DNA of 64,000 bases, taken from contig JANWYJ010000039.1 in assembly GCA_025055115.1 (NCBI GenBank), forward strand, positions 62,001 through 126,000, given 5' to 3'. Positions within the stretch are counted from its first letter, which is position 1; each line of letters begins with the position of its first letter. This DNA comes from Gemmata sp. (lineage in GTDB: Bacteria > Planctomycetota > Planctomycetia > Gemmatales > Gemmataceae). Shown piece after piece: positions 1 to 64,000 of the stretch. The notes under the pieces are model-generated. The model worked only from the letters and a program-made list of their open reading frames with translations. It did not search any database and was not told the DNA's origin. The position numbers were made by a program, and so were the translations under genes.

Positions 1-2
1 AA

Positions 3-986
3 GAGAAGGCCCGGGCCGTGGCCGAAGCCATGCTGCAGCATCCCCTCAAGACCCTCCAAACCGGCCCTCAGGGGCAACCCGTCCGCACCCTCTTGGTGCA
101 AGCCGATGCCGAACCCGCGCAGGAATTCTATGTCGCGGTTGTCTTTGATCGTTCCCAGGGCGTGCCACTGCTGATGGCCTCCGCTGCCGGCGGCATGGAC
201 ATTGAAAAAGTGGCTCATGAGACCCCGGAGAAGATTCTCAAGGTCCCTTTCGCCCCGGAAACCGGGCTACTTCCCTTCCAAGCCCGGCGGATGGCGTATG
301 AACTGGGGTTTACGCCCGAGCAAGCCCCGGTCGCGGAAAAAATCATGCTCGCCTTGGCCCAAGTTTACCTCCAAAAAGACGCCACCCTGGCCGAGGTGAA
401 CCCCCTGGCCGTGACCAAAACCGGCGCGGTGGTCGTTTTGGACGCCAAAATCGATTTTGACGACAACGCCCTGTTCCGCCACCCCGACATCGCGGCACTG
501 CGCGATGAAGGAGAAGAAAACCCCGCTGAGGTGCGCGCCGCCAAGGCCCACCTCAACTTCATCCAACTCGATGGAACGATTGGCTGCTTGGTCAATGGTG
601 CCGGGCTAGCGATGGCGACAATGGACATCATCAACTATCACGGCCAAGCGAAAGGCGTAGGGCCGGCCAACTTCCTGGATGTCGGCGGCAGTGTCACCCC
701 CCAAGGAGCCGTGGAAGCCTTCCGCATCATCCTTTCGGACCCCAAAGTCAAAGGCATCCTCGTCAATGTCTTCGGCGGTATTGCCAGCTGCGCGACGATC
801 GCCGAAGCCCTGGTGAAAGCCGGCAAGGAAGTCGGTTTCCGCGTTCCGGTGGTGGTGCGCTTGGAAGGGAATGAAGTGGAGAAGGCCCGGGCCATTTTGG
901 CTGCTGCCGCCGCTGATCTGCCCACGCTGAAAAGTGCCCCGGACCTGACCAGCGCTGCGAAGATGATTGTCGAACTGAGCCAGTAA
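3..986 (+). CDS. sucC: Succinyl-CoA ligase [ADP-forming] beta subunit, 5'-truncated by the window edge
   Basis: This is the beta subunit of succinyl-CoA synthetase (TCA cycle, cytoplasm), which joins succinate and CoA with nucleotide triphosphate hydrolysis. The reading frame is open to the first base, so the true start lies outside the window; about 328 residues are visible, against roughly 390 for the family. What remains is the later part of the ATP-grasp fold, with E-V-N-P-L (the metal/nucleotide-binding acidic motif) followed by D-A-K-I, then the CoA-ligase domain with the family signature GCLVNGAGLAMATMD and the glycine-rich NVFGGIASC segment. The alpha subunit sucD is 1.4 kb downstream on the same strand, with two unrelated small genes between, so the four probably form one transcript. 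Identification is secure; only the N-terminus is unknown. Confidence 0.95.
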   Translation, partial: EKARAVAEAMLQHPLKTLQTGPQGQPVRTLLVQADAEPAQEFYVAVVFDRSQGVPLLMASAAGGMDIEKVAHETPEKILKVPFAPETGLLPFQARRMAYELGFTPEQAPVAEKIMLALAQVYLQKDATLAEVNPLAVTKTGAVVVLDAKIDFDDNALFRHPDIAALRDEGEENPAEVRAAKAHLNFIQLDGTIGCLVNGAGLAMATMDIINYHGQAKGVGPANFLDVGGSVTPQGAVEAFRIILSDPKVKGILVNVFGGIASCATIAEALVKAGKEVGFRVPVVVRLEGNEVEKARAILAAAAADLPTLKSAPDLTSAAKMIVELSQ

Positions 987-1035
987 TCCGCAACAACCGT
1001 CTCGGTGGGCGGCGACGTCCCGGAAAGGAACCCAT

Positions 1036-2013
1036 ATGCCACAGTTATTGGTTGTTCGGTTGGTCGCGGTGGGGTTATTGGCGACGGCCGCGGGGTTGGT
1101 GGCTTTGTCAGGTTGTGGCAAGCCAACGCCACGCTCCACTACCAACCCAGATACTCCCAACCCTTCTGAAACTCCCACTACGAAACCCACCAGCAACGAC
1201 TCGCCCCAACCCTCGCCACCAACCACTCTCCGTCCGGTGGAGCCGTCGGCCAGCGAGGCGCAAACGGCCTTCCTCCGCGATCTGATCGGCGGCCAAGCCG
1301 ACGCGACGCGACTCTCTCAGGGCTTTGTGAGGGTTGTCGGCAAACCCCTCGTCTTTCCGGACGACAAGAAGCTGGGCTACAGCCCCAGTAATGCCACCAG
1401 TTGGCTGAAGGCAGTTGGTGAAGGGCTGACCTTGGGGGCCGAACTCCAGCGCCAGCAAGCAGGTGATGTCGTCTTCTTCCGTGGTTCCGTCAGCGGTCCC
1501 CGCTTCGGCAAAGAGCCTGGCACCACCGGGGGTTATTCCCTGCGCATGGTGCGGGAACAGGGCACCTGGAAAGTCGATTGGCTATCGCTGTCCTCCGCAG
1601 AAATGCCCCCTCGGCCGGCCGCGACCACGCCGGTGCAGGCCGCACAAGATTTTGTCGTAACCGCTTTTTTGGAAACCGTTTGCGATCTCCACGGCCTGAC
1701 GCGCCAACAACGGGCCCCTCTGATTGCCGCAACCTTGGCCCCAGAATTGCGCACCCAATGGGCGCCCCCCTTCGAACAAGACCTCAAAGATGGCTACGAC
1801 TACAACCCCGGCAAAATCGGACTGGAAGCGGTGAAAATCGGCGGCGGAACCTCCACTTTCACTTTCACGCGCAGTGGTGATGCACCCGAGTTCCACGCGG
1901 AATTGACCAAACCCGCTGGCAAAAAGAACTACCTTATCAAACTCACCCCGGGAAATAGCCCGATGGAGTGGCGGGTGCGTGACGTTTCGGAAGTAACCTC
2001 CCCCAAGAATTGA
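1036..2013 (+). CDS. Hypothetical lipoprotein with a Pro/Thr-rich linker
   Basis: I do not recognise a family. The 325-residue product begins with a lipoprotein signal: a hydrophobic stretch ending in L-S-G-C-G around residue 27, so the mature protein should be lipid-anchored at Cys. Residues 30-70 are a Pro/Thr/Ser-rich, probably disordered linker. The rest looks like a globular periplasmic domain with alternating beta-type segments. The start is supported by an AAAGGA ribosome binding site just upstream. It lies 49 bp after sucC and 42 bp before the next gene, in the same direction, which suggests cotranscription with the succinyl-CoA ligase genes although no functional link is evident. Confidence 0.7.
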   Translation: MPQLLVVRLVAVGLLATAAGLVALSGCGKPTPRSTTNPDTPNPSETPTTKPTSNDSPQPSPPTTLRPVEPSASEAQTAFLRDLIGGQADATRLSQGFVRVVGKPLVFPDDKKLGYSPSNATSWLKAVGEGLTLGAELQRQQAGDVVFFRGSVSGPRFGKEPGTTGGYSLRMVREQGTWKVDWLSLSSAEMPPRPAATTPVQAAQDFVVTAFLETVCDLHGLTRQQRAPLIAATLAPELRTQWAPPFEQDLKDGYDYNPGKIGLEAVKIGGGTSTFTFTRSGDAPEFHAELTKPAGKKNYLIKLTPGNSPMEWRVRDVSEVTSPKN

Positions 2014-2055
2014 ATGCCTAACCCGGGGAAGAGAAGACGCCACGGGAGAGAATCG

Positions 2056-2376
2056 ATGCCCCCTACCGATTCACTCAATCAGCTCTACCGCGATCTCGGT
2101 TGGAAACCGCTCTCGGCCCACTGGGCCAAAGCGGAAATTGTGCTTGGATTCTTGGCCGCCGCTTTGGGCTTCATCGGGGGCATCAAGCTGGCGATGTTAC
2201 CCGAAACATCGACGCCCGTGTGGTTGTGGATGGCGCCGGTGTTGCTCATCACTTTGGGCGGCTACTTGGCGCTCGCCGGGCACCGGAGCCACTTGTATCA
2301 ATCGAATAACCGCCTTGCCGCTTACCTGGCGGAAATCATCCGCTCGCAATCCCACCAGCCGGAGAAGACCCCGTGA
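2056..2376 (+). CDS. Small two-helix membrane protein
   Basis: A 106-residue protein of unknown function. It has two predicted membrane helices (about residues 28-48 and 55-72) flanked by polar ends, a hairpin topology with both termini on the same side. I chose the ATG at 2056 because it is preceded by GGGAGAG at good spacing; an earlier in-frame ATG at 2014, directly after the lipoprotein stop codon, is possible but lacks such a site. Its stop codon overlaps the sucD start (GTGA), so translation of sucD is probably coupled to it. That coupling makes it more likely to be a genuine operon member than a chance insertion. Confidence 0.7.
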
Positions 2377-3287
2377 GCATACTTGTGGATCGTTCGACAC
2401 GTGTGATCTGTCAGGGCATTACCGGTGGCGCTGGCAGTTTTCACACCGATCAGTGTTTACTCTATGGCACCCAATTTGTTGGTGGTGTCACGCCCAAAAA
2501 AGGCGGCATGATGTGGAAAGGGGAAAAATCTGGCCGGGAACTGCCGGTGTTCAACACGGTGGCCGAAGCCGTGCGGGCCACCGGAGCGACCGCCAGCATG
2601 GTCTTTGTGCCCCCCGCCGGTGCCGCGGATGCGATCATGGAAGCCGCGGATGCGGGTATTCGATTGATCGTCGCCATTACTGAAGGCATTCCGGTTCTGG
2701 ATATGGCCAAAGCCAAACGGTTTCTCAAGAGCTTTCCGGGCGTGCGTTTGATCGGCCCCAACTGTCCTGGCATCATCACACCGGGTCAGTGCAAAATCGG
2801 CATCATGCCAGGCCCCATCCATAAGCCGTGTGGGCCGAATGAACGTGGTGTCGGCGTGATCAGCCGCTCCGGCACTCTCACCTACGAAGCCGTCTTCCAA
2901 CTGACCGCTCTCGGCTTGCCGCAGACCACCTGCGTCGGTATCGGGGGTGACCCGGTGATTGGCACGACCCAGATTGAACTGCTCGAATTGTTCGAAAACG
3001 ACCCACAGACCGAAGCCATTCTTCTGATTGGTGAAATCGGTGGTACCGCGGAAGAACAAGCGGCGGAGTATGTGGCCCGACATGTGAAAAAGCCAGTGGC
3101 GGCGTTCATCGCGGGGCAAACAGCGCCGCCGGGCAAGCGGATGGGCCACGCCGGGGCCATCATCAGCGGTGGCAGCGGAAAAGCTCAAGATAAGATTGCC
3201 GCTTTGCAAAAAGCGGGGATCGAAGTGGCTCCCACCCCCGCCGATATGGGCCTTGCCGTGCAAAAGGCGCTAGCGAAAAAGAAATGA
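2373..3287 (+). CDS. sucD: Succinyl-CoA ligase [ADP-forming] alpha subunit
   Basis: The alpha subunit carries the CoA-binding Rossmann domain and the phosphohistidine of succinyl-CoA synthetase. The 304-residue length is normal. Visible features are the N-terminal [10 protein letters not shown] CoA-binding region, the G-P-N-C-P-G-I motif near residue 130, and [12 protein letters not shown] near residue 251, whose His is the catalytic phosphohistidine. The start is GTG at 2373, overlapping the stop of the preceding membrane-protein gene by 4 nt. The last nine codons and the stop are repeated in a slightly altered form 74 nt downstream (see the repeat entry). Identification is firm. Confidence 0.96.
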
Positions 3288-3368
3288 CCTCGCCGCAGAC
3301 ATCGCTACGTTTTGTCCGGCTTGGCGTGCCGGCGCAAAAGGCGTTGGCGAAAAACAAATGACCTCGCC
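3260..3368 (+). repeat. 35-nt direct repeat of the sucD 3' end, offset 74 nt
   Basis: Bases 3260-3294 (last sucD codons, TGA and seven following bases) recur at 3334-3368 with 32 of 35 identical. In the sucD frame the copy still reads Q-K-A-L-A-K-N-K-stop, with one Leu codon changed synonymously and one Lys changed to Asn. The 39 nt between the copies is unrelated. The rest of the 175-bp gap up to 3463 holds no gene. Confidence 0.9.
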
Positions 3369-3462
3369 CCTGTCCTAAGGGTGCTTGCCCGCGGCCAGGG
3401 GATACCACAATGGCTTATTGTGTCCACGCTGTTGGCTGGATTGTCGCTGTCGCTTTGCCCGT

Positions 3463-4266
3463 TTACTTCCCTCGGAGTTGCTGATATTCATTTTGCAACC
3501 GTTGTAACGAAAGAATCAACTCTTGCCGCTCGCGATTGATCCGGTTCAGATCCCCCAGCGCATCCTGAACCTTGATTTCTGCCTGTTTGATCCCATTGGT
3601 ACGATTGGGGTTGTTTTCAGGAAGCGCTTGCGCCTGCTTCAGCTCTTGTTGCGCCGCCTGAAGCGCGATATCGGCCTTCTTTTTCGCTTCGTCATTGCGA
3701 TCGATTTGTTCTCGGAGCCGGGCAATCCGTTCGGCGAGTTCGGCCAGAGCTTTTTCATCGACGCTGAAATCGCGGCCATGGGGTTCAACCATCGGCAGGA
3801 GCCGTCCCGCTTTGGCATTTTCCAATCGTTTTTGCGCGTATTTGATTTTCACCTCAATTTCCCGGATTTCGGCCATCCGCACCTGTAGCTCAGCGCGCGC
3901 CATCTCGCAGGCATAACGGGCTTCCAAGATATCAAACTCGTTGAAGGCTTCCTTATGCTTCTCACGTGCCTCGGTCATCAATTTGAACCGCGCTTCCCGC
4001 GCCGCCACGTTGACTTCCACCATCTTCAGCTGAGCTTGTTTAATAATCAGCTGGGCCTGGAGAAGCTCCAACTCTTCCTCCATTTGCAACAATCGGGACG
4101 TGATGACCGACGGCTGTCGGGGCTGTAGGGGCTGAGGTGGCTGGGCCGGCTGCAGGGGTTGTATCAGCTTGGGTTGAGCCGGCTGCGGCTGACGAGGTTC
4201 ATCGGCCCACACAACGGCAGTCGTACACCCTGCGCCTACAAGCAATAGATTCATCCACCGTGCCAT
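3463..4266 (-). CDS. Secreted coiled-coil protein of unknown function
   Basis: The 267-residue product has an N-terminal Sec signal (hydrophobic residues 5-20, likely cleavage after V-V-W-A near residue 23), then a Pro/Gln-rich segment built on Q-P-x-Q-P units (about residues 25-50). The remainder is a long, charged, almost entirely helical region rich in Glu, Lys, Gln, Ala and Leu, expected to form coiled coils. It starts at the ATG at 4266, which has a strong AGGGAGGA site; the open frame continues upstream but that would overlap the next gene. No enzymatic motif is visible. A periplasmic structural or TolC/OmpH-like spacer role is possible but not shown. Confidence 0.7.
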   Translation of the reverse strand: MARWMNLLLVGAGCTTAVVWADEPRQPQPAQPKLIQPLQPAQPPQPLQPRQPSVITSRLLQMEEELELLQAQLIIKQAQLKMVEVNVAAREARFKLMTEAREKHKEAFNEFDILEARYACEMARAELQVRMAEIREIEVKIKYAQKRLENAKAGRLLPMVEPHGRDFSVDEKALAELAERIARLREQIDRNDEAKKKADIALQAAQQELKQAQALPENNPNRTNGIKQAEIKVQDALGDLNRINRERQELILSLQRLQNEYQQLRGK

Positions 4267-4330
4267 GGTCAATCCTCCCTGGAAAGCCCAAGAAACTATC
4301 ACCCACCCCTCATCATACCAAATTCCCCCC

Positions 4331-5572
4331 TCACGCCCGCGGAGTGTCTTCGACATCCTCGGAATTCTCATTATCATCCGTGACTGGCGGCAACGTAAAG
4401 GTCGGTAGTGGTTCCAGACCGAAGTGACGGCGAGCCTCCCCAACGAGGTTCATGAGAAATGTTCGGGTAGCCCAATGGTTTTCCAGCACGTCGGCGGGTA
4501 TCCGAACCGGCGCCGACATACCCACGCGAATCGGTCGGCGCAGGTCCAAGCGCTTATTTTTGGTAGGCGGCCCGTTGTAGTACGAAGTAAAACTACCCCA
4601 TCCACCGTCGATCCACACCGCGTAGACCGGGGTTTGCGGTCGGGCTTTGAGAATCTGCCACACCCCTTGTCCGAAGCGACGCAACGGCCGGCTCTCTGTT
4701 CGCCGCAAGTAGCCCTCCGGGAAGATGACCAGGCACTCGCCCCGATCCAAGGCCGCCACAGCTTCATGAATCTCGGGGGCATCTTTCTTGAAGGTTTTCT
4801 CCGGTACTCGAATCACCCCGAAAGCGACCATCAACCATCGCAAAAGCGGCAGATCGTAAAACCGGGCCGTCATCATCGGCGTAATCGGTCGTGGCAGAAC
4901 TTTGGCGAGAAAAATCGGGTCCAGCCAACAGGCATGATTGGCAATCACGAGGCACGGTCCGGTTCGCGGAAAATCGACAAACCCCGGGCCGGACCAGCGC
5001 ACACGATACAAAATCCACACAACCGGTTCGAGGACTAGTTCAAAAACGGGTCGAAAAAACCCTACCCACGCCGCAACAGTCACCACCCCGGCGGCCACCA
5101 GGACAAACCATTCGCCACGTTCTAGCGGTCGTTCCTGCTGCCGAAGGAAGTAGGCCACACCCACGCCGACTCCAACCGCGGCAAGAAGCACGATGGTCTG
5201 CAGCTTCGACTCGCGCCAGCGGCGGCCGCGGACTAAACCGCCCACCATCAGCCCCACTGCTGCACCATGCACCCAACCCGGCCATTCCTGCCAGTAAACC
5301 CCATGCCCAACCGCCGCCAACTCCACGAGCGAACCCAGTGGCGCCAACCCCAACGCGCGGTACGGCCCCCAGTACAGCTTGGCCACTCCCAAGGCGATGA
5401 AAAACCCACCAGCCAACCACCCACTGACCCAAAAGCGTTCCGCGTCGGCGGCATGGTCCACCACCAACAGCACCACCACGGGCAGCATCAGGCAGATCAG
5501 AGCCGCAATCACCACGGCATGAAACCGTTCGCGGACCACCTGCGGCTCACGGCTATTGTCAACCAGGGGCAT
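4331..5572 (-). CDS. Membrane-bound lysophospholipid acyltransferase (PlsC family)
   Basis: Likely a 1-acylglycerol-3-phosphate acyltransferase-type enzyme acting on phospholipid precursors at the inner membrane. The 413-residue protein has about five membrane helices in its first 170 residues and then a PlsC domain: the catalytic H-x4-D is seen as N-H-A-C-W-L-D near residue 210, and the substrate-binding F-P-E-G near residue 285. The N-terminal multi-helix part is longer than in stand-alone PlsC. The start at 5572 has GGAG 4-8 nt upstream; a further in-frame ATG at 5599 is the alternative. The coiled-coil gene follows 64 bp downstream on the same strand and may be cotranscribed. Whether its substrate is lysophosphatidic acid cannot be read from sequence. 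Confidence 0.82.
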   Translation of the reverse strand: MPLVDNSREPQVVRERFHAVVIAALICLMLPVVVLLVVDHAADAERFWVSGWLAGGFFIALGVAKLYWGPYRALGLAPLGSLVELAAVGHGVYWQEWPGWVHGAAVGLMVGGLVRGRRWRESKLQTIVLLAAVGVGVGVAYFLRQQERPLERGEWFVLVAAGVVTVAAWVGFFRPVFELVLEPVVWILYRVRWSGPGFVDFPRTGPCLVIANHACWLDPIFLAKVLPRPITPMMTARFYDLPLLRWLMVAFGVIRVPEKTFKKDAPEIHEAVAALDRGECLVIFPEGYLRRTESRPLRRFGQGVWQILKARPQTPVYAVWIDGGWGSFTSYYNGPPTKNKRLDLRRPIRVGMSAPVRIPADVLENHWATRTFLMNLVGEARRHFGLEPLPTFTLPPVTDDNENSEDVEDTPRA

Positions 5573-5621
5573 TGTCACTCCACAACCATGGGAAGCCATT
5601 ATGATGGCCCCGTGATGATCC

Positions 5622-5649
5622 TTGCCAGCACGCGGCAAGCCGCTATAGT
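5622..5649 (+). promoter_or_regulatory. Candidate sigma-70 type promoter for rpmB
   Basis: TTGCCA at 5622-5627 and TATAGT at 5644-5649 are 16 nt apart, 58 bp before the rpmB start, in the divergent gap between the acyltransferase gene and rpmB. An overlapping TATAAT at 5649-5654 is closer to consensus but has no well-spaced -35. Assigned from pattern only. Confidence 0.35.
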
Positions 5650-5706
5650 ATAATTTCCGACATACTATTCGGCTGAGGATGCCCTACGCGAAGTGAGATT
5701 CCGGTC

Positions 5707-5967
5707 ATGGCAAAGTCGTGTGTATTCACGGGCAGAAAAGCGGTTTACGGCAACCGCAAAAAATACCGCGGAAAGGCCAAATACCTCGGCGGTGTGGGCA
5801 AGAAAATCCTCGGGACTAGCCGCCGGAAATTCAAGCCCAACCTGCAGAAGGTAAAGTGCGTAGTCGATGGCGCAGTGAAAAAGGTCTGGGTTTCTGCCGC
5901 AGCCATTCGCAGCGGCTTGGTCGTCAAGCCGGTTAAGGTGAAGCCGTTCGAGAAAGTGAACGTCTGA
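5707..5967 (+). CDS. rpmB: 50S ribosomal protein L28
   Basis: Large-subunit ribosomal protein L28. The 86-residue sequence opens with the family pattern C-x-x-T-G-R-K-x-x-x-G-N near residue 5, includes S-R-R-K-F-K-P-N-L (the conserved R-R-x-x-x-P-N-L element) near residue 40 and ends in the K-V-W-V-S-A-A-A-I-R-S-G segment typical of L28. It is basic throughout, slightly longer than the enterobacterial protein (78). It appears monocistronic, with a candidate promoter upstream and a strong terminator hairpin 34 bp after the stop. Confidence 0.93.
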   Translation: MAKSCVFTGRKAVYGNRKKYRGKAKYLGGVGKKILGTSRRKFKPNLQKVKCVVDGAVKKVWVSAAAIRSGLVVKPVKVKPFEKVNV

Positions 5968-6000
5968 ACCGTACAACGGTTAGTGTGATCACTAGCCAAG

Positions 6001-6053
6001 TCGGGAGTTGTAAAGTCGATGGCTATCCGGAGGACTTTACAACTCCCGATTTT
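6001..6053 (+). terminator. Intrinsic terminator downstream of rpmB
   Basis: TCGGGAGTTGTAAAGTC (6001-6017) and its exact reverse complement (6033-6049) form a 17-bp perfect stem around a 15-nt loop, with flanking A-A and T-T-T-T that can extend it. It ends the rpmB transcript just before gatC. Confidence 0.75.
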
Positions 6054-6060
6054 CTCATTT

Positions 6061-6098
6061 TCGGACTGAGGACGCTATTTCGGACTGAGGATGCTATG
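6061..6098 (+). repeat. 19-bp tandem duplication over the gatC translation start
   Basis: TCGGACTGAGGACGCTATT (6061-6079) is repeated from 6080 with one base changed (GAGGATG). The second copy supplies the GAGG ribosome binding site and runs into the ATG of gatC, so the duplication doubled the initiation region. Confidence 0.8.
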
Positions 6099-6401
6099 TC
6101 GCTATCGCTCGACGAAGTTCGGAAAGTGGCCCAACTGGCGCGTCTGGAACTGAGTGCTGCCGATCTTGCCCTCATGCAGCAACAACTCTCCGCGATTCTT
6201 GATTACATCGACCAACTCAATGAACTGAATACTGATGGCATAGAGCCACTGGCCCACCCCCTGCCCATTCACAACGTTTTCCGCCCCGACGTGGAATCGT
6301 CCTCGTTACCGGTCGAAGAGGCTCTCGGCAACGCCCCGAACCGAATCGGGGATTACTTTGGCGTTCCCGCGGTGTTCACGGATGAACCCATCAGCCACTG
6401 A
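6096..6401 (+). CDS. gatC: Asp-tRNA(Asn)/Glu-tRNA(Gln) amidotransferase subunit C
   Basis: GatC stabilises and assembles the GatCAB complex that converts Glu-tRNA(Gln) or Asp-tRNA(Asn) to the amidated form. At 101 residues it has the normal size and the family landmarks: the N-terminal E-V-R-K-V-A-Q-L-A-R-L-E-L, the central I-L-D-Y-I-D-Q-L-N-E-L-N-T segment with P-L-A-H-P near residue 46, and the downstream R-P-D motif. The start at 6096 follows a GAGG site lying in a tandem repeat; a longer in-frame reading exists but would run through the terminator hairpin. gatA follows 69 bp later. gatB is not in the window. Confidence 0.92.
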   Translation: MSLSLDEVRKVAQLARLELSAADLALMQQQLSAILDYIDQLNELNTDGIEPLAHPLPIHNVFRPDVESSSLPVEEALGNAPNRIGDYFGVPAVFTDEPISH

Positions 6402-6470
6402 ATCGCCCCCAGCAGACTCTGCAGCCCATACCCCGGACGGCGTTGGCACTCGACCAACGAGGTGTTCATC

Positions 6471-7934
6471 ATGTCTCTGATCGAAAAGACCGCTTCTGAG
6501 CTATTGGCCTTGCAGAAGAGTGGCCAACTGCAGGCCACGGAAATCGCCGAGGCCTTTCTAAACGCCTATGCCGCCCGCGAACCGCAACTGCAATCGTTCA
6601 TGTTGGCCCCGGATGCCAGCGTCGTCCGCCAACAAGCCGAGGCTATTGACGCGAAGCGGAAAAAGGGCCAGCCCCTGGGCCGACTGGCCGGTATCCCGGT
6701 TGCTATTAAGGATGTTCTGTGTACTCGCGGCATCCGCACGACCTGTTCCAGCAAGATGTTGGAGCATTTCGTTCCACCTTACGATGCCCACGTCATTGAA
6801 CGCCTCAAAGCGGAAGACGCCATCCTGTTCGGCAAGACCAACATGGACGAATTCGCCATGGGGTCGTCGACTGAAAATAGTGCTTACAAAATGAGTCGGA
6901 ATCCGTGGGATACGGAGCGTATCCCCGGTGGCTCCAGCGGCGGTAGCGCGTCCTGTGTGGCGGGGGGGCAGGCCCCCCTCTCGTTGGGCAGCGATACGGG
7001 CGGTTCGATTCGCCAACCGGCGGCCCTCTGTGGCTTGGTTGGCATGAAGCCGACCTACGGTCGGGTATCCCGCTACGGGCTGATTGCCTTTGCCAGCTCG
7101 CTCGACCAGGTCGGCCCCCTGGCCCACGATGTCCGCGATTGCGCCCTGCTTTTGGAAACCATCGCCGGGCACGACCCCCGCGACAGTACCAGCGTCAACG
7201 ATCCGGTCCCCCCTTATACACAAACCCTCGACCAACCCATCAAGAACCTCACCATCGGAGTTCCCAAGGAATTTTTTGGCCAAGGATTGGATAGCGAAGT
7301 GGAAAGTGCCATCCGTCAGGCATTCCGGGAATATGAGAAACTGGGGGCCAAGATCATTGATGTTTCCTTGCCGCACAGCCCCTATGCCCTCGCGGCCTAT
7401 TACATTGTGGCTCCGGCCGAGGCCTCCAGCAATTTAGCCCGTTACGACGGCATGCACTACGGCCACCGCACCGCAACCCCAGGCGATCTGATTGCGACCT
7501 ATTCCAAATCCCGGGCGGAAGGTTTTGGCAAAGAAGTGCAACGCCGCATCATTCTTGGCACCTACGTTCTTTCAAGCGGTTACAAAGATGCCTACTATCT
7601 CAAGGCCTTGAAGGTCCGGCGATTGGTGAAAAAGGATTTCGACGACGCCTTCCAACACTGCGATGTCATCATGGGGCCAACGACCCCTACTGCGGCTTTC
7701 AAAATCGGTGAAAAAGCCAACGATCCGCTAGCGCTGTATCTCTCCGATGTTTACACCGTGTCGTGTAATCTCGCCGGAATTCCCGGACTGAGTATTCCTT
7801 GTGGCTTCACCCGCTCGGGCCTACCCATCGGCTTGCAACTCCTGGGTGCCCCATTCACGGAAGAAAAACTCTTCCGCATCGCCCGGATGTACGAGGCGGT
7901 CACCGATTGGCACACCCGCCGACCGAAACTGTAA
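6471..7934 (+). CDS. gatA: Asp-tRNA(Asn)/Glu-tRNA(Gln) amidotransferase subunit A
   Basis: GatA is the glutaminase of GatCAB: it releases ammonia from glutamine for transamidation in GatB. The 487-residue protein has the amidase-signature core with the expected Ser-cisSer-Lys triad: Lys80 in V-A-I-K-D, Ser155 in GGSSGGSA, and Ser179 in GSDTGGSIRQPAA. Length and motifs are complete. The ATG at 6471 has AACGAGG at good spacing. It should be cotranscribed with gatC. Its last codons and stop are duplicated 74 nt downstream (repeat entry). Presence of GatCAB implies that at least one of GlnRS or AsnRS is missing or supplemented in this organism (inference). Confidence 0.95.
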   Translation: MSLIEKTASELLALQKSGQLQATEIAEAFLNAYAAREPQLQSFMLAPDASVVRQQAEAIDAKRKKGQPLGRLAGIPVAIKDVLCTRGIRTTCSSKMLEHFVPPYDAHVIERLKAEDAILFGKTNMDEFAMGSSTENSAYKMSRNPWDTERIPGGSSGGSASCVAGGQAPLSLGSDTGGSIRQPAALCGLVGMKPTYGRVSRYGLIAFASSLDQVGPLAHDVRDCALLLETIAGHDPRDSTSVNDPVPPYTQTLDQPIKNLTIGVPKEFFGQGLDSEVESAIRQAFREYEKLGAKIIDVSLPHSPYALAAYYIVAPAEASSNLARYDGMHYGHRTATPGDLIATYSKSRAEGFGKEVQRRIILGTYVLSSGYKDAYYLKALKVRRLVKKDFDDAFQHCDVIMGPTTPTAAFKIGEKANDPLALYLSDVYTVSCNLAGIPGLSIPCGFTRSGLPIGLQLLGAPFTEEKLFRIARMYEAVTDWHTRRPKL

Positions 7935-8033
7935 ATCCTCACAGCAAAAGATTTTCCGTCTATATGTTGGTAGGTTTGACTATTTCTGCGGAACGTGAGA
8001 AACTGTAAACCCTTCCAACAAAAGAGCTTCCGT
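7925..8033 (+). repeat. 35-nt direct repeat of the gatA 3' end, offset 74 nt
   Basis: Bases 7925-7959 (last two codons, TAA and 25 nt of 3' sequence) recur at 7999-8033 with 29 of 35 identical; K-L-stop is retained in the copy. The intervening 39 nt is unrelated. Apart from this and the promoter at 8082-8110, the 211-bp space between gatA and the next gene is empty. Confidence 0.85.
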
Positions 8034-8081
8034 TAACAAGACTGTGCAACAGGGTCCTCGGCGGCAGCCACAGTTGGGTTC

Positions 8082-8110
8082 TTGTCGCAGCCGCGACGCT
8101 GTGTCATAAT
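8082..8110 (+). promoter_or_regulatory. Candidate sigma-70 type promoter
   Basis: TTGTCG (8082-8087) and CATAAT (8105-8110) with a 17-nt spacer, 35 bp before the start codon at 8146. Spacing is ideal and each hexamer differs from consensus at few positions. Confidence 0.5.
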
Positions 8111-8145
8111 CGCGCCGCTGCCCAAGACCCCACGCGAGGTGAAGT

Positions 8146-8502
8146 ATGACGCCGTTTGCCCGAGCGCTGGTGCTTTTCGTGGCCATCGCGGTATTGATGG
8201 CATCCGCCAGCTTGCCCGTCGCCCCGGCCCTTCAACAGAACAAAGACAAGAAAGACCAACCAGCCGCGGTGGGCACCATTGAAGTTTACCAAGCGAAAGA
8301 TGGTTGGCGTTTTCGCGTGAAAAGTAGCGATGGTAAGACGCTCGCCATCGCCACCAGCGGTCAGCCCACCAAAGAAGATTGTTTGAAGATCGTCGAGACG
8401 CTCAAAACCACCATCCCACAAGCGAAAGTGAGCGAAATTCCCAGCGAAAAAGAGAAAGAAAAGGACAAGGACAAAAGCAAGGAGAAAGACAAAGCGAAGT
8501 AA
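8146..8502 (+). CDS. Small secreted DUF1508 (YegP-like) protein with a Lys/Glu tail
   Basis: A 118-residue protein with a signal peptide (hydrophobic residues 6-25) and a single DUF1508-like beta-sheet module: G-T-I-E-V-Y-Q-A-K-D-G-W-R-F-R-V-K-S-S-D-G followed by the T-x-E-D-C-L-K-I-V-E-T-L-K helix. YegP-type modules are usually cytoplasmic tandem repeats; here there is one, exported. The last 25 residues are a repetitive K-E-K-D-K-D-K tail, probably disordered. The ATG follows GAGGTG. The function of the family is not known. Assignment to the family is by pattern and moderately sure. Confidence 0.65.
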   Translation: MTPFARALVLFVAIAVLMASASLPVAPALQQNKDKKDQPAAVGTIEVYQAKDGWRFRVKSSDGKTLAIATSGQPTKEDCLKIVETLKTTIPQAKVSEIPSEKEKEKDKDKSKEKDKAK

Positions 8503-8541
8503 GCCCCCTTCCCGACAGGAATAAGTCCCCTCCCCCACAGG
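8499..8541 (+). repeat. Degenerate 22-nt tandem repeat over a stop codon
   Basis: Twenty-one bases covering the TAA of the DUF1508-like gene (8499-8519) recur at 8521-8541 with 17 of 21 identical. The copy keeps a TAAG at the same place. Confidence 0.55.
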
Positions 8542-8640
8542 GTGGAGTGACTTCCAGGAACAATTCCCGACCAGCTGATCCGGCTGGCCACGATCCGTTG
8601 CGATGGGCTATCACCACGATTGGGCCAATCCCTTCCCGCG

Positions 8641-8672
8641 CCGGGACATTCCCACACCGGGACATTCACACA
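8641..8672 (-). repeat. 16-bp tandem duplication at the 3' end of the enolase-superfamily gene
   Basis: CCGGGACATTCCCACA (8641-8656) is followed at once by CCGGGACATTCACACA (8657-8672). The second copy contains the stop codon (8666-8668) of the minus-strand gene. Confidence 0.8.
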
Positions 8673-10018
8673 GCTCCCAGGCCCAGTCCGTTGAGAAGGG
8701 CGGTGTTCATCATCCCGTCACGGATGGTGAACACCCCCGGGAATTTCGCCTCCCACGCGGCGTTGGCCGCCGGGCAGTACTGCCGACCGTTGGCTTCAAT
8801 GGCCGCAACCCCGGGAATGTGTGCGGCCAGTCCTGCGGAGTGGATCAAGGATGCTCCGACACAGGTCAAATCTTGAACACAGCGAAACAAGTTGTACTTT
8901 TGTGCTGCCGCGGCTAATAACAGTGATTGCGTCTGACCCTTACAGGCCTTGAAGGCCACGCCGGTATAACCCATTTCCATAGCCAACTTCAGCGATTCGA
9001 GGTCTATCAGTGATTCGTCGATCACCACCGGTTTGAGTCGTGCCGCGGCGTGCATGGTGTTTTCGGGGTGGGCCTGCAAATCCCGCGCGGTGGGTTGTTC
9101 GATGTATTGAATCCGCTCGTAAGCAGGGGGCGATTGTTCGCGAAGTTGCTGGAGGAAATCCAGCAAATATCCAACATTCTGGCAGCGTTCATTGAAATCG
9201 AGCGAGTACCACCAGTGGTCTACTTGGCGGTGTTGCTGTGTTTGTTCGGCGACACGATCAACCGCGATCACCCGTTCCACATCCCAGCGTAAATCGTCAC
9301 CATTGAGTTTGATTTTCAGGTGGGTTAAGCCATCGCGCAGTATCCAGTCCCCGAGATGTTCAGGGAGTCCATCGCCGATGGGTTGCCGAACGTCGGAGGG
9401 CGTCAGGGGGTCGAGAGCGCCGACAAGATGGTACAGTGGCATCTGCGGTTTTGGTTCGGGCGTGAGAAAGTCGCTAAGGTGAAGGCCGACGAATTCCGCG
9501 CCGAGGTAATGGTCGAGATCATGGGGAAGGAAAGCCCGGTGGTAGGTGTGATAGCAGTTGAGCTGATGGAGTTTGCCGTAGGCATCGTGCAACGCGGCAT
9601 CGAACGCGGAAGAGACGACAAGAACCGCAAGAGCTGGCACCGGTTCGGGGAGCTGTTGTTTTTTTGTACACTCTTCGCCCGTTGGCAGAATCTCCGCTTC
9701 GAGCTGATGCGTGATGGCGATGGGGTGTCCGGAGATTGTACAGTCTCGGTATTTCTCTGCGACCCGGCCGGCGACCCATTGCATCGCGGCCAGGGTTTGC
9801 TCATAACTCAACTGTCGCGAGGGAAACGCCCACACATTGCCCAGCGGCATTGAGCCAAAGCCCGTGGCCGTCGTCCCGGTCCCGTTCTCCACGATGATTT
9901 CCACGTTCAGCAGCGTGACCCGGTCCAGCGCAACACCACCGAATTTGATCGGCGCGCGATAGCGAAAATGCTCATAACCGAAGCGGACATCGCGAATGCG
10001 AACATCGGTGCTACCCAC
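8666..10018 (-). CDS. Mandelate racemase/muconate lactonizing enzyme family protein
   Basis: A member of the enolase superfamily; the substrate cannot be told from sequence. About 450 residues. The C-terminal barrel shows the expected residues: L-K-I-K-L (K-x-K base pair), S-L-D-F-N-E and Y-I-E-Q-P and V-I-D-E-S as the three metal ligands, and A-F-K-A-C-K-G-Q as the opposite-face lysine. The N-terminal capping domain begins V-R-I-R-D-V-R-F-x-Y. The open frame extends to a TTG at 10111, but the extra 31 residues are read through a perfect 17-bp tandem repeat and look non-coding. The GTG at 10018 has GAGG about 8 nt upstream and I prefer it. No neighbour suggests a pathway. Confidence 0.8.
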   Translation of the reverse strand: MGSTDVRIRDVRFGYEHFRYRAPIKFGGVALDRVTLLNVEIIVENGTGTTATGFGSMPLGNVWAFPSRQLSYEQTLAAMQWVAGRVAEKYRDCTISGHPIAITHQLEAEILPTGEECTKKQQLPEPVPALAVLVVSSAFDAALHDAYGKLHQLNCYHTYHRAFLPHDLDHYLGAEFVGLHLSDFLTPEPKPQMPLYHLVGALDPLTPSDVRQPIGDGLPEHLGDWILRDGLTHLKIKLNGDDLRWDVERVIAVDRVAEQTQQHRQVDHWWYSLDFNERCQNVGYLLDFLQQLREQSPPAYERIQYIEQPTARDLQAHPENTMHAAARLKPVVIDESLIDLESLKLAMEMGYTGVAFKACKGQTQSLLLAAAAQKYNLFRCVQDLTCVGASLIHSAGLAAHIPGVAAIEANGRQYCPAANAAWEAKFPGVFTIRDGMMNTALLNGLGLGAV

Positions 10019-10053
10019 AGCGGCAACCTCGGGGCGAAGGAACAGAGACACAC

Positions 10054-10087
10054 ATCCACTGCACACTGTAATCCACTGCACACTGTA
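10054..10087 (-). repeat. Perfect 17-bp tandem repeat upstream of the enolase-superfamily gene
   Basis: ATCCACTGCACACTGTA occurs at 10054-10070 and again at 10071-10087, identical. As 17 is not a multiple of three and the repeat sits before the preferred start, it is probably 5' untranslated DNA. Confidence 0.85.
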
Positions 10088-10106
10088 TGGGTAACCCATC
10101 CCGGTC

Positions 10107-10208
10107 GCCAACTAACCGTTGCGTGAACCCTCTTTCCGGCTATGGTCAGGTGTCATGGAGTTGTGAGGATGGCGATGACGCCAACCAACCGTTGCGTGAC
10201 CCCCCCTT
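10107..10208. repeat. 29-nt direct repeat, offset 73 nt, between divergent genes
   Basis: Bases 10107-10135 and 10180-10208 match at 25 of 29 positions (core AACCGTTGCGTGA). A partial third copy (GTGTGAACCCTCC) follows 21 nt later, just before the methyltransferase start. The element occupies most of the gap between the enolase-superfamily gene and the methyltransferase gene. Confidence 0.75.
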
Positions 10209-10245
10209 TTTTGTGTGAACCCTCCTGATGGCGGACGAGGACAAC

Positions 10246-10995
10246 ATGAGCATACCCGATTGGCAACTGCCGGCGGGAGTCAACCGCGGGTTGTGGGACT
10301 ATCTGCATGCTCGCGATATGATCGCCCATTACGACGAGAACATTCAAACTGCGCCACTGGCACGTGTGGATATCGCTTTTTGTGAGAGGGTTTTTCCCAC
10401 CCCAGGGCGGCTACTGGACCTCGGCTGCGGCACGGGACGTTTGTGTGCCCACTTCACTCCCAAAGGGTTCCACTGCATAGGTGTTGATCTGTCGGACGAG
10501 ATGTTGGAAATCGCCCGCCACAAAGTACCTGCTGCACGCTTCGTGAAGGCCAACATCGTTGAGCCATTGGAGTTTCCCGACGCATCGTTGGATTATATTG
10601 CCTGTTTGTTCAGCACCTGGGGGATGATCTGTGGGGCGGAGAATCGGGCGCAGGTGCTGGCGCACGTTTTCCGGCTCCTCAAACCCGGTGGTCGGTTCGT
10701 TGTGCATGTTCACAATCGTTATTTTCGTGGTCTCGGCTGGAAACGGGTGGTCCAACAATGGTGGAAAACACTCTGGGGAAGTCCGGACGCCGGTGATCTG
10801 ACGATGCCGCAAGCCTACGGCGGTGCTCCCCTGACGCTGCATCACTTCACGCGCCGCGAAGTTCGCCAATTGTTGGAAAGGCACGGCTTGATGGTGACGC
10901 ATGAACTGGCCGTGGATGCCGCGGGGGAACCGGCGCGCGGAAGCCGGGTCTACGGTTGGCTTTTTGCCAGTCAAAAATCACCCGAAGCTTCATGA
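10246..10995 (+). CDS. Class I SAM-dependent methyltransferase
   Basis: A cytoplasmic methyltransferase of unknown substrate, 249 residues. Motif I is L-L-D-L-G-C-G-T-G-R (about residues 56-65), the acidic end of beta 2 is G-V-D-L-S-D-E-M-L-E-I-A-R, and the post-I/motif III region L-K-P-G-G-R-F-V-V-H-V-H-N follows, all typical of the Methyltransf_11/25 fold. The ATG at 10246 has GACGAGG at correct spacing; an earlier ATG at 10228 has no ribosome binding site. The 158 bp after the stop hold no recognisable feature. It stands alone, divergent from the enolase-superfamily gene. Confidence 0.8.
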   Translation: MSIPDWQLPAGVNRGLWDYLHARDMIAHYDENIQTAPLARVDIAFCERVFPTPGRLLDLGCGTGRLCAHFTPKGFHCIGVDLSDEMLEIARHKVPAARFVKANIVEPLEFPDASLDYIACLFSTWGMICGAENRAQVLAHVFRLLKPGGRFVVHVHNRYFRGLGWKRVVQQWWKTLWGSPDAGDLTMPQAYGGAPLTLHHFTRREVRQLLERHGLMVTHELAVDAAGEPARGSRVYGWLFASQKSPEAS

Positions 10996-11153
10996 GGATA
11001 AGGATTTACAACAAAAAATGGTTCAGCTTCACCGCAAACGCCGACCTAAGGCGGAGATTCTGGGTAGTCTTTCTGTTCCGAAGACTTTCTGATCCGATCG
11101 TGGTGATTGGCAATAGCGCGAACAACTGGGGGAGGAAGGTCCGGCTGAGGCTG

Positions 11154-13277
11154 TCATTGGCCCAAGAGCTTGCGCAGAACATCCTCGGGTGCTGGTTCGT
11201 AGCTATGCGGTTCCATGCTCATGGCCGCCCGGCCTTGGCTGAGGCTGCGCACTTCATTGGCGTAGGTGAACAACTCCGAAAGCGGTACCAGCGCGACGAT
11301 TTCGGCCATATCCCCGCTTTCGCTCATGTCTTGCGATTCAATCTGCCCGCGCCGTCGCGAGAGGTCGCCCGTGATGTTACCCATGAACTGTTGGGGTGTG
11401 GTCACGGTGACTTTCATAATGGGTTCGAGGAGCACAACGTTGCCTTCGGTGGCTTCCCGGTATGCCCGGATGGCCGCGGCGACGAAGGCATCTTCGGTCG
11501 AAAGTTGCGGATCAAACTTGGCTTCAAGGATGCGGGCCTGGGCGTTCATCAGGGGGTAGCCGAGTTCCCCGGTTTGCAGTGTGTCTTGCAGAGTTTTTTC
11601 CACAGCGGCGAGAAACAGAGGGGGAATCGGGTTGGTCTCGGTATCGACCAGATTGAAGACGGCCACCGGTTTTTCACTTTTGAAGTTGGTGAATGAGACT
11701 TTCAATTCAGCGTAGGTCGGTTTGTCGCCGAGTTTATCAATTTTTACCTCAACGGTTCGCGGGGTTTTGAGCATTTCGCGATAACTGACGCGGGGCTTTC
11801 CGACACGGACCTTCAACCGGAAATCGCGTTCAAGGCGGTGCCGTTTCACTTCGAGATGGAGGGTGCCCATCCCGCTCATGAGGGTTTGTCCGGTTTCTTT
11901 GTCGGTGCGAACTTTGAAGGTGGGGTCTTCGAGTTGGAGGACTTCCAGGGCCAGGGCCAGCTTGTCTTTGTCGGCTCCGCTTTCAGGTTCAATCGATTGA
12001 CTGACAACGGCTTCGGCGAACGTAATAGGTTCCAAAATGATGGGGTGCGCGGTTTCGCACAGGGTATCGCCGGTGGCGGTATCTTTGAGGCCGATGACGC
12101 AAACAATATCCCCGGCGGGGCCGCTCTCGACTTCCTCCAGGCCGCGTGCCGGGTCGGCATGCACGTGGAACAGTTTGGCGATGTTCTCCTTAGTATCTTT
12201 CCGGGGGTTATAGGCCCGCATGTTGGGCTTCATCATGCCGGAATAGACGCGGATGAAGAAGCGATTGCCACTGGGATGCCAGGCCGCTTTGAAGACCAAG
12301 CCACAGAAGGGTTCTTTAGGATCGGGTTTGCGTTTCTCCTCTTTACCTTTGAGATTCGTTCCGACCACGGGAGGGCGATCAAGCGGGCTGGGTAAGTACA
12401 GCGTGACCGCATCGAGAAGCGGTTGAATACCAATATGCTCGCGACCGCTTCCGGCCAGGACGGGGTAGATTTTTCGCGCCAGGCACTGCTCGCGCACCAA
12501 TTGCCGCACTTTTTGCGTATCGGGTTCTTGGCCTTCGAGAACGGCGGAGGTGATGAGGTCTTTCTCATCCGCAGCCGTCAGTACATCGAACAGTTTTTCG
12601 CGATATTCCTGGGCTTCAAGAAGATTTTCTTCGGGGATGTCGGTGGTGCGTACGGTTTTGCCCAGATCGCTCGCCGCAAAGAATTTCGCTTTCATCTCGA
12701 TGAGGTCGATCACGCCGCGAAAGGGGGTGCGGCTGTCCGCGGCGCTACCGCTGCCGATGGGAATGACGATAGGCACGGGCCGGCCATGTTCTTCCGGATG
12801 CGGGGTCAGGCGGTTATGGATAGATTTGAGCGTTTGGGCGAAGTTCGCTCCGACAACATCCATTTTGTTGACGAAGACCAGGCGGGGAACCCCATAGCGA
12901 TTGGCCTGTCGCCAGACGGTTTCGGATTGGGCTTCCACCCCCTTTTGGCCATCGAAAACGACAATGGCGCCATCGAGAACCCGCAGCGAGCGTTCGACTT
13001 CGGCTGTGAAATCGACATGCCCTGGGGTATCGATGAGGTTGATGGTGTGCCCGGCCCATTGAAATGGCACACAGGCCGAATAGATGGTGATGCCGCGGGC
13101 TTGTTCTTCGGGGTCGTAGTCGGTTTCGGTCGTGCCTTCATCGACGCCCCCGAGTTTATGCTTGGCACCCGAATAGTACAGCAGGTGTTCCGTCGTGGTG
13201 GTTTTGCCCGCGTCGATGTGGGCGATGACGCCAATGTTGCGAACGCGCGTCAGGTCCAGCCCTTTGTCCTTGGCCAT
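11154..13277 (-). CDS. fusA: Elongation factor G
   Basis: The translocation GTPase of protein synthesis. The 707-residue protein has all G motifs: AHIDAGKTTTTE, R-G-I-T-I in switch I, D-T-P-G-H, N-K-M-D and a G-S-G-S segment, followed by domains II-V with the H-L-E-V region and the R-R-R-G-Q-I-E-S loop of domain V. Length is normal. Domain III is more divergent than usual (H-L-E-V-K-R-H-R-L-E-R-D-F). It is the last gene of the rpsL-rpsG-fusA group; tuf is not next to it but 16 kb upstream in the same block. The start ATG at 13277 is clear. Confidence 0.95.
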   Translation of the reverse strand: MAKDKGLDLTRVRNIGVIAHIDAGKTTTTEHLLYYSGAKHKLGGVDEGTTETDYDPEEQARGITIYSACVPFQWAGHTINLIDTPGHVDFTAEVERSLRVLDGAIVVFDGQKGVEAQSETVWRQANRYGVPRLVFVNKMDVVGANFAQTLKSIHNRLTPHPEEHGRPVPIVIPIGSGSAADSRTPFRGVIDLIEMKAKFFAASDLGKTVRTTDIPEENLLEAQEYREKLFDVLTAADEKDLITSAVLEGQEPDTQKVRQLVREQCLARKIYPVLAGSGREHIGIQPLLDAVTLYLPSPLDRPPVVGTNLKGKEEKRKPDPKEPFCGLVFKAAWHPSGNRFFIRVYSGMMKPNMRAYNPRKDTKENIAKLFHVHADPARGLEEVESGPAGDIVCVIGLKDTATGDTLCETAHPIILEPITFAEAVVSQSIEPESGADKDKLALALEVLQLEDPTFKVRTDKETGQTLMSGMGTLHLEVKRHRLERDFRLKVRVGKPRVSYREMLKTPRTVEVKIDKLGDKPTYAELKVSFTNFKSEKPVAVFNLVDTETNPIPPLFLAAVEKTLQDTLQTGELGYPLMNAQARILEAKFDPQLSTEDAFVAAAIRAYREATEGNVVLLEPIMKVTVTTPQQFMGNITGDLSRRRGQIESQDMSESGDMAEIVALVPLSELFTYANEVRSLSQGRAAMSMEPHSYEPAPEDVLRKLLGQ

Positions 13278-13369
13278 GGGAATGGGTTCCGGGTGAGCGT
13301 CGTGGGTCGGCGGGATTCGCCAGAGTCAGGGGGGTTCAGCAGTTGCCGCTAGCCCTCAGAAAATGATAG

Positions 13370-13410
13370 CAGCTACCTTCCGAGGGTTCATCAGGCCCGG
13401 AAGATAGCTG
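13370..13410 (-). terminator. Hairpin between rpsG and fusA
   Basis: CAGCTACCTTCCG (13370-13382) pairs with CGGAAGATAGCTG (13398-13410), 12 of 13 positions, loop 15 nt. On the minus strand it falls 20 bp after rpsG. There is no good U-tract, so it could be an attenuator, a processing site or an mRNA-protein binding site for S7 rather than a full terminator. Confidence 0.4.
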
Positions 13411-13429
13411 AGGGGGTGGAGTCAGGGTT

Positions 13430-13906
13430 TTACCACGCGAAGTGGCTGAAGGCTTTGTTGGCTTCGGCCATCTTGATAGTGGTTTCGCGTTTGGCCATGG
13501 CTTCGCCTTGGCGTTGGTAGGCGGCCATGAGTTCATCGGCGAGTTTCAGATAGGTAGCCCGGCCCCGTTTGGCCCGAACGGCCGCGAGAATCCAGCGGAT
13601 GGCCAGGCTTTCGGCCCGTTTGGGTTTCACTTGCATCGGCACTTGGTAGTTCGCCCCCCCGACACGGCGTGAGCGGACTTCCAATGTCGGTTTGACGTTA
13701 TTGATCGCTTCCGTAAACACTTGCACGGGGTCAGCATCGGGCATGCGCCGCTTGATCTGGTCGAGAGCCTCGTACACCACGCGCGTGGCTACGGACTTCT
13801 TACCATTGTGCATCAAGCAATTGATGAATTTGCTGACCAAGATCGACCCATAACGGGTATCGGGGACGAGTTTGTCGTAGCTGGCCGTGCGGGATTTCGC
13901 GCCCAT
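13430..13906 (-). CDS. rpsG: 30S ribosomal protein S7
   Basis: S7 organises the head of the small subunit and binds 16S rRNA near the E site; in many bacteria it also represses its own operon. The 158-residue protein has the family landmarks D-x-R-Y-G-S-x-L-V-S-K-F-I-N near residue 17, the M-x-x-G-K-K-S-V-A loop, V-K-P-x-x-E-V-R-S-R-R-V-G-G-A-N-Y-Q-V-P near residue 91, and the C-terminal H-F-A-W. The ATG at 13906 begins M-G-A-K-S-R. It is 136 bp from rpsL and 152 bp from fusA, long spacings for this operon. Confidence 0.96.
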   Translation of the reverse strand: MGAKSRTASYDKLVPDTRYGSILVSKFINCLMHNGKKSVATRVVYEALDQIKRRMPDADPVQVFTEAINNVKPTLEVRSRRVGGANYQVPMQVKPKRAESLAIRWILAAVRAKRGRATYLKLADELMAAYQRQGEAMAKRETTIKMAEANKAFSHFAW

Positions 13907-14003
13907 GGTTTCGTGTATTGGTCGAGGTAAGACGTTGTGTTACAAGAATTTGTGTTACAGACACGGAGGGTAAGTGCCGCTGTTTGCTCCTGAGGTCCGG
14001 AAG

Positions 14004-14031
14004 GCCACGGTGGATAGTTTCCAGCCGTGGC
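14004..14031 (-). promoter_or_regulatory. Hairpin in the rpsL-rpsG spacer
   Basis: GCCACGG (14004-14010) and CCGTGGC (14025-14031) form a perfect 7-bp stem with a 14-nt loop, starting 12 bp after rpsL. In Escherichia coli the S7 autoregulatory site lies in the same spacer, so this is a candidate of that kind (inference from position only). Confidence 0.3.
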
Positions 14032-14042
14032 TACGGCGATGC

Positions 14043-14417
14043 CTACTTCCCGCCCTTCTTGGCACCGTATTTGGAGCGAGCCTGTTTTCGGTCTTGAACG
14101 CCTTGGCAGTCGAGTACACCGCGAATGATGTGGTAGCGGACACCTGGCAGGTCCCGCACACGTCCCCCCCGAACCAAAACGATCGAGTGTTCTTGTAAGT
14201 TGTGACCTTCGCCGGGAATGTACGCCGTAACCTCGATGCCGTTGGAGAGTCGCACCCGGGCGACTTTGCGCAGCGCCGAGTTGGGTTTTTTCGGCGTCAT
14301 CGTTTTGACGACCGTACAGACCCCCCGTTTCTGCGGGCAACCCTGCATCGCAGGGTGTTTGGGTTTGGAATGCTGGGGAATTCGCGGCGATTTAATCAAT
14401 TGATTGATCGTAGGCAT
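14043..14417 (-). CDS. rpsL: 30S ribosomal protein S12
   Basis: S12 lies at the decoding centre. The 124-residue sequence is typical: [37 protein letters not shown], and [11 protein letters not shown] near the end. Lys43 is present, but residue 88 is Arg (G-G-R-V-R-D-L-P-G), where most bacteria have Lys. Arg at this position gives streptomycin resistance in Escherichia coli. First gene of the str group, 132 bp after rpoC. The codon for Arg88 is CGG. Confidence 0.96.
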
Positions 14418-14477
14418 TCGTTCCCATCCTCACGGAGCCGCCAAGCGTTTCCGCCCGCGGAGATAGTATCTTAGCGA

Positions 14478-14508
14478 CCCACCGGACCTTGGGAAGAGGC
14501 CCGGTGGG
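14478..14508 (-). terminator. Hairpin between rpoC and rpsL
   Basis: CCCACCGGACC (14478-14488) pairs with GGCCCGGTGGG (14498-14508), 10 of 11 positions, loop 9 nt. It lies in the 132-bp gap after rpoC on the minus strand. No U-run follows, so complete termination is doubtful; partial read-through into rpsL is possible. Confidence 0.4.
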
Positions 14509-14549
14509 AATTTGTCGATGGCTGAGGAACAAGCCGATGGGTGGCCGGC

Positions 14550-17500
14550 TCAGGTTCCCGAAATCTCAGTCGCCGGGGTCTCGGCGCTGATGGCAGTTTC
14601 GCCCTCCGGCAGGTTGATCTTCACTTCCGCCTCTTGGTGCGTCTTGAAGCCAGTTCCGGCGGGGATCAGGTGGCCCAAAATCACGTTTTCTTTGAGGCCG
14701 ACCAGATAGTCCACTTTGCTTGCCAAGGCCGCCTCGGTGAGGACCTTGGTCGTTTCTTGGAAGCTGGCCGCCGAAATGAAACTATCGGATTGCACCGCGG
14801 CTTTGGTGATACCCAACAGTTGCACTTCGCACGTCGCCGGCTCGGGAATAACGAAGGTCGCTTTCTTTTTCTTTTTATCGAGGGCGTTTTGCTCTTCTTC
14901 AAAGGCCTCGCGGCTATAGACACGCCCGGCCACCAGCGACGTATCACCGGGATCGACCACCTTGACACATTCTTCGGTCAGGCGGCGATTGACCTCGTTG
15001 AAGGCGAATTTGTCCATGACGGCACCGGGAAGTAACCCCGTGTCGCCAGTGTGGAGGACTTTCACTTTGCGAAGCATTTGCGCGACGATGATTTCAATGT
15101 GTTTATCGTCGATTTCTACCCGTTGGGAGCGATAGACCGACTGGACCTCGCGAACGAGGTATTCTTGCACTTCGCGTTCGCCCCGGATGCGGAGAATGTC
15201 GTGGGGGACCAGCGGTCCGTGGACCAGCGGGTCACCGTGTTTGACATATTCCCCGGTGTGGACGCGCAGGTGGGCGCCCGCGGGGACTTGGTGTTCGCGG
15301 ACCTCCCCATCGGACTTGCCATCTTCACTTTCGCGGATGATCTGAATGATCCGTTTGCCGCGTTTGCGGTTGGGGTCGATCTTCACCCGACCGGAAATCT
15401 CGGCCATGACGGCCGGGTTGCGGGGACGGCGGGCTTCAAAAAGTTCGGTCACACGCGGTAAGCCCCCGGTGATGTCTTGGGTTTGTGAAACCTCCCGCGG
15501 GGTTTTCGCCAACAGTGTACCGGCCGTAACTCGTTGGCCATTCTGAACTTGCAAGTTCGCCCGCTCGGGAATGTAGTAGACTTTGTCCTCACTTCCCTTC
15601 TCGCCTTTGATGATGATCTGCGGGTGCAGATCGCCTTTGTGCTCCATGATGGTCATCCGGACCACGCCGGTGGCTTTGTCCAGCTCTTTGCGGACCGTAA
15701 CGCCTTCCTTGATGTCCTTGTATTGCACGATCCCGGCTTCTTCTGCCAACAGGGGCACCGAGTGGGGGTCCCACTTGACCAGAGTTGTGCCGGGGGCCAC
15801 TTCCTCCCCTTCTCGGACGAAGACTTCGGCCCCGTTGGGTACGGCGTAGCGCTCCACCACCGGGCCGCCTTCGCCACGTAACAGCAGCAGCTCACCGGTT
15901 TTCGCCAGCGCGATATTTTGGCCCTGTTCGTTGGTGACGACTTGGACTCGTTCGAATTGGACAATGCCACCTTTTTTCGCCTTATGCTCGCTATCGACCG
16001 CGGCACCGCGACCGGCGACACCGCCGATGTGGAAGGTCCGCATCGTCAGTTGGGTTCCGGGTTCGCCGATCGACTGGGCGGCGATAATGCCCACCGCCAT
16101 CCCTTCTTCGACCATCGCTCCAGTGGCGAGGTCCATCCCATAACACAATTGGCAAACACCCAGAGGGGCTTGGCAGGTCATGGGGCTGCGGACGGAAATT
16201 TTGTCGATACCGAGCTTTTCCAGTTCCTTGGCCTTGGCCGGGGTGATCATTTCGTTTTCGGCCAGAATGACTTCCCCGGTCGTGGGGTGGGTGATGGCAT
16301 TGCGGCTGACGCGACCGCGAATAGCCTCGGACAGCGGCCGATCGACCTCATCGCCTCGGTACATGACCCCCTTGCTGATCCCTTGGGTTGTCCCGCAGTC
16401 GTGCATGGTGATGACGACATTTTGGGCCACGTCGGCCAATTTCCGCGTCAGGTAACCGCTGTCGGCAGTTTTTAACGCGGTGTCGGCCAAGCCTTTGCGG
16501 GCACCGTGGGTGCTGGAGAAGTATTCCAACACCGTGAGGCCTTCACGGAAGTTGCTCTTGATGGGGGTTTCGATGATGGCTCCACTGGGTTTGGCCATCA
16601 GGCCGCGCATCCCGGCCAGTTGGCGGATCTGTTCAATACCGCCGCGAGCGCCGGAGTGAGCCATCAGGTAGATGGGATTCAGGTAGGGCACTTCTTTACC
16701 CGTCACGGGGTCTTTGCGCCGGTCGTTGGCCAGGTCGGCCATCATCTTTTTGGTGATGAGGTCGCGGGCTTCCATCCAGGCGTCGATCACTTTGTTGTAC
16801 CGTTCGATGTCGGTGATGACGCCGCGTTCAAAGTTTTTGCGAATCTTTTCGACCTCTTGGTCTTTTTGGCGCAAAACTTGCTCTTTGTTGTCCGGCGTCC
16901 GCAAATCGCTGGCGGCAAACGACAGGCCGCTTCGGGTCGATTCGCGAAAACCGGTATCCTTCATGCGGTCGAGCAGCGCAATGGTTTCGCGGCGACCCAG
17001 AAGTTGGTAGCAGTCGGCAATGATGCGGCTGAGGTATTTGCTCGAAAGCGGTAGATCGTAGAAGGCCATCTTGGGGTGCAAGATATCGTTGAAGATGACA
17101 CGACCAACCGTGGTCCGCACCAGGCCATTGGGTTTGCGGGGCAATTCTTCCGCCCGGGTGCTGCCTTTCTCATCTTTGACTTCACTGATGACCTTCTTGT
17201 CGATGGGCAAGCGAACACGGATTTTCGCGTGCAGACCCAGTTTGCCTTCGGCATGGGCTTGGAAGACTTCCGCCGGGCTGTGGAAGACCATACCATCACC
17301 TGGCTCGACGGCTTCATCCTCGCCACCACGGTTGGCCGTCAGATAGTAACAGCCCATCACAATGTCTTGTGACGGCGTGATAATCGGGTTGCCATTGGCG
17401 GGGCTGAAAATGTTGTTGGTCGACATCATCAACACCGTGGCTTCGACCTGCGCTTCGATGGAAAGCGGCAGGTGAACGGCCATTTGGTCGCCGTCGAAGT

Positions 17501-18923
17501 CGGCATTGAAGCCTTTGCAGACCAGCGGGTGAATGCGGATGGCGTTGCCTTCGATCAGCACCGGCTCGAAGGCTTGAATGCCCATGCGGTGCAAGGTGGG
17601 GGCACGGTTGAGCAATACCGGGTGCGACTTCGTCACTTCTTCGAGGATATCCCACACCACCTCATCTTTGCGTTCCAGCATTTTCTTGGCCGATTTGATG
17701 GTATCGGCATGTTGCAACTCTTTGAGGCGGCGGATGATGAACGGTTGGAACAACTCCAAGGCGATTTTCTTGGGCAGGCCGCACTGGTGCAGCTTGAGTT
17801 CCGGCCCAACTACGATGACGGAGCGGGCCGAGTAATCAACGCGCTTACCCAGCAAGTTTTCGCGGAAACGACCTTGCTTGCCCTTGATCATGTCGGTGAG
17901 GGACTTCAGCGGACGATTGCTGCTGCCCAAAACCGGTCGTTTGCAACGGTTGTTGTCGAACAGGGCATCCACGGATTGTTGCAACATTCGCTTTTCATTG
18001 CGAATGATGACTTCCGGAGCGTTGAGGTCCACCAATTTCTTGAGGCGGTTGTTCCGATTGATGATGCGCCGGTACAGGTCGTTGAGGTCGGAGGTAGCGA
18101 AGTTGCCGCTATCGAGCAACACCAAGGGGCGCAGGTCGGGCGGAATGACGGGGATGCATTCCAGCACCATCCATTCGGGTTTGTTGCTGCTGTCGCGGAG
18201 CGCTTCGACAGTTTTGAGGCGTTTGACCAACTCTTTTTCGCGTTGTTTGGAGCGTTTTTCGCCTTTTTGCATTTCCTTATCGAGCCGTTCGCGCAATTCC
18301 CGCGACAGTTCGACCAAGTTGAGCCGTTCTAAGAGTTTTTTAATCGCCTCCGCCCCCATATCGACTTCAAAGGCATCGCCATGCTCCATGCGGAGGGCTT
18401 TGTACTCTTCTTCATTGAGCAGTTGCCGTTCTTTCAGCCCCGTGACTTCTTTATCGCCCGGATCGATGACAACGTAGTCTTGGAAGTAGATGATCTTTTC
18501 CAAGTTCGTTGTTTTCATGTCCAGCAGAGTACCCAGGCGCGACGGCATGGCCTTGAAAAACCAGATATGTACGACGGGAGCGGCTAACTCGATGTGCCCC
18601 ATGCGTTTGCGGCGAACCCGGCTGTGCGTGACTTTCACGCCGCAGCGATCGCAGATCATGCCTTTGTACTTCATGCCGCGGTACTTGCCGCAGGAGCATT
18701 CCCAGTCTTTTTCCGGGCCGAAGATTTTCTCACAGAACAGGCCATCTTTTTCGGGCCGGTAGGTGCGGTAGTTGATGGTTTCGGGCTTTTTGACTTCGCC
18801 ATGCGACCACGAGCGGATGTCTTGCGGGCTGGCCAGCGAGATACGCACCGCTCCGAAATCGTTGATGCGTTCGTAGGTGGAACCTTCGGTATCGGCCATA
18901 TTTTTGAGATTGGCGGTGGACAT
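14550..18923 (-). CDS. rpoC: DNA-directed RNA polymerase subunit beta'
   Basis: The catalytic large subunit of RNA polymerase, 1457 residues. The N-terminal zinc site is visible as C-S-C-G-K-Y-R-G plus C-D-R-C-G-V (about residues 70-90), and the Mg-binding catalytic loop NADFDGDQM is near residue 480. The second zinc site appears as C-x-x-x-x-x-x-C-Q-L-C-Y-G in the C-terminal half. The ATG at 18923 has GGGAG at -8; an in-frame reading to 18971 adds 16 residues without support. Spacing from rpoB is 146 bp, with an 8-bp stem in the gap. Identification is certain. Confidence 0.97.
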
Positions 18924-18972
18924 AATCAGCTCCCTAGGGGAGATGGTGAGGGTGTTCGGTTCGGGGTCCATT

Positions 18973-19006
18973 GGAGGGCCACGTCACGCGAACGCTACGG
19001 CCCTCC
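18973..19006 (-). promoter_or_regulatory. Hairpin in the rpoB-rpoC spacer
   Basis: GGAGGGCC (18973-18980) and GGCCCTCC (18999-19006) are perfect complements around an 18-nt loop. In the minus-strand transcript it lies about 50 nt before the rpoC start. Role unknown; RNA processing or translational control are options. Confidence 0.35.
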
Positions 19007-19069
19007 TGGATTTGCGATTAGGGGTGCGGTGTCTCGATTATGAACACAGGTTCATTTGCCGACACCGGC

Positions 19070-22000
19070 TCAAAGACGCTTCTTTTCCAAGCACATGTTC
19101 AGACCCAGACCACGGATTTCGTGGGTAAGAACGTCGAAACTCGCGGGTGTGCCCGCTTCGAGGGTGTTTTCACCTTTCACCATGCTCTCATAAATCTTGG
19201 TCCGACCTTCAACATCGTCGGACTTGACCGTGAGCAGTTCTTGCAGGATGTAGGCAGCGCCATAGGCTTCGAGAGCCCACACTTCCATTTCCCCAAACCG
19301 TTGACCGCCGAAGCGGGCTTTACCGCCGAGCGGCTGCTGGGTGATGAGTGAGTAGGGGCCGGTGGCTCGGGCGTGGACTTTGTCATCGACCAGATGGTGC
19401 AGTTTGAGCATGTAGATATAGCCGACCGTCACCGGCTGATCGAACGGTTCGCCCGTGCGGCCATCGTACAGGATGGTTTTGCCGGTTTCCGACAAGCCAG
19501 CTTCCTTGAGGGCTTGGCGGATTTCTTCCTCGGTCGCCCCATCGAAGACTGGGGTAATGGCCTTGAAGCCCAATTTGGCCGCCGCGTAGCCCAAGTGCGT
19601 TTCCAGAATCTGGCCGACATTCATCCGCGACGGCACCCCCAGCGGGTTGAGCAGAATATCCACAGGGGTGCCGTCTTTGAGAAACGGCATATCTTCTTCC
19701 GGCAGAATCTTGGAAATCACGCCCTTGTTGCCGTGGCGACCGGCCATTTTATCGCCCACCGAGATGGCCCGTTTGGTGGCGACGTAGACCTTGACCATTT
19801 GTTGGACACCGCTGGGCAGTTCATCGCCGCGATTGAGCGAATTGAGTTTCCGCTCTTGCTCGTCGATGAAAAATTGGATGCGTTCCCAGTGGCGGTGGTA
19901 GATTTTCTGGGCTTTCTTTTGGTTGTCGGGGCTGCGGATATCGAGGTTTTCGAGCTTGAAGTTTTTGGCTTGCTCGGCAACGGTACGATCGTCCTTATCC
20001 GCCGCCAGTTGTTTGCCGCTGTGGGGGTCTTTGAGTTCTTTTTTGTCGAGCACTTCCTCCAACGCCCGGACAAACTCGCGGAATTGTTCGGCGATGCGCT
20101 TGTTGTAGGTGGTCTCGATTTCCTTGCGTTCTTTGTCGATTTGCTTCTTCTCCTCCTCGCTCATGTGAGCGCGGCGGCTGAAGCGGTGCGCAGCGATGAC
20201 GATACCCTCGGTGCCCGACTGCACCTCGAGCGAATCGTTTTTGACATCTTCCCCGGCACGACCAAAGATGGCGTGCAGCAGTTTTTCCTCCGGGGTCAGT
20301 TCGGAGCGCGACTTGGGCGATACTTTCCCCACCAGAATGTCCCCCGGGCGAACGTATGTGCCGATTTGGACCACACCGTGTTCGTCGAGGTTGGCGAGGG
20401 CTTTGGGGCTGACGTTGGGAATATCGCGAGTGAACTCCTCTTTGCCGAGTTTGGTTTCGCGAATTTCGATATCGAATTCTTCAATGTGAATCGACGTATA
20501 GGTATCGTTTTTGACGAGCCGCTCCGAAATGATGATCGCATCTTCGAAGTTGTAACCTTCCCAACTCATGAAGGCGACCAAGACATTGCGGCCCAGGGCC
20601 AGTTCGCCGTTCTTGGTGGCGGCACCGTCGGCGATGATCTGCCCCTTCTTGACCCGCTGGCCCAAGCTGACAATCGGCTTTTGGTTCAAGCAGGTGCGTT
20701 CGTTCAACCCGTGGTATTTGCGTAGCACATACTCGCGAACGATCTTATCCTTCTCTTCGATTTTGATCCGTTCGGCATCGACATAAACGACCGTGCCATC
20801 TTCTTGGGCTTTGACGAGCATCCCCGAGTGCTTGGCCACTTCTTTTTCCAGACCGGTAGCGACCAGGGGTGGCTCGGTGACCAACAGTGGCACCGCCTGA
20901 CGCTGCATGTTGGAACCCCTCAGCGCCCGGTTGGCGTCGTCGTGTTCCAAGAAAGGGATCAGGCCCGCGGACACACCGACCATCTGTTTGGGCGAAACGT
21001 CGATGTACTGAATTTTGTCCGCCGGGATCAGTTGCAGTTCGCCATTTTGCCGCCCACTGACCCGTTCTGCGACGATGCGGTCGCCTTCGGTGGGGGTGTC
21101 CGCGGGGGCCAACACCGCCGTTTGCTCTTCATCGGCCCGCAACTTGACAATCTCATCGGTGATCTTCTTGTTCTTGACCCGTTTGTACGGCGTGATCAAA
21201 AAGCCGTAGTCGTCGATTTCGGCATAGATTGAGAGCGACGAAATCAGCCCGATGTTCGTTCCTTCGGGGGTTTCGATGGGGCAGATACGGCCGTAGTGGG
21301 AGATGTGGACGTCGCGGACTTCGAAACCGGCCCGTTTGCGATTCAACCCCCCCGGCCCCAAGGCGGAGAGCCGGCGCTCATGGGTCAATTGCGCCAGGGG
21401 GTTGGTCTGGTCCACCACCTGGCTCAACTCACTGCGGCCAAAGAAGTATTCGATGGCCGCGGAAACGCTTTTGGGATTGATGAGCGAGCGGGGCGTCATG
21501 TCCTGTTGGTCGCGAATCGCCATGCGCTCCTGAACGGTGCGGCGCAGTTTCAGGAACCCTTTGCGTAGCTCATCGGATGCCAATTCGTCGATAGTCCGTA
21601 AGCGCCGGTTGCCCAAGTGGTCGATGTCATCGATGTGACCTTTGCCGGCGCGAAGATCAAGCAGATATTTGATCGAATTGACAAAGTCGACGCTTCGCAG
21701 CGTCATTTCCGATTCTGCAACGTGTTGGTTGAATTTGCGATTGATGCGGAAGCGCCCCACGCGGCCGAGGCGGTAGCGGTTGGGGTCTTGGAACTTTTCG
21801 CGGAAAAGCTCCTTGGCTTTTTCCAATTGCGGCGGGTTGCCGGGCCGCAGGCGCTGGTAAATTTTCAGCAGCGCCCCTTCGTGGGAATCGGCTTGCGTTC
21901 CCGTAGCGACATCTTCCAGAATCGAGTTGAGCAAAATTTCATCTTTCGGGTGCGGTATCACGAGCAATTCGTGAATCTGGGAAGCCATGATTTTGTCCAC

Positions 22001-22825
22001 CTTCTCCGCGGTGAAGGGTTTACCCGCGTCGAGGTAGACTTCGCCGGTCTCCGGATCGATGACATCGTCGGCCGCGATCATCGGCGGCACACCGTTTTCC
22101 GGATCGCCCACGAGCCGTTGCCGGGCATCTTTGGCTTTGAGTTTGATTTTTTCGGTTTCGTAGAACTCTTGGAGAATGCTGGCCGTGGTGGAATACGCGG
22201 GGTCCATCGCACGCAGAAGGGTGATGGCGGAGAATTTCCCGCTTTGGTCGATGCGCACGCCCAGGGTATCTTTTTTGGTCGCGTTGATTTCGATCCAGGA
22301 ACCGCGTTCGGGAATGATGCGGCAGGAGTGCAAGTCTTTGTCGGCCTCGCGCGTGACGACGAAGTCCACGCCCGGCGAACGGTGCAGCTGCGAGACAACC
22401 ACCCGTTCCGCCCCGTTGATGATGAATTCGCCCCCGCCAATCATGATGGGCATATCGCCCAGGTATACTTCTTCTTCCACCGCGGTGCCATCAGAGCGGC
22501 GCAAGCGCAGCCAGACCCGGAAAGGGCGGCCGTAGGTGAGGCGCAGTTGCCGGCATTCATCGGGGTCGTAACGGGGTTTGCCCAATTCGTAGCGGATGTA
22601 TTCCAGGGAGATTTTCTTGTCGTAACTTTCGATCGGGAAAATCTCTTGCAAAACGCCCTCCAGTCCGATAGGAGCGCGTTTGTCGTAAGGGACATCCAAT
22701 TGCAGGAAGCGCGCATAGGCCCGCGTTTGCACCTCGGTCAAATCGGGGACTTCCACAGCATCGCCAAAACGGCCGAAGTTTCGGACAGTGGTCGGAGTGA
22801 TGATGCGTTGGGCCGGGATTGGCAT
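19070..22825 (-). CDS. rpoB: DNA-directed RNA polymerase subunit beta
   Basis: The second large subunit of RNA polymerase, 1251 residues. The rifampicin-pocket region is clear: [17 protein letters not shown] with the residues equivalent to Escherichia coli Asp516, His526 and Ser531 all unchanged, followed by the invariant R-x-S-A-L-G-P-G-G-L and [13 protein letters not shown]. The C-terminus carries [18 protein letters not shown]. The start ATG at 22825 has GAGG at -9. It is separated from rplL by an unusually long 600-bp gap. Confidence 0.97.
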
Positions 22826-23341
22826 CGGCGGTTCCTCAACAAGTCATGAAGTTGGGGTCTGCGGCACTCGTTGCGGGAGCTACGGCCTGGGCACAGCGCG
22901 CCGACCGCGTGAGTGTCAAGCAGCGGACCACAAGCGTAATAACCATCCAACAAGGGGATGACACACAGCACCGATGGCCGCAGGGCCTTCAGCGCCTGGT
23001 GTCGAGGAATTCTGGGCGTTACAGGGTCACAAAGAGGACGGCGCCGCCTCGCGTGTCCGGGGTATCCAACCCCATGGTGGACCCAGGAGGCGGTGGCACG
23101 CGCAATCGGTCACCAACCCGCACCCCACCAGCGCTCAGCGCTGCCGGGTTGGGATGGTGTTTCTGTCTGGGTGTCGGCATGGTGCTCGATCGACGGGGTA
23201 CGACATAGGGCAGCAAGTGGGTCGCGCGCATTGTCACCACTTAGCTAAGCGCATCACATCCAGTCGGCATCCCTCGGGGAATACCGTATAGATACGATGA
23301 GTCCAGATTTTTTGGTGAAAAAATCGCTTCTGACAATATTA
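22826..23341. other. Long gene-free stretch between rplL and rpoB
   Basis: No credible coding frame on either strand. It holds an 8-bp stem (CCAACCCG at 23113-23120 with CGGGTTGG at 23145-23152) enclosing a duplicated AGCGCT, and a short A/T stem GATTTTTT-GGTG-AAAAAATC at 23306-23325. On the minus strand it would be the leader or spacer RNA upstream of rpoB. Confidence 0.6.
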
Positions 23342-23384
23342 CCCAGATGGAGTGCAAAAGTCACCCCATCTGGGCATTTTTTTT
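23342..23384 (+). terminator. Strong intrinsic terminator on the plus strand, between rplL and rpoB
   Basis: CCCAGATGG (23342-23350) and CCATCTGGG (23366-23374) form a perfect 9-bp stem followed on the plus strand by CA and eight T (23377-23384). In that orientation it opposes the ribosomal and RNA polymerase genes. On the minus strand the same stem is preceded by A8 and followed by TAATATT, a weaker attenuator-like arrangement about 100 bp after rplL, where Escherichia coli has a partial attenuator. Confidence 0.7.
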
Positions 23385-23474
23385 GCTCACAAACACATCC
23401 CTGGCATCCATCGCGCTGGGTGAAGGAGCGCCCCAACCCTTCCGGAACTGCTCCCAAACACCGCTGGTCGTGAA

Positions 23475-23873
23475 TCAACCCGCCGGTTTGATCGTGACTT
23501 TCGCGCCGGTTTCTTCCAATTTCTTCTTGATGTCTTCGGCCGTCTTTTTGTCCACGTTCTCTTTGATAGCTTTGGGAGCGGCTTCCACTGTGGCCTTCGC
23601 TTCACCTAAGCCTTGGCCGGTGATCTCGCGAACGACCTTGATAGTCTTCACCTTGTCCGTGAAGCTCTCGAGAATGACGTTAAACTCCGTGGCTTCGGCC
23701 GCGGCGGCCGCCGGAGCGGCCCCCGGAGCACCCGGAGCTGGCCCGGACATCACCACCGCCCCGCCGGCGGCCGGTTCGATTTGATACTTATCTTTCAAGT
23801 AATTCTTCAGTTCCACCGCCTGCGCGATGGTCAGGCTGGCGAGTGCATCGCCTAATTCAGCAATCGAAGGCAT
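23475..23873 (-). CDS. rplL: 50S ribosomal protein L7/L12
   Basis: The stalk protein that recruits translation GTPases. It has 132 residues: an N-terminal dimerisation helix pair ([16 protein letters not shown]), an Ala/Gly/Pro hinge near residues 36-60, and the globular C-terminal domain with K-I[15 protein letters not shown] and the final K[10 protein letters not shown]. The start at 23873 has AAAGGG upstream; a longer frame without support exists. It follows rplJ by 254 bp, a gap that contains two direct-repeat pairs. Confidence 0.95.
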
Positions 23874-23963
23874 GATCGGAACCCTTTCTCTGTTGTGCCG
23901 GGTGAAGCGGCCCGGCGGTGGTGGCGCGTAATAGCTGGCTTCGCGGAACCGCTTGTTCAGCGG

Positions 23964-24007
23964 CAGGTTGTTGGGGAGGTCAACACAGGTTGTTGGGGAG
24001 GTCAACA
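23964..24007 (-). repeat. Perfect 22-bp tandem repeat between rplJ and rplL
   Basis: The 22-mer starting CAGGTTGTTGGGGAGGTCAA at 23964-23985 is repeated without change at 23986-24007. Confidence 0.85.
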
Positions 24008-24043
24008 CAAGCTATTTGTAGCAATGGACTTATGCCCCAAGTT

Positions 24044-24153
24044 GCCCAGGCTCAGGCCGGCCGTGGCGGGCTTGTCGGCCGTGTCGCCACAGCGCTGTTG
24101 TCACCGATGGTCTGTGCTGCCCAGGCTTTAGCCGGCTGTGGCGGGCTTGTCGG
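24044..24153 (-). repeat. 35-nt direct repeat of the rplJ 3' end, offset 75 nt
   Basis: Bases 24119-24153 (last rplJ codons, TAA and following bases, minus strand) recur at 24044-24078 with 31 of 35 identical. In the rplJ frame the copy still reads D-K-P-A-T-A-G, with the Thr codon changed synonymously, but its stop is now CTG. The 40 nt between is unrelated. Confidence 0.9.
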
Positions 24154-24676
24154 ACCCACTCCCCTTCTCTTCGATGGCTTTCAAAATCCCGGCGATGGCC
24201 GCTCCCGGACCCACCAAACACCCAGCAAGGGCGGCCCCTGGACCGAGCAAAGCAGCGACAACCTCACCAATTGCCTCTTGCCGTGTTGGCACTTTGGAGA
24301 GGTTCTCCAACGTCATCGGTTCGCCGTCGGCGACTCCGGTTTTGGGCTTGATCTTTTCGGGTTGTTTCGGATCGGGGCGCAGCTGTTTCAGCAGGTCCAA
24401 CACCGCTTGCCCCAAGGCTTTGGGACTATCGCCGCCCCAACACAGCAGCGTTGGGCCCGAGCCGGGGTCAACCTTCACCCCATTCTCATCAAACACCTTC
24501 TTGACAAGGGTGTTTTTCACCATCTTGACGCGAATCTTCCGCGCCCGCAGCCCTTTGCGCAACTCATAGTCGGCCGCGGAGTCGAGTTTGAGCGGTTCGA
24601 GAAGAACGAAATCGCGAACCCCCTTGAAGGTGTTGCGCAGATCGTTCAGTTCCATTGCTTTGATTTTCTTGCTCAT
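24128..24676 (-). CDS. rplJ: 50S ribosomal protein L10
   Basis: L10 anchors the L7/L12 stalk to the ribosome. It is 182 residues, close to the usual 165-180. The N-terminal rRNA-binding domain has the L-R-x-x-L-R-A-R-K-I-R-V-K-M-V-K-N-T-L pattern near residue 45, and the Ala-rich C-terminal helix that carries L12 dimers is visible as V-V-A-A-L-L-G-P-G-A-A-L-A-G. The ATG at 24676 follows AGGA at slightly long spacing. It lies between rplA (160 bp) and rplL (254 bp). A degenerate 21-nt repeat (24736/24757) sits upstream. Confidence 0.93.
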   Translation of the reverse strand: MSKKIKAMELNDLRNTFKGVRDFVLLEPLKLDSAADYELRKGLRARKIRVKMVKNTLVKKVFDENGVKVDPGSGPTLLCWGGDSPKALGQAVLDLLKQLRPDPKQPEKIKPKTGVADGEPMTLENLSKVPTRQEAIGEVVAALLGPGAALAGCLVGPGAAIAGILKAIEEKGSGSDKPATAG

Positions 24677-24735
24677 AGCCAGTAGTCCTGGGTCCGCGGT
24701 CGGTGGGCCAGTGGTCCGCCGGGGCTGACGAAGCG

Positions 24736-24777
24736 TTCCCCACAATCGTCACAGGGTTCCTCACAACCGTCGTAGGG
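24736..24777 (-). repeat. Degenerate 21-nt tandem repeat upstream of rplJ
   Basis: TTCCCCACAATCGTCACAGGG (24736-24756) and TTCCTCACAACCGTCGTAGGG (24757-24777) match at 17 of 21 positions. It lies in the rplA-rplJ spacer, where the L10 leader site of other bacteria is found. Confidence 0.55.
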
Positions 24778-24836
24778 AGCGAGCCAAAAGCCCTGATCCA
24801 TAATAATCCCGTTGGGAATCTGATCCCTGGTAGCAA

Positions 24837-25745
24837 TCAGATTGCCAGCCGTATTCCTGGGGACATCGTCGCTGACAGCACCACCCCGTTGATGAAGTTA
24901 CCCTTGACACCCGCGGGTTTGGCGGCGCGTACCTGGTCGATAAATACGGTGATGTTCTCGATCAATTTTTGCTCATCAAAGCTCAATTTTCCGACTCCGG
25001 CATGAATCTGACCGGTTTTGTCGGAGCGGTATTCTACCTTCCCCGCTTTGAACTCACGCACTGCCGCGGCAATGTCCCCAGTGGCGGGAATGACCGTGCC
25101 CGCTTTGGGCGTAGGCATGAGACCCCGGGGACCTAACACCTTCCCTAGCCGCGAAACCTGCCCCATCATGTCTTGCGATGCCAACGCGACGTCGAAATCG
25201 AGGAAGTTTTCCTTCTGCACTTTCTCCACCAGGTCGGCTCCGCCGACAATGTCCGCCCCGGCTTCTTTCGCTTTGGCGATGTTGTCGCCTTGGCAGAAGA
25301 CGGCGACACGAACGCTTTTACCGATCCCATGGGGTAGCGGAATGGCTCCGCGGACCATTTGATCCGATTGGGTGGGATCGATACCCAAGTTGATGTGGAG
25401 TTCGACCGTTTCATCGAACTTGGCACGTTTGAGCTTTTTCAGCTCGGCAACCGCTTGTTTGACCGACATCGCACCGGCTTCGCGGAGTTTGCGTTCGATG
25501 TTTTTGAGGTGGTTGCGGAGTTTCTTACCCCGGCGGGGAGCAATCCCTGGCTTCTTTCGCTTTTGAACCCCTTCGCCCTCGCCACCTTTCTCTTGATCCG
25601 CCGGTGGTGTGGCTGACGCCGGAGGCGTTTCGGCGACAGGCGCTGGTGCCGCGGCCGCAGGGGGGGGGACCGCCGGAGTATTGGCAGGTTGGGATGCCGG
25701 CGCGGTTACGGCCGCATCCGCTTTCTTGTCTTTTTCCTTGGCCAT
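24837..25745 (-). CDS. rplA: 50S ribosomal protein L1 with an Ala/Pro-rich N-terminal extension
   Basis: L1 forms the mobile stalk at the E site and in many bacteria represses its own mRNA. The canonical part begins near residue 72 (R-G-K-K-L-R-N) and shows the expected E-L-H-I-N-L-G-I-D-P, L-P-H-G-I-G-K, L-G-P-R-G-L-M-P-T-P-K-A-G-T-V and G-K-V-E-Y-R-x-D-K-T-G signatures. Before it is an extra segment of about 70 residues: a basic start (M-A-K-E-K-D-K-K), an Ala/Pro/Thr-rich middle and a basic end (Q-K-R-K-K-P). Total 302 residues against about 230 usually. The ATG at 25745 has GAGGTG a little far upstream; a GTG at 25757 overlaps that site and is less likely. Confidence 0.93.
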   Translation of the reverse strand: MAKEKDKKADAAVTAPASQPANTPAVPPPAAAAPAPVAETPPASATPPADQEKGGEGEGVQKRKKPGIAPRRGKKLRNHLKNIERKLREAGAMSVKQAVAELKKLKRAKFDETVELHINLGIDPTQSDQMVRGAIPLPHGIGKSVRVAVFCQGDNIAKAKEAGADIVGGADLVEKVQKENFLDFDVALASQDMMGQVSRLGKVLGPRGLMPTPKAGTVIPATGDIAAAVREFKAGKVEYRSDKTGQIHAGVGKLSFDEQKLIENITVFIDQVRAAKPAGVKGNFINGVVLSATMSPGIRLAI

Positions 25746-25976
25746 GGATCGACACACCTCGTTCTAGCGGGGTTCGTTGTGCCATGCACAACTACAACCC
25801 CTCCCGCGGCTCGTAGTACAGCAGCGGTTCGTGAGAAGGTAATACTTACAAGTTGCAGAAAACGACGGCAACGGATCGACGAATTTTCTTCGCCGCTTTT
25901 GTGGGGACGAGGCCCTTTTCAGCTTGAGGCTGAAATCATGACCGCAGTCCGGCGATGCTGGCCGAAGTCCGTTCTG

Positions 25977-26016
25977 TTAGTCTTCGACCACCTGTCTATT
26001 AGCCTTCGACCACCTG
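25977..26016 (-). repeat. 22-nt tandem repeat of the rplK 3' end
   Basis: TTAGTCTTCGACCACCTG (25977-25994) repeats TTAGCCTTCGACCACCTG (25999-26016), which is the last codons and TAA of rplK. One base differs; offset 22 nt. The copy keeps V-V-E-D-stop in frame. Confidence 0.8.
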
Positions 26017-26466
26017 AATACCCATGCTCCGGGCAGTCCCTTCGATAATCCGCATGGCGTGGTCAACATCGCGCGCGTTGAGGTCCGCGAGCTTTTGCGT
26101 GGCAATATCCCGCACTTGTTTTTTGGTCACCGTGAATCCTTTGTACTTGCCCGCTTTCTTGGCATCGGCGGGGATGACTTCTTTCCCGGCCTTTTTGGCA
26201 TGGGGTATTTTCGCGGCCAACTTCAGCAGAACAGCCGCCGGCGGACTTTTGATTTTGAACTCAAAGCTGCGGTCGGAGTACACCGTGATCACCACCGGCA
26301 GCATCAGCCCTTTCAGCTCGGGTTTATTGGTTTTATCGTTGAACTGCTTGACGAACATGCCGATGTTGACGCCGTGCGCACCCAAAGCCGGGCCAACGGG
26401 GGGAGCGGGCGTTGCCGATCCGCCGGGGCATTGCAACTTCACTTGTGCCGTCACTTGTTTCGCCAT
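25999..26466 (-). CDS. rplK: 50S ribosomal protein L11
   Basis: L11 forms the base of the GTPase-associated centre with 23S rRNA. The 155-residue sequence has the proline switch region [16 protein letters not shown] near residue 20, followed by F-V-K-Q-F-N-D-K-T, and the C-terminal rRNA-binding [11 protein letters not shown] short basic insertion ([15 protein letters not shown]) precedes the V-T-K-K-Q-V segment. rplA follows 253 bp later on the same strand. Identification is certain. Confidence 0.96.
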
Positions 26467-26525
26467 GATTCCACCTGTACGCGGGTGAGACGGAACATTC
26501 TAGATGTTTCACGGCCTGGTGGCAT

Positions 26526-26576
26526 CGGCCAATACAACGGAAATTGGCCGGCCGCCGATGACCCTCGCTGGAGGGT
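26526..26576 (-). promoter_or_regulatory. Two consecutive hairpins in the nusG-rplK spacer
   Basis: On the minus strand, ACCCTC/GAGGGT (26561-26566/26571-26576, loop 4) is followed by CGGCCAAT/ATTGGCCG (26526-26533/26543-26550, loop 9), both perfect. They lie 60-110 nt before the rplK start. Candidates for an attenuator or for the L1 autoregulatory site known in front of rplK in other bacteria; sequence alone cannot decide. Confidence 0.4.
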
Positions 26577-26580
26577 GGCG

Positions 26581-26700
26581 TGTCAAATCTTCTCCCCGTG
26601 CGGAGCATGCCGTTGGATTTTGTCCGAGCCTCATCCTCATTCCAACTGGCGTTCGCCCGCTGTTAAATCTTCTCGACTTGGGAAGCATCCAGTTCGACTT
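26581..26700 (-). repeat. 40-nt degenerate direct repeat of the nusG 3' end, offset 80 nt
   Basis: Bases 26661-26700 (last nusG codons and TAA) recur at 26581-26620 with 30 of 40 identical. The copy keeps E-K-I and has TGA instead of TAA. Confidence 0.75.
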
Positions 26701-28189
26701 CGAGCGGCCGGCCCCAGAACGTTAGCTCCACTTTCACTTTGGGCGTGTCGGTGGGGTCTTTCACTTCGGAGATTTCCTTGACTTCGCCCTCATTGTTGAT
26801 GAACGAACCTTCGCGGATGCGGACACGATCACCTTTTTCAAAGTCGAGTTTGAATTTGGCGCGTTTGAGCGGGTCTTTGACGGTGATTCCGGTGAGCATC
26901 GATTGGACTTCATGCTCGGGCATGGGTTCCGGCACCGGGGGTTTGCCCCGCATATTCAAAAAGTCACCAACCCCACTGGTTTCGCGGAACAAATACAAAA
27001 TCCGGTCGTTGAACTCCAACTCGGCGAAAATATAACCGTGGAACTTCTTCTTTTTCTTGGTGACCTTCCGCTCCTGCGTGGTGTATTCCCCGGTTTTTTT
27101 GTCCTTGATCCGCACCATTTTCTTCTCAACCACTTCCTCCACCGGGATGACGATTTGCCCAACGTACTGTTCTAAGCCTTCGATCGCGACTTTGCGAAGA
27201 ATGGCGGCTTTGATAGTGTCTTCCCGGCCACTTTGAACTTTGATGGCGTACCACTTCTTTTTGTTTTCCGGAGGCGGCTCTTCGACCGGCACCGGTGCCG
27301 AGGGGGCAGCAGCAGGGGCTTCTGCCACGGCAGCTGTCACTGGTTCGCTGGTCGCGGCCTTTTTGCGGGTGCGCTTCGGTTTGGCCGGTGACTCCGGCGG
27401 CGTGGCGGCAACGGCGGTAGAAGGTTCCGCCGGCTCGTCTTGCACAGGCGCCGGCTGTTCGGGCACTTTCTGCGTAAATTCTGATCTGACCGAGACTTCC
27501 ATTGAATCTGCCGCTGCCTCCGCAGCGCCGTGGGTGGCAGTGGGTTCTTGGGGCACTTCTGCGGGTCCAGAAGTGGCCGCCGCGGCGAGCGGCTCTGACA
27601 CATCGGCCGTTGGTTCCTCCGGGGCCGCAGTCTCTTGCGATATCTGGGAAGTTGCCGGGCGGTCCAATGGTGGGACAGCCTCGGGACCACTCATGATGTC
27701 CCTGGGAGAGGACTCCGCACCTTGGGCCGTCACCCCTGGGGGCGTCTCACTCGAGAGAGTTGCCGCGGTGACCTCCGATTGCGATGCTCGATGCTCACTG
27801 ATGGTGGGAACCATGCTGGCCGTTGTGGTGTCGGCTTCTGGCACTTTCGTAACCACGGTTTGTTGGTGATCAGCGGAAACGTTTTGTGAATCAGCTTTTA
27901 CGTCAAAAGCGGCTTCGTGATTCTTGGATGCGATGGCTGGCGCCGGAGTCGCCACGGATTCGGTGGCCGCTGCGGCAGGCACCGATGGGGGCAATGACTC
28001 AGGGGGTGTCGCGGGGGGCGTCACCGGTTGTGGTTCATGGGGTGGCTGGGGAGTGGCTACAACCGAAGATGTTTCTTCACCGGAGTTTACGCCAAGGGAC
28101 GCTGAGGGCATAGCCGCCCCCTGGGTCGCGTTTTCCGCCGTTGATGGCGAGCGTTGCGGTTCATGGGTGGTGGCGGTTTCATCAGTCAT
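26663..28189 (-). CDS. nusG: Transcription termination/antitermination factor NusG with a giant disordered N-terminus
   Basis: NusG binds RNA polymerase and modulates pausing, Rho termination and ribosome coupling. The canonical part starts near residue 310 with K-K-W-Y-A-I-K-V-Q-S-G-R-E and includes I-P-V-E-E-V-V-E (NGN domain), F-H-G-Y-I-F-A-E-L-E, and the KOW domain F-E-K-G-D-R-V-R-I-R-E-G-S-F near residue 455. Total length is 508 residues, against about 180 in the family. Residues 1-309 are Ala, Pro, Thr, Glu and Ser rich, with no hydrophobic segment or repeat unit, and end in a basic patch (K-P-K-R-T-R-K-K). A Lys-rich insertion (K-V-T-K-K-K-K-K) also interrupts the NGN domain. The frame is uninterrupted from 28189, so the extension appears coding; the exact start is uncertain because the ribosome binding site is weak. 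Confidence 0.9.
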   Translation of the reverse strand: MTDETATTHEPQRSPSTAENATQGAAMPSASLGVNSGEETSSVVATPQPPHEPQPVTPPATPPESLPPSVPAAAATESVATPAPAIASKNHEAAFDVKADSQNVSADHQQTVVTKVPEADTTTASMVPTISEHRASQSEVTAATLSSETPPGVTAQGAESSPRDIMSGPEAVPPLDRPATSQISQETAAPEEPTADVSEPLAAAATSGPAEVPQEPTATHGAAEAAADSMEVSVRSEFTQKVPEQPAPVQDEPAEPSTAVAATPPESPAKPKRTRKKAATSEPVTAAVAEAPAAAPSAPVPVEEPPPENKKKWYAIKVQSGREDTIKAAILRKVAIEGLEQYVGQIVIPVEEVVEKKMVRIKDKKTGEYTTQERKVTKKKKKFHGYIFAELEFNDRILYLFRETSGVGDFLNMRGKPPVPEPMPEHEVQSMLTGITVKDPLKRAKFKLDFEKGDRVRIREGSFINNEGEVKEISEVKDPTDTPKVKVELTFWGRPLEVELDASQVEKI

Positions 28190-28226
28190 CGGAACTCGGC
28201 CACAGGGCCGCCTCCAGGGGTCCGCG

Positions 28227-29186
28227 TTACCACTTCACTTCTTGGAATTGACCAGCCTTCTCGGAGGTGGGCGCCGCACTGGGGAGCACGCCGACATAAC
28301 GATTGCTCAGCAACCATCCCCAGAACAAGTCGACCACAAGTAAAAAGATGGTCAGAAGCAGGGTGGTAATCAGAACCACGACCGTATCTTGGGCGAGCCG
28401 TTTGCGGGTGGACCACGACACTTTGTTCATTTCCGCTTCAGTAGCAATCAGGAACTCCGCGAAGGTGGGAACGTTGACGGCCCGCCAAGCGATCCACAGG
28501 GTGAGCAGAAAGATGAGAGCCGGAATGACTTCCGCGGCATTGTTCATGACGACGATAGGTTCCAGACCAAAAGGCATCGTCATGGTCCAGCGATTGGGCA
28601 ATAGTCCTTGGAACCAGAGCGTATAAGCCCCGCTGGCGCCGATCAGCAGAATCCCCAAAATGGTGAGTCGGCGGACCCGCAAGCCGAGCGAACGTTTGTA
28701 GTGATGGGTGGAGAACCAACCCTGCTCCTCCAAGCTGGTCATCCACCGGTTCCCCGTGGAGCCAGTGAACAGTCGAACCGCCAAAAACAGCAAAACAAGG
28801 CCGATAACGCCCCCGAGCACCTGCCCGGCGACGCCATCAAAAGCCAAGGCGAACTCACGCACGATGAGAAAGATGAGGGCCGCGGTCACGAGCATCAGAA
28901 AGACCCCGGCGCGGGTGCCCACCGGTACATTATCCTCCGCCAAGCGCGTACCAAACCAGACCAGCCCCCCCGTGACCAGCGCTAAGGTCGGAAGCCAGAA
29001 AACCCAGTCGAGGAAGTTGTCACGGATGTGGGGGGTAACATGCTCCACCCAGATGCGCGGCAACAGGTACGACACCACCGCCAGCACCGCGACAACATAA
29101 ATCGCCCCCAGGAAGCTGGCGATCGGCAAACTGAGGGTTTTGTGGGGGGTACTGGGTGCGGAACTGGGTTCGACGGCGGTGGCCAT
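28227..29186 (-). CDS. secE: Preprotein translocase subunit SecE with a large polytopic N-terminal extension
   Basis: SecE clamps SecY in the protein-conducting channel. The conserved SecE core is only the last part of this 319-residue protein: F-L-I-A-T-E-A-E-M-N-K-V-S-W-S-T-R-K (amphipathic helix, about residue 245) and the following single membrane helix ending near residue 300. Ahead of it are about seven further predicted membrane helices (residues 20-235), with a short soluble loop near residue 155 (T-S-L-E-E-Q-G-W-F). Typical SecE is 60-130 residues. The gene sits between tRNA-Trp and nusG, the expected place, which supports the call. Whether the extension belongs to the translocon or is an accessory membrane domain is unknown. 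Confidence 0.88.
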   Translation of the reverse strand: MATAVEPSSAPSTPHKTLSLPIASFLGAIYVVAVLAVVSYLLPRIWVEHVTPHIRDNFLDWVFWLPTLALVTGGLVWFGTRLAEDNVPVGTRAGVFLMLVTAALIFLIVREFALAFDGVAGQVLGGVIGLVLLFLAVRLFTGSTGNRWMTSLEEQGWFSTHHYKRSLGLRVRRLTILGILLIGASGAYTLWFQGLLPNRWTMTMPFGLEPIVVMNNAAEVIPALIFLLTLWIAWRAVNVPTFAEFLIATEAEMNKVSWSTRKRLAQDTVVVLITTLLLTIFLLVVDLFWGWLLSNRYVGVLPSAAPTSEKAGQFQEVKW

Positions 29187-29232
29187 ACTCCATCCTCGCT
29201 GCGGAGTGTTGCAATGCGTCCGTAGGGGGGTC

Positions 29233-29278
29233 TCTCTGGGCTAGTGTAGCTACTCTGTCTCTGGGCTAGTGTAGCTAG
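29233..29278 (-). repeat. 25-nt spaced tandem repeat upstream of secE
   Basis: TCTCTGGGCTAGTGTAGCTA occurs at 29233-29252 and 29258-29277, identical, offset 25 nt, between tRNA-Trp and secE. Confidence 0.75.
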
Positions 29279-29450
29279 TATGAACCAACCGGCCGCCAAA
29301 TCGGGCGAACCCGGTTCAGCGGCCGGCGGCGATCGCGTGGCAATCTGTTGTGCGTTATCCGCAACGCAGCCGTGTCCGGCTGGGTGTCGGCATTCCGGCA
29401 TCGGGTTGAGCCGACTCGTCGTTGGGTGCAGGTCGCGGAACTTCCAACAG

Positions 29451-29522
29451 CACGAGCGGAGGGATTTGAACCCCCAACCGGCGGTTTTGGAAACCGCTGC
29501 TCTACCGTTGAGCTACGCTCGT
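29451..29522 (-). tRNA. tRNA-Trp (anticodon CCA)
   Basis: Cloverleaf on the minus strand: acceptor ACGAGCG/CGCTCGT, D arm GCTC/GAGC, anticodon stem GCGGT/ACCGC with loop TTCCAAA (anticodon CCA), T arm with TTCAAAT. Discriminator G. The 3' CCA is not encoded. It lies between tuf and secE, as in many bacteria. Confidence 0.95.
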
Positions 29523-29586
29523 AACCGGGGCCGGATCACGGACTGCTGTACTCTTCAGGAGTAGACATCGCCAGCAGTCATTGTCG

Positions 29587-29631
29587 CTGAGGACGTTCTA
29601 CAAGGCTAGGCAGACCGTGGGTAGTCCTCAG
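29587..29631 (-). terminator. Possible hairpin downstream of tuf
   Basis: CTGAGGAC (29587-29594) and GTCCTCAG (29624-29631) are perfect complements with a 29-nt loop, 45 nt after the tuf stop on the minus strand. No U-run, so read-through to tRNA-Trp and secE is plausible. Confidence 0.3.
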
Positions 29632-29675
29632 TGCCCCATGTGGGTCTTGGGGCGGTCGGTGTCGCTACGGTGGTT

Positions 29676-30977
29676 TCAGGCGATGATCTTGGTCACCACA
29701 CCGCTACCGACCGTCTTTCCACCTTCGCGAATCGCAAAGCGGAGGCCTTCATCCATAGCTACTGGCATGCCTTCCATCAATTCGACGTTGATCTTCACGT
29801 TATCGCCGGGCATACACATTTCCACACCCGGCGGCAAGGTAATCGTACCGGTCACGTCGGTAGTACGGAAGTAGAATTGCGGTTTGTAGCCGCTGAAAAA
29901 CGGCGTATGCCGCCCACCTTCATCCTTGGACAGAACGTAGATATTGGCTTCGAACTTGGTATGCGGCGTGATGCTGCCGGGTTTGGCCAACACTTGCCCG
30001 CGTTCGACGCCATCTTTTTCAATACCCCGCAGAAGCACCCCCACGTTGTCGCCGGCGATCGCTTTTTCGAGGGTCTTTTGGAACATTTCGATGCCGGTGA
30101 TCACCGTCTTGACGTTGTCTTTGCGCAGGCCGATGATTTCGACTTCATCGCCGACTTTGGCCGATCCGCGTTCGACCCGTCCAGTGGCCACGGTACCCCG
30201 ACCTTTGATCGAGAAGACGTCTTCCACCGACATCAAGAACGGCTTGTCTTCGTCGCGCTGCGGCAGCGGGACATAGGTATCGAGGGCAAACATCAAGGCA
30301 TCGATCGACAACGAGCCATCGTTTTCGGTGGTCGGGTTTTCCAGGGCTTCCTTGGAGCGGCCATAGATGATGGGAATGTCATCCCCCTTGAACTCGTATT
30401 TGCTCAACAGGTCGCGCAGTTCCATGACGACCAGCGGAATCAGTTCCGGGTCGGCCTTATCGCATTTGTTGAGGTAGACGACGATGTTGGGCACCCCCAC
30501 CTGTTTGGCCAACAGGATGTGTTCGCGCGTCTGGGGCATGGGGCCGTCGTCGGCCGCGACCACCAGAATCGCCGCGTCCATCTGGGCAGCCCCGGTGATC
30601 ATGTTCTTGATGTAGTCGGCATGACCGGGGCAGTCGATATGGGCGTAGTGCCGGCCTTTGATAGTTTCAGCGTAGTTGATTTTGTCGACGTTGGGATAGT
30701 CCAGCAAGTGCTTGAACGGCAGAGCATCGGCTCCACTGTAGGTCCGGTCGTTCGATTCGTACTCGACATGCGACACCGCGATGGTAACGGTTTTATTGGC
30801 ATCCCGAACGATACCGCCTTTGGCGATCTCGGCGTAGGTTTTGACCTCTTTGATTTTGTTGAGGTGCGCATTACGAGCCAGGATCGCCGCTGTCAGCGTG
30901 GTTTTGCCGTGGTCAATGTGGCCAATCGTGCCGACGTTCACGTGCGGTTTGGTCCGTTCGAAGATCCCCTTTGCCAT
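29676..30977 (-). CDS. tuf: Elongation factor Tu with an altered switch I and an effector-region insertion
   Basis: Delivers aminoacyl-tRNA to the ribosome. G motifs GHIDHGKT (19-26), D-C-P-G-H (115-119) and N-K-C-D are present, and domains II and III are canonical ([23 protein letters not shown]). Two features stand out. Switch I, normally R-G-I-T-I, reads K-T-V-T-I at residues 62-66, keeping only the Mg/GTP-contacting Thr. Between S-H-V-E-Y (69-73) and R-H-Y-A-H-I-D-C there are about 35 residues where Escherichia coli has 4. The G5 loop is G-R-S instead of G-S-A. Total 433 residues against about 395. I recall the switch I form from other planctomycetes; the insertion may be specific to this lineage. 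Confidence 0.94.
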
Positions 30978-31064
30978 CGCTTGCCTCGCTCCTGTGTGGA
31001 GTTAACAACGGGTTAATACTCAGTGTGAAAAGCCCATTCATTGGCCGCCGCGACCAGCGGCGAG

Positions 31065-31137
<73 letters not shown>

Positions 31138-31326
31138 AGACTCAAGAGAAAGGGTAAAAAGAAAAAGTCAAAAGTGAAGGGGGGCAGACCGCAGGGCCGG
31201 CATTTTCCTTTGAACTTTTTCCTTTTGCCTTAGCGCCGGCTCGTTGCCGAGGGCCGAATCCACGGCATGATCCGCCGGACGCTACCGAGCGGATCACGTC
31301 CACTTCTCCAGAGGCAACCGCGACAA

Positions 31327-31398
31327 AGCGGGCGACGGGATTTGAACCCGCAACATCTAGCTTGGAAGGCTAGAGCTCTACCGTTGAGCTACACCCGC
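31327..31398 (-). tRNA. tRNA-Gly (anticodon TCC)
   Basis: Minus-strand cloverleaf: acceptor GCGGGTG with CGCCCGC (one G-T pair), anticodon stem CTAGC/GCTAG with loop CTTCCAA, T loop TTCAAAT. Discriminator T, CCA not encoded. Confidence 0.95.
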
Positions 31399-31491
31399 AA
31401 CGCGACCACGGACTAGAAGAAATCCCTGAGGGCCAACCGACTTTTCTTAATCTACTCTCCTCGCGGAACTTCTCGATTCCGTGGGCCGGAG

Positions 31492-31574
31492 TGGGTAGGG
31501 AGGGATTCGAACCCCCGAACTCCGAAGAGGCCAGATTTACAGTCTGGTGCAATTGACCACTCTGCCACCTACCC
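31492..31574 (-). tRNA. tRNA-Tyr (anticodon GTA)
   Basis: Minus-strand class II cloverleaf of 83 nt with the long variable arm expected for bacterial tRNA-Tyr: acceptor GGGTAGG/CCTACCC, anticodon stem CCAGA/TCTGG with loop CTGTAAA, T loop TTCGAAT. Discriminator A, CCA not encoded. Confidence 0.95.
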
Positions 31575-31640
31575 GCCGTGTTCTCCTTACATCATCGTGT
31601 TGTAGTAACTGGCGGCTACATTGAGAAGGCTCCGCCGAAA

Positions 31641-31712
31641 AGCTCGCGGAGGGAGTTGAACCCACGACCAGCGGTTTACAAAACCGCTGCTCTACCACTG
31701 AGCTACGCGAGC
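31641..31712 (-). tRNA. tRNA-Thr (anticodon TGT)
   Basis: Minus-strand cloverleaf: acceptor GCTCGCG/CGCGAGC, anticodon stem GCGGT/ACCGC with loop TTTGTAA, T loop TTCAACT. Discriminator T, CCA not encoded. First gene of the tRNA-tuf transcript. Confidence 0.95.
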
Positions 31713-31774
31713 CGAAGGACGACATCTTTCCCCCGTCCCATGCCGCAGGAAAATGCCGCCACCTCTGTAGAGGA

Positions 31775-31802
31775 ATTCTACAGCGCCGAGGTTCGCGTAC
31801 AA
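31775..31802 (-). promoter_or_regulatory. Candidate promoter of the tRNA-tuf operon
   Basis: On the minus strand TTGTAC (31797-31802) and TAGAAT (31775-31780) are 16 nt apart, about 63 bp before tRNA-Thr(TGT). The -10 overlaps a 7-bp inverted repeat, CTGTAGA/TCTACAG (31765-31771/31777-31783). Confidence 0.45.
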
Positions 31803-31941
31803 GACTAACTCACCAAGCCTCAGGGCAAAAAACATCATCCAGTTCGCCCCGCCCTACGCCCCCGGCGAACGTCATCCCACCATCCTTTATTCTTCCACTT
31901 GAAGCCGCTCCTCCTCCAACCTTCCAGCACGCCATAACCTG

Positions 31942-31980
31942 CGAACCTGATGAAAAAAGTTCCCTTCTTCACCAGGTTCG
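31942..31980 (-). terminator. Hairpin downstream of the DUF1559 gene
   Basis: CGAACCTG (31942-31949) and CAGGTTCG (31973-31980) pair perfectly; after an A-C mismatch a further TGAA/TTCA pairs inside. It begins 13 nt after the DUF1559 stop. The sequence between here and the tRNA promoter holds no gene. Confidence 0.5.
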
Positions 31981-31992
31981 GCCCAACTCGGC

Positions 31993-33039
31993 TCAATAGT
32001 CGGACGGCGGCGGAAGGTCGCTGTTGCGGCTGCCGAGCCATTGGTAAGTGGCGAAAGGAATCGTATCGCGAATAAAGCGCACGGAGCCATCCCCGAAGAC
32101 GAAATTCGCCCCACCTGGGTGCACACTGCGAAACGCATAGAATGAACTGAGCGTCCAGAAATTCCGCGGTGCCATATCGCGCGAGACAAACGCCCGGGTG
32201 TTCAGCGGCACCACAGTGGTGGCGTGGCTATCGCCTGGGTGTGACCGGACCCACGTGGTCATGCCCAACCGGGGCTGCCCTGCGAAAGCCCCACTTGTGA
32301 ACGTCCAACCGGTCATGGTGTAGTGCATTTCACCCGCCAAGAAGGTCTGCGCGGTGCCTTTGGTCACACTCAGGAAATTCAGCCGTCCCAAGTGAGCCGA
32401 AATCATCATCCCATCATCGGGGGTAAACATCGATTTCAGCGTATTCCACCGCTGCAACGCCACGGCACCCGTGGCCCCGTGAGAGGTGTACACCGGTTCG
32501 GTGGCGGTCCATGTTGAGGTATCCCCAATCGGCTGAAAGTTCCCCCGGCACCAGGCATAACTGGCGATCGGCAAGGTATAGGCTTCGGCCGGCGTCGGCC
32601 ACGGCATGGATGGGCACAGGTAAACTTTCAGCGGTTGGCTGGTCAAACTGGCGTTCGAGGGCGAACCACTGGTGTCGGTGGGCGGCAAGGCCGGGTTGTA
32701 TTGCCGGGCAATGGGGTCTTGCTCCAGATAGGGCAAAATTTCGATAAAGGCACTGTGAAGCACGTAGTTGGTACCCAAATTTTCCGCCGCAACAACATCT
32801 TGCGCCCCATTCGTGACCCCGTGTACCGCCATTGCCACATTCGGCAGATGATTTCTCACCCCATGATAACTATGAATGGCCAAACCTATTTGTTTAAGAT
32901 TATTCTGACAACTCATCCGCGCGGCCGCTTCCCGCACTTTCTGCACCGCGGGTAATAACAGCCCAATCAGGATGGCGATAATCGCGATCACGACTAACAA
33001 TTCAATCAGGGTGAACGCGCGACGACGTGTGTCCGTCAT
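31993..33039 (-). CDS. DUF1559 domain protein with a type IV pilin-like N-terminus
   Basis: A planctomycete-specific secreted protein family, often present in tens of copies per genome; function unknown. The 348-residue product opens with the prepilin/pseudopilin signature [24 protein letters not shown] (written in parts: basic residues, cleavage before Phe, Glu at +5, hydrophobic helix), then A-R[13 protein letters not shown] and a beta-rich body ending in [11 protein letters not shown], all typical. The ATG at 33039 has GGAG about 10 nt upstream. A 15-bp tandem repeat doubles that ribosome binding site. Confidence 0.9.
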
Positions 33040-33041
33040 GG

Positions 33042-33071
33042 TGGTCTCCATGTGAATGGTCTCCATGTGAA
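33042..33071 (-). repeat. 15-bp tandem repeat over the DUF1559 ribosome binding site
   Basis: TGGTCTCCATGTGAA occurs at 33042-33056 and, with one late mismatch at most, at 33057-33071. Each copy carries GGAG on the minus strand. Confidence 0.75.
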
Positions 33072-33185
33072 GAACTGGTGTTACGAAAAACAAAATTGTG
33101 TTATCGCGCAAGCCCCGCCATTTCAAGTAAAAAGGATGTGAAAACCGCGTTACTGTCCGCAACCTTCGCCACGCCGAGGTGCCCC

Positions 33186-33638
33186 GTGTCGGAACTAGTG
33201 CGATTTTCGGTTTCCCTCGAAGCAGATCTGTTGGAACGTTTCGACCGCTTTTGCAAAGATCAGAAACTGGCCACCCGCAGTGAGGCAGTACGACAGTTGA
33301 TCCGCGAACGACTCACGGAGCAGGCGTGGCTTGCCAATGCCACGGATGTCGCGGCCAGCCTCACTCTCGTGTACGACCATCACAAAACACAATTAACGGA
33401 TCGGCTACTTGACATTCAGCACAAAAACGCGCATACTGTAATTGCGTCCATGCACGTTCATCTCACCCATGATCTGTGCTTGGAAGTGATTGTGCTGCGC
33501 GGATCGGCCCAAGAACTTCAGAGTTTGGCGGCCGAACTCAGCGGGATGAAAGGAATTCATCAGGCGCAATTGGTCGTGGCCCGAGCCGAGAACACCACCC
33601 ACCACCACCCTCATCAACATTCTCCTCATCAGCATTGA
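33186..33638 (+). CDS. nikR: Nickel-responsive transcriptional regulator NikR
   Basis: A ribbon-helix-helix repressor with a C-terminal ACT-type nickel-sensing domain. The RHH part is [12 protein letters not shown] with [10 protein letters not shown]. All four high-affinity nickel ligands are present with the spacing of Escherichia coli NikR: His79, His90, His92 and Cys98. The GTG at 33186 follows GAGGTG and gives 150 residues, close to the usual 133-150; the open frame upstream is not supported. The end is a His-rich tail ([12 protein letters not shown]) that could bind extra metal. It diverges from the DUF1559 gene, and no nickel transporter or nickel enzyme is in the window. Confidence 0.93.
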
Positions 33639-33658
33639 GGATTCATCAGCATTGAGGA
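33625..33658 (+). repeat. 17-bp tandem duplication of the nikR 3' end
   Basis: CATCAGCATTGAGGATT (33625-33641), which includes the nikR TGA, is repeated as CATCAGCATTGAGGATG at 33642-33658. Confidence 0.85.
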
Positions 33659-33681
33659 TGGGTTGGCCAGGATGATATCTG

Positions 33682-33715
33682 GTCGTGTCTCAACCAATGT
33701 CGTGTCTCAACCAAT
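33682..33715. repeat. Perfect 17-bp tandem repeat downstream of nikR
   Basis: GTCGTGTCTCAACCAAT at 33682-33698 and 33699-33715, identical. Confidence 0.85.
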
Positions 33716-33742
33716 GCTCCGACAGAACCGGCTCCAAGCAGC

Positions 33743-33850
33743 ATGAAAGGGCTGTATGATCCAGCCGTCGTGAAAATGTTTTTGACAATACGTCAAGCCG
33801 CTTTTGTGTCGAAGGTATGAAAGGTCCGTGTTACCCAGCCGTCGTGAAAA
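33743..33850 (-). repeat. 34-nt direct repeat of a gene 3' end, offset 74 nt
   Basis: Bases 33817-33850 (last codons and TAA of the minus-strand gene ending at 33831) recur at 33743-33776 with 29 of 34 identical. The copy keeps F-T-T-A-G in frame; the stop has become TCA. The 40 nt between is unrelated. Confidence 0.88.
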
Positions 33851-34337
33851 GCCGCAGCACCTGGGCACGAACCGCCGGCCCCCAACGATAGATTTTGGGC
33901 GAACTGATACCCTCGAGTCGCGCAGCGGGAGAATTTTGCGGTCCCACCACCACGAATTCGCCCTCGCCGAGCGGTTGCAGCAACAGTAAGTACTCACCCG
34001 GTCCACCAAAACCCGTGCAGATGGGGAGATTTTTCACCACAATCACCTGCCCCACCGGGGGAGACGGTGTAGTGAGCGATTCTTTAACGCGAGCCTGAGG
34101 GTTTGCCGAATCGCCTGTGCCATCCAGTTCGGCGACGACGACCACCACAGCGGCAGCAGCCTGCGCTCGCGACACCACGGGTTCGCGACTTTTGGTCAAG
34201 GCCGTATGACCCAGCCAAGCAAACCAAGCCACCAACAGGATGGCCGAAGCCGCCAGCCCGACCTTTCCCCACGCCCAGCGGCCAGAGCTATCTGCGACCG
34301 AGCGAGGGGAGCTTGCCGACGGTGCATGAGACGTCAT
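33831..34337 (-). CDS. Hypothetical single-pass membrane protein
   Basis: No family recognised. The 168-residue product has a polar N-terminus (about 22 residues, Ser/Pro rich), one membrane helix (about residues 26-45) and an extracytoplasmic domain of about 120 residues with an internal Ala/Val stretch and a final V-L-R-L-F-T-T-A-G. The start overlaps the stop of the Minf_1886-family gene by 4 nt (ATGA), indicating translational coupling and a two-gene operon. Its 3' end is duplicated 74 nt downstream. Confidence 0.65.
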   Translation of the reverse strand: MTSHAPSASSPRSVADSSGRWAWGKVGLAASAILLVAWFAWLGHTALTKSREPVVSRAQAAAAVVVVVAELDGTGDSANPQARVKESLTTPSPPVGQVIVVKNLPICTGFGGPGEYLLLLQPLGEGEFVVVGPQNSPAARLEGISSPKIYRWGPAVRAQVLRLFTTAG

Positions 34338-34741
34338 CGTTTACTCCGTTTGGCTGGTTTATCACCCAGAGTGAACTCAAAGCCTTCCGTCAGCGCTTGG
34401 TGCAGATCGAAGAGGTCGTGGAAATCCTCGGGTTCGTCGCGGTCGGATTTGCTCAGGCGTTTGACTTTGATGAGCTTGAAGACAATATCGCCAATGTCGT
34501 CGGTGGTTTTGACCCCCCATTGTTTGAAGACCACGGAGGCCATCATGCCAAATTCCCGGATCGCCAGTTCACAGATACCTCGCAGCAGCTCAGCCCCGGA
34601 GACGTGCCGATCGTCCGCATCAAATTCCTGGCCGCGACCGAGCGATTCTTGGGTGTAGCTGACCGCTTCACAAACGAACTCGTAAGCCTCGTAGGCAAAG
34701 CGTGGGTCTTCGCGGCAGAGTTCTAAAATCAACGGGTCCAC
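34334..34741 (-). CDS. Minf_1886 family protein
   Basis: A 135-residue cytoplasmic protein of a family common in Planctomycetota and Verrucomicrobiota with unknown function. Recognised by the opening I-L-E-L-C-R-E-D-P-R-F-x-Y-E-A-Y-E-F-V, the H-V-S-G-A-E-L-L-R-G-I-C segment and F-G-M-M-A-x-V-V-F-K-Q-W-G-V. The conserved C-terminal region D-I-G-D-I-V-F is followed by an acidic stretch. Start is GTG at 34741 with GAGG at -9. It is translationally coupled to the downstream membrane protein. Confidence 0.8.
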   Translation of the reverse strand: MDPLILELCREDPRFAYEAYEFVCEAVSYTQESLGRGQEFDADDRHVSGAELLRGICELAIREFGMMASVVFKQWGVKTTDDIGDIVFKLIKVKRLSKSDRDEPEDFHDLFDLHQALTEGFEFTLGDKPAKRSKR

Positions 34742-34810
34742 AGTTACCTCACCATTCGTACGCCAGAATCGCAGCTGAAGGTTGTTATCGGTGGTTGCCT
34801 CGATGGTGTT

Positions 34811-35647
34811 TTACAATTTGGAGAGCACTTCATCGACCGCAACGGGCAAGCGGCGGCCATCTTCGAACTCGATTAACACTCGGCGGGCCAGAATTTCCTG
34901 GGCCAAGACCCGCCCTGGCCCTTTGACGGTCACCACCCGCGCGCCAACGGGGGGCAGCTGTTTTTGGAATTCTTCGTAAACCTCCTGTTCGAAGCGGAGG
35001 CAGCATTTCAGCCGTCCGCAACGACCAGAAATTTTCGAGGGATCCAGCGTGGACTTCTGCAATTTGGCCATCCGCATATTCACCGGCGGCATGACCACCA
35101 TATGGGTGTTACAACACACTGGTTTGCCGCAATCGCCATAATCGGCTAAAAGTTTCGCCTCATCGCGAACGCCGATTTGCCGCAATTCAATCCGCGTGTG
35201 GAATTCGCGGGCCATGCTCTTGACAAGTTCGCGAAAATCCACGCGGCCTTCCGCGAGAAAGTAGAAGATCAGGCGCTCGCCACCGAAGAGACATTCCACA
35301 TCCACCAATTGCATAGGCAACTGGTGATACCGGATCAGCTCTTCCCCTTTGGCGAACTGATCTTTCTGCTTTTCGCGGAGGCGGGCGAGCTTGTCGCGAT
35401 CGGCGGCGGTGGCTGTGCGCAGAATTTCACCGCGCGTCGGTTCGGGAATGGCCGCGACAGCGGCTGGCGTCGCCGGACAGAGAACCTCCCCCCACTCCTG
35501 ACCACGCTCGGTGCGAATAATCACCGCATCCCCCCGCCGGATGCTCAGTTCCGGGGAGGCTGTGAATTCACCGAGGAAGCGCATGGAGCCGTGGCGAACG
35601 ATGTACGCCGGCAAGGGCAAAGGGGAATCCAACGGCGGCGTTGTCAT
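34811..35647 (-). CDS. PSP1 domain-containing protein (YaaT-like)
   Basis: A PSP1/YaaT-type protein; in Bacillus the homologue takes part in a complex with YlbF and YmcA affecting RNase Y and development, but a role here is not established. The 278-residue protein has the diagnostic block around residue 180: L-L-A-D-Y-G-D-C-G-K-P-V-C-C, then K-I-S-G-R-C-G-R-L-K-C-C-L-R-F-E, a cysteine cluster that probably binds metal. The C-terminal 40 residues are a small beta module. ATG at 35647. No gene of the Y-complex is nearby. The 187-bp gap to the GTPase gene contains the repeats listed separately. Confidence 0.85.
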   Translation of the reverse strand: MTTPPLDSPLPLPAYIVRHGSMRFLGEFTASPELSIRRGDAVIIRTERGQEWGEVLCPATPAAVAAIPEPTRGEILRTATAADRDKLARLREKQKDQFAKGEELIRYHQLPMQLVDVECLFGGERLIFYFLAEGRVDFRELVKSMAREFHTRIELRQIGVRDEAKLLADYGDCGKPVCCNTHMVVMPPVNMRMAKLQKSTLDPSKISGRCGRLKCCLRFEQEVYEEFQKQLPPVGARVVTVKGPGRVLAQEILARRVLIEFEDGRRLPVAVDEVLSKL

Positions 35648-35754
35648 AATGATATTTTGGCACCTGCGTGAGGAAGAAACAACACAAGTGGTTCCGGGGA
35701 TGGCCCCACCGTCCCTGGCGAGAAGTCACTTTGCGCCCGCGTTGATCGCGCGTG

Positions 35755-35854
35755 GCCGTTGATGCCGCTAGGCGGCATCATGGACACAGTGCCACAGCCG
35801 TTGATGCCGCTAGGCAACATCATGCTGGGCCGCATCATGTATGTAGTTCCACAA
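35755..35854 (-). repeat. Direct repeats and a hairpin downstream of the DRG-like GTPase gene
   Basis: GCCGTTGATGCCGCTAGGC occurs at 35755-35773 and 35797-35815 (offset 42). The first copy continues into a perfect hairpin, TGATGCCGC-TAG-GCGGCATCA (35760-35780). Sequence from 35775 (GCATCATG...) also resembles the gene's own 3' end at 35832-35854 (17 of 23 identical, offset 57). Confidence 0.65.
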
Positions 35855-36830
35855 TGTCTTTATCGTGCAAGACATGGTCGCGGCCAACGGTTTGGCCATC
35901 GTGAACACCGGTGCCCCAAACCCGTGCCGATTTCACGCGGTCTTCGAGATCGCGATGGATTTTCCCCGCTAAATCAGCCACCGTCGAACCCATCGGGAGT
36001 GTAAAAGGCGATGTCAAATCCGCCGGTCGGCCCGGCTGTTTGGTGTAAATGCGCATCACACCCAGCGCCTGAAAGATCGCGCGCCGCAACTCCGCCAAGC
36101 CATCGCCACGTTGCGCCGAGACCACGACAAGCGGGAAGCGGCTCGCAAACTCCTCACGAGCGAGTTCGAGACGAATGTCGGCCGCATCGTCGTCGCACTT
36201 GTTGGCAACAAGTAGGGTAGGAATGGCATAAACAGCGGGATCATCACTGGGAGGGCTGCCGGGGGCGACCAATTCGCGCCGTGCACGCTGCAGGCGATCA
36301 ATAACGGCTTGTGTGGCCGCCGGTCCGTCGTCGTCCGACAGATCGAGAAACAACAGCGCCGCATCGGCGGCCCGAGTGATGTCGGTGATGAAAGGTTCGT
36401 AATGATCGCTGGTGATGGGCGGCAGGTCGATGAGCTGCACCCGGACATCTTCATAGTCCATCATGCCCGGAATCGGTTCGCGGGTCGTGAACGGATAGGG
36501 AGCGACGGCCGGTGTGGCTTTGGTCAACTGGGTGAGAAGTTGCGATTTGCCCGCATTGGGTGGGCCAACCAGAACGACAGTCCCCGCTCCTTGCCGGGGA
36601 ATTTTGAAAACCCCATGCGGGACTTTCTTCGGCCCCGCTTGGGCTTGCTCGATCTGATCGGTTAATTCGGAAATTTTGCTCTTCAGATCGGCCTGAACCT
36701 TTTCACTAGCCTTGTGCTTGGGCAATAGCACCCACATTTCCTTGAGGGCTAGGAGTTTGTCCTCAAGGGTTTGGGCTTTCCTATAGCGTGCTTCGGCATC
36801 GTGGTATTGGGGAGGAAGATTGACAGCCAT
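35835..36830 (-). CDS. DRG/OBG-like GTPase with C-terminal TGS domain
   Basis: A translation-associated GTPase family member (COG1163-like), 331 residues. Order: an N-terminal helical region (1-70), G domain with G1 GPPNAGKS (89-96), the T-T-R-E-P-I-P-G-M-M-D-Y-E-D region, G4 N-K-C-D, G5 S-A-Q, and a TGS domain from about residue 245 ending H-D-K-D-I-V-E-L-H. The G3 motif, D-L-P-G in DRG proteins, reads D-L-P-P at 135-138. That loss of the Gly that contacts the gamma-phosphate is unusual. DRGs usually occur in eukaryotes and archaea; bacterial copies are known in planctomycetes. Precise function unknown. Confidence 0.85.
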   Translation of the reverse strand: MAVNLPPQYHDAEARYRKAQTLEDKLLALKEMWVLLPKHKASEKVQADLKSKISELTDQIEQAQAGPKKVPHGVFKIPRQGAGTVVLVGPPNAGKSQLLTQLTKATPAVAPYPFTTREPIPGMMDYEDVRVQLIDLPPITSDHYEPFITDITRAADAALLFLDLSDDDGPAATQAVIDRLQRARRELVAPGSPPSDDPAVYAIPTLLVANKCDDDAADIRLELAREEFASRFPLVVVSAQRGDGLAELRRAIFQALGVMRIYTKQPGRPADLTSPFTLPMGSTVADLAGKIHRDLEDRVKSARVWGTGVHDGQTVGRDHVLHDKDIVELHT

Positions 36831-36927
36831 AGCGAAAACTCACGAACCAAAAACCAACACACTGCACCCCCACATCATCCGCTGCGCCAGCACCGAACCG
36901 ACAGAATCGTGTGGGATAATTCAGTGC

Positions 36928-36957
36928 TTGCGCCGCGGCGGCAATTGTGTGTATTCT
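36928..36957 (+). promoter_or_regulatory. Candidate promoter for the purine nucleoside phosphorylase gene
   Basis: TTGCGC (36928-36933) and TATTCT (36952-36957) with an 18-nt spacer, 45 bp before the start at 37003. Confidence 0.35.
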
Positions 36958-37002
36958 GTTCTCCATCATCCACAGAAAGAAACCCCAATGTAAGGAATTC
37001 CC

Positions 37003-37827
37003 ATGGCATTATCGCTTTACGATCAAATTCAGGAAGCCGCGAGTGTGGTTCGAGCACACTGGCCACACGCCCCCACCGCCGGGATCATCCTCGGTACCGG
37101 TCTGGGCCGACTGACGGAAGATATCCAAACCGACACGGTGATTCCGTATGAGGCCATCCCCCACTTTCCGACCTCAACCGCCCCCTCGCACAAAGGCCAG
37201 CTCGTTTGCGGAACACTCGCCGGCAAAAAAGTGGTGGTGATGGAAGGTCGCTTCCACTACTACGAAGGCTGGACCCTCCAACAAGTCACATTTCCTGTGC
37301 GCGTGATGAAGGCACTGGGAGCCGGCACCCTCATTGTCAGCAACGCGTGCGGAGGAATGAATCCCCAATGGAACAAAGGGGATTTGATGCTCATCGAAGA
37401 CCACATCAATCTGCTGGGCGACAATCCCCTGATTGGTCCCAACGATGAGCGACTCGGGGAGCGTTTCCCCGATATGTGCAACTGTTATGACCGAGAATTG
37501 CTGAAACTGGCACGGCAGATCGCCTTGGAGGAGCAAATTGTGTGCCATCAAGGCGTTTTTGTGGCCGTCAGTGGGCCGAATCTCGAAACCCGGGCCGAAT
37601 ACCGTTTCTTACGCACAATTGGCGCCGATGTGGTCGGCATGTCGACGGTTCCAGAAGTGATCGTTGCGGTGCATGCGAAAATGCGGGTTTTGGGGATTTC
37701 CGTGATTACCGATCAGTGTTTGCCGGATGCCCTGGAACCCGTGAGTTTGCCGGACATTTTGGCGACGGCCAACCAAGCCGAGAAGAAACTGCGAGTTTTA
37801 GTGCGCCGGGTCGTGGCGCAACTTTAA
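37003..37827 (+). CDS. Purine nucleoside phosphorylase
   Basis: Phosphorolysis of purine nucleosides (probably inosine/guanosine) in purine salvage. The 274-residue protein is of the trimeric PNP/MTAP family: I-I-L-G-T-G-L-G phosphate-binding motif near residue 28, the [10 protein letters not shown] block near 80, S-N-A-C-G-G-M-N near 115, and [13 protein letters not shown] near 190, with V-G-M-S-T-V-P-E following. Length is normal for this class. The start ATG at 37003 is preceded by TAAGGAA. The histidine kinase gene begins 155 bp downstream in the same direction. Confidence 0.93.
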
Positions 37828-37982
37828 GAAAAAGCAAGAATTCGACAGCCGGATCATTGCGATCTACACTTAAGCGTCGCCGCCACCGGTCCGTCGCTGA
37901 ATCTGCCGTGCTGTCTCAACCCACCTTCGTCAACGGCTCTTGCGCTGGGCCAGCCCATGGGTCTGGGTCGGCCCCGGGGGTT

Positions 37983-40514
37983 ATGCTATCGCCCAGACGA
38001 TTCGTGGCCGAGACCCTCGCTATTGCCGGAGCTTACTTCGTCACGGCCCAGTTGGGGCTACTGGCGACCATCCCTAACACCCCCGGAGCGTTCATCTGGC
38101 CGCCGGCGGGTCTTGCCGTCGCGGTGTTGTGGCGGGCAGGCTTGCGTTACAGCCTCGGCGTTTTCTTAGGTGCGTGGGCGACAGAACTCACCATGTTCTC
38201 ATGGTGGCAGGCCCTCGGTATTGCTGCAGGTAGCACATCGGGCCTGATACTGGCCGTGGTGATGATGAACCGCTGGAACCTGACGTTCCTCAACCCTGGT
38301 CGACGGGAGTTATCCCGGTTGATCCTCGCGAGCATAGTGGGTGTCACGCTCAGCTCGATCAACAGCCTGATTTGGCAAGCCGCGGGGGGGTTACCGTCAT
38401 CCCAGTGGCTGTTGGTTGGAATTGCCTGGTGGTTGGGAGATACTATCGGCATTCTCCTTGTCGCCCCGGCGTTACTGACTGCGTCGTGGCCGCGGTGGCA
38501 GTATCGCACTCTGCAAGCGGCGTTGGGGCTGCTTGTTACGGCCCTACTGTCTGCCATCGCTTTTGTGGATGTGTTGCCGGTTCCCGTACGGGCGTTGCTG
38601 CTCTTCCCCGCCATTCTTTTTTTGGTTTATGTCGGCATTCGGGAACAGCTCGGCATGGCGTCCATCCATGTCGCCCTGTGGGCCGCCATCGCCCTGATCG
38701 GAACGTCGAGTGGGCAGGGACCCTTTCGGCCTTATCCCCCGCTCGCACAGATGCTGATGTTATCGGCGTTGCTCACAACCTGTGCCGTGATGGTTTTAGC
38801 CTTGGCTGCAACCCACACGGAACGGGACCGTGCCCAAGCCGCCTTAGCCGCCACGGCCGCGGAGTATCAGGCCCTTGTGGATAGCACGCCAGCCGTCATC
38901 GTTCGCTATCAACCCGATGGGAGGTTAACCTTCGCCAATGAAACCCTCTGCAAACTCTTGGGTTGCGAACGCTCAGCATTGATTGGACGTTCGGTGTTCG
39001 AGCTGATTCCCAATCTTCCCCGAGGGGAAACGGTTACAGAGTTACCCTTGGTCCACGACCCGGGCGTGACGATGGATGGTACCTCCGGCAGCTTCCTTTT
39101 CCCCGATGGCAGCAAACGTTGGTACCGCTGGACCGCCAAGCCAATCACCACCGCTCAAGGAGCGATCGAATTTCAAGCGGTTGGTATCGACCTGACCGAA
39201 CGTCGGGAAGCGGAAGCCCAGCGGGCCGCGATTGAACGGAAAATGCAAGACGCCCAGCGATTGGAAGCCCTCGGGGTTCTTGCCGGAGGCGTGGCACACG
39301 ATTTCAACAACTGGATGGCCGGTATCCTCGGTCATGCGGAATTGGCCCTCGCGGTTCTACCCGAGAACCATCCCGCTCACCAGCATCTGCAAACCGTCAT
39401 CAACGGCGTCATGCAAGCAAGCGGGTTGACCCGACAATTGCTCGCGTACTCCGGGAAAGGGCGATTTTTCCTCCGCACAATCAACTTGAATGAGCTGATC
39501 GTACAAACGACCGACTTACTCCGATTAACTCTACCCAAAAAGGTGCAACTGGAACTCCAATTGGCTCCGGAACTTCCCCTTATCCGCGGTGATGAAGGAC
39601 AACTCCGCCAAGTGTTGATGAACCTCATCATCAATGCGGGCGAAGCTATCGGAGACAAACCGGGAACTGTGACCGTCAGCACCACCGGTCACGGTATTCA
39701 GATGGATGTTGTCAGCGGCGGGATTTATAGCCCCGCGGCCCCTGGCCGATTCGTCGAATTGATTGTCGCTGACACCGGTTGCGGCATGGACGAAAGCACT
39801 CGGGCGAAACTCTTCGACCCGTTTTTTACGACAAAATTCGCTGGGCGTGGTTTGGGCCTTTCGGCCGTTCTGGGAATTGTTCGCGGACACGGCGGTGGCA
39901 TCCGTGTCGAAAGTCAACTGGGTGTCGGCACGCGGTTTACCGTACTTTTACCTGCCTTGGAGGAAAGTGAAACCTCGGCACCGGTGGTCCCAATCGCCCC
40001 CCCCAGCGTGCCCTCCCAACTTCTGCCCTCGTCCCCAGCCACGAAGCCAGAAAGGCCCCCCGACAGCGAGATGCTGCCTCTTGCTCCCAGCGACCCTACG
40101 CCCCCACCCGGCATCCCCCAACGGGGATTGGCTCTGGTGGCCGATGATGAACCAACCGTTCGCCGAGTGGGTGAGCTTCTCCTCAGTCAGTTGGGATTTC
40201 ACGTTGTGGCTGCCAGCAATGGCCAAGAAGCGGTGGAATTATTCCGCGTTCATGCCGAGAGAGTTCAACTGGTGCTGCTCGATGTGACGATGCCAGTGAT
40301 GGACGGGCTGGAAGTGCTCGCCGCCATCCGACAGATGTCCCGCGATGTACCGGTGCTCCTGTGCAGCGGCTATGCCGCCGAAGCCATTCCCGAAACTGCA
40401 ACGACCCACGGCAGCACCGGCTTTTTACAAAAACCCTTCACCCGCCGCGAGTTACAAGCGGCCTTGGCTCAGGTCGGTATCCACGTCAACCGCAATAGTC
40501 TCTCCATTCGGTAG
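37983..40514 (+). CDS. Hybrid sensor histidine kinase: MASE1, PAS, HisKA, HATPase, REC
   Basis: A membrane sensor kinase of 843 residues. Domain order: MASE1-type integral membrane sensor with about eight helices (1-285); PAS (about 300-420, with F-A-N-E-T-L-C-K-L-L-G); HisKA with phospho-acceptor His near 438 in G-G-V-A-H-D-F-N-N; HATPase_c (about 530-655, N box N-L-I-I-N-A-G-E, G boxes D-T-G-C-G-M and G-L-G-L-S-A-V-L-G); a Pro-rich linker; and a receiver with phospho-acceptor Asp near 767 in L-L-D-V-T-M-P-V-M-D-G. The open frame runs further upstream and overlaps the phosphorylase gene, so the first methionine after it (37983) is chosen. No separate response regulator or Hpt gene is adjacent, so the output is unknown. 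Confidence 0.88.
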   Translation: MLSPRRFVAETLAIAGAYFVTAQLGLLATIPNTPGAFIWPPAGLAVAVLWRAGLRYSLGVFLGAWATELTMFSWWQALGIAAGSTSGLILAVVMMNRWNLTFLNPGRRELSRLILASIVGVTLSSINSLIWQAAGGLPSSQWLLVGIAWWLGDTIGILLVAPALLTASWPRWQYRTLQAALGLLVTALLSAIAFVDVLPVPVRALLLFPAILFLVYVGIREQLGMASIHVALWAAIALIGTSSGQGPFRPYPPLAQMLMLSALLTTCAVMVLALAATHTERDRAQAALAATAAEYQALVDSTPAVIVRYQPDGRLTFANETLCKLLGCERSALIGRSVFELIPNLPRGETVTELPLVHDPGVTMDGTSGSFLFPDGSKRWYRWTAKPITTAQGAIEFQAVGIDLTERREAEAQRAAIERKMQDAQRLEALGVLAGGVAHDFNNWMAGILGHAELALAVLPENHPAHQHLQTVINGVMQASGLTRQLLAYSGKGRFFLRTINLNELIVQTTDLLRLTLPKKVQLELQLAPELPLIRGDEGQLRQVLMNLIINAGEAIGDKPGTVTVSTTGHGIQMDVVSGGIYSPAAPGRFVELIVADTGCGMDESTRAKLFDPFFTTKFAGRGLGLSAVLGIVRGHGGGIRVESQLGVGTRFTVLLPALEESETSAPVVPIAPPSVPSQLLPSSPATKPERPPDSEMLPLAPSDPTPPPGIPQRGLALVADDEPTVRRVGELLLSQLGFHVVAASNGQEAVELFRVHAERVQLVLLDVTMPVMDGLEVLAAIRQMSRDVPVLLCSGYAAEAIPETATTHGSTGFLQKPFTRRELQAALAQVGIHVNRNSLSIR

Positions 40515-40849
40515 AGGTAGTTTCAGAACAGATGGTGTCGTGACAAACCCCCTGATTTTGTGGCTCAGCTCGGGTTTTGCAACGGCCTCTAAAAAAATCC
40601 CTGTCCTGGGACCAATCGGAAACCCCTCGTGACAAATCATCGTCCCTCTCGGCCCATCTTCCTGCACGGCCCCTTCGATGAACCCACGCAGTCTTCGATG
40701 TGAAAAAACCATGTGGTTTGCGCAAATTTCCAACATAAACGTTGTGAGAAACATTGATGAATCCCGCCTCTTGGCGAGAAAAAAACAGGCTTCGTCACGG
40801 CATACTGACGGAATGACATCAGAGTTCATGAATCGGAGGCCGACTCCCA
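40515..40849 (+). other. Gene-free stretch between the histidine kinase and ECF sigma genes
   Basis: No credible gene is seen. It should contain the promoter of the downstream seven-gene run, but I could not single out a convincing -35/-10 pair. There are short dyads such as GTCCTGGGAC near 40605. Confidence 0.5.
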
Positions 40850-43666
40850 ATGGCGGACCCCAGCGGAACGACGATCTTGCGGCAATTGCGTTTCGTCGTT
40901 GCCTCCTGGAAGGAAGATCAACGGACCGATGTCGAACTGCTGAACCGTTTCATCCAAACGCGCGATGAACAAGCCTTCTCCACCCTGGTGGGTCGGCACA
41001 GCGAACTGGTCTGGGGTGTTTGTCTGCGGGTGTTGAAGAACCCCGCGGACGCTCAGGATGCTCTCCAAGCCACCTTTTTGCGGTTAGCTCGGGATGCCCA
41101 CCGCATCATCAAGCAAGAGGCCCTGGCGGGGTGGCTCTACCGGGTGGCACGGGATTGTGCCATCGATCTTCGCCGCGCCATCGCGCGGCAGCGTCGGTTA
41201 GAAAATCGCTTGATGAAAGTTGCCCAAACGGAATCACCTTCCACCGACCTGCGCGTTTTGCTCGATGATGAACTTGACCGGCTGCCGCTTTCCGAACGCG
41301 CGGTGATCGTTTTGGTTTGCCTGGAAGGGCGCACCTATGCCGATGCCGCTCTCGAACTCCAATGTTCGATCGCGGCCGTGCATCGCCGCCTGGTGCGTGC
41401 CCAGACTCGACTGCGGCGGCGATTGATCAAAAAATACCCGAACATCGGCGGTGCGGTCCTCACGCCTGCGTTTTTCCAAACCCCCGAGGCCTGGGCAGTC
41501 CCCCCGCGCGTGCTGAGCGAAACCGTCGCGACAGGTTTAACCTTCGCCCATACGGGGCTACTGCCGGTCGGTCGGATCACGCAACTGGTGGTCCCAAGTA
41601 CATCCTCGTTCACTCTCATCTCCGCAACGTCAGTCATCATCCTGACGGCCACGGCTGCCCTGGCAGGAGCACTCCTCGTGGCCCCGCCGGACTACGACCC
41701 GACAGCCGCCCCGGCAACCGCTCCCACAGCTACCCCGACCGAAGACCCACAAGCGCCGGCAAGATTCGCACAACTCCACACCCTCACGGGACGCATTGGC
41801 GGGGCCAACGGTCAGCCCATCGCCCAAGCGGAAGTGACCGCCTTGGTACGCCAACCGTTTTGGCCGGGCGAACGTGGGCTGCGCGATGTGATCCTGGCTC
41901 ACACCACAACCAACGATGCCGGGGAATTTACACTGCACCTGCCGGCGGAATTTCCCACGTGGTTTCAGGAGCGCGTCATCACGTTACAAGCCACGGCACC
42001 AGGTTGGGGCGTCGCGACGGTGCCGGTACGCCTCAACACCACCGCCGCGGTCCAGCTTCATCTTCGCCCAGCCCGTCCATTCCGCGGTCGGCTGGTCGAT
42101 GGTCAGAAACAGCCCATTCCGCAAGCCCGGGTTGACGTGGTGCGGATTGGTGACGCCGTCGCCGAGCCGATCCTCGGTTCAACGCATCAACCCATGCCAC
42201 CCGGTTGGCCCGAGCCGGTCTGGACAAATAGCCAAGGTGAATTTGTCTTCTCCCACTTGGGATCGTGTGAAAATGTGTGGATTCGTGTGAACGAGCCGCA
42301 CTTCGCCATCGCCACCTTCCGTCTGGATAACCCGGATAACCCGGCTGAGCGTCCGACACCGGAGTTTGTCCTTGAGCGGGCCGTCCCTCTCACCGTCGAA
42401 GTGTTGGCCGCCGATACCGGGCTAGCCCTTCACGGTGCCCGGGTTTCGTTCATTACGGATCGTCACATCGCCCACCCCCATTTCTGCACCACAGAGTTTG
42501 CTATCCGCGGCCCACGGATACTACCTGCCGACATCGACACCCTGACCGATCACGCCGGCCGCGTCACCGTACCCTTCGCCAACGACGATCAACTGGACGT
42601 TTTGGTGTATCCGCCCCACGATGCCGGCCCTTACCTGGGCGTGCGGCAGCATGTTGATCTCACCGAAGTGCATGCCAGCGAGGGGAAAAAGCTCACCGTG
42701 AAGCTACCCCGCGGACAATGGCTGACGGGGCAAATCACCGATGCGCAGGGGCAACCCTTGGCCGGCGCCGCGGTGCATTGGGGGCCAACCGAAGCGACCA
42801 AACCCGAGTGGCGCAGCGACCTGCTGACCGGACGTGACGCCATCGCCCGTACCGACCCCGCGGGGAACTTCCGCCTGGCCCTACCGCCAGGCCCCGCGAC
42901 CCTGCGGGTTTACGGCCCGAACCCCAACTTCATCGCGACTTCAACAAAGCTTCCTGGCAACTCCAACACCACTCTGTACGCTCACGCAGTGGTGCCGTTG
43001 GAGGTTCCCGCCACGGGTACAATACCCCCCCTCAGTATCGCTCTGACACACGGTCGGTCGATCCACGGTCGCGTCCTTCACCCGACGGGGGATGCCACCG
43101 AGGGCTGGGCCTTGGCTTCAGGCCGGGTATCGCCCGTACGCGGCTATGCCATGATTCCGCTGCCCATTCGCAATGGGGCTTTCACCATCCCCGGTTGCAA
43201 ACCCGACACAAGCACGCGGATTTACATTCTCGATCCTGTGGCTTGCTGGGGCGGAATCGTCGATGCCACCCCCTCGGAAACACCCACCGTTGCCCTCAAA
43301 CCGTGCGGTGGTCTACAACTGCGGGTTCGTGGACCCGACCACCAACCGCTGCCGAACGTCAGTGTTCACTTAGCGTTGTTAGTTCAACGGGATCGCCCCC
43401 AAAGCGGCCCAGAAATTGAACAGGCCGACCCGCAACCGGTGGAATGGTTCGACGCCGTCAACTACCCGACACGCCCGAAAACCAACCACGATGGCCTCGT
43501 GGAATTGAAAGCCTTGATCCCAGGTGCCCGCTACAGCCTGTCACTGGGTACCGGCGCCCAGAAGATGGCCTTGGGCACATTCACCATTGAACCGGGTCGA
43601 ACGCACATCCTTCCCGATGTCGTTGTTGGTGAACCTCGCACCTTCGTCCCAGGAGATTCGCGATGA
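40850..43666 (+). CDS. ECF sigma factor fused to a transmembrane, carboxypeptidase-regulatory-like extracytoplasmic region
   Basis: The 938-residue protein joins a complete ECF sigma factor to a membrane anchor and a large exported part. Sigma region 2 spans about residues 28-100 (D-A-Q-D-A-L-Q-A-T-F-L-R-L-A near 65, then W-L-Y-R-V-A-R-D), and region 4 about 130-190 (L-S-E-R-A-V-I-V-L-V-C-L-E-G-x-T-Y-A-D-A-A). One hydrophobic helix follows at about 257-281. Residues 300-935 are beta-rich modules with repeated G-x-I-x-D-A-x-G-Q-P-L-A-G-A-x-V and T-x-x-A-G-x-F patterns typical of CarboxypepD_reg/Cna-B-like folds. No separate anti-sigma gene is present. Planctomycete ECF sigma factors with long C-terminal extensions are known. 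It is translationally coupled (4-nt ATGA overlap) to the next gene. Confidence 0.88.
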   Translation: MADPSGTTILRQLRFVVASWKEDQRTDVELLNRFIQTRDEQAFSTLVGRHSELVWGVCLRVLKNPADAQDALQATFLRLARDAHRIIKQEALAGWLYRVARDCAIDLRRAIARQRRLENRLMKVAQTESPSTDLRVLLDDELDRLPLSERAVIVLVCLEGRTYADAALELQCSIAAVHRRLVRAQTRLRRRLIKKYPNIGGAVLTPAFFQTPEAWAVPPRVLSETVATGLTFAHTGLLPVGRITQLVVPSTSSFTLISATSVIILTATAALAGALLVAPPDYDPTAAPATAPTATPTEDPQAPARFAQLHTLTGRIGGANGQPIAQAEVTALVRQPFWPGERGLRDVILAHTTTNDAGEFTLHLPAEFPTWFQERVITLQATAPGWGVATVPVRLNTTAAVQLHLRPARPFRGRLVDGQKQPIPQARVDVVRIGDAVAEPILGSTHQPMPPGWPEPVWTNSQGEFVFSHLGSCENVWIRVNEPHFAIATFRLDNPDNPAERPTPEFVLERAVPLTVEVLAADTGLALHGARVSFITDRHIAHPHFCTTEFAIRGPRILPADIDTLTDHAGRVTVPFANDDQLDVLVYPPHDAGPYLGVRQHVDLTEVHASEGKKLTVKLPRGQWLTGQITDAQGQPLAGAAVHWGPTEATKPEWRSDLLTGRDAIARTDPAGNFRLALPPGPATLRVYGPNPNFIATSTKLPGNSNTTLYAHAVVPLEVPATGTIPPLSIALTHGRSIHGRVLHPTGDATEGWALASGRVSPVRGYAMIPLPIRNGAFTIPGCKPDTSTRIYILDPVACWGGIVDATPSETPTVALKPCGGLQLRVRGPDHQPLPNVSVHLALLVQRDRPQSGPEIEQADPQPVEWFDAVNYPTRPKTNHDGLVELKALIPGARYSLSLGTGAQKMALGTFTIEPGRTHILPDVVVGEPRTFVPGDSR

Positions 43667-44328
43667 AATGGATGTATGCACTCGTGGTCATTGTGGGAGT
43701 TGGAGCCGGCAGCTTCACCGCCGACACAGCCCCATCGGGAGTGAGCCACGGGAAGCAAATCCTCCGCTTTCAAGAAGGAGTCAACGGCTACAAGGGGACG
43801 ATTGATCTCGAAATCTGGGCGGTATCCCCCAACACCTGTTTGAATGGAAATCCCAACGCCAGTAGCGATGCGGATAACGACGGCGGCGAAAGTCAAGTAC
43901 TGGTGCGTTTTGAGAATATCATCGGGCATCAACCAGGCCAAATTCCGCCCCACTCCGCGGTACATTCGGCCATCTTCACTGTCAGTGCCTTCGATGAAGG
44001 CACAACGGTTCACCTCCACCGCATGCTCGTGCCGTGGAAAGCCACCGCCACTTGGAACAGCCTCGTCGCCGGCGTGACCGCAGATGGCCTGGAAGCCTCC
44101 CGACAAAAAGATGGCTTCACTTTCGGCAAAATTTCAGCCAGTAGCTCGTTCATCGATTTTGATGTGACAGATACCGTCCAAGCCTGGGTCAACGGCAAGC
44201 CCAACTACGGCTGGGTGTTCATCAACACCGGTGGCAATGGTTGGGATTTTTACACCTCCGAATTTGAGGATGTGCAACAACGACCCAAGCTGGTGGTGGA
44301 ATTCACTCCGCCAAAGACCCAGAAGTAA
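43663..44328 (+). CDS. Secreted DNRLRE domain-containing protein
   Basis: A 221-residue exported protein: signal peptide (residues 1-20), then one jelly-roll-like DNRLRE module. Supporting pattern: early F-Q-E-G-V-N-G-Y-x-G-T-x-D-x-x-I (where the family name motif would lie), Q-V-L-V-R-F-E-N-I, the A-T-W-N-S-L block, and V-T-D-T-V-Q-A-W-V-N-G-K-P-N-Y-G-W-V-F near residue 165, ending P-K-L-V-V-E-F. Such modules are found in extracellular proteins and often bind or cap surface structures. Start overlaps the stop of the sigma-factor gene, so it may be a partner or target of that protein (inference). Confidence 0.82.
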   Translation: MKWMYALVVIVGVGAGSFTADTAPSGVSHGKQILRFQEGVNGYKGTIDLEIWAVSPNTCLNGNPNASSDADNDGGESQVLVRFENIIGHQPGQIPPHSAVHSAIFTVSAFDEGTTVHLHRMLVPWKATATWNSLVAGVTADGLEASRQKDGFTFGKISASSSFIDFDVTDTVQAWVNGKPNYGWVFINTGGNGWDFYTSEFEDVQQRPKLVVEFTPPKTQK

Positions 44329-44391
44329 CTTTCTCCATAACCAGTGAACTTATAGACACTTACAACCATCTTTCGAGAAAGGAAACCGCCG

Positions 44392-45756
44392 ATGCGCGCG
44401 ATTGCACCAGGTACTTGGAAGGCTGACCCATCCCATTTTACCCGCCCAACCCGACGCGACCTGCTCCGCGTGGGCTGGTTGGGGGGGTTAGGGCTGACCT
44501 TAGGGGATTTCTTCCAGCTCCAGGCCGCTGCCGCAGAGACGGGCCGCAAGATCGAAGCCAAGGCGCAATCGGTTATCCATATTTACTTGCAGGGCGGCTT
44601 TCCGCACATGGATAGCTTCGACCCGAAGCCCGATGCGCCGGCCGAGTACCGCGGCATTCTCGACACGGTGGCTACAAAGTTGCCCGGTGTGCGTTTCAGC
44701 GAACACATGGCGAAAACAGCCACGATCGCGGATAAGCTGACGATCGTTCGGGCAATGTCGCACACCGAAGTCGACCACAGCCGCGGCGAGCATAGCATGT
44801 TCACCGGCTATCGACCCAGCCCCGCGTTAACCTACCCCAGCATGGGCAGTGTCACCGCTCACGAACTGGGGGTACGCAACAACATGCCGCCGTACATCGT
44901 CGTTCCAACGGCCGGCAGCCAATACCTCAACAGCGGCTATTTGAGTAATCAATACGGCCCCTTCGCGTTAGGAGCCGATCCAGGTCGATCGGGCTTCACG
45001 GTCCGTGATCTGTCCTTGCCCCCGCAGGTCGATGACGCTCGCTTCCACAGCCGCCGTGAATGGAAAGAACTCGTCGATGAGCATTTCGCCAAGACGGAGA
45101 AGGATGACCAACTGACCGCGATGGACAGCTTCTACCAACGGGCCTATGGCATGCTGTCATCACCGACGGTCCGCAATGCCTTTAGCCTCAAAGGCGAAAC
45201 CGAAGCCACCAAGAAGCTCTATGGCATGACGGGTTTGACCGGCCCACTCGCCTTCCGCAACGCGGGGGCCGCTCGCTTTCTGATGGCGCGTCGCTTGATC
45301 GAAGCTGGTGCCCGCTTCGTCACTATCACCTTTGGCGCCTGGGATACCCACGCCTTCCACTACCGCGGGATCGAAAATCAAATGCCACTTCTGGATATCG
45401 CGTTCTCTGGACTGATCACCGACCTCGACCAACGCGGGCTGTTGAAAGATACTCTCGTGGTCCTCAACAGCGAATTCGGCCGCACTCCCAAAATCAATGC
45501 CGGCGGCGGCCGGGATCACTGGCCGCGTGTTTTCAGCATCGTGCTAGCTGGGGGAGGCGTGAAGGCTGGCCACGTCTACGGCGAAAGCGATGCCCTGGCC
45601 GCGGAACCGCGCACCGATCCGTTGAGTGTCGAAGATTACGCTCACACCCTCTACCACCTCATCGGCATCGACGCGAAAAAGGATTTGATGTCGCCGGGGA
45701 ACCGCCCGCAGCCCATTGTGATGAACGGTAAAGTGGTCAAAGGGTTGCTTGCGTAA
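44392..45756 (+). CDS. DUF1501 protein, Tat-exported
   Basis: A 454-residue planctomycete-typical protein of the DUF1501 family, distantly related to sulfatase/alkaline phosphatase folds. It starts with a Tat signal: T-R-R-D-L-L-R-V-G followed by a short hydrophobic stretch (about residues 19-45). Family marks are V-I-H-I-Y-L-Q-G-G-F-P-H-M-D-S-F-D-P-K near residue 60, the H-S-R-G-E-H block near 125, V-T-I-T-F-G-A-W-D-T-H and V-V-L-N-S-E-F-G-R-T-P near 360, and G-G-G-R-D-H-W-P. A strong AAAGGAAA site precedes the ATG. DUF1501 genes are almost always next to DUF1549/DUF1553 genes, as here. Biochemical role unknown. Confidence 0.92.
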   Translation: MRAIAPGTWKADPSHFTRPTRRDLLRVGWLGGLGLTLGDFFQLQAAAAETGRKIEAKAQSVIHIYLQGGFPHMDSFDPKPDAPAEYRGILDTVATKLPGVRFSEHMAKTATIADKLTIVRAMSHTEVDHSRGEHSMFTGYRPSPALTYPSMGSVTAHELGVRNNMPPYIVVPTAGSQYLNSGYLSNQYGPFALGADPGRSGFTVRDLSLPPQVDDARFHSRREWKELVDEHFAKTEKDDQLTAMDSFYQRAYGMLSSPTVRNAFSLKGETEATKKLYGMTGLTGPLAFRNAGAARFLMARRLIEAGARFVTITFGAWDTHAFHYRGIENQMPLLDIAFSGLITDLDQRGLLKDTLVVLNSEFGRTPKINAGGGRDHWPRVFSIVLAGGGVKAGHVYGESDALAAEPRTDPLSVEDYAHTLYHLIGIDAKKDLMSPGNRPQPIVMNGKVVKGLLA

Positions 45757-45828
45757 CGCGAGAACCCTCATCGCTCAGACTCTCGTCGCTCAGATCGCAC
45801 AGAACGTTTCCTCTGGGAGTGACACTCG

Positions 45829-48297
45829 ATGGGCCTGCGGTTTCTTTTCACCACGATCACCCTCGGTTGGCTGTGTGCGACCGCGGTCGCCACCCCGCCA
45901 AGCGTGGAATCGGTCAGCCCCAGCGCCGGCCAACGCGGCGGCAGCGTCACACTCACACTTCGCGGGGCACGCCTCAGTGGTGCCCAAGAACTGATGTTCT
46001 ACTCTTCCGGCATCACCTGCACCCGACTGGAAAGCAAAAGCGAAAACGAAGTGGTCGCGACATTGCAGGTAGCCGCCGAATGCAAGATCGGGCTGCATGC
46101 GTTCCGGCTGCGCACCCTCGGTGGCGTATCGGAAGTTCAGACGTTGGCCATCACCCGCTTCCCCGTTGTGGCCGAAGCCCATGATCACGGTTCGCCCGAT
46201 ACCGCGCAGAGGCTGGAACTCAACACCACCGTTTCCGGAGTGATCGAGTCTGGCGATCGCGACTATTATGCGGTCACACTGAAGAAGGGCCAGCGGCTGA
46301 CCGCGGAAGTCGAAGGCGTTCGACTCGGTGCCGGACTGACGGATACGATCATCACCGTCTTTGGCCCTGATGGTAAGACCCTGGCCAGTGTTGACGACAC
46401 GGCCCTCTTCCGGCAAGACCCCTTCGTCTCGCTTTTGGCTCCCAGCGAAGGCACCTACACCATCGAAGTTCGCGACACCACCTCAAGCGGCGGTTCCAAC
46501 CACGCCTACTTGCTTCATATCGGCACGTTCCCTCGACCGGCAGCCATCTTTCCGCCCGGCGGACCCGCGGGAACCGAAGTCACACTCACGCTGCTGGGAG
46601 ATGCCACGGGTGAACAAACCACCCAACTTCGGTTGCCCAAGGCCGATGCGGCCTTCGAGTTCTTCCCCACCGATCAGCACGGCACGGCACCGACCGCGCA
46701 TCCCTTCCGTGTCTCGCCATTTGCCAACGTGAACGAAGCGGAGCCCAACGACGACTTCCGCCAGACAAAAGCTGCGGTGGCCTGGCCAGTCGCGTTCAAC
46801 GGGATCATCAGCAAAAAAGGGGATGTCGATCACTTCCGCTTCCATGCCCAAAAAGGTGATACGATCGATGTGCAAGCCTATGCCTACCGCATTGGTACGC
46901 CGGTTGATACGGTGCTCGAAATTCTCGATTCCTCTGGCCAGCGCATCGCGATCAACGATGACGACGCGACTCACGATAGCGCACTTCGGCTCACGATCCC
47001 AACCGATGGGGACTACATCGTCCGTGTGAGTGATAAACGCCAACAAGGCGGGCCGAATTATATCTATCGGATCGAATTGGATCATCCGAAACGCGGCTTG
47101 GCCGTATTCGCACCCGAACGTCTGCGGAAATCGCAGGACCGGCAAGTTATTGCCATCCCACGCGGCAACCGCGTGACCGCGTACCTGGCGGTGCGTCGCG
47201 ATGACATCACCGGACCCGTCGCACTTTCCGCCAGCGAACTTCCCACCGGAGTGAAAGTGGAACTGGGAACCATTCCTGACGGTGAATACCTGCTCCCGGT
47301 CGTCTGGGAAGCCACGGCCGATGCCCCGCTGGGAGGAAAACTGGTGCCAATCCGCGGTACCTGCCGCGATGGAAACAACACCATCACGGGTGGCTTCGTA
47401 CACGAAGTGCCCCTCGTCCGCGGTCCAGGCGACTCCGCGATTCAGTCGATTGTTTTGGACCGCTTGGCGGTGGTGGTGGTTGAAGAATCACCCCTCCATG
47501 TCAGCCTTGTACCACCCACCACCCCCTTGCCGACCGATGGCACCCTCGACATCACCGTTCGCATTCAGCGCAAGAATGATTTCACCGAACCTGTCGAAGT
47601 GACCTTCCCCGCTCTGCCACCGGGAGTGGAAGCCCCCACCGCGGTGGTGATTCCCCCGGAGAAAACCGAGGCCGTGGTCACCCTGGTGGCCAGCGCTGCT
47701 GCTGATGTGGGCGACTGGAAATTGATTGCGGAAGCCACCATCGCCCGCCCTGGCCGAGCCGGCCGCGACCCGCTTCTGATCGGCATGAATGGACTGGGCA
47801 CGCCACCATCGGGTAGCCGTCGCCCGCGGCGCTCGAGCGAGGGAATGATTCCGGTGGCGTCCGAAGCGCGAACCATCCAAGTCGCATTACCTCCCATCCA
47901 GGCCGTCATCCAAAATGCCAGCTGCGCACAGGGCCAGAGCGTGAAAGTGCTGTGCAAACTTGACACGAATTCACCGTTGCCCGGCCGCTTCACCGCCAAA
48001 CTCGATGGCTTGCCCCCGCGGGTGACGGCCCCCCCCGTCGAGATCGCCGGCGATGCGAAAACGGTTGAGTTTACCGTAACTATCGATGCCACGACGCCCC
48101 CCGGCGAATACCGCACGCTGGTTTGCGAACTGATGGGCAACATAGCTGGCCAGAAAGTGGTTTACCGCGTCGGTCGCGGTGGATGGCTCAAAATCGATGC
48201 CCCCGGAGCCGTTCAAACCGACGCTACCGGGAAACCACTCAGCCCTTTGGAAGCCCTACGCCAGCAGGAAAAGCTACGCCAGCAAGAAAAGAAGTAA
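45829..48297 (+). CDS. Secreted multi-domain protein with PPC (pre-peptidase) domains
   Basis: An 822-residue exported protein: signal peptide (1-20), an IPT/TIG-like first module (S-V-S-P-S-A-G-Q-R-G-G), and at least two bacterial pre-peptidase C-terminal (PPC) domains, seen as Y-Y-A-V-T-L-K-K-G-Q-R-L-T (near residue 145) and D-H-F-R-F-H-A-Q-K-G-D-T-I-D-V near residue 335, each followed by a D-x-x-D-D-A-x-x-x-D-S/P segment. No protease active site is visible. The C-terminal 15 residues repeat L-R-Q-Q-E-K twice. It lies between DUF1501 and DUF1549 genes, the usual context of such proteins, and probably acts at the cell surface with them. Confidence 0.8.
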   Translation: MGLRFLFTTITLGWLCATAVATPPSVESVSPSAGQRGGSVTLTLRGARLSGAQELMFYSSGITCTRLESKSENEVVATLQVAAECKIGLHAFRLRTLGGVSEVQTLAITRFPVVAEAHDHGSPDTAQRLELNTTVSGVIESGDRDYYAVTLKKGQRLTAEVEGVRLGAGLTDTIITVFGPDGKTLASVDDTALFRQDPFVSLLAPSEGTYTIEVRDTTSSGGSNHAYLLHIGTFPRPAAIFPPGGPAGTEVTLTLLGDATGEQTTQLRLPKADAAFEFFPTDQHGTAPTAHPFRVSPFANVNEAEPNDDFRQTKAAVAWPVAFNGIISKKGDVDHFRFHAQKGDTIDVQAYAYRIGTPVDTVLEILDSSGQRIAINDDDATHDSALRLTIPTDGDYIVRVSDKRQQGGPNYIYRIELDHPKRGLAVFAPERLRKSQDRQVIAIPRGNRVTAYLAVRRDDITGPVALSASELPTGVKVELGTIPDGEYLLPVVWEATADAPLGGKLVPIRGTCRDGNNTITGGFVHEVPLVRGPGDSAIQSIVLDRLAVVVVEESPLHVSLVPPTTPLPTDGTLDITVRIQRKNDFTEPVEVTFPALPPGVEAPTAVVIPPEKTEAVVTLVASAAADVGDWKLIAEATIARPGRAGRDPLLIGMNGLGTPPSGSRRPRRSSEGMIPVASEARTIQVALPPIQAVIQNASCAQGQSVKVLCKLDTNSPLPGRFTAKLDGLPPRVTAPPVEIAGDAKTVEFTVTIDATTPPGEYRTLVCELMGNIAGQKVVYRVGRGGWLKIDAPGAVQTDATGKPLSPLEALRQQEKLRQQEKK

Positions 48298-48343
48298 CAG
48301 TCTCTCCGTGAACAATCTGTGCCCAAAAACGAGACCAAGACCC

Positions 48344-48372
48344 TTGAAGTATACATTTGTTTGTTATACTAT
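48344..48372 (+). promoter_or_regulatory. Candidate promoter with an overlapping dyad, before the DUF1549/1553 gene
   Basis: TTGAAG (48344-48349) with TACTAT (48367-48372, spacer 17) or TATACT (48365-48370, spacer 15). An inverted repeat AGTATA/TATACT (48348-48353/48365-48370) covers the same bases and could be an operator. The stretch is far more A/T-rich than its surroundings. Confidence 0.5.
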
Positions 48373-48396
48373 ACAGATGTCCTAGATGAGGTGACT

Positions 48397-50811
48397 ATGC
48401 GTTGGCTGTTGCTAGTCAGCGGTGTGTGTGTGTTCTTCTCGAGCTTCACCCAGGCGGCCGAGCCGGTGCGACTAGTCGTTTTTCCCCCCACTGTCGAACT
48501 GACGGGAGCACGAGACCGGCAGGGCCTGGTTGTCCAAGCTGAGTTTGCCGATGGCAGCACGCAAGATGTCACGGCCGCGGCCACCTACAGCTTGGATAAG
48601 CCCATCGTCTCCACCCACAAGGCCTTCCTGGCACCCCTGGAAGAGGGTCAAGCCACCCTCACAGTGAGTTGGGGCCGCCACGCGGTCCAGATTCCAGTGA
48701 CGGTCAAACAACCCAAGCAAGTTGAACCCTTGCGTTTCCGCAACGATGTACTGCCCGTGCTCACGCGTGTAGGTTGCAATAGTGGCAAGTGCCACGGTGC
48801 CGCCTCAGGCAAAGATGGGTTCCGGCTATCGCTCTTCGGCTACGATCCGGAAGGCGACCATTTCCGCATCACCCGTGAACTGGGCGGCCGCCGGGTGAAT
48901 CTGGCCCATCCGGACGATTGCTTGTTGCTGAATAAAGCCACCGGCAAAGTACCCCATACCGGTGGTCAGCGCATTGAGCCTGGTAGCGAGAATTTCCAAC
49001 TGCTGGTGCGCTGGCTGGAAGATGGCGCACCGAAAGACCCCCCTACCACAGCTCGTCCTGTGGGAATCGCGGTTTACCCCAAAGAAGCTGTGTTTGCCCG
49101 CCCTGGGCAAGCACAACGGATGGTGGTTCGCGCCCGCTACAGCGATGGTACAGACCGCGACGTGACCCGTTTCACCGTGTTTGTTGGTAATAACGACGCT
49201 GCGGCCACCGTCAGCGAGGATGGCATCATCACCGGTAATGGGCCTGGCGAAGCCTTCATCCTGGCTCGCTTCGATGAATTCACCGATGGAACCGCGGTCA
49301 TCATTCGCCCCGGCACACCTTTCACGGACCCGCAAACACCCACGTTCAACTACATCGATACCCACGTTCATGCCAAATTGAACAAGTTACATATCATCCC
49401 CGCGCCTGTCTGCAGCGATGAAGTCTTCTTGCGCCGGGTGTTTATCGACTTGATCGGCCTGCTACCGACACCCGCGGAACGCGAACGCTTCCTGGCCGAC
49501 ACCGACCCGCACAAGCGAGAAAAACTCGTCGATAGTCTCCTGGAGCGCGAGGAATTCCGCGATATTTGGGTCATGAAGTGGGCCGAGTTGCTCCAGATTC
49601 GCACGATCAACGGTATCAGCGAGAAAGGGTTGCGGCTTTACGATCAATGGCTGCGGGACAAAATTCGTTCGGGAGTCACGATCGATGCCATTGTGCGTGA
49701 ACTGCTGCCCGCCTCTGGGGGAACTTTCGAAAACCCGCCCGTGAACTACTTTCAAACGGAAACATCGCCGCAGCTGCTCGCGGAAAATGTCGCCCAAGTC
49801 TTCCTAGGTACCCGCATCCAGTGTGCTCAATGCCATAATCATCCTTTCGACCGTTGGACGATGGATGACTATTACGGCTTCGCCGCGTTTTTTGGTCAAA
49901 TTGGCTACAAGAACGCCCAAGACCCGCGGGAACTCACCGTCTTCAACTCGGGGGTCGGCAAGACCCTGCACCCAGTCGGTCAGCGCCCCGTGCAACCCAA
50001 GTTTCTCGGCGGCCCAACTCCGGAAATTCCCCCGGGAACTGATTACCGACAGGTTCTCGCCGATTGGCTCACTCACCCTGACAACCCTCAATTCCGACGC
50101 AACATTGCCAATATCGTCTGGGCGCACTTTTTCGGCAAAGGTATCGTTGAACCTGTGGACGATGTGCGTGTGTCGAACCCGCCGAGCAATCCGGCATTAC
50201 TCGATGCGCTGGGGTCCAAAATTGCCGAATACCGCTTTGACGTTAAGAAACTCGCCCGCGACATCTGCCTCAGCCGCACTTATCAACTGTCGACCCAACG
50301 CAACGCCACCAACGATCTCGACGAACGCAATTTCTCGCGGCAAACGGTTCGCCGCATGCGGGCCGAAATCCTTCTCGACTGTATCAACCAAGTGACCGAA
50401 ACCACGTCGCGTTTTCCAGGTTTACCCCCCGGTGCCCGCGCCATCCACATCCCCGATGGCCGGACTCCCAACTACTTCCTCACCACGTTCGGCCGCGCGC
50501 TGCGTACCACAGCCTGCTCGTGCGAAGTGAAAACCAACCCCACCCTCTCGCAAGCCCTACACCTGCTCAATGGCGATACCACCAATGGGAAAATCGCGGA
50601 AGGGCGGGTGGTGGAGAAACTGCTAGCCGCCAAGAAAGACCCCGTCGCCGTAGCGGAGGAACTCTACATTCGCTGCTTGGGCCGCCGCCCCAACGCGACC
50701 GAAGCACCCAAGATCGCCCAACGCCTCGCGAGCGCGGAAAACCACCAAACCGCCCTGGAAGACCTCTTCTGGGCACTGCTCAACACCAATGAGTTCATCT
50801 TCAATCGATAA
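48397..50811 (+). CDS. DUF1549 and DUF1553 domain protein with haem-type Cys motifs
   Basis: An 804-residue exported protein. Order: signal peptide (1-22); Big_2-like immunoglobulin module (about 25-110); a planctomycete cytochrome-like segment with G-C-N-S-G-K-C-H-G near residue 125; a second Big_2-like module (about 225-300); DUF1549 (about 325-530) with I-Q-C-A-Q-C-H-N-H-P-F-D-R-W near 473; and DUF1553 (about 560-800) with N-R-x-W-A-H-F-F-G-K-G-I-V-type and R-R-M-R-A-E-x-L-D marks. The C-x-x-C-H motif suggests covalent haem, so an electron-transfer role is plausible but unproven. The ATG at 48397 has GAGG at -6; the longer frame upstream runs over the promoter and is rejected. Confidence 0.9.
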   Translation: MRWLLLVSGVCVFFSSFTQAAEPVRLVVFPPTVELTGARDRQGLVVQAEFADGSTQDVTAAATYSLDKPIVSTHKAFLAPLEEGQATLTVSWGRHAVQIPVTVKQPKQVEPLRFRNDVLPVLTRVGCNSGKCHGAASGKDGFRLSLFGYDPEGDHFRITRELGGRRVNLAHPDDCLLLNKATGKVPHTGGQRIEPGSENFQLLVRWLEDGAPKDPPTTARPVGIAVYPKEAVFARPGQAQRMVVRARYSDGTDRDVTRFTVFVGNNDAAATVSEDGIITGNGPGEAFILARFDEFTDGTAVIIRPGTPFTDPQTPTFNYIDTHVHAKLNKLHIIPAPVCSDEVFLRRVFIDLIGLLPTPAERERFLADTDPHKREKLVDSLLEREEFRDIWVMKWAELLQIRTINGISEKGLRLYDQWLRDKIRSGVTIDAIVRELLPASGGTFENPPVNYFQTETSPQLLAENVAQVFLGTRIQCAQCHNHPFDRWTMDDYYGFAAFFGQIGYKNAQDPRELTVFNSGVGKTLHPVGQRPVQPKFLGGPTPEIPPGTDYRQVLADWLTHPDNPQFRRNIANIVWAHFFGKGIVEPVDDVRVSNPPSNPALLDALGSKIAEYRFDVKKLARDICLSRTYQLSTQRNATNDLDERNFSRQTVRRMRAEILLDCINQVTETTSRFPGLPPGARAIHIPDGRTPNYFLTTFGRALRTTACSCEVKTNPTLSQALHLLNGDTTNGKIAEGRVVEKLLAAKKDPVAVAEELYIRCLGRRPNATEAPKIAQRLASAENHQTALEDLFWALLNTNEFIFNR

Positions 50812-50837
50812 CGCGATCAACTTCTGATCCAACACCC

Positions 50838-52499
50838 ATGAGACAATTCATGAGAAGCCCAGGCATTCTGTTGACAATAGCTCTTGTCGCCTTCGTGCCG
50901 ACGACGACCCCCGCGGATGAACCGAAGCCGGCAGGCCTCATCACCTTTGAGGCGCATGTGCAGCCAATCCTGGCCAAACGGTGCGGCAAGTGCCACAGCG
51001 GCGATCGGCCCCGGGGTGAACTCGACCTCTCGAGCTTTGCCAACCTGATGCAAGGCGGCATATCGGGGAAGGTTGTGATTTCGGGTAAGCCCGAGGAAAG
51101 CTTGCTCTACACTCTCACCGCGCATCTGGAAGACCCGAAGATGCCGCCCAACAGCCCCAAGATTCCGCAAACGGAAATCGACACCCTCCGCCAGTGGATC
51201 GCCGCTGGTTTGGTCGAGAAAAGTCGCACACCTGTCGCTGTGCCGACACCCACACCTAAAACCCTCGATGGCCTGCAGAAAGCCGCGACCCTCCCTCGAG
51301 CCACGCCGATCACCGCGCTGGCAACCAGCCCCAGCCAACCGTTGGTCGCAGTGGCCGGCAACAAGCAGGTGCTGCTGTACGAGCTGCCAAGTGCCAAGTT
51401 GTCGGGCGCGGTGGCATTCCCAGAAGGGGAAGTTCATTCGCTGCGCTTCTCGCGCGATGGTCAAGTTTTGGTCGCCGCTGGAGGCGTGGGGGGCCAATCA
51501 GGAGCCGTCGCGGGTATCGACGTGGGCACGGGTAAACGGCTTTTCACAATCACCGATACCACCGATGCAATCCTCGCTGCGGACCTTTCCCCCGATAAAA
51601 CGCGCGTCGCCTTCGGCGGACCGGGCCGCGTGGTGAAAATCGTCGCAATCGCCGATGGCCAAGTGATGCACACCTTCCGGAAACCGACCGATTGGGTTCT
51701 GTCTGTTGCCTTCAGCCCGGAGGGATTGCTGGTGGCGGCCGGCGATCGCTTCGGTGGACTTTTTGTTTGGGAGGCGAAGTCGGGCAAGGAATTCGCTACC
51801 CTGCGTGGCCACAGCAAAGCCGTCACCGCGATCGCTTGGCAGGCCGATTCCAACGGCTTGGCCTCAGCCAGTGAAGATGGCACGGTGCGGTTGTGGGATA
51901 TGCACCAATTGCGCGAAACCCAGCGATGGAACGCCCATGCCGATGGTGTGTTGGACGTGGTTCTGCACGCCGATGGCACCTTGGCCACCGCCGGACGCGA
52001 CAACTGGGTGCGCGTCTGGAACAAGCCTGGACAACCACTGGCGGAATTGGGTCCGGCCAGTGACATCGTCATGCGGGTCGCTCTGTCTGCCGACGGAAAA
52101 ACCGTTGTGGCTGGCGATTGGTCGGGTACCGTCCAATTCTGGCCCACGCGTGGTGGACAAGGCCGTCGTCTGGAGCTTCCCATTGCGCGCCAACTCACAG
52201 CCGCGGCCCCCATTCCAGTGCCCCTGCCTCAGTGGCCCACGACAGCCCAACAGCCCACGCCACCCCTGGCACCACCGGCTCGCGTGGAAACATTGAAAAA
52301 CGACCTGGCCCGCAAATTGGCTACTTTGCGCAGCATCGAGGAAGCCGTTGAGAAGCTCAAAGAGGAAGCCGCTCGCAATCCGAAGAACGAGGCCCTCACC
52401 AAAGCCTATCTCCAGCTCTGTGAAGCGGCGCTGGCCATGAAAGCGGATGTTCTTGAAACACAAAAAACCCTCGAAGCCGCCAGCAAGGAGTCAAAATGA
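50838..52499 (+). CDS. Planctomycete cytochrome C (PSCyt1) and WD40 repeat protein
   Basis: A 553-residue exported protein: signal peptide (about 1-26), a PSCyt1 domain with haem motif C-G-K-C-H near residue 48 followed by S-G-D-R-P-R-G-E-L-D-L-S, then a Pro/Thr linker and six to seven WD40 blades (about 145-450; clear examples are L-R-G-H-S-K-A-V-T-A-I-A-W and S-E-D-G-T-V-R-L-W-D-M). The last 70 residues are helical and Glu/Lys/Ala-rich, probably a coiled coil. It is 26 bp after the DUF1549/1553 gene and overlaps the next gene by 4 nt, which argues for one transcript. Confidence 0.9.
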   Translation: MRQFMRSPGILLTIALVAFVPTTTPADEPKPAGLITFEAHVQPILAKRCGKCHSGDRPRGELDLSSFANLMQGGISGKVVISGKPEESLLYTLTAHLEDPKMPPNSPKIPQTEIDTLRQWIAAGLVEKSRTPVAVPTPTPKTLDGLQKAATLPRATPITALATSPSQPLVAVAGNKQVLLYELPSAKLSGAVAFPEGEVHSLRFSRDGQVLVAAGGVGGQSGAVAGIDVGTGKRLFTITDTTDAILAADLSPDKTRVAFGGPGRVVKIVAIADGQVMHTFRKPTDWVLSVAFSPEGLLVAAGDRFGGLFVWEAKSGKEFATLRGHSKAVTAIAWQADSNGLASASEDGTVRLWDMHQLRETQRWNAHADGVLDVVLHADGTLATAGRDNWVRVWNKPGQPLAELGPASDIVMRVALSADGKTVVAGDWSGTVQFWPTRGGQGRRLELPIARQLTAAAPIPVPLPQWPTTAQQPTPPLAPPARVETLKNDLARKLATLRSIEEAVEKLKEEAARNPKNEALTKAYLQLCEAALAMKADVLETQKTLEAASKESK

Positions 52500-53794
52500 T
52501 CCGTCGTTTCTCGACACTTGGCTTGGCGACGGCCTTGCTGGGGACCTTGAGTAGCCTGCCGAGTTTGGACCTGCCCGTGGCCTCCAGTGCCGATTGGCCA
52601 ATGTGGCGTGGACCGAAAGGGGATGGCATCGTCGCCGATCCTGCAGTTCCAACACGTTGGAGTATCACCGAAAACGTACAGTGGAAAGTCCCGGTTCCTG
52701 GGATTGGTCACTCGTCCCCGGTGGTGGCCAACGGTCGCGTCTTTCTCACGTCGTTTGATCCCAAAACCAACGACCGTTGGCTGCTGTGCTTCGATCGCAA
52801 TGATGGCCAGCTGCTATGGCAAAAGACTGTGCTGACAGCGCCGCCCGAGAAGATGCATCAGAACAACTCCCCCGCCAGTGCCACCCCCGCGACCGATGGC
52901 TCAGCGGTTTGGGTGACATTTCTGGATGGCGAGAAGATCACCGCGGCGGCCTATGACTTCGCCGGCAAGCGTTTGTGGCTCAAGACCTTTCCAGGCTTCC
53001 GATCGCCACACGGTTTCTGCGGAACACCGATTCTCCATGGTGAACTTGTCATCATCAACGGCGATTCCGATGGCGATGCCTTCCTGGCGGCACTCGACAA
53101 AACCACCGGGGCGACGAAATGGAAGGTCGATCGGCCTCACCGCACACGGTCCTTCAGTGTTCCTGTGATGGTGGACGTGAAGAATACTCCACAACTGGTG
53201 ATCGCCGGGAGCAAGTCCATCGCGGGCTATGAACCGAAAACGGGGCAGCAACTGTGGGTCGTCGAGAGCACCACAGAGAAGTTTGTGGCCACCGTGGCCC
53301 ACACCCAGGGCTTGATTTTCGCCACCGGCACCAGCCCCAACACGAACTTGATGGCCATCGACCCCACCGGCCGTGGCAATGTCACTCAAACCCATGTGAA
53401 ATGGTGCGACACGAAGTTGGGAGCGTATGTTCCTTCGCCACTGGCATTCGGCAACCGCTTGTTTGTCGTGTCGGATTCAGGCATCGCCACACTTCTCGAA
53501 GCCTCGACGGGCAAGAAAATCTGGTCGGAACGTTTGGGCAGCCGTCGGCACCACGCCTCACCGCTTCTCATCAATGATCTGATCTATTGTTTAGCCGATG
53601 ATGGCACCATGTTCATTCTCAGAGCCAACGACGAATTTGAGGTCGTGGCTCGCTGCGCCATTCGTGCCGAATGTCACGCGACTCCAGCTGTGTCGGATGG
53701 CCAGTTGTTTATCCGTACTACAACACACCTGCTCTGTATTGGGGCGAAAAAGGATATGTATTGGGGCGAAAAAGATGGGGCGAAAAAGAACTGA
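52496..53794 (+). CDS. Secreted PQQ-like beta-propeller protein
   Basis: A 432-residue exported protein with a signal peptide (1-30) and an outer-membrane-assembly BamB/PQQ-type propeller. It begins with W-P-M-W-R-G-P-K-G-D-G, the common start of planctomycete PQQ-like proteins, and has repeated W-K-V-x-x-P and G-K-x-I/L-W-x-x-x blades. No residues for PQQ-dependent dehydrogenase catalysis are evident, so it is more likely a scaffold. The start ATG overlaps the upstream stop. The C-terminus is abnormal: the last codons of an ancestral C-I-G-A-K-K end have been duplicated twice at the DNA level, adding 12 residues. It ends 23 bp from the convergent sulfatase gene. Confidence 0.87.
   Translation: MIRRFSTLGLATALLGTLSSLPSLDLPVASSADWPMWRGPKGDGIVADPAVPTRWSITENVQWKVPVPGIGHSSPVVANGRVFLTSFDPKTNDRWLLCFDRNDGQLLWQKTVLTAPPEKMHQNNSPASATPATDGSAVWVTFLDGEKITAAAYDFAGKRLWLKTFPGFRSPHGFCGTPILHGELVIINGDSDGDAFLAALDKTTGATKWKVDRPHRTRSFSVPVMVDVKNTPQLVIAGSKSIAGYEPKTGQQLWVVESTTEKFVATVAHTQGLIFATGTSPNTNLMAIDPTGRGNVTQTHVKWCDTKLGAYVPSPLAFGNRLFVVSDSGIATLLEASTGKKIWSERLGSRRHHASPLLINDLIYCLADDGTMFILRANDEFEVVARCAIRAECHATPAVSDGQLFIRTTTHLLCIGAKKDMYWGEKDGAKKN
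53735..53794 (+). repeat. In-gene tandem duplications at the 3' end of the PQQ-propeller gene
   Basis: TGTATTGGGGCGAAAAAGGA at 53735 is repeated from 53757 (offset 22), and TGGGGCGAAAAAG recurs again from 53776 (offset 14). The two shifts sum to 36 nt, restoring the frame to the same K-K-N-stop end. Confidence 0.8.
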
Positions 53795-53808
53795 GTCTTG
53801 ATCCTTCG

Positions 53809-53826
53809 CCCAAGGACTCACTTGGG
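53809..53826. terminator. Small dyad between convergent PQQ-propeller and sulfatase genes
   Basis: CCCAAG (53809-53814) and CTTGGG (53821-53826), loop GACTCA, overlapping the sulfatase stop codon. It could serve both strands but is short. Confidence 0.3.
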
Positions 53827-55251
53827 TTCAAAACCAGGTCGGATCGTGCCATCGTTGCGAATAAGGGGTTGAGGGTTCGGGACCTTTCCGAGTTCGCGCG
53901 AGCCTTGGGCGGGTCCGTCGCGGCCCAGGTCGTTCTCCATAGCCTGCACGAGTTGTTGCAATTGCTTCACCACATCCGGGTGTTTGGCCGCGACATCCTG
54001 CGTTTCACCAATATCGGTTTTGAGGTTATACAGTTTTGGGGTATTGAAGTCGGTGTCATCCTTTTTGACAGGATGGGCGATTTGCAATTTCCAATCGCCC
54101 TGGCGAACGGCTTCGAGCCGCAAGCCGCGGTAGTAATAGAAGGTATCGTGACCCCGAGCGTCCTTGGTGCCCGCAAGGATGGGCCAAATGTTCTTTCCGT
54201 CGATAATGCGATCCTTGGGTAATTTGGCCCCCGCCAATGCGGCCAAGGTCGGAAGAATATCGAACATGCCGGTGATGGCATCGCTTTGGGTACCCGCGGG
54301 GATTTTCTCGGGCCACCACGCGATGGTGGGCACTCGCACACCGCCTTCCCACGTACTGCCTTTGAAACCACGCAGCGGAGCATTGCTGCCGCGAACCGTC
54401 CCGCCGTTGTCGCTGGTGAAGATGACCAACGTTTGTTGGGCCAGCTGCTGTTGGCGCAAAGTGTCCAAAATTTGGCCAACGCTATCGTCCACTTCCTCAA
54501 CCCAATCGGAATAGAGACCGTGGGGTGATTTCCCTGCCCAGGCTTGGCCTGGATAAAGCGGGAAATGCACCGCATTGTGGGCCATATAGAGAAAGAACGG
54601 TTTCTTCTTGTTCGCTGTGATGAAGGCAATGGCTTGCTGAGTGTAGTTCTCTACCATCGCTTGTTGATCTTCTGGCCGCACCCGCTTGAGAACTGTCTGG
54701 TTCCGCAGTAGTGGCAACGGGGGTTGACCGTCGGCTTTGGGTTTGGGAAGCGGCTGGCCCAGGCTGCTTTTGGCGCCATCTTCTGCCGGTCCCATGTCGT
54801 TCGAGTAGGGTAAGCCAAAGTGATAATCGAAACCATGTTTGTTGGGCAAGAACTCCGGCTGATCGCCCAGATGCCATTTCCCAATAATGGCGGTGGCGTA
54901 GCCGTGGCTTTGGAGAATCTTGGCGATGGTGATTTCCTTGGGCGATAAGCCCACATCATGGGCGGGAAAGAGCACATGGGGGATGGGCAGGCAGCGCTTG
55001 GGGTAACTCCCGGTCATGAGCATGGCCCGCGAGGGTGAGCATACCGGTGCGGCATAGAAACTGGTCAATTTCCGACCTTCACGGGCCATGCGATCCAGAT
55101 GCGGCGTGCGGTTGATCTTCGAGCCAAAGGGGCCGATGTCCGCATAGCCCAAGTCGTCGATATTGATCACAATGAAATTGGGCCGACCCTCTGCGGCCAC
55201 GGCGACCAATGAAACGACCATCACCCCCATCGCAGCAACCACATAGCGCAT
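53818..55251 (-). CDS. Exported sulfatase (Cys-type, formylglycine-dependent)
   Basis: A secreted or periplasmic sulfatase, 477 residues, probably cleaving sulfate esters from polysaccharides or other compounds. After a signal peptide (1-19) comes N-F-I-V-I-N-I-D-D-L-G-Y-A-D with the metal-binding Asp pair, and the catalytic C-S-P-S-R near residue 67, whose Cys must be converted to formylglycine. Further family marks are G-K-W-H-L-G near 125, the I-F-T-S-D-N-G-G block near 290, and E-G-G-V-R-V-P near 320. The ATG at 55251 has an excellent AAAGGAG site. A sulfatase-maturing enzyme is not in the window. Substrate unknown. Confidence 0.93.
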   Translation of the reverse strand: MRYVVAAMGVMVVSLVAVAAEGRPNFIVINIDDLGYADIGPFGSKINRTPHLDRMAREGRKLTSFYAAPVCSPSRAMLMTGSYPKRCLPIPHVLFPAHDVGLSPKEITIAKILQSHGYATAIIGKWHLGDQPEFLPNKHGFDYHFGLPYSNDMGPAEDGAKSSLGQPLPKPKADGQPPLPLLRNQTVLKRVRPEDQQAMVENYTQQAIAFITANKKKPFFLYMAHNAVHFPLYPGQAWAGKSPHGLYSDWVEEVDDSVGQILDTLRQQQLAQQTLVIFTSDNGGTVRGSNAPLRGFKGSTWEGGVRVPTIAWWPEKIPAGTQSDAITGMFDILPTLAALAGAKLPKDRIIDGKNIWPILAGTKDARGHDTFYYYRGLRLEAVRQGDWKLQIAHPVKKDDTDFNTPKLYNLKTDIGETQDVAAKHPDVVKQLQQLVQAMENDLGRDGPAQGSRELGKVPNPQPLIRNDGTIRPGFEPK

Positions 55252-55410
55252 GCCCGGCTCCTTTGCGCGGTTCGTTGCCACCGGCCAACGTATGCCCAAG
55301 GCTTCGAGCATCGACGCTAGCGGCACTTCGTTGGGAAGCCCTCCCACTTGACGCTTCAATCACCATAACAGTCAGCATGCCCGAGGAAAATAACACACGG
55401 TGATTTCTTG

Positions 55411-55446
55411 GGATCGGCGTCTCTTGTCGGATCGGCGTCTCTTGTC
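55411..55446. repeat. Perfect 18-bp tandem repeat
   Basis: GGATCGGCGTCTCTTGTC is present twice in direct succession (55411-55428, 55429-55446). Confidence 0.88.
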
Positions 55447-55685
55447 TCGATCGCCACCGCGGCAGCGCTAGTGCGTCGCAACGGCGATGAGGTAGCGGCC
55501 GGTGATAAGTCCCTCGTGGCGTGGTGGCTAGCCCCTGCAATCCTTCCCTGTGAACATCAGCGGCGTTTTGCACGGAATGGTTCATTCTCGGCGGCCGTGC
55601 TCCAACGCCATTATCCATCGGTACTCACAACGAGAACCGGGCAACAATGAGGATAACCACACAGTCGTACTGTCTTGAAAGTAGC

Positions 55686-55726
55686 GCCCGCGTGCAGGCT
55701 GGTTTGAGCCTGTTGTGCGCGCGGGC
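55686..55726 (-). terminator. Hairpin downstream of the second sulfatase gene
   Basis: GCCCGCG (55686-55692) pairs with CGCGGGC (55720-55726), and inside it CAGGCT (55695-55700) with AGCCTG (55707-55712). A long GC-rich two-part stem 17 nt after the stop codon; no marked U-run. Confidence 0.45.
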
Positions 55727-55743
55727 ACGGTCCGGCCGCTTAC

Positions 55744-57156
55744 TCAGCGGGATTTCGGCCAGGGGTAGGCATTCGATCCGGCGTTTTTTTCGTAGGGACC
55801 TTCTGGCAGGGTCTTCTGCCATGCCAAGGCGGCCTTCTTCAACCGCTCAACTATCTCCGGGTGCTTATCCGCGAGTTCCTTGAGTTCACCGGGGTCGGCG
55901 GGGATGTTGTACAACTCGGTGCGGCTGCCATCGGGGTTGAAAAGGAGTTTCCATGGTCCTTCACGTACCGCGAGGATGGGGCTGATGTTAGCCACGGGTC
56001 CTATGATGCGGAACCGCCATTCCCAGTAGAGGGGTTTGGTCCGTTGGGTAGGCTTGCCACGAAAAGCGGCTGACATGTTTACACCATCAGGATCGTGTTG
56101 CTCCGGGAGTGGAATGTCTGCGAGGGCGGCGATGGTGGGCATCAAGTCAACCCCACTGAGAACGGTCGTGTTATCCACTTGCCCCGGCTTCATACCGCCG
56201 GCAGGCCAACGAACAATGAATGGCACCCGGATGCCGCCCTCATAGAGGCTCCGCTTGCGCCCACGGAAGGGTCCCGGACTACCCACACCACTGTGTCCAG
56301 CATCACGAATAAAAATGTCCTCGGGGCCATTATCGCTGCTGAAAATGACAATCGTGTTCTCGGTCAGGCCGCGGTCGTCCAGAGCTTTCATCAGCCGACC
56401 CACTTGGGTATCAAGATCGGCTACCGTGGCATAGTAAATCGTCCGCGCCGACCGATGGCCACCACTGGCTGGTTCTCTTGCATCAAATTTCGCAAACGGC
56501 TGCATTTGCTCCGCTGTGGGATTGAGTGTCGTGTGGGGTATCAAGGTCCAGAGTTGTACGTAGAACGGCTGAGATTTGTGCTTGTCGATGAAGCGAATGG
56601 CTTCATCCACAAAAAGCGCGGTCGATTTTGCACGGAATTGTGGGTCTTTGCTCTCCTCGCGCCACGAATTGTTGACGGCTGTGGTGGCTTTTACGAAGTC
56701 GAAGCCATAGTCTTCGGGAGGAGGAGCCTTCGCTACCGCACCGAGGTGCCACTTGCCGATATGCGCCGTCGCATAGCCGGCTTTTTGGAGAAGCCGCGGC
56801 AGTGTGGCCACTCGAGGGTCGAGAAAATTCGGAATAGCGCGGCTCTTATTCAGCTCGGAGCCAGCGATCTGGGCATGGATGCCATGCCGCCCCGGAAAAT
56901 GCCCCGTTATGAAGGCCGCCCGGCTTGGCGAACAGACGGGTGCGGCGGTGTAAAAGTGCGTGAATAACGTGCCTTGTTGGGCCAACCGATCCAAATTCGG
57001 CGTAGGAATGAACCGATTCCCGTAACAACCCAAATCTCCCCAACCAAGATCGTCGGCCAAGATAAAGACAACATTCGGTTTTTTCACATCGGCAGCAGCC
57101 ACCCATGATACCGCCGACACAAGCGCTACCAGCGTCAAAAGAAGAGGTTGGTACAT
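55744..57156 (-). CDS. Exported sulfatase (arylsulfatase A-like)
   Basis: A second secreted sulfatase, 470 residues. Signal peptide (1-22), metal site P-N-V-V-F-I-L-A-D-D-L-G-W-G-D-L, catalytic C-S-P-S-R near residue 75, G-K-W-H-L-G near 135, I-F-S-S-D-N-G-P-E near 280 and E-G-G-I-R-V-P near 310. It belongs to a different branch from its neighbour: the regions around G-R-H-G-I-H and the C-terminus with E-L-Y-N-I-P-A-D-P-G-E are arylsulfatase A-like. The ATG at 57156 has GGTGAAG upstream. It lies in tandem behind the divergent DDAH-like gene and 492 bp from the first sulfatase, with its own terminator, so the two are probably separate transcripts. Confidence 0.93.
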   Translation of the reverse strand: MYQPLLLTLVALVSAVSWVAAADVKKPNVVFILADDLGWGDLGCYGNRFIPTPNLDRLAQQGTLFTHFYTAAPVCSPSRAAFITGHFPGRHGIHAQIAGSELNKSRAIPNFLDPRVATLPRLLQKAGYATAHIGKWHLGAVAKAPPPEDYGFDFVKATTAVNNSWREESKDPQFRAKSTALFVDEAIRFIDKHKSQPFYVQLWTLIPHTTLNPTAEQMQPFAKFDAREPASGGHRSARTIYYATVADLDTQVGRLMKALDDRGLTENTIVIFSSDNGPEDIFIRDAGHSGVGSPGPFRGRKRSLYEGGIRVPFIVRWPAGGMKPGQVDNTTVLSGVDLMPTIAALADIPLPEQHDPDGVNMSAAFRGKPTQRTKPLYWEWRFRIIGPVANISPILAVREGPWKLLFNPDGSRTELYNIPADPGELKELADKHPEIVERLKKAALAWQKTLPEGPYEKNAGSNAYPWPKSR

Positions 57157-57195
57157 CACTTCACCCACGGAAAAGGATGTGGATATGCCTCATAA

Positions 57196-57225
57196 TATAA
57201 AACCACACCCTCAGCCTCTTGACAA
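57196..57225 (-). promoter_or_regulatory. Candidate promoter for the second sulfatase gene
   Basis: On the minus strand TTGTCA (57220-57225) and TTTATA (57196-57201) with an 18-nt spacer, 40 bp before the start. The spacer contains no other motif. Confidence 0.3.
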
Positions 57226-57240
57226 CCTAGGAACCCCGTC

Positions 57241-58086
57241 ATGTCGGAGAATTCGCCACGCATTTTGATGTGCCCGCCGGATCACTACGGCATCGAGTAC
57301 GAAATCAACCCGTGGATGAACCGGTCGCTGGGGGCCATCCGCGAACTTGCTTTTCGGCAGTGGAAAAATCTCCACGATACACTTATTGCCTTAGGGGTTC
57401 AGGTGGAAACGATGCCCCCCCAACCCGGACTACCCGATCTGGTCTTCACCGCCAACGCCGGTCTGATTTTCCACAACATCTTTCTCAGTAGCCGTTTCCG
57501 ACATGAAGTGCGTGCCCGGGAATCACCGTACTTCGAGGCGTGGTTTGCCGCGCATGGCTTCCAAGTGGAGCACCTGCCCGAGAATACCTACCACGAAGGT
57601 GCGGGCGATGCCCTGTTCTGTGGTGATACCCTCTTTGCCGGCTATCGGACACGTTCCGATGCCCTAGCGCATCAGTGGGTGGGGGAAAAACTCGGCGTGC
57701 GTGTACTTCCCGTGGAACTGATCGATCCCCGTTTCTATCACCTCGATACCTGCTTTTGCCCGCTGGCTCCCGGAGTCGCGCTGTATTATCCCGGAGCCTT
57801 CGATGCCTACGGGCAGCGGGTTCTCACCACCCACGTCCCCCACTTGATCGCGGTGACCGACACAGAAGCCCTACGTTTTGGCTGCAACGCGGTGGTGGTC
57901 GGCAAAACCGTGGTGCATAATAGCCGTTGCCCACGCATGGCGGAAGACTTGGCCCGCGCTGGCTACCGGTCGATCGAAGTCGAACTGGATGAATTCCTCA
58001 AAGCTGGCGGCAGTGCAAAGTGTCTCACTCTCCGCCTGGATGGCGAAGAGGCCGCCGGCTGGAAATACCATCGCAGCCCTGTGTGA
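57241..58086 (+). CDS. Dimethylarginine dimethylaminohydrolase / amidinotransferase family protein
   Basis: A guanidine-modifying enzyme of the pentein fold, 281 residues, most like DDAH or the related hydrolases; whether it acts on methylarginine, arginine or another guanidine is not decidable here. The catalytic set is visible: Asp66 before F-T-A-N-A, Glu119 in Y-H-E-G-A-G-D, His167 in Y-H-L-D-T-C-F, and the nucleophile Cys261 in G-G-S-A-K-C-L-T. Length is normal. The start ATG at 57241 opens M-S-E-N-S-P-R. It diverges from the second sulfatase gene and converges with the PEP-CTERM pseudogene. Confidence 0.88.
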   Translation: MSENSPRILMCPPDHYGIEYEINPWMNRSLGAIRELAFRQWKNLHDTLIALGVQVETMPPQPGLPDLVFTANAGLIFHNIFLSSRFRHEVRARESPYFEAWFAAHGFQVEHLPENTYHEGAGDALFCGDTLFAGYRTRSDALAHQWVGEKLGVRVLPVELIDPRFYHLDTCFCPLAPGVALYYPGAFDAYGQRVLTTHVPHLIAVTDTEALRFGCNAVVVGKTVVHNSRCPRMAEDLARAGYRSIEVELDEFLKAGGSAKCLTLRLDGEEAAGWKYHRSPV

Positions 58087-58115
58087 CAAGGCCCCTCTCC
58101 GCGAGGAGCAGTGAT

Positions 58116-58970
58116 TCAGCCCAGGGTTTTCTGGCGTGACTCCAAGATTTTGCGCACGCCCCCACGACGGCGAACGCGATATCCAAACACTGATAATCCG
58201 ACGATACCCAACACCGCCCATGTCGTGGGTTCGGGGATCACCGCGGTGTCGCGGAGATTATCCCAATAGATGTCGTAGGTATTGCCGGCATTGTAGCCTT
58301 GGAGAATGACGTTACTCAGCGCGACCGAGGTCGATGCCGAGGTTGAACCCACGAAATTGCCATTGACGTAATAGTTGAAGTTACCTCCGCTCAATTCAAC
58401 GCCCCAATCATACCATTGGTTGTAGCCGACAAAACCCGGGACGTTGATCCACGAACCGTTATTCCATATCCGGAAGCCACCAGCACCGCTATTCAATTGA
58501 TTATTGAATTCAATGATCGGGAACCAAGAAATCATATTGCCGGCATTGACGGCGGTGGCCCAAAAGCTCGCGAGGCGGCCCTCAGCCCCCGGTACGTTCT
58601 GATTGAGGTTGGCCCAATTGGCGGGAATGAACAATTCAATTCCCATGCCCGTTGTCCCTGGGGCCAAGTCGAACTTGCGCCCTTGCGTGTTGAAGAAGGC
58701 CCCATTGAACCCAGGTGGACGTAAACCGTCTGCGTCGGCTGCATGGATTTGCTGGTGCAGTACACCTGTACGACCGCCACCTGTTTGCCCGGCTGCAAAG
58801 ATCGCGGGCGGGTAACGGTCGACATACCAAGTGCCAGAGGCTTACGTATTGCTCAAAACGACATCCCCCGGCATGTCGAAAGTGTTGATGATGCCCGCGT
58901 TCGCGGAAGTCCACGAACCAACCAGGGCAATCCAAGCGATTAAACTGCGATGGGAGAAGGAACATTTCAA
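58116..58970 (-). pseudogene. PEP-CTERM surface protein gene interrupted by an in-frame TAA
   Basis: Read without interruption the frame gives a typical exported PEP-CTERM protein of about 284 residues: signal peptide (K-C-S-F-S-H-R-S-L-I-A-W-I-A-L-V-G-S-W-T-S-A-N-A), a beta-sandwich (LamG/concanavalin-like) body, and the sorting tail V-I-P-E-P-T-T-W-A-V-L-G-I-V-G-L near the end followed by Y-R-V-R-R-R. Codon 43 is TAA (58842-58844), between S-N-T and A-S-G-T-W-Y-V-D-R-Y. Sense continues in the same frame on both sides, so this is one changed base (for example from CAA) rather than a wrong frame. The longest uninterrupted reading starts at a TTG at 58667 and lacks the signal peptide. Either a recent pseudogene or a sequencing error. 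The start at 58970 (TTG) is provisional. Confidence 0.72.
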
Positions 58971-59041
58971 GCCTCGCGTGAAAACAATGGTGAGAAGAAT
59001 AGACAGAACCGATCGTCGCGTGACAACCGGACTCGGTGTGT

Positions 59042-59371
59042 GAAAGTTTGGTGGCTATTGTGCCTCGATGGGCACAACTTCATTCGACCACTTCAACGAC
59101 CGGAAACATTCGGTTCGTGGTGCGCGTGATCGGTGGCGTCTGCTAACGGTCGAAAAAATCCTCCAGTGTCAATGGCTCGTTCTCTTGGTACGGTCACTGA
59201 TTTCGATTTTTGCCTACGCTTAGATCGTTTCATGTCATCAAAAAATTCTACGGAATCCTCAAATTCCCTCAATTTGAGGATGACGCACTTTATTTTTTCA
59301 ACCACGCGATCATTATCGCTCGGGTTGAAATTGATAGATCACTGATTTGTTCCGGGATTAAACACTTCGAT
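59042..59371. other. A/T-richer gene-free stretch
   Basis: No credible gene. Apart from the terminator hairpin at 59257-59279 no further structure was recognised. It is clearly less GC-rich than the flanking genes. Confidence 0.5.
59257..59279 (-). terminator. Terminator downstream of the zinc-ribbon membrane protein gene
   Basis: CCTCAAATT (59257-59265) and AATTTGAGG (59271-59279) form a perfect 9-bp stem with a 5-nt loop. On the minus strand a run of T (AATTTTTT) follows about 10 nt later. Confidence 0.5.
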
Positions 59372-60406
59372 TCAGTAATATAACACGACGCGTGGGGGTG
59401 GCAGAGAACCGCGACGGTCGAGTGCTAGACGTAAGACGATAGTCACAATCGCGAAGAAATGGCTGATGATTGCTAGGTAAAACCATTTCGTATAGGCCAC
59501 ATTATACGACCGGAAGACCTGTTCCTCCAGATACTCGAGCCGGGCTTGCTCAGCGGCGCTATTGGCCGCTTTCTCCCAGCGATCCGCGAATTGTTGTGCG
59601 ATATGTTGATGAATCGCTCGCTCCAGACTGAAACCCTGAGCGGCCTGCAGGATGAGCACCACAAATGCCAACGTCGTACAGCCAACAATGATGGCATTGC
59701 GCCAGGGCCAAAGTTTGGCGAGGGGGGGAATTTGGCGCGGATCGACCGAGGAGAGGCCGCGCTCGGCCCAGGCAAACACCAGAGCCACAAACAGCAATAA
59801 GAAAAACGGCACCAGCAACCGCCAATCACTGGGAACGCGGTCGAGCCAGCCACTGGGAATCACGCCGGCTTCTTCGAGTTGGAAATTCCGGTAGGGTGTG
59901 AGACCAAACATCGCTCCCCACGGCCGCTGGGCATACACCGCGGAATCGCCCACAAAACAACCCACCCACGGAAACGCCGTACTCAGGAGAACCACCGTTA
60001 ACAGCAAGGCCGGCATCCACGCCACCACCTGCGGCGAAATCGTGAGCGTCCAGGTGCGGGTCAGACCTGCTGGCGCAGTCGCAACTGCAGAGTCAGGGGA
60101 CGAACTGGCCGGGGGACTGGGAACTCCCGTCGGGTGGGTCTGTGAGGCCGATGGGGGCGGAACATCTCCTGGCGGCGGCGGTGGGGCACTCTGCGTCGGT
60201 GTGGACATTTCCGGATGGGGCAATGAGCGTATCGGTTCGATGGGGCCTGCCGCGGCCTCAGCCATCGCCGCTGTCACCGCGGTGGGATGCCGAGTGGGCG
60301 TGGGAAAGGACTTGGCGCAATGCGGGCAGGTCACCTCCTTCCCCGCGGCGTCATCGGGGAAAGTGGCTTCATTCAGGCAATGCGGGCACACCAACCGCAT
60401 GGGCAT
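59372..60406 (-). CDS. Zinc-ribbon membrane protein of unknown function
   Basis: A 344-residue protein with an N-terminal zinc ribbon (C-P-H-C near residue 7 and C-P-H-C near residue 27, MJ0042/FYDLN-like), a long Pro/Ser/Thr-rich linker (about 35-115), and four membrane helices (about 125-145, 200-220, 235-255 and 310-330). A charged helical segment lies between the third and fourth helix. The start at 60406 has GAGGAA at -7. Similar architectures are frequent in planctomycetes and have no assigned role. It appears monocistronic with its own terminator. Confidence 0.72.
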   Translation of the reverse strand: MPMRLVCPHCLNEATFPDDAAGKEVTCPHCAKSFPTPTRHPTAVTAAMAEAAAGPIEPIRSLPHPEMSTPTQSAPPPPPGDVPPPSASQTHPTGVPSPPASSSPDSAVATAPAGLTRTWTLTISPQVVAWMPALLLTVVLLSTAFPWVGCFVGDSAVYAQRPWGAMFGLTPYRNFQLEEAGVIPSGWLDRVPSDWRLLVPFFLLLFVALVFAWAERGLSSVDPRQIPPLAKLWPWRNAIIVGCTTLAFVVLILQAAQGFSLERAIHQHIAQQFADRWEKAANSAAEQARLEYLEEQVFRSYNVAYTKWFYLAIISHFFAIVTIVLRLALDRRGSLPPPRVVLYY

Positions 60407-60528
60407 GGGCGGTTCCTCGCTTTCATGGTGTTGTCAACATGTACTATGAATTGCTGCAAGTTATTATCTCAAAAGAACTTACAACAAGCACAGCCACAGA
60501 CGATCCCGGAACCATCGCGGCATCGGGC

Positions 60529-61446
60529 TTAGGATAGTGGCGGGTCCGTGGGATTTTGGCCACCAGGCGACGACCACGATTGTTCGAGTTCGCGGAACAC
60601 CTTGGGAAGGTAATCGAGCAGATCGGTAGCGGTGAGGGCGGTTTGGCTCAATTCTTGGGCCGCGAGGTCCCCCGCGCGACCATGGATCCATGCTCCCAAC
60701 ACGGCGGCATCAAAACACGGCAAACCCTGACCGATCAACGCAGCAATCACTCCGGTGAGAACGTCACCGCTACCCCCGGTGGCCATACCGGGGTTGCCGG
60801 TGTCATTCCGGTACCAACGGCTGCCATCCGCAACCACGGTGCCAGCCCCTTTGAGCAACACGACCCCGCCGCAACGTTGAGCGAACTGAGAGGTCTGTTC
60901 TTCCCGCTCCGTGTCGTGGAAGGGTGCGGGTCGACCTGTCAGACGGGCAAATTCCCCCGGATGCGGTGTTAGCACCCACGGCGAGGAGCGCGCGAATTCA
61001 TCGCGAAAAGGCGAAATCGCAAACAACCCATCGGCATCAACAACGATTGGTTTGTCCGTCACCGCGACGATCAACCGTTGCACGAACGCGACCGTCGCCG
61101 GTTCCCGGCCCAACCCCGGTCCCAGGGCCACCACATCCACTTCCCGAATGCGGTCGAGCAGTTCTTCAACGGTGCCATCGCCGTAGCTGCCGTCGGTATG
61201 TTGGCGGATGCCGAAAGTGGTATAGCCTGGATACGCAGTGGCGACGATCGGTTGCACTTCGACCGGGCAAGCGACTTGAACCAACCCGGCACCACTACGG
61301 AGGGCGGCCCGACCACACAATATGGCAGCCCCGCTCATACCCCGACTTCCCGCAATGACAAGAACGGTTCCATAGGTCCCCTTATGCCCCTCCCGGGCGC
61401 GGGGAAGCAGTTGTGGTAACTCCCGAATTCGTGTTCGACTACTCAT
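60529..61446 (-). CDS. nnrD: ADP-dependent NAD(P)H-hydrate dehydratase
   Basis: Repairs damaged nicotinamide cofactors by dehydrating NAD(P)H hydrate (S form). The 305-residue protein is the stand-alone C-terminal domain of the YjeF family: Y-G-T-V-L-V-I-A-G-S-R-G-M-S-G-A near residue 25, A-L-G-P-G-L-G-R near 110, V-D-A-D-G-L near 140, L-T-P-H-P-G-E-F near 160, and the ATP-site N-x-G-M-A-T-G-G-S-G-D-V-L-T-G near 230. The epimerase partner (nnrE) is not fused and not in the window. Divergent from the DinB-fold gene. Confidence 0.92.
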   Translation of the reverse strand: MSSRTRIRELPQLLPRAREGHKGTYGTVLVIAGSRGMSGAAILCGRAALRSGAGLVQVACPVEVQPIVATAYPGYTTFGIRQHTDGSYGDGTVEELLDRIREVDVVALGPGLGREPATVAFVQRLIVAVTDKPIVVDADGLFAISPFRDEFARSSPWVLTPHPGEFARLTGRPAPFHDTEREEQTSQFAQRCGGVVLLKGAGTVVADGSRWYRNDTGNPGMATGGSGDVLTGVIAALIGQGLPCFDAAVLGAWIHGRAGDLAAQELSQTALTATDLLDYLPKVFRELEQSWSSPGGQNPTDPPLS

Positions 61447-61569
61447 GGAGAACGGTTATACCGCGGCGGTTGCCAGACGGACACCGACGACTGCGCAATC
61501 CCAGCCAAATGAATATCCTGAGAAGAAGATAAGAAAGGACCTGCCAAATACGCGGTCAAGGAGAAGCGG

Positions 61570-62058
61570 ATGACACCCAACGACTTACTCGCCAGCGGCT
61601 ACCGCATGGGGCGGCAGATGGTGCATCTGATGGTCGATGACTTGACAGAAGCCGAATTTCATCATCAACCATGGCCCGGGACCAACTGCGCAGCATGGAT
61701 CGTGGGTCATTTAGCCGTCACCGCCCGCCGCACCGCGGAGCGCCTCGGGGCCTCCGATTTGCCGGAATTGACTGAAGAATTTGTGGCCCGTTTCAGTGTC
61801 ACCAAACAACCGGCGGGGGTCCAGACCGAACTGGGCGACAAAGCCACCATTCTGAGCCTGTTCGATACGTGCGTCGATAAACTCATCGCGGCGGCGCAGA
61901 CGATTCCCGTGGATGCGCTCACCAGTCCACCAGCCAACCCCGGCCCCTTTGCCGCCAACTATGGAGAAGCGGTGTTATTCGGCTCCCTGCACTTCGCCCT
62001 GCATAGTGGACAGCTTTCCACAATCCGCCGCAGTCTGGGGAAACCACCTATCGCCTGA
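61570..62058 (+). CDS. DinB family protein
   Basis: A four-helix-bundle protein of the DinB/YfiT-like metal-binding superfamily, 162 residues; members include thiol-dependent transferases and many of unknown function. Candidate metal-binding His residues are in W-I-V-G-H-L-A (near residue 49) and F-A-L-H-S-G-Q (near residue 144), the latter in the usual family position (H-x-x-x-H/Q-G). It starts at the ATG 61570 behind AAGGAGAAGCGG, a strong ribosome binding site. No functional link to its neighbours. Confidence 0.82.
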   Translation: MTPNDLLASGYRMGRQMVHLMVDDLTEAEFHHQPWPGTNCAAWIVGHLAVTARRTAERLGASDLPELTEEFVARFSVTKQPAGVQTELGDKATILSLFDTCVDKLIAAAQTIPVDALTSPPANPGPFAANYGEAVLFGSLHFALHSGQLSTIRRSLGKPPIA

Positions 62059-62093
62059 CCGAAGAGGAAGGCGGCCAACCGGAGAGGCAGGCA

Positions 62094-62157
62094 GCCGACG
62101 CCAAGGTGGTACGCGATGAGAAGCGGCCGACGCCAAGGTGGTACACGATGAGAAGCG
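62094..62157. repeat. 32-bp tandem repeat between the DinB and pckA genes
   Basis: A 32-mer beginning GCCGACGCCAAGGTGGTACG (62094-62125) is repeated at 62126-62157 with one base changed (31 of 32). A shorter degenerate pair (62063/62083, offset 20) lies just before. Confidence 0.88.
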
Positions 62158-62199
62158 GCCGGTAGCCGTGAGTGAGCCGTGCCAGCAGCTCCAAGCGCG

Positions 62200-63795
62200 T
62201 TAGGGTGAAGTGAATTTCTGGAATTCCGCCTGGAAGCGCTGGGCGAGTTGTTGGGCTTGGGCATCGTAGGCGGCTTGATCGCGCCAGGCGTCGCGGGGGC
62301 GAAGAACCTCCTGCGGTACCCCTGGGCAGGTCGCGGGAATGGCGAGACCGAACACGGGATCAGGCGTGAAAGGCACATCGTCCAATTGCCCGGTGAGAGC
62401 AGCCCGCAACAACGCCCGGGTCTGCGTGAGGCTCATTCGTTGACCGATCCCGTACGGCCCCCCCGTCCAACCCGTGTTCACCAGCCACACGGGGGTATTG
62501 TGCCGTTCCATTTTGTCTTTGAGCATCGTCGCGTAGCGTTGGGGTGGCAGCGGCAAGAACGGTTTGGCGAAACAAGTACTAAACTCCGGTTGGGGTTCCA
62601 CCACACCGACTTCCGTACCCGGGATTTTCGCCGTATAGCCACAAAGAAAATACTCGACCGCCTGATCGGGCGTCAGTTTTGCTAGCGGTGGCAACACGCC
62701 GAAGGCATCGCAGGTGAGGAAAAAGATATTGCGTGGATGCCCTCCCATGCCGGATCGCTCGCATTGGGGAATGAAATCGACCGGGTAGGCGGCCCGGGTA
62801 TTCTCCGTGATTTGTTTGCTGTCGAAATTCGGTTGGCGTGTCGTGGTGTCGACAACGACATTTTCAAGCACACAACCGAAGCGTAGGGCGTTGTAAATCT
62901 GCGGTTCGCCAGTGGGGGAGAGTTTGATCGTTTTGGCGTAACAGCCTCCTTCGATGTTGAAAATGCCGCGGTCACTCCAGCCGTGCTCGTCGTCGCCAAT
63001 CAGACGCCGTTCAGGATCAGCGCTGAGCGTGGTCTTGCCGGTGCCCGATAGCCCGAAGAACAAAGCCACATCACCCGCAACCCCAACATTGGCCGAACAA
63101 TGCATCGGGAAGACGCCCCGTTGCGGCAGCAAGAAGTTCATCACCGTGAACATGGCCTTTTTGATTTCGCCGGCATAGTGGGTCCCGCACACGATGACCA
63201 ATTTTTGTTCGTAGCTAATGGCGATGCAGGCTTCGGAATTGGTACCATCGCGACGCGGATCGGCGTGGAAATCGCAGGCGTGTAGAACGGTCCATTCGGG
63301 TTCAAACGCCGACAACTGCTCTGGGGTGGGGCGTAAGAACAAGCAGCGGGCAAACAGTGAGTGCCAGGCCTTCTCCGTGATCACGCGAAGCGGCACACGG
63401 AACTCCTCATCCGCCCCCACAAAACCATCGAAAACGAAAAGTTCGCGGTTTTGCAAATAGCTACGGACCAAATCCCGCAGGCGGGCAAACACTTCCGGGG
63501 CCATCGCCCGGTTGGCCCGCCAGTCGATCTGATCCGCGACGCGGGGTTCTCGGACGGTGAATTTATCGTTGGGGGAACGACCGGTGCGCGGACCCGTGAA
63601 GGCTACGATCGCTCCCAATTCGGTGAAGTAGGCCTCACCGCGTCGGACAGCATGCTCTGATAACGCCGCCGACGACAGATTCGCCCACACCGGCCCGACA
63701 TGACCCAACCCCAGCGACGCGACCGCGAACATCGGCGGGGCGGCGCTGGGCATATTTGACTTTGACGGGGGAGCCGTTGGCACCGAAGACGACAT
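62200..63795 (-). CDS. pckA: Phosphoenolpyruvate carboxykinase (ATP)
   Basis: Converts oxaloacetate to phosphoenolpyruvate with ATP, the first step of gluconeogenesis. The 531-residue protein has the P-loop G-L-S-G-T-G-K-T-T-L-S near residue 240, the kinase-2 motif F-L-T-C-D-A-F-G-V-L near 330, R-T-G-R-S-P-N-D-K-F near 68 (substrate-binding Arg) and G-D-D-E-H-G-W in the metal site. Length is normal. The ATG at 63795 has GGAGGG at -10; the frame runs on to 63837 without support. Confidence 0.95.
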   Translation of the reverse strand: MSSSVPTAPPSKSNMPSAAPPMFAVASLGLGHVGPVWANLSSAALSEHAVRRGEAYFTELGAIVAFTGPRTGRSPNDKFTVREPRVADQIDWRANRAMAPEVFARLRDLVRSYLQNRELFVFDGFVGADEEFRVPLRVITEKAWHSLFARCLFLRPTPEQLSAFEPEWTVLHACDFHADPRRDGTNSEACIAISYEQKLVIVCGTHYAGEIKKAMFTVMNFLLPQRGVFPMHCSANVGVAGDVALFFGLSGTGKTTLSADPERRLIGDDEHGWSDRGIFNIEGGCYAKTIKLSPTGEPQIYNALRFGCVLENVVVDTTTRQPNFDSKQITENTRAAYPVDFIPQCERSGMGGHPRNIFFLTCDAFGVLPPLAKLTPDQAVEYFLCGYTAKIPGTEVGVVEPQPEFSTCFAKPFLPLPPQRYATMLKDKMERHNTPVWLVNTGWTGGPYGIGQRMSLTQTRALLRAALTGQLDDVPFTPDPVFGLAIPATCPGVPQEVLRPRDAWRDQAAYDAQAQQLAQRFQAEFQKFTSP

Positions 63796-63861
63796 GCTAG
63801 CCCTCCATACCCCACCACGATAGGGGTAGGTGGGCATTATAGCTAAGAAAGCTGGGCACGC

Positions 63862-63880
63862 GGGGGGGATTTCACCCCCC
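63862..63880. other. G/C-only hairpin near the window end
   Basis: A run of seven G (63862-63868) faces six C (63875-63880) across ATTTCA. It lies 67 bp upstream of pckA. The rest of the window (63881-64000) shows no gene; CGGCTGTC is repeated at 63960 and 63977 (offset 17). Confidence 0.4.
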
Positions 63881-64000
63881 GGCGCCTTTCTCCCAGACTC
63901 CTATCCGCAGCCGCCCCAAGGGAGCGCAGTCCAACCCTCAACTCGCACCGTGGGTGCGGCGGCTGTCAGTCACAGACGGCTGTCGGCTCGATTCAGGTCG

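Follow-up and report, generated by a model that had tools for sequence, protein, structure and literature searches.

A housekeeping NusG with a long, predicted disordered acidic N-terminal arm and a conserved leader hairpin in a Gemmata-type planctomycete

The nusG gene in a 64,000-nucleotide stretch of DNA (the window) encodes the housekeeping NusG of a Gemmata-type planctomycete, extended at its N-terminus by a 309-residue acidic arm that is almost certainly disordered according to structure prediction. The explanation that we consider best for the whole, with a probability of about 0.5, is that a housekeeping NusG gained this arm, that its translation would begin at a split ribosome-binding site, and that a basic patch within the arm would make a contact with the remainder acting as a spacer. 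The arm makes the window NusG a new form of a known protein and a bacterial parallel to the acidic tail of eukaryotic Spt5.

Results

NusG core and genomic context

The open reading frame (ORF) at 26663..28189 (-), taken from the ORF list and examined by profile searches, encodes 508 amino acids from an ATG start and is present exactly as a sequence-only reading of this DNA had described it, namely as a NusG with a long N-terminal arm. The NusG core is made up of the C-terminal 199 residues, from about residue 310. Positions 1-172 of the 172 in the NusG profile TIGR00922 aligned to residues 313-508 (E = 5e-32), and NusG structures were the best Foldseek matches of the AlphaFold model. The NGN domain (residues 311-431; 26897..27259 (-)) was identified as that of NusG by its match to Pfam PF02357 (57.2 bits, cut-off 22.2) and by a model pLDDT mostly above 90. 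The KOW motif (residues 452-477; 26759..26836 (-)) scored 16.3 bits with PF00467, below the cut-off of 22.3, and was folded in the AlphaFold model; its assignment as the NusG KOW is given by the alignment of TIGR00922 to its last position and by about 200 columns of the model aligned on NusG structures. With the NGN domain above its cut-off, the profile aligned end to end and the KOW motif folded, the core is intact, as had been claimed. By homology, these two domains would carry out ordinary NusG work on RNA polymerase.

The gene order around nusG is tuf - tRNA-Trp - secE - nusG - rplK - rplA, with tuf and rplK named by eye. The secE gene (28227..29186 (-), profile searches) encodes 319 aa, rplK (L11; 25999..26466 (-)) is the next gene downstream of nusG, and rplA (L1; 24837..25757 (-)), assigned by profile search and alignment, has a low-complexity N-terminal arm of its own of about 100 aa. 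Given that secE precedes nusG, that ribosomal protein genes follow it and that the only PF02357 match in the window's genome is the window nusG itself, the encoded protein is the housekeeping NusG. In all these respects, as in the combination of NGN and KOW, it agrees with bacterial NusG. It differs by the disordered acidic arm, by a TIGR00922 score of 111.1 bits, which is under the NCBI naming cut-off of 135.7, and by a longer basic beta-hairpin in the NGN domain. This extended hairpin, placed at about residues 350-381 (27047..27142 (-)) from the alignment and the model, lies at the alignment site where Aquifex NusG has extra residues, and among the 17 sequences displayed it was 30-36 aa long in some family members and 18-23 aa in others.

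Two further observations were made on these genes. The window SecE has a large extra N-terminal region before its SecE domain at residues 244-294. Five genomes of the same genus (G013, G016, G019, G020 and G022) contain additional, shorter NusG-like matches elsewhere (frames of 182-265 aa), and no such extra match was found in the window's genome.

Composition, disorder and charge of the arm

The arm (residues 1-309; 27263..28189 (-)) was characterized by composition, AlphaFold and charge shuffles. It consists of 19% alanine, 15% proline, 11% threonine, 10% glutamate and 10% serine, confirming the composition first read from the sequence, and its 43 acidic residues (D+E) against 15 basic ones (K+R) give a net charge of -28. 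From one sequence alone, AlphaFold produced a poor model (mean pLDDT 41.8), and a run with 39 sequences supplied the model used. Here the block means of the arm were 38-59 up to residue 300, without helix or strand, while the core blocks were mostly above 90 with the lowest at 68. The prediction leaves little doubt that the arm is disordered, in agreement with the original description.

The genus comprised 19 genomes, of which the 17 with a full NusG locus were counted; G014 (no match) and G021 (weak match only) were left out, and given that the 17 genomes are related, the counts over them do not represent independent events. The net arm charge was between -12 and -38 in 17/17 same-genus proteins, and each of these arms was lower in net charge than all 300 shuffles of its whole nucleotide sequence. 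The other two forward frames of the arm DNA were positively charged and contained stops. A stricter shuffle, preserving the base composition of each codon position, already yielded a negative arm charge by itself, and the real arms were more negative than the mean of this shuffle in 17/17 cases, by 0.6 to 4.6 sd (window 1.9). This small excess indicated that base composition per codon position explains much of the sign of the charge. The comparisons among relatives nevertheless showed an arm that, at the level of its sequence, evolves fast but has been kept net negative and low in arginine and lysine outside one basic patch.

A compensation between the charges of an acidic arm and a basic core was considered and rejected as phylogenetic. 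The raw Spearman correlations with core charge over 64 proteins were 0.73 for arm length and -0.59 for arm charge, and they disappeared under independent contrasts (r = 0.06, 0.15 and 0.08; sign-permutation p = 0.57, 0.28 and 0.36).

A basic patch at a restricted distance from the core

A charge scan and the alignment of relatives located a basic patch, defined by a net charge of at least +4 over 12 residues, at residues 267-278 (SPAKPKRTRKKA; 27356..27391 (-)). The sequence-only reading had the arm ending in such a patch; the patch was found, but the core begins only after 31 further residues. The window and its nearest relative (L074) share the stretch PAKPKRTRKKAAT without any change, with an identity of 46% over their aligned arms and 99% over their cores. 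Exactly one patch per arm was present in 16/17 same-genus arms, the exception being L064, and in each of the 16 arms the patch charge was reached by at most 5/1000 shuffles of residues within the arm.

In these 16 arms the distance from the patch to the core was 24-66 residues (median 33) and the part of the arm distal to the patch was 58 to 266 residues long. Total arm length followed the distal length (rho = 0.92) more than the proximal length (rho = 0.47, p = 0.065), and the coefficients of variation were 0.55 for the distal and 0.34 for the proximal part, showing that, in the sequences compared, the distance of the patch from the NGN domain is less variable than the remainder of the arm. 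Outside the genus, the patch was absent from many arms.

Distribution of NusG arms among planctomycetes

Within the genus the arm was 96-309 aa long (17 proteins), and in 47 other family proteins, with the start taken as the first ATG or by eye, it was 32-206 aa long and always net negative. These numbers derive from 71 family proteins, from which L008, L013, L018, L024, L029, L030 and L080 were dropped due to an undecided start or a contig end, and the starts of nine further family proteins were chosen by eye. The comparison across Gemmataceae that the sequence-only reading had suggested accordingly gave arms of 32-309 aa, net negative throughout. The arm in the window is the longest among those measured; the nearest relative (L074, genome G023) and L154 (contig CALDUT010000010.1) have a 281-residue arm with the same N-terminus. 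Seventeen more family genomes had a PF02357 match with best-match frames of at most 370 aa, which leaves no room for an arm of the window's length.

Among 38 relatives read, for length only, from the best 80 of 231 in named genomes, the arm lengths by first ATG outside the genus included 113 in Limnoglobus roseus, 89 in Singulisphaera acidiphila, 119 in Tautonia sociabilis and 159 in bacterium Pan216. Among the 30 best-scoring NusG loci from the wider phylum, 22 begin at most 4 residues from the core, acidic extensions of 11-129 residues are present in five (L045, L049, L051, L053 and L055), and three others (L032, L042 and L052) are preceded by arginine-rich, net positive frames that were taken for false starts. 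On the evidence of these sequences, the NusG arm is a lineage trait.

Start codon and translation of the arm

The start codon of nusG was placed at 28187..28189 (-). After the first ATG of the open frame, residue 3 or 4 is D or E in 17/17 same-genus proteins. In 5/5 arm pairs of relatives, whose cores are 92-100% identical, the third codon position differed most, as in L062/L063 with 0.146, 0.126 and 0.223 at the three codon positions, dN 0.141 and dS 0.351. The dN/dS values of the arms are rough, given that an alignment guided by protein is biased towards little change at the first two codon positions and that dS was saturated in several pairs. The open frame, which had originally been put forward as support for translation, is by itself a weak argument since the DNA is GC-rich and one antisense frame is also open or nearly open in many same-genus arms; the conclusion drawn from it is very probably right, and the conserved start together with the leader described below lends it stronger support at the sequence level. 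The acidic, frame-specific composition, the D/E at residue 3 or 4, the third-position divergence and the leader all suggest that the distal ATG is the likely start, and on these sequence features the arm is very probably translated.

If the true start were instead located just before the NGN domain, the arm would not be made, and this case had been named at the outset as the one that would overturn the idea of a translated arm. It agrees with the start of 22/30 NusGs from other planctomycetes at most 4 residues from the core, with three GTGs in the last 40 arm codons of the window, and with one GTG each behind a Shine-Dalgarno (SD)-like motif in the same region of L063 and L069. These two GTGs are not in a shared place, however, and no start codon within the final 40 arm codons is shared among the 17 same-genus arms, 7 of which have no start codon there at all. 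The three GTGs of the window have no SD-like motif in front, and no promoter-like site was found within the window arm, although this last test is a weak one. Taken together with the protein-like divergence of the arm and the distal start and leader conserved in 17/17, this makes a start near the NGN domain extremely improbable, and we retain the distal ATG.

A conserved hairpin between the Shine-Dalgarno motif and the start codon

The SD motif GGAGG of nusG (28211..28215 (-)) can pair with the 16S 3' end of the same genome (GGATCACCTCCTTTCT), and between this motif and the ATG lies a conserved hairpin, CGGCC-CTGT-GGCCG (28197..28210 (-)). The spacing between SD and ATG in the window is 21 nt when linear and 7 nt when the hairpin is folded. 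The same layout, an AGG followed by a perfect 5- or 6-pair stem closing a loop of 3 or 4, with 6-9 nt from there to the ATG, was found in 17/17 same-genus leaders and in two leaders of the neighbouring genus g37 (L079 and L081, added to the set for looking alike); two other g37 loci, L078 and L080, had no such layout or were missing the upstream sequence. The SD-AUG distance in the 19 leaders was 20-25 nt linear and 7-9 nt with the hairpin folded. As SD motif, the 17 leaders from the genus had either GGAGG or GAGG and L079 and L081 had AAGG, with CCTCC in the genome's own 16S. Two features of the split ribosome-binding site of phage T4, an SD complementary to 16S and an over-long spacing that a folded hairpin corrects, were found in these leaders.

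The loops took 17 distinct forms over the 19 leaders, and all changes in the stem were pair-keeping: pair 2 went from GC to AT once, pair 3 from GC to GT once and pair 5 from CG to AT in six leaders, and pair 6 was CG, TG or TA. As a background, a stem of this size occurred at 78/5054 positions of the arms' own DNA, although the criteria applied to the leaders were less strict (any AGG within 34 nt and a gap of 0 or 1). A covariance model scored the nusG leader at 38.7 bits in the window's genome, with the next site at 21.0 (150 scored of 6116 first-look candidates). With 73 candidates scored per genome, 13 of 95 family genomes matched, with one site each, and all 13 were sequences from which the model was built. 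Four leaders with 6-bp stems were missed at that threshold; in a search of the nusG loci themselves they scored 17.9-22.2 bits, and a chance match inside L090 reached 16.5. Covariation on the 13 leaders with the same stem was weak, with one compensatory cell that was reached by 40/500 shuffles, and the case for the leader therefore rests on the 19 leaders with their variable loops. The idea that the leader is a widespread genome motif was rejected, as a loose pattern occurred 18 times in the genome against 35 times for the reversed control. In four leaders (L064, L065, L075 and L076) a second small hairpin was seen just before the SD.

In the proposed mechanism the SD would be followed by the small conserved hairpin, 6-9 nt and the ATG, and folding of the hairpin would shorten the SD-AUG distance. 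The sequences and their pair-keeping changes are observed directly, and the function of a split site is drawn from the precedent of phage T4. In genes 38 and 25 of this phage, according to the excerpt of PMC3014915 available, a hairpin between SD and AUG likewise shortens an over-long spacing, and destabilizing it lowers initiation. The hairpin described here differs by being chromosomal, located before a housekeeping gene and genus-wide, and its role would be analogous. We consider it probable, by this analogy, that a split ribosome-binding site directs initiation at the distal ATG.

The main rival is that the hairpin belongs to an operator hiding the SD (autoregulation, or a temperature or protein switch) and is not a spacing device, since in the window and several relatives the predicted fold of lowest energy has part of the SD paired to the spacer. 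This lower pairing is variable, being weak or absent in L062, L075 and L076, whereas the stem follows the SD in 19/19 leaders counted, and we therefore regard an SD-hiding operator as rather unlikely. Compared with dinucleotide shuffles, the fold energy of the leader was not extreme (window z = -0.84; same-genus leaders from about -3.2 to +0.1). An intrinsic terminator was rejected, as no terminator-like site was found at the leader, where secE ends, and a search for known RNA families within 26000-31000 returned only a tRNA. To our knowledge, translation starts set by RNA folding are known only from phage T4 genes, and the nusG leader is a chromosomal, genus-wide candidate for this type of control.

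Arms on neighbouring proteins and Rho

Of the 33 ORFs with 300 aa or more in the window, 28 were scanned for low complexity, and five overlapping others were left out. The longest low-complexity stretches were those of nusG; L1 had one about 100 aa long, shorter ones occurred in a few other ORFs, and none was found in SecE, EF-Tu or two large ORFs at 14550-22825. L11 was found in 33 sources and aligned from the first residue in these.

Three Rho paralogs were distinguished in the genus by score band, with Rho1 in 16/19, Rho2 in 17/19 and a shorter third one in 15/19 genomes (Rho1, loci L120 and L126-L140; Rho2, L121, L141 and L144-L153; Rho3, L122). Both Rho1 and Rho2 have arms with short basic patches. 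An xFxxGIVD motif was present in 13/16 Rho1 read, preceded by a basic N-terminal stretch; two others run off the end of a contig, and L131 had no such motif in the frame read. All 12/12 Rho2 arms read contained a [KR]RxxRK patch. As side observations, the Rho1 arm looks disordered and its xFxxGIVD sits after an acidic run, the N-terminus of Rho2 is armed in a manner unlike that of Rho1, and Rho3 is without the N-terminal part of the profile.

A search for the histone fold PF00808 gave no match in the window's genome. An HU protein with a long basic tail was also looked for and not seen in the two HU-family loci.

Discussion

Every domain of life has retained NusG/Spt5, and the window NusG adds to it a layout resembling that of Spt5. 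The excerpts seen of PMC8886531 call an acidic tail before the NGN domain unique to eukaryotic Spt5 (Spt5N) and tie it to chromatin, and they describe in Spt5N a conserved motif of three residues that binds histones. In those seen of a NusG review (PMC7819879), Spt5 is credited with an acidic N-terminal region, and the text of this review nowhere uses the word 'extension'. The window arm shares with Spt5N an acidic, largely unstructured tail directly before the NGN domain. It is rich in A, P and T with one basic patch and, given that the genome lacks a PF00808 match and hence this histone partner, it was not counted as a member; we infer a separate origin of the two. With the Spt5N layout in a bacterial lineage, and with this genome devoid of a PF00808 histone, nature provides a test of what such a tail does without nucleosomes.

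Extra residues before the NGN domain are also present in Mycobacterium tuberculosis NusG (8eos_G, 238 residues), which aligns to the window NusG from its residue 21; compared by length, that stretch is much shorter than the window arm. Other actinobacterial NusGs also have N-terminal extensions. A literature search, of a scope that leaves most subscription journals outside, returned no paper on a planctomycete NusG arm.

As for the work of the arm, the patch may be a weak nucleic-acid or ribosome contact on a leash of 24-66 residues, probably to upstream DNA or emerging RNA, and a longer distal acidic part would act as an entropic spacer that keeps this contact weak and off other nucleic acid. 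Tethering of other factors by the arm, as put forward in the sequence-only reading, is plausible, and the more specific assignment of the patch as a nucleic-acid contact is tentative, with chances that we put somewhat short of even. The strongest rival is that the arm is translated but has no specific job, being a tolerated low-complexity accretion and a by-product of a lineage-wide lengthening of tails. An arm length that varies from 96 to 309 aa in one genus with fast sequence turnover fits with this, as do the part of the negative charge that codon-position composition alone provides and the arms of Rho1, Rho2 and L1, which show that the trend is not specific to NusG. The trend does not, however, extend to SecE, EF-Tu or the two large ORFs at 14550-22825, which have no such stretch, or to L11, and the charge sign, the single patch and the reach of the patch from the NGN domain have all been kept. 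We therefore judge it unlikely that the arm is without a job and prefer the patch contact with an acidic spacer.

More elaborate functions were also weighed. By analogy with Rho of Bacteroides thetaiotaomicron, where a disordered region with short charged motifs drives condensation according to the excerpt seen of PMC13269538, the arm could serve termination by bringing NusG, Rho1 and RNA together in condensates or in a local tethered assembly, which extends to Rho the condensate idea of the sequence-only reading. Rho1 of the genus shows a similar plan to the Bacteroides protein, in which these charged motifs are conserved, and the xFxxGIVD and [KR]RxxRK elements of Rho1 (13/16) and Rho2 (12/12) are in line with this possibility. 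In Bacteroides, however, the region is on Rho and condensation was shown, whereas here the arm is on NusG and the likeness is one of sequence; moreover, genome G011 (L064) lacks the NusG patch but has the motif in its Rho1, so that there is no simple co-loss. Such an assembly thus appears improbable. An arm working like Spt5N, by capturing basic nucleoid proteins displaced by the polymerase, would be in keeping with the identical position before the NGN domain, the acidity and the disorder (the excerpts of PMC8886531 cited above), but with the one histone-fold family searched, PF00808, unmatched in the genome and with the better of the two HU-family matches having no long purely basic tail, we regard it as very unlikely. 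The most far-reaching proposal combines several of these elements: Planctomycetia would have evolved, independently of eukaryotes, a Spt5N-like acidic arm on NusG and, on two Rho paralogs, arms that match it. On the elongation complex these arms would build a network patterned by charge, as a tethered or condensed hub for termination that suits the nucleoid of Gemmata, and the genus-specific split ribosome-binding site would set the dose of the NusG arm. We hold this combination to be a shade less probable even than the condensates themselves.

With three Rho paralogs, of which at least two are armed, the termination machinery of the genus is worth direct study; short disordered regions are mentioned for Gemmata obscuriglobus Rho in the excerpt seen of PMC11829017. 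The N-terminal arm of L1 (25450-25757) ends in a basic stretch as well, and much of this arm aligns in the L1 of relatives.
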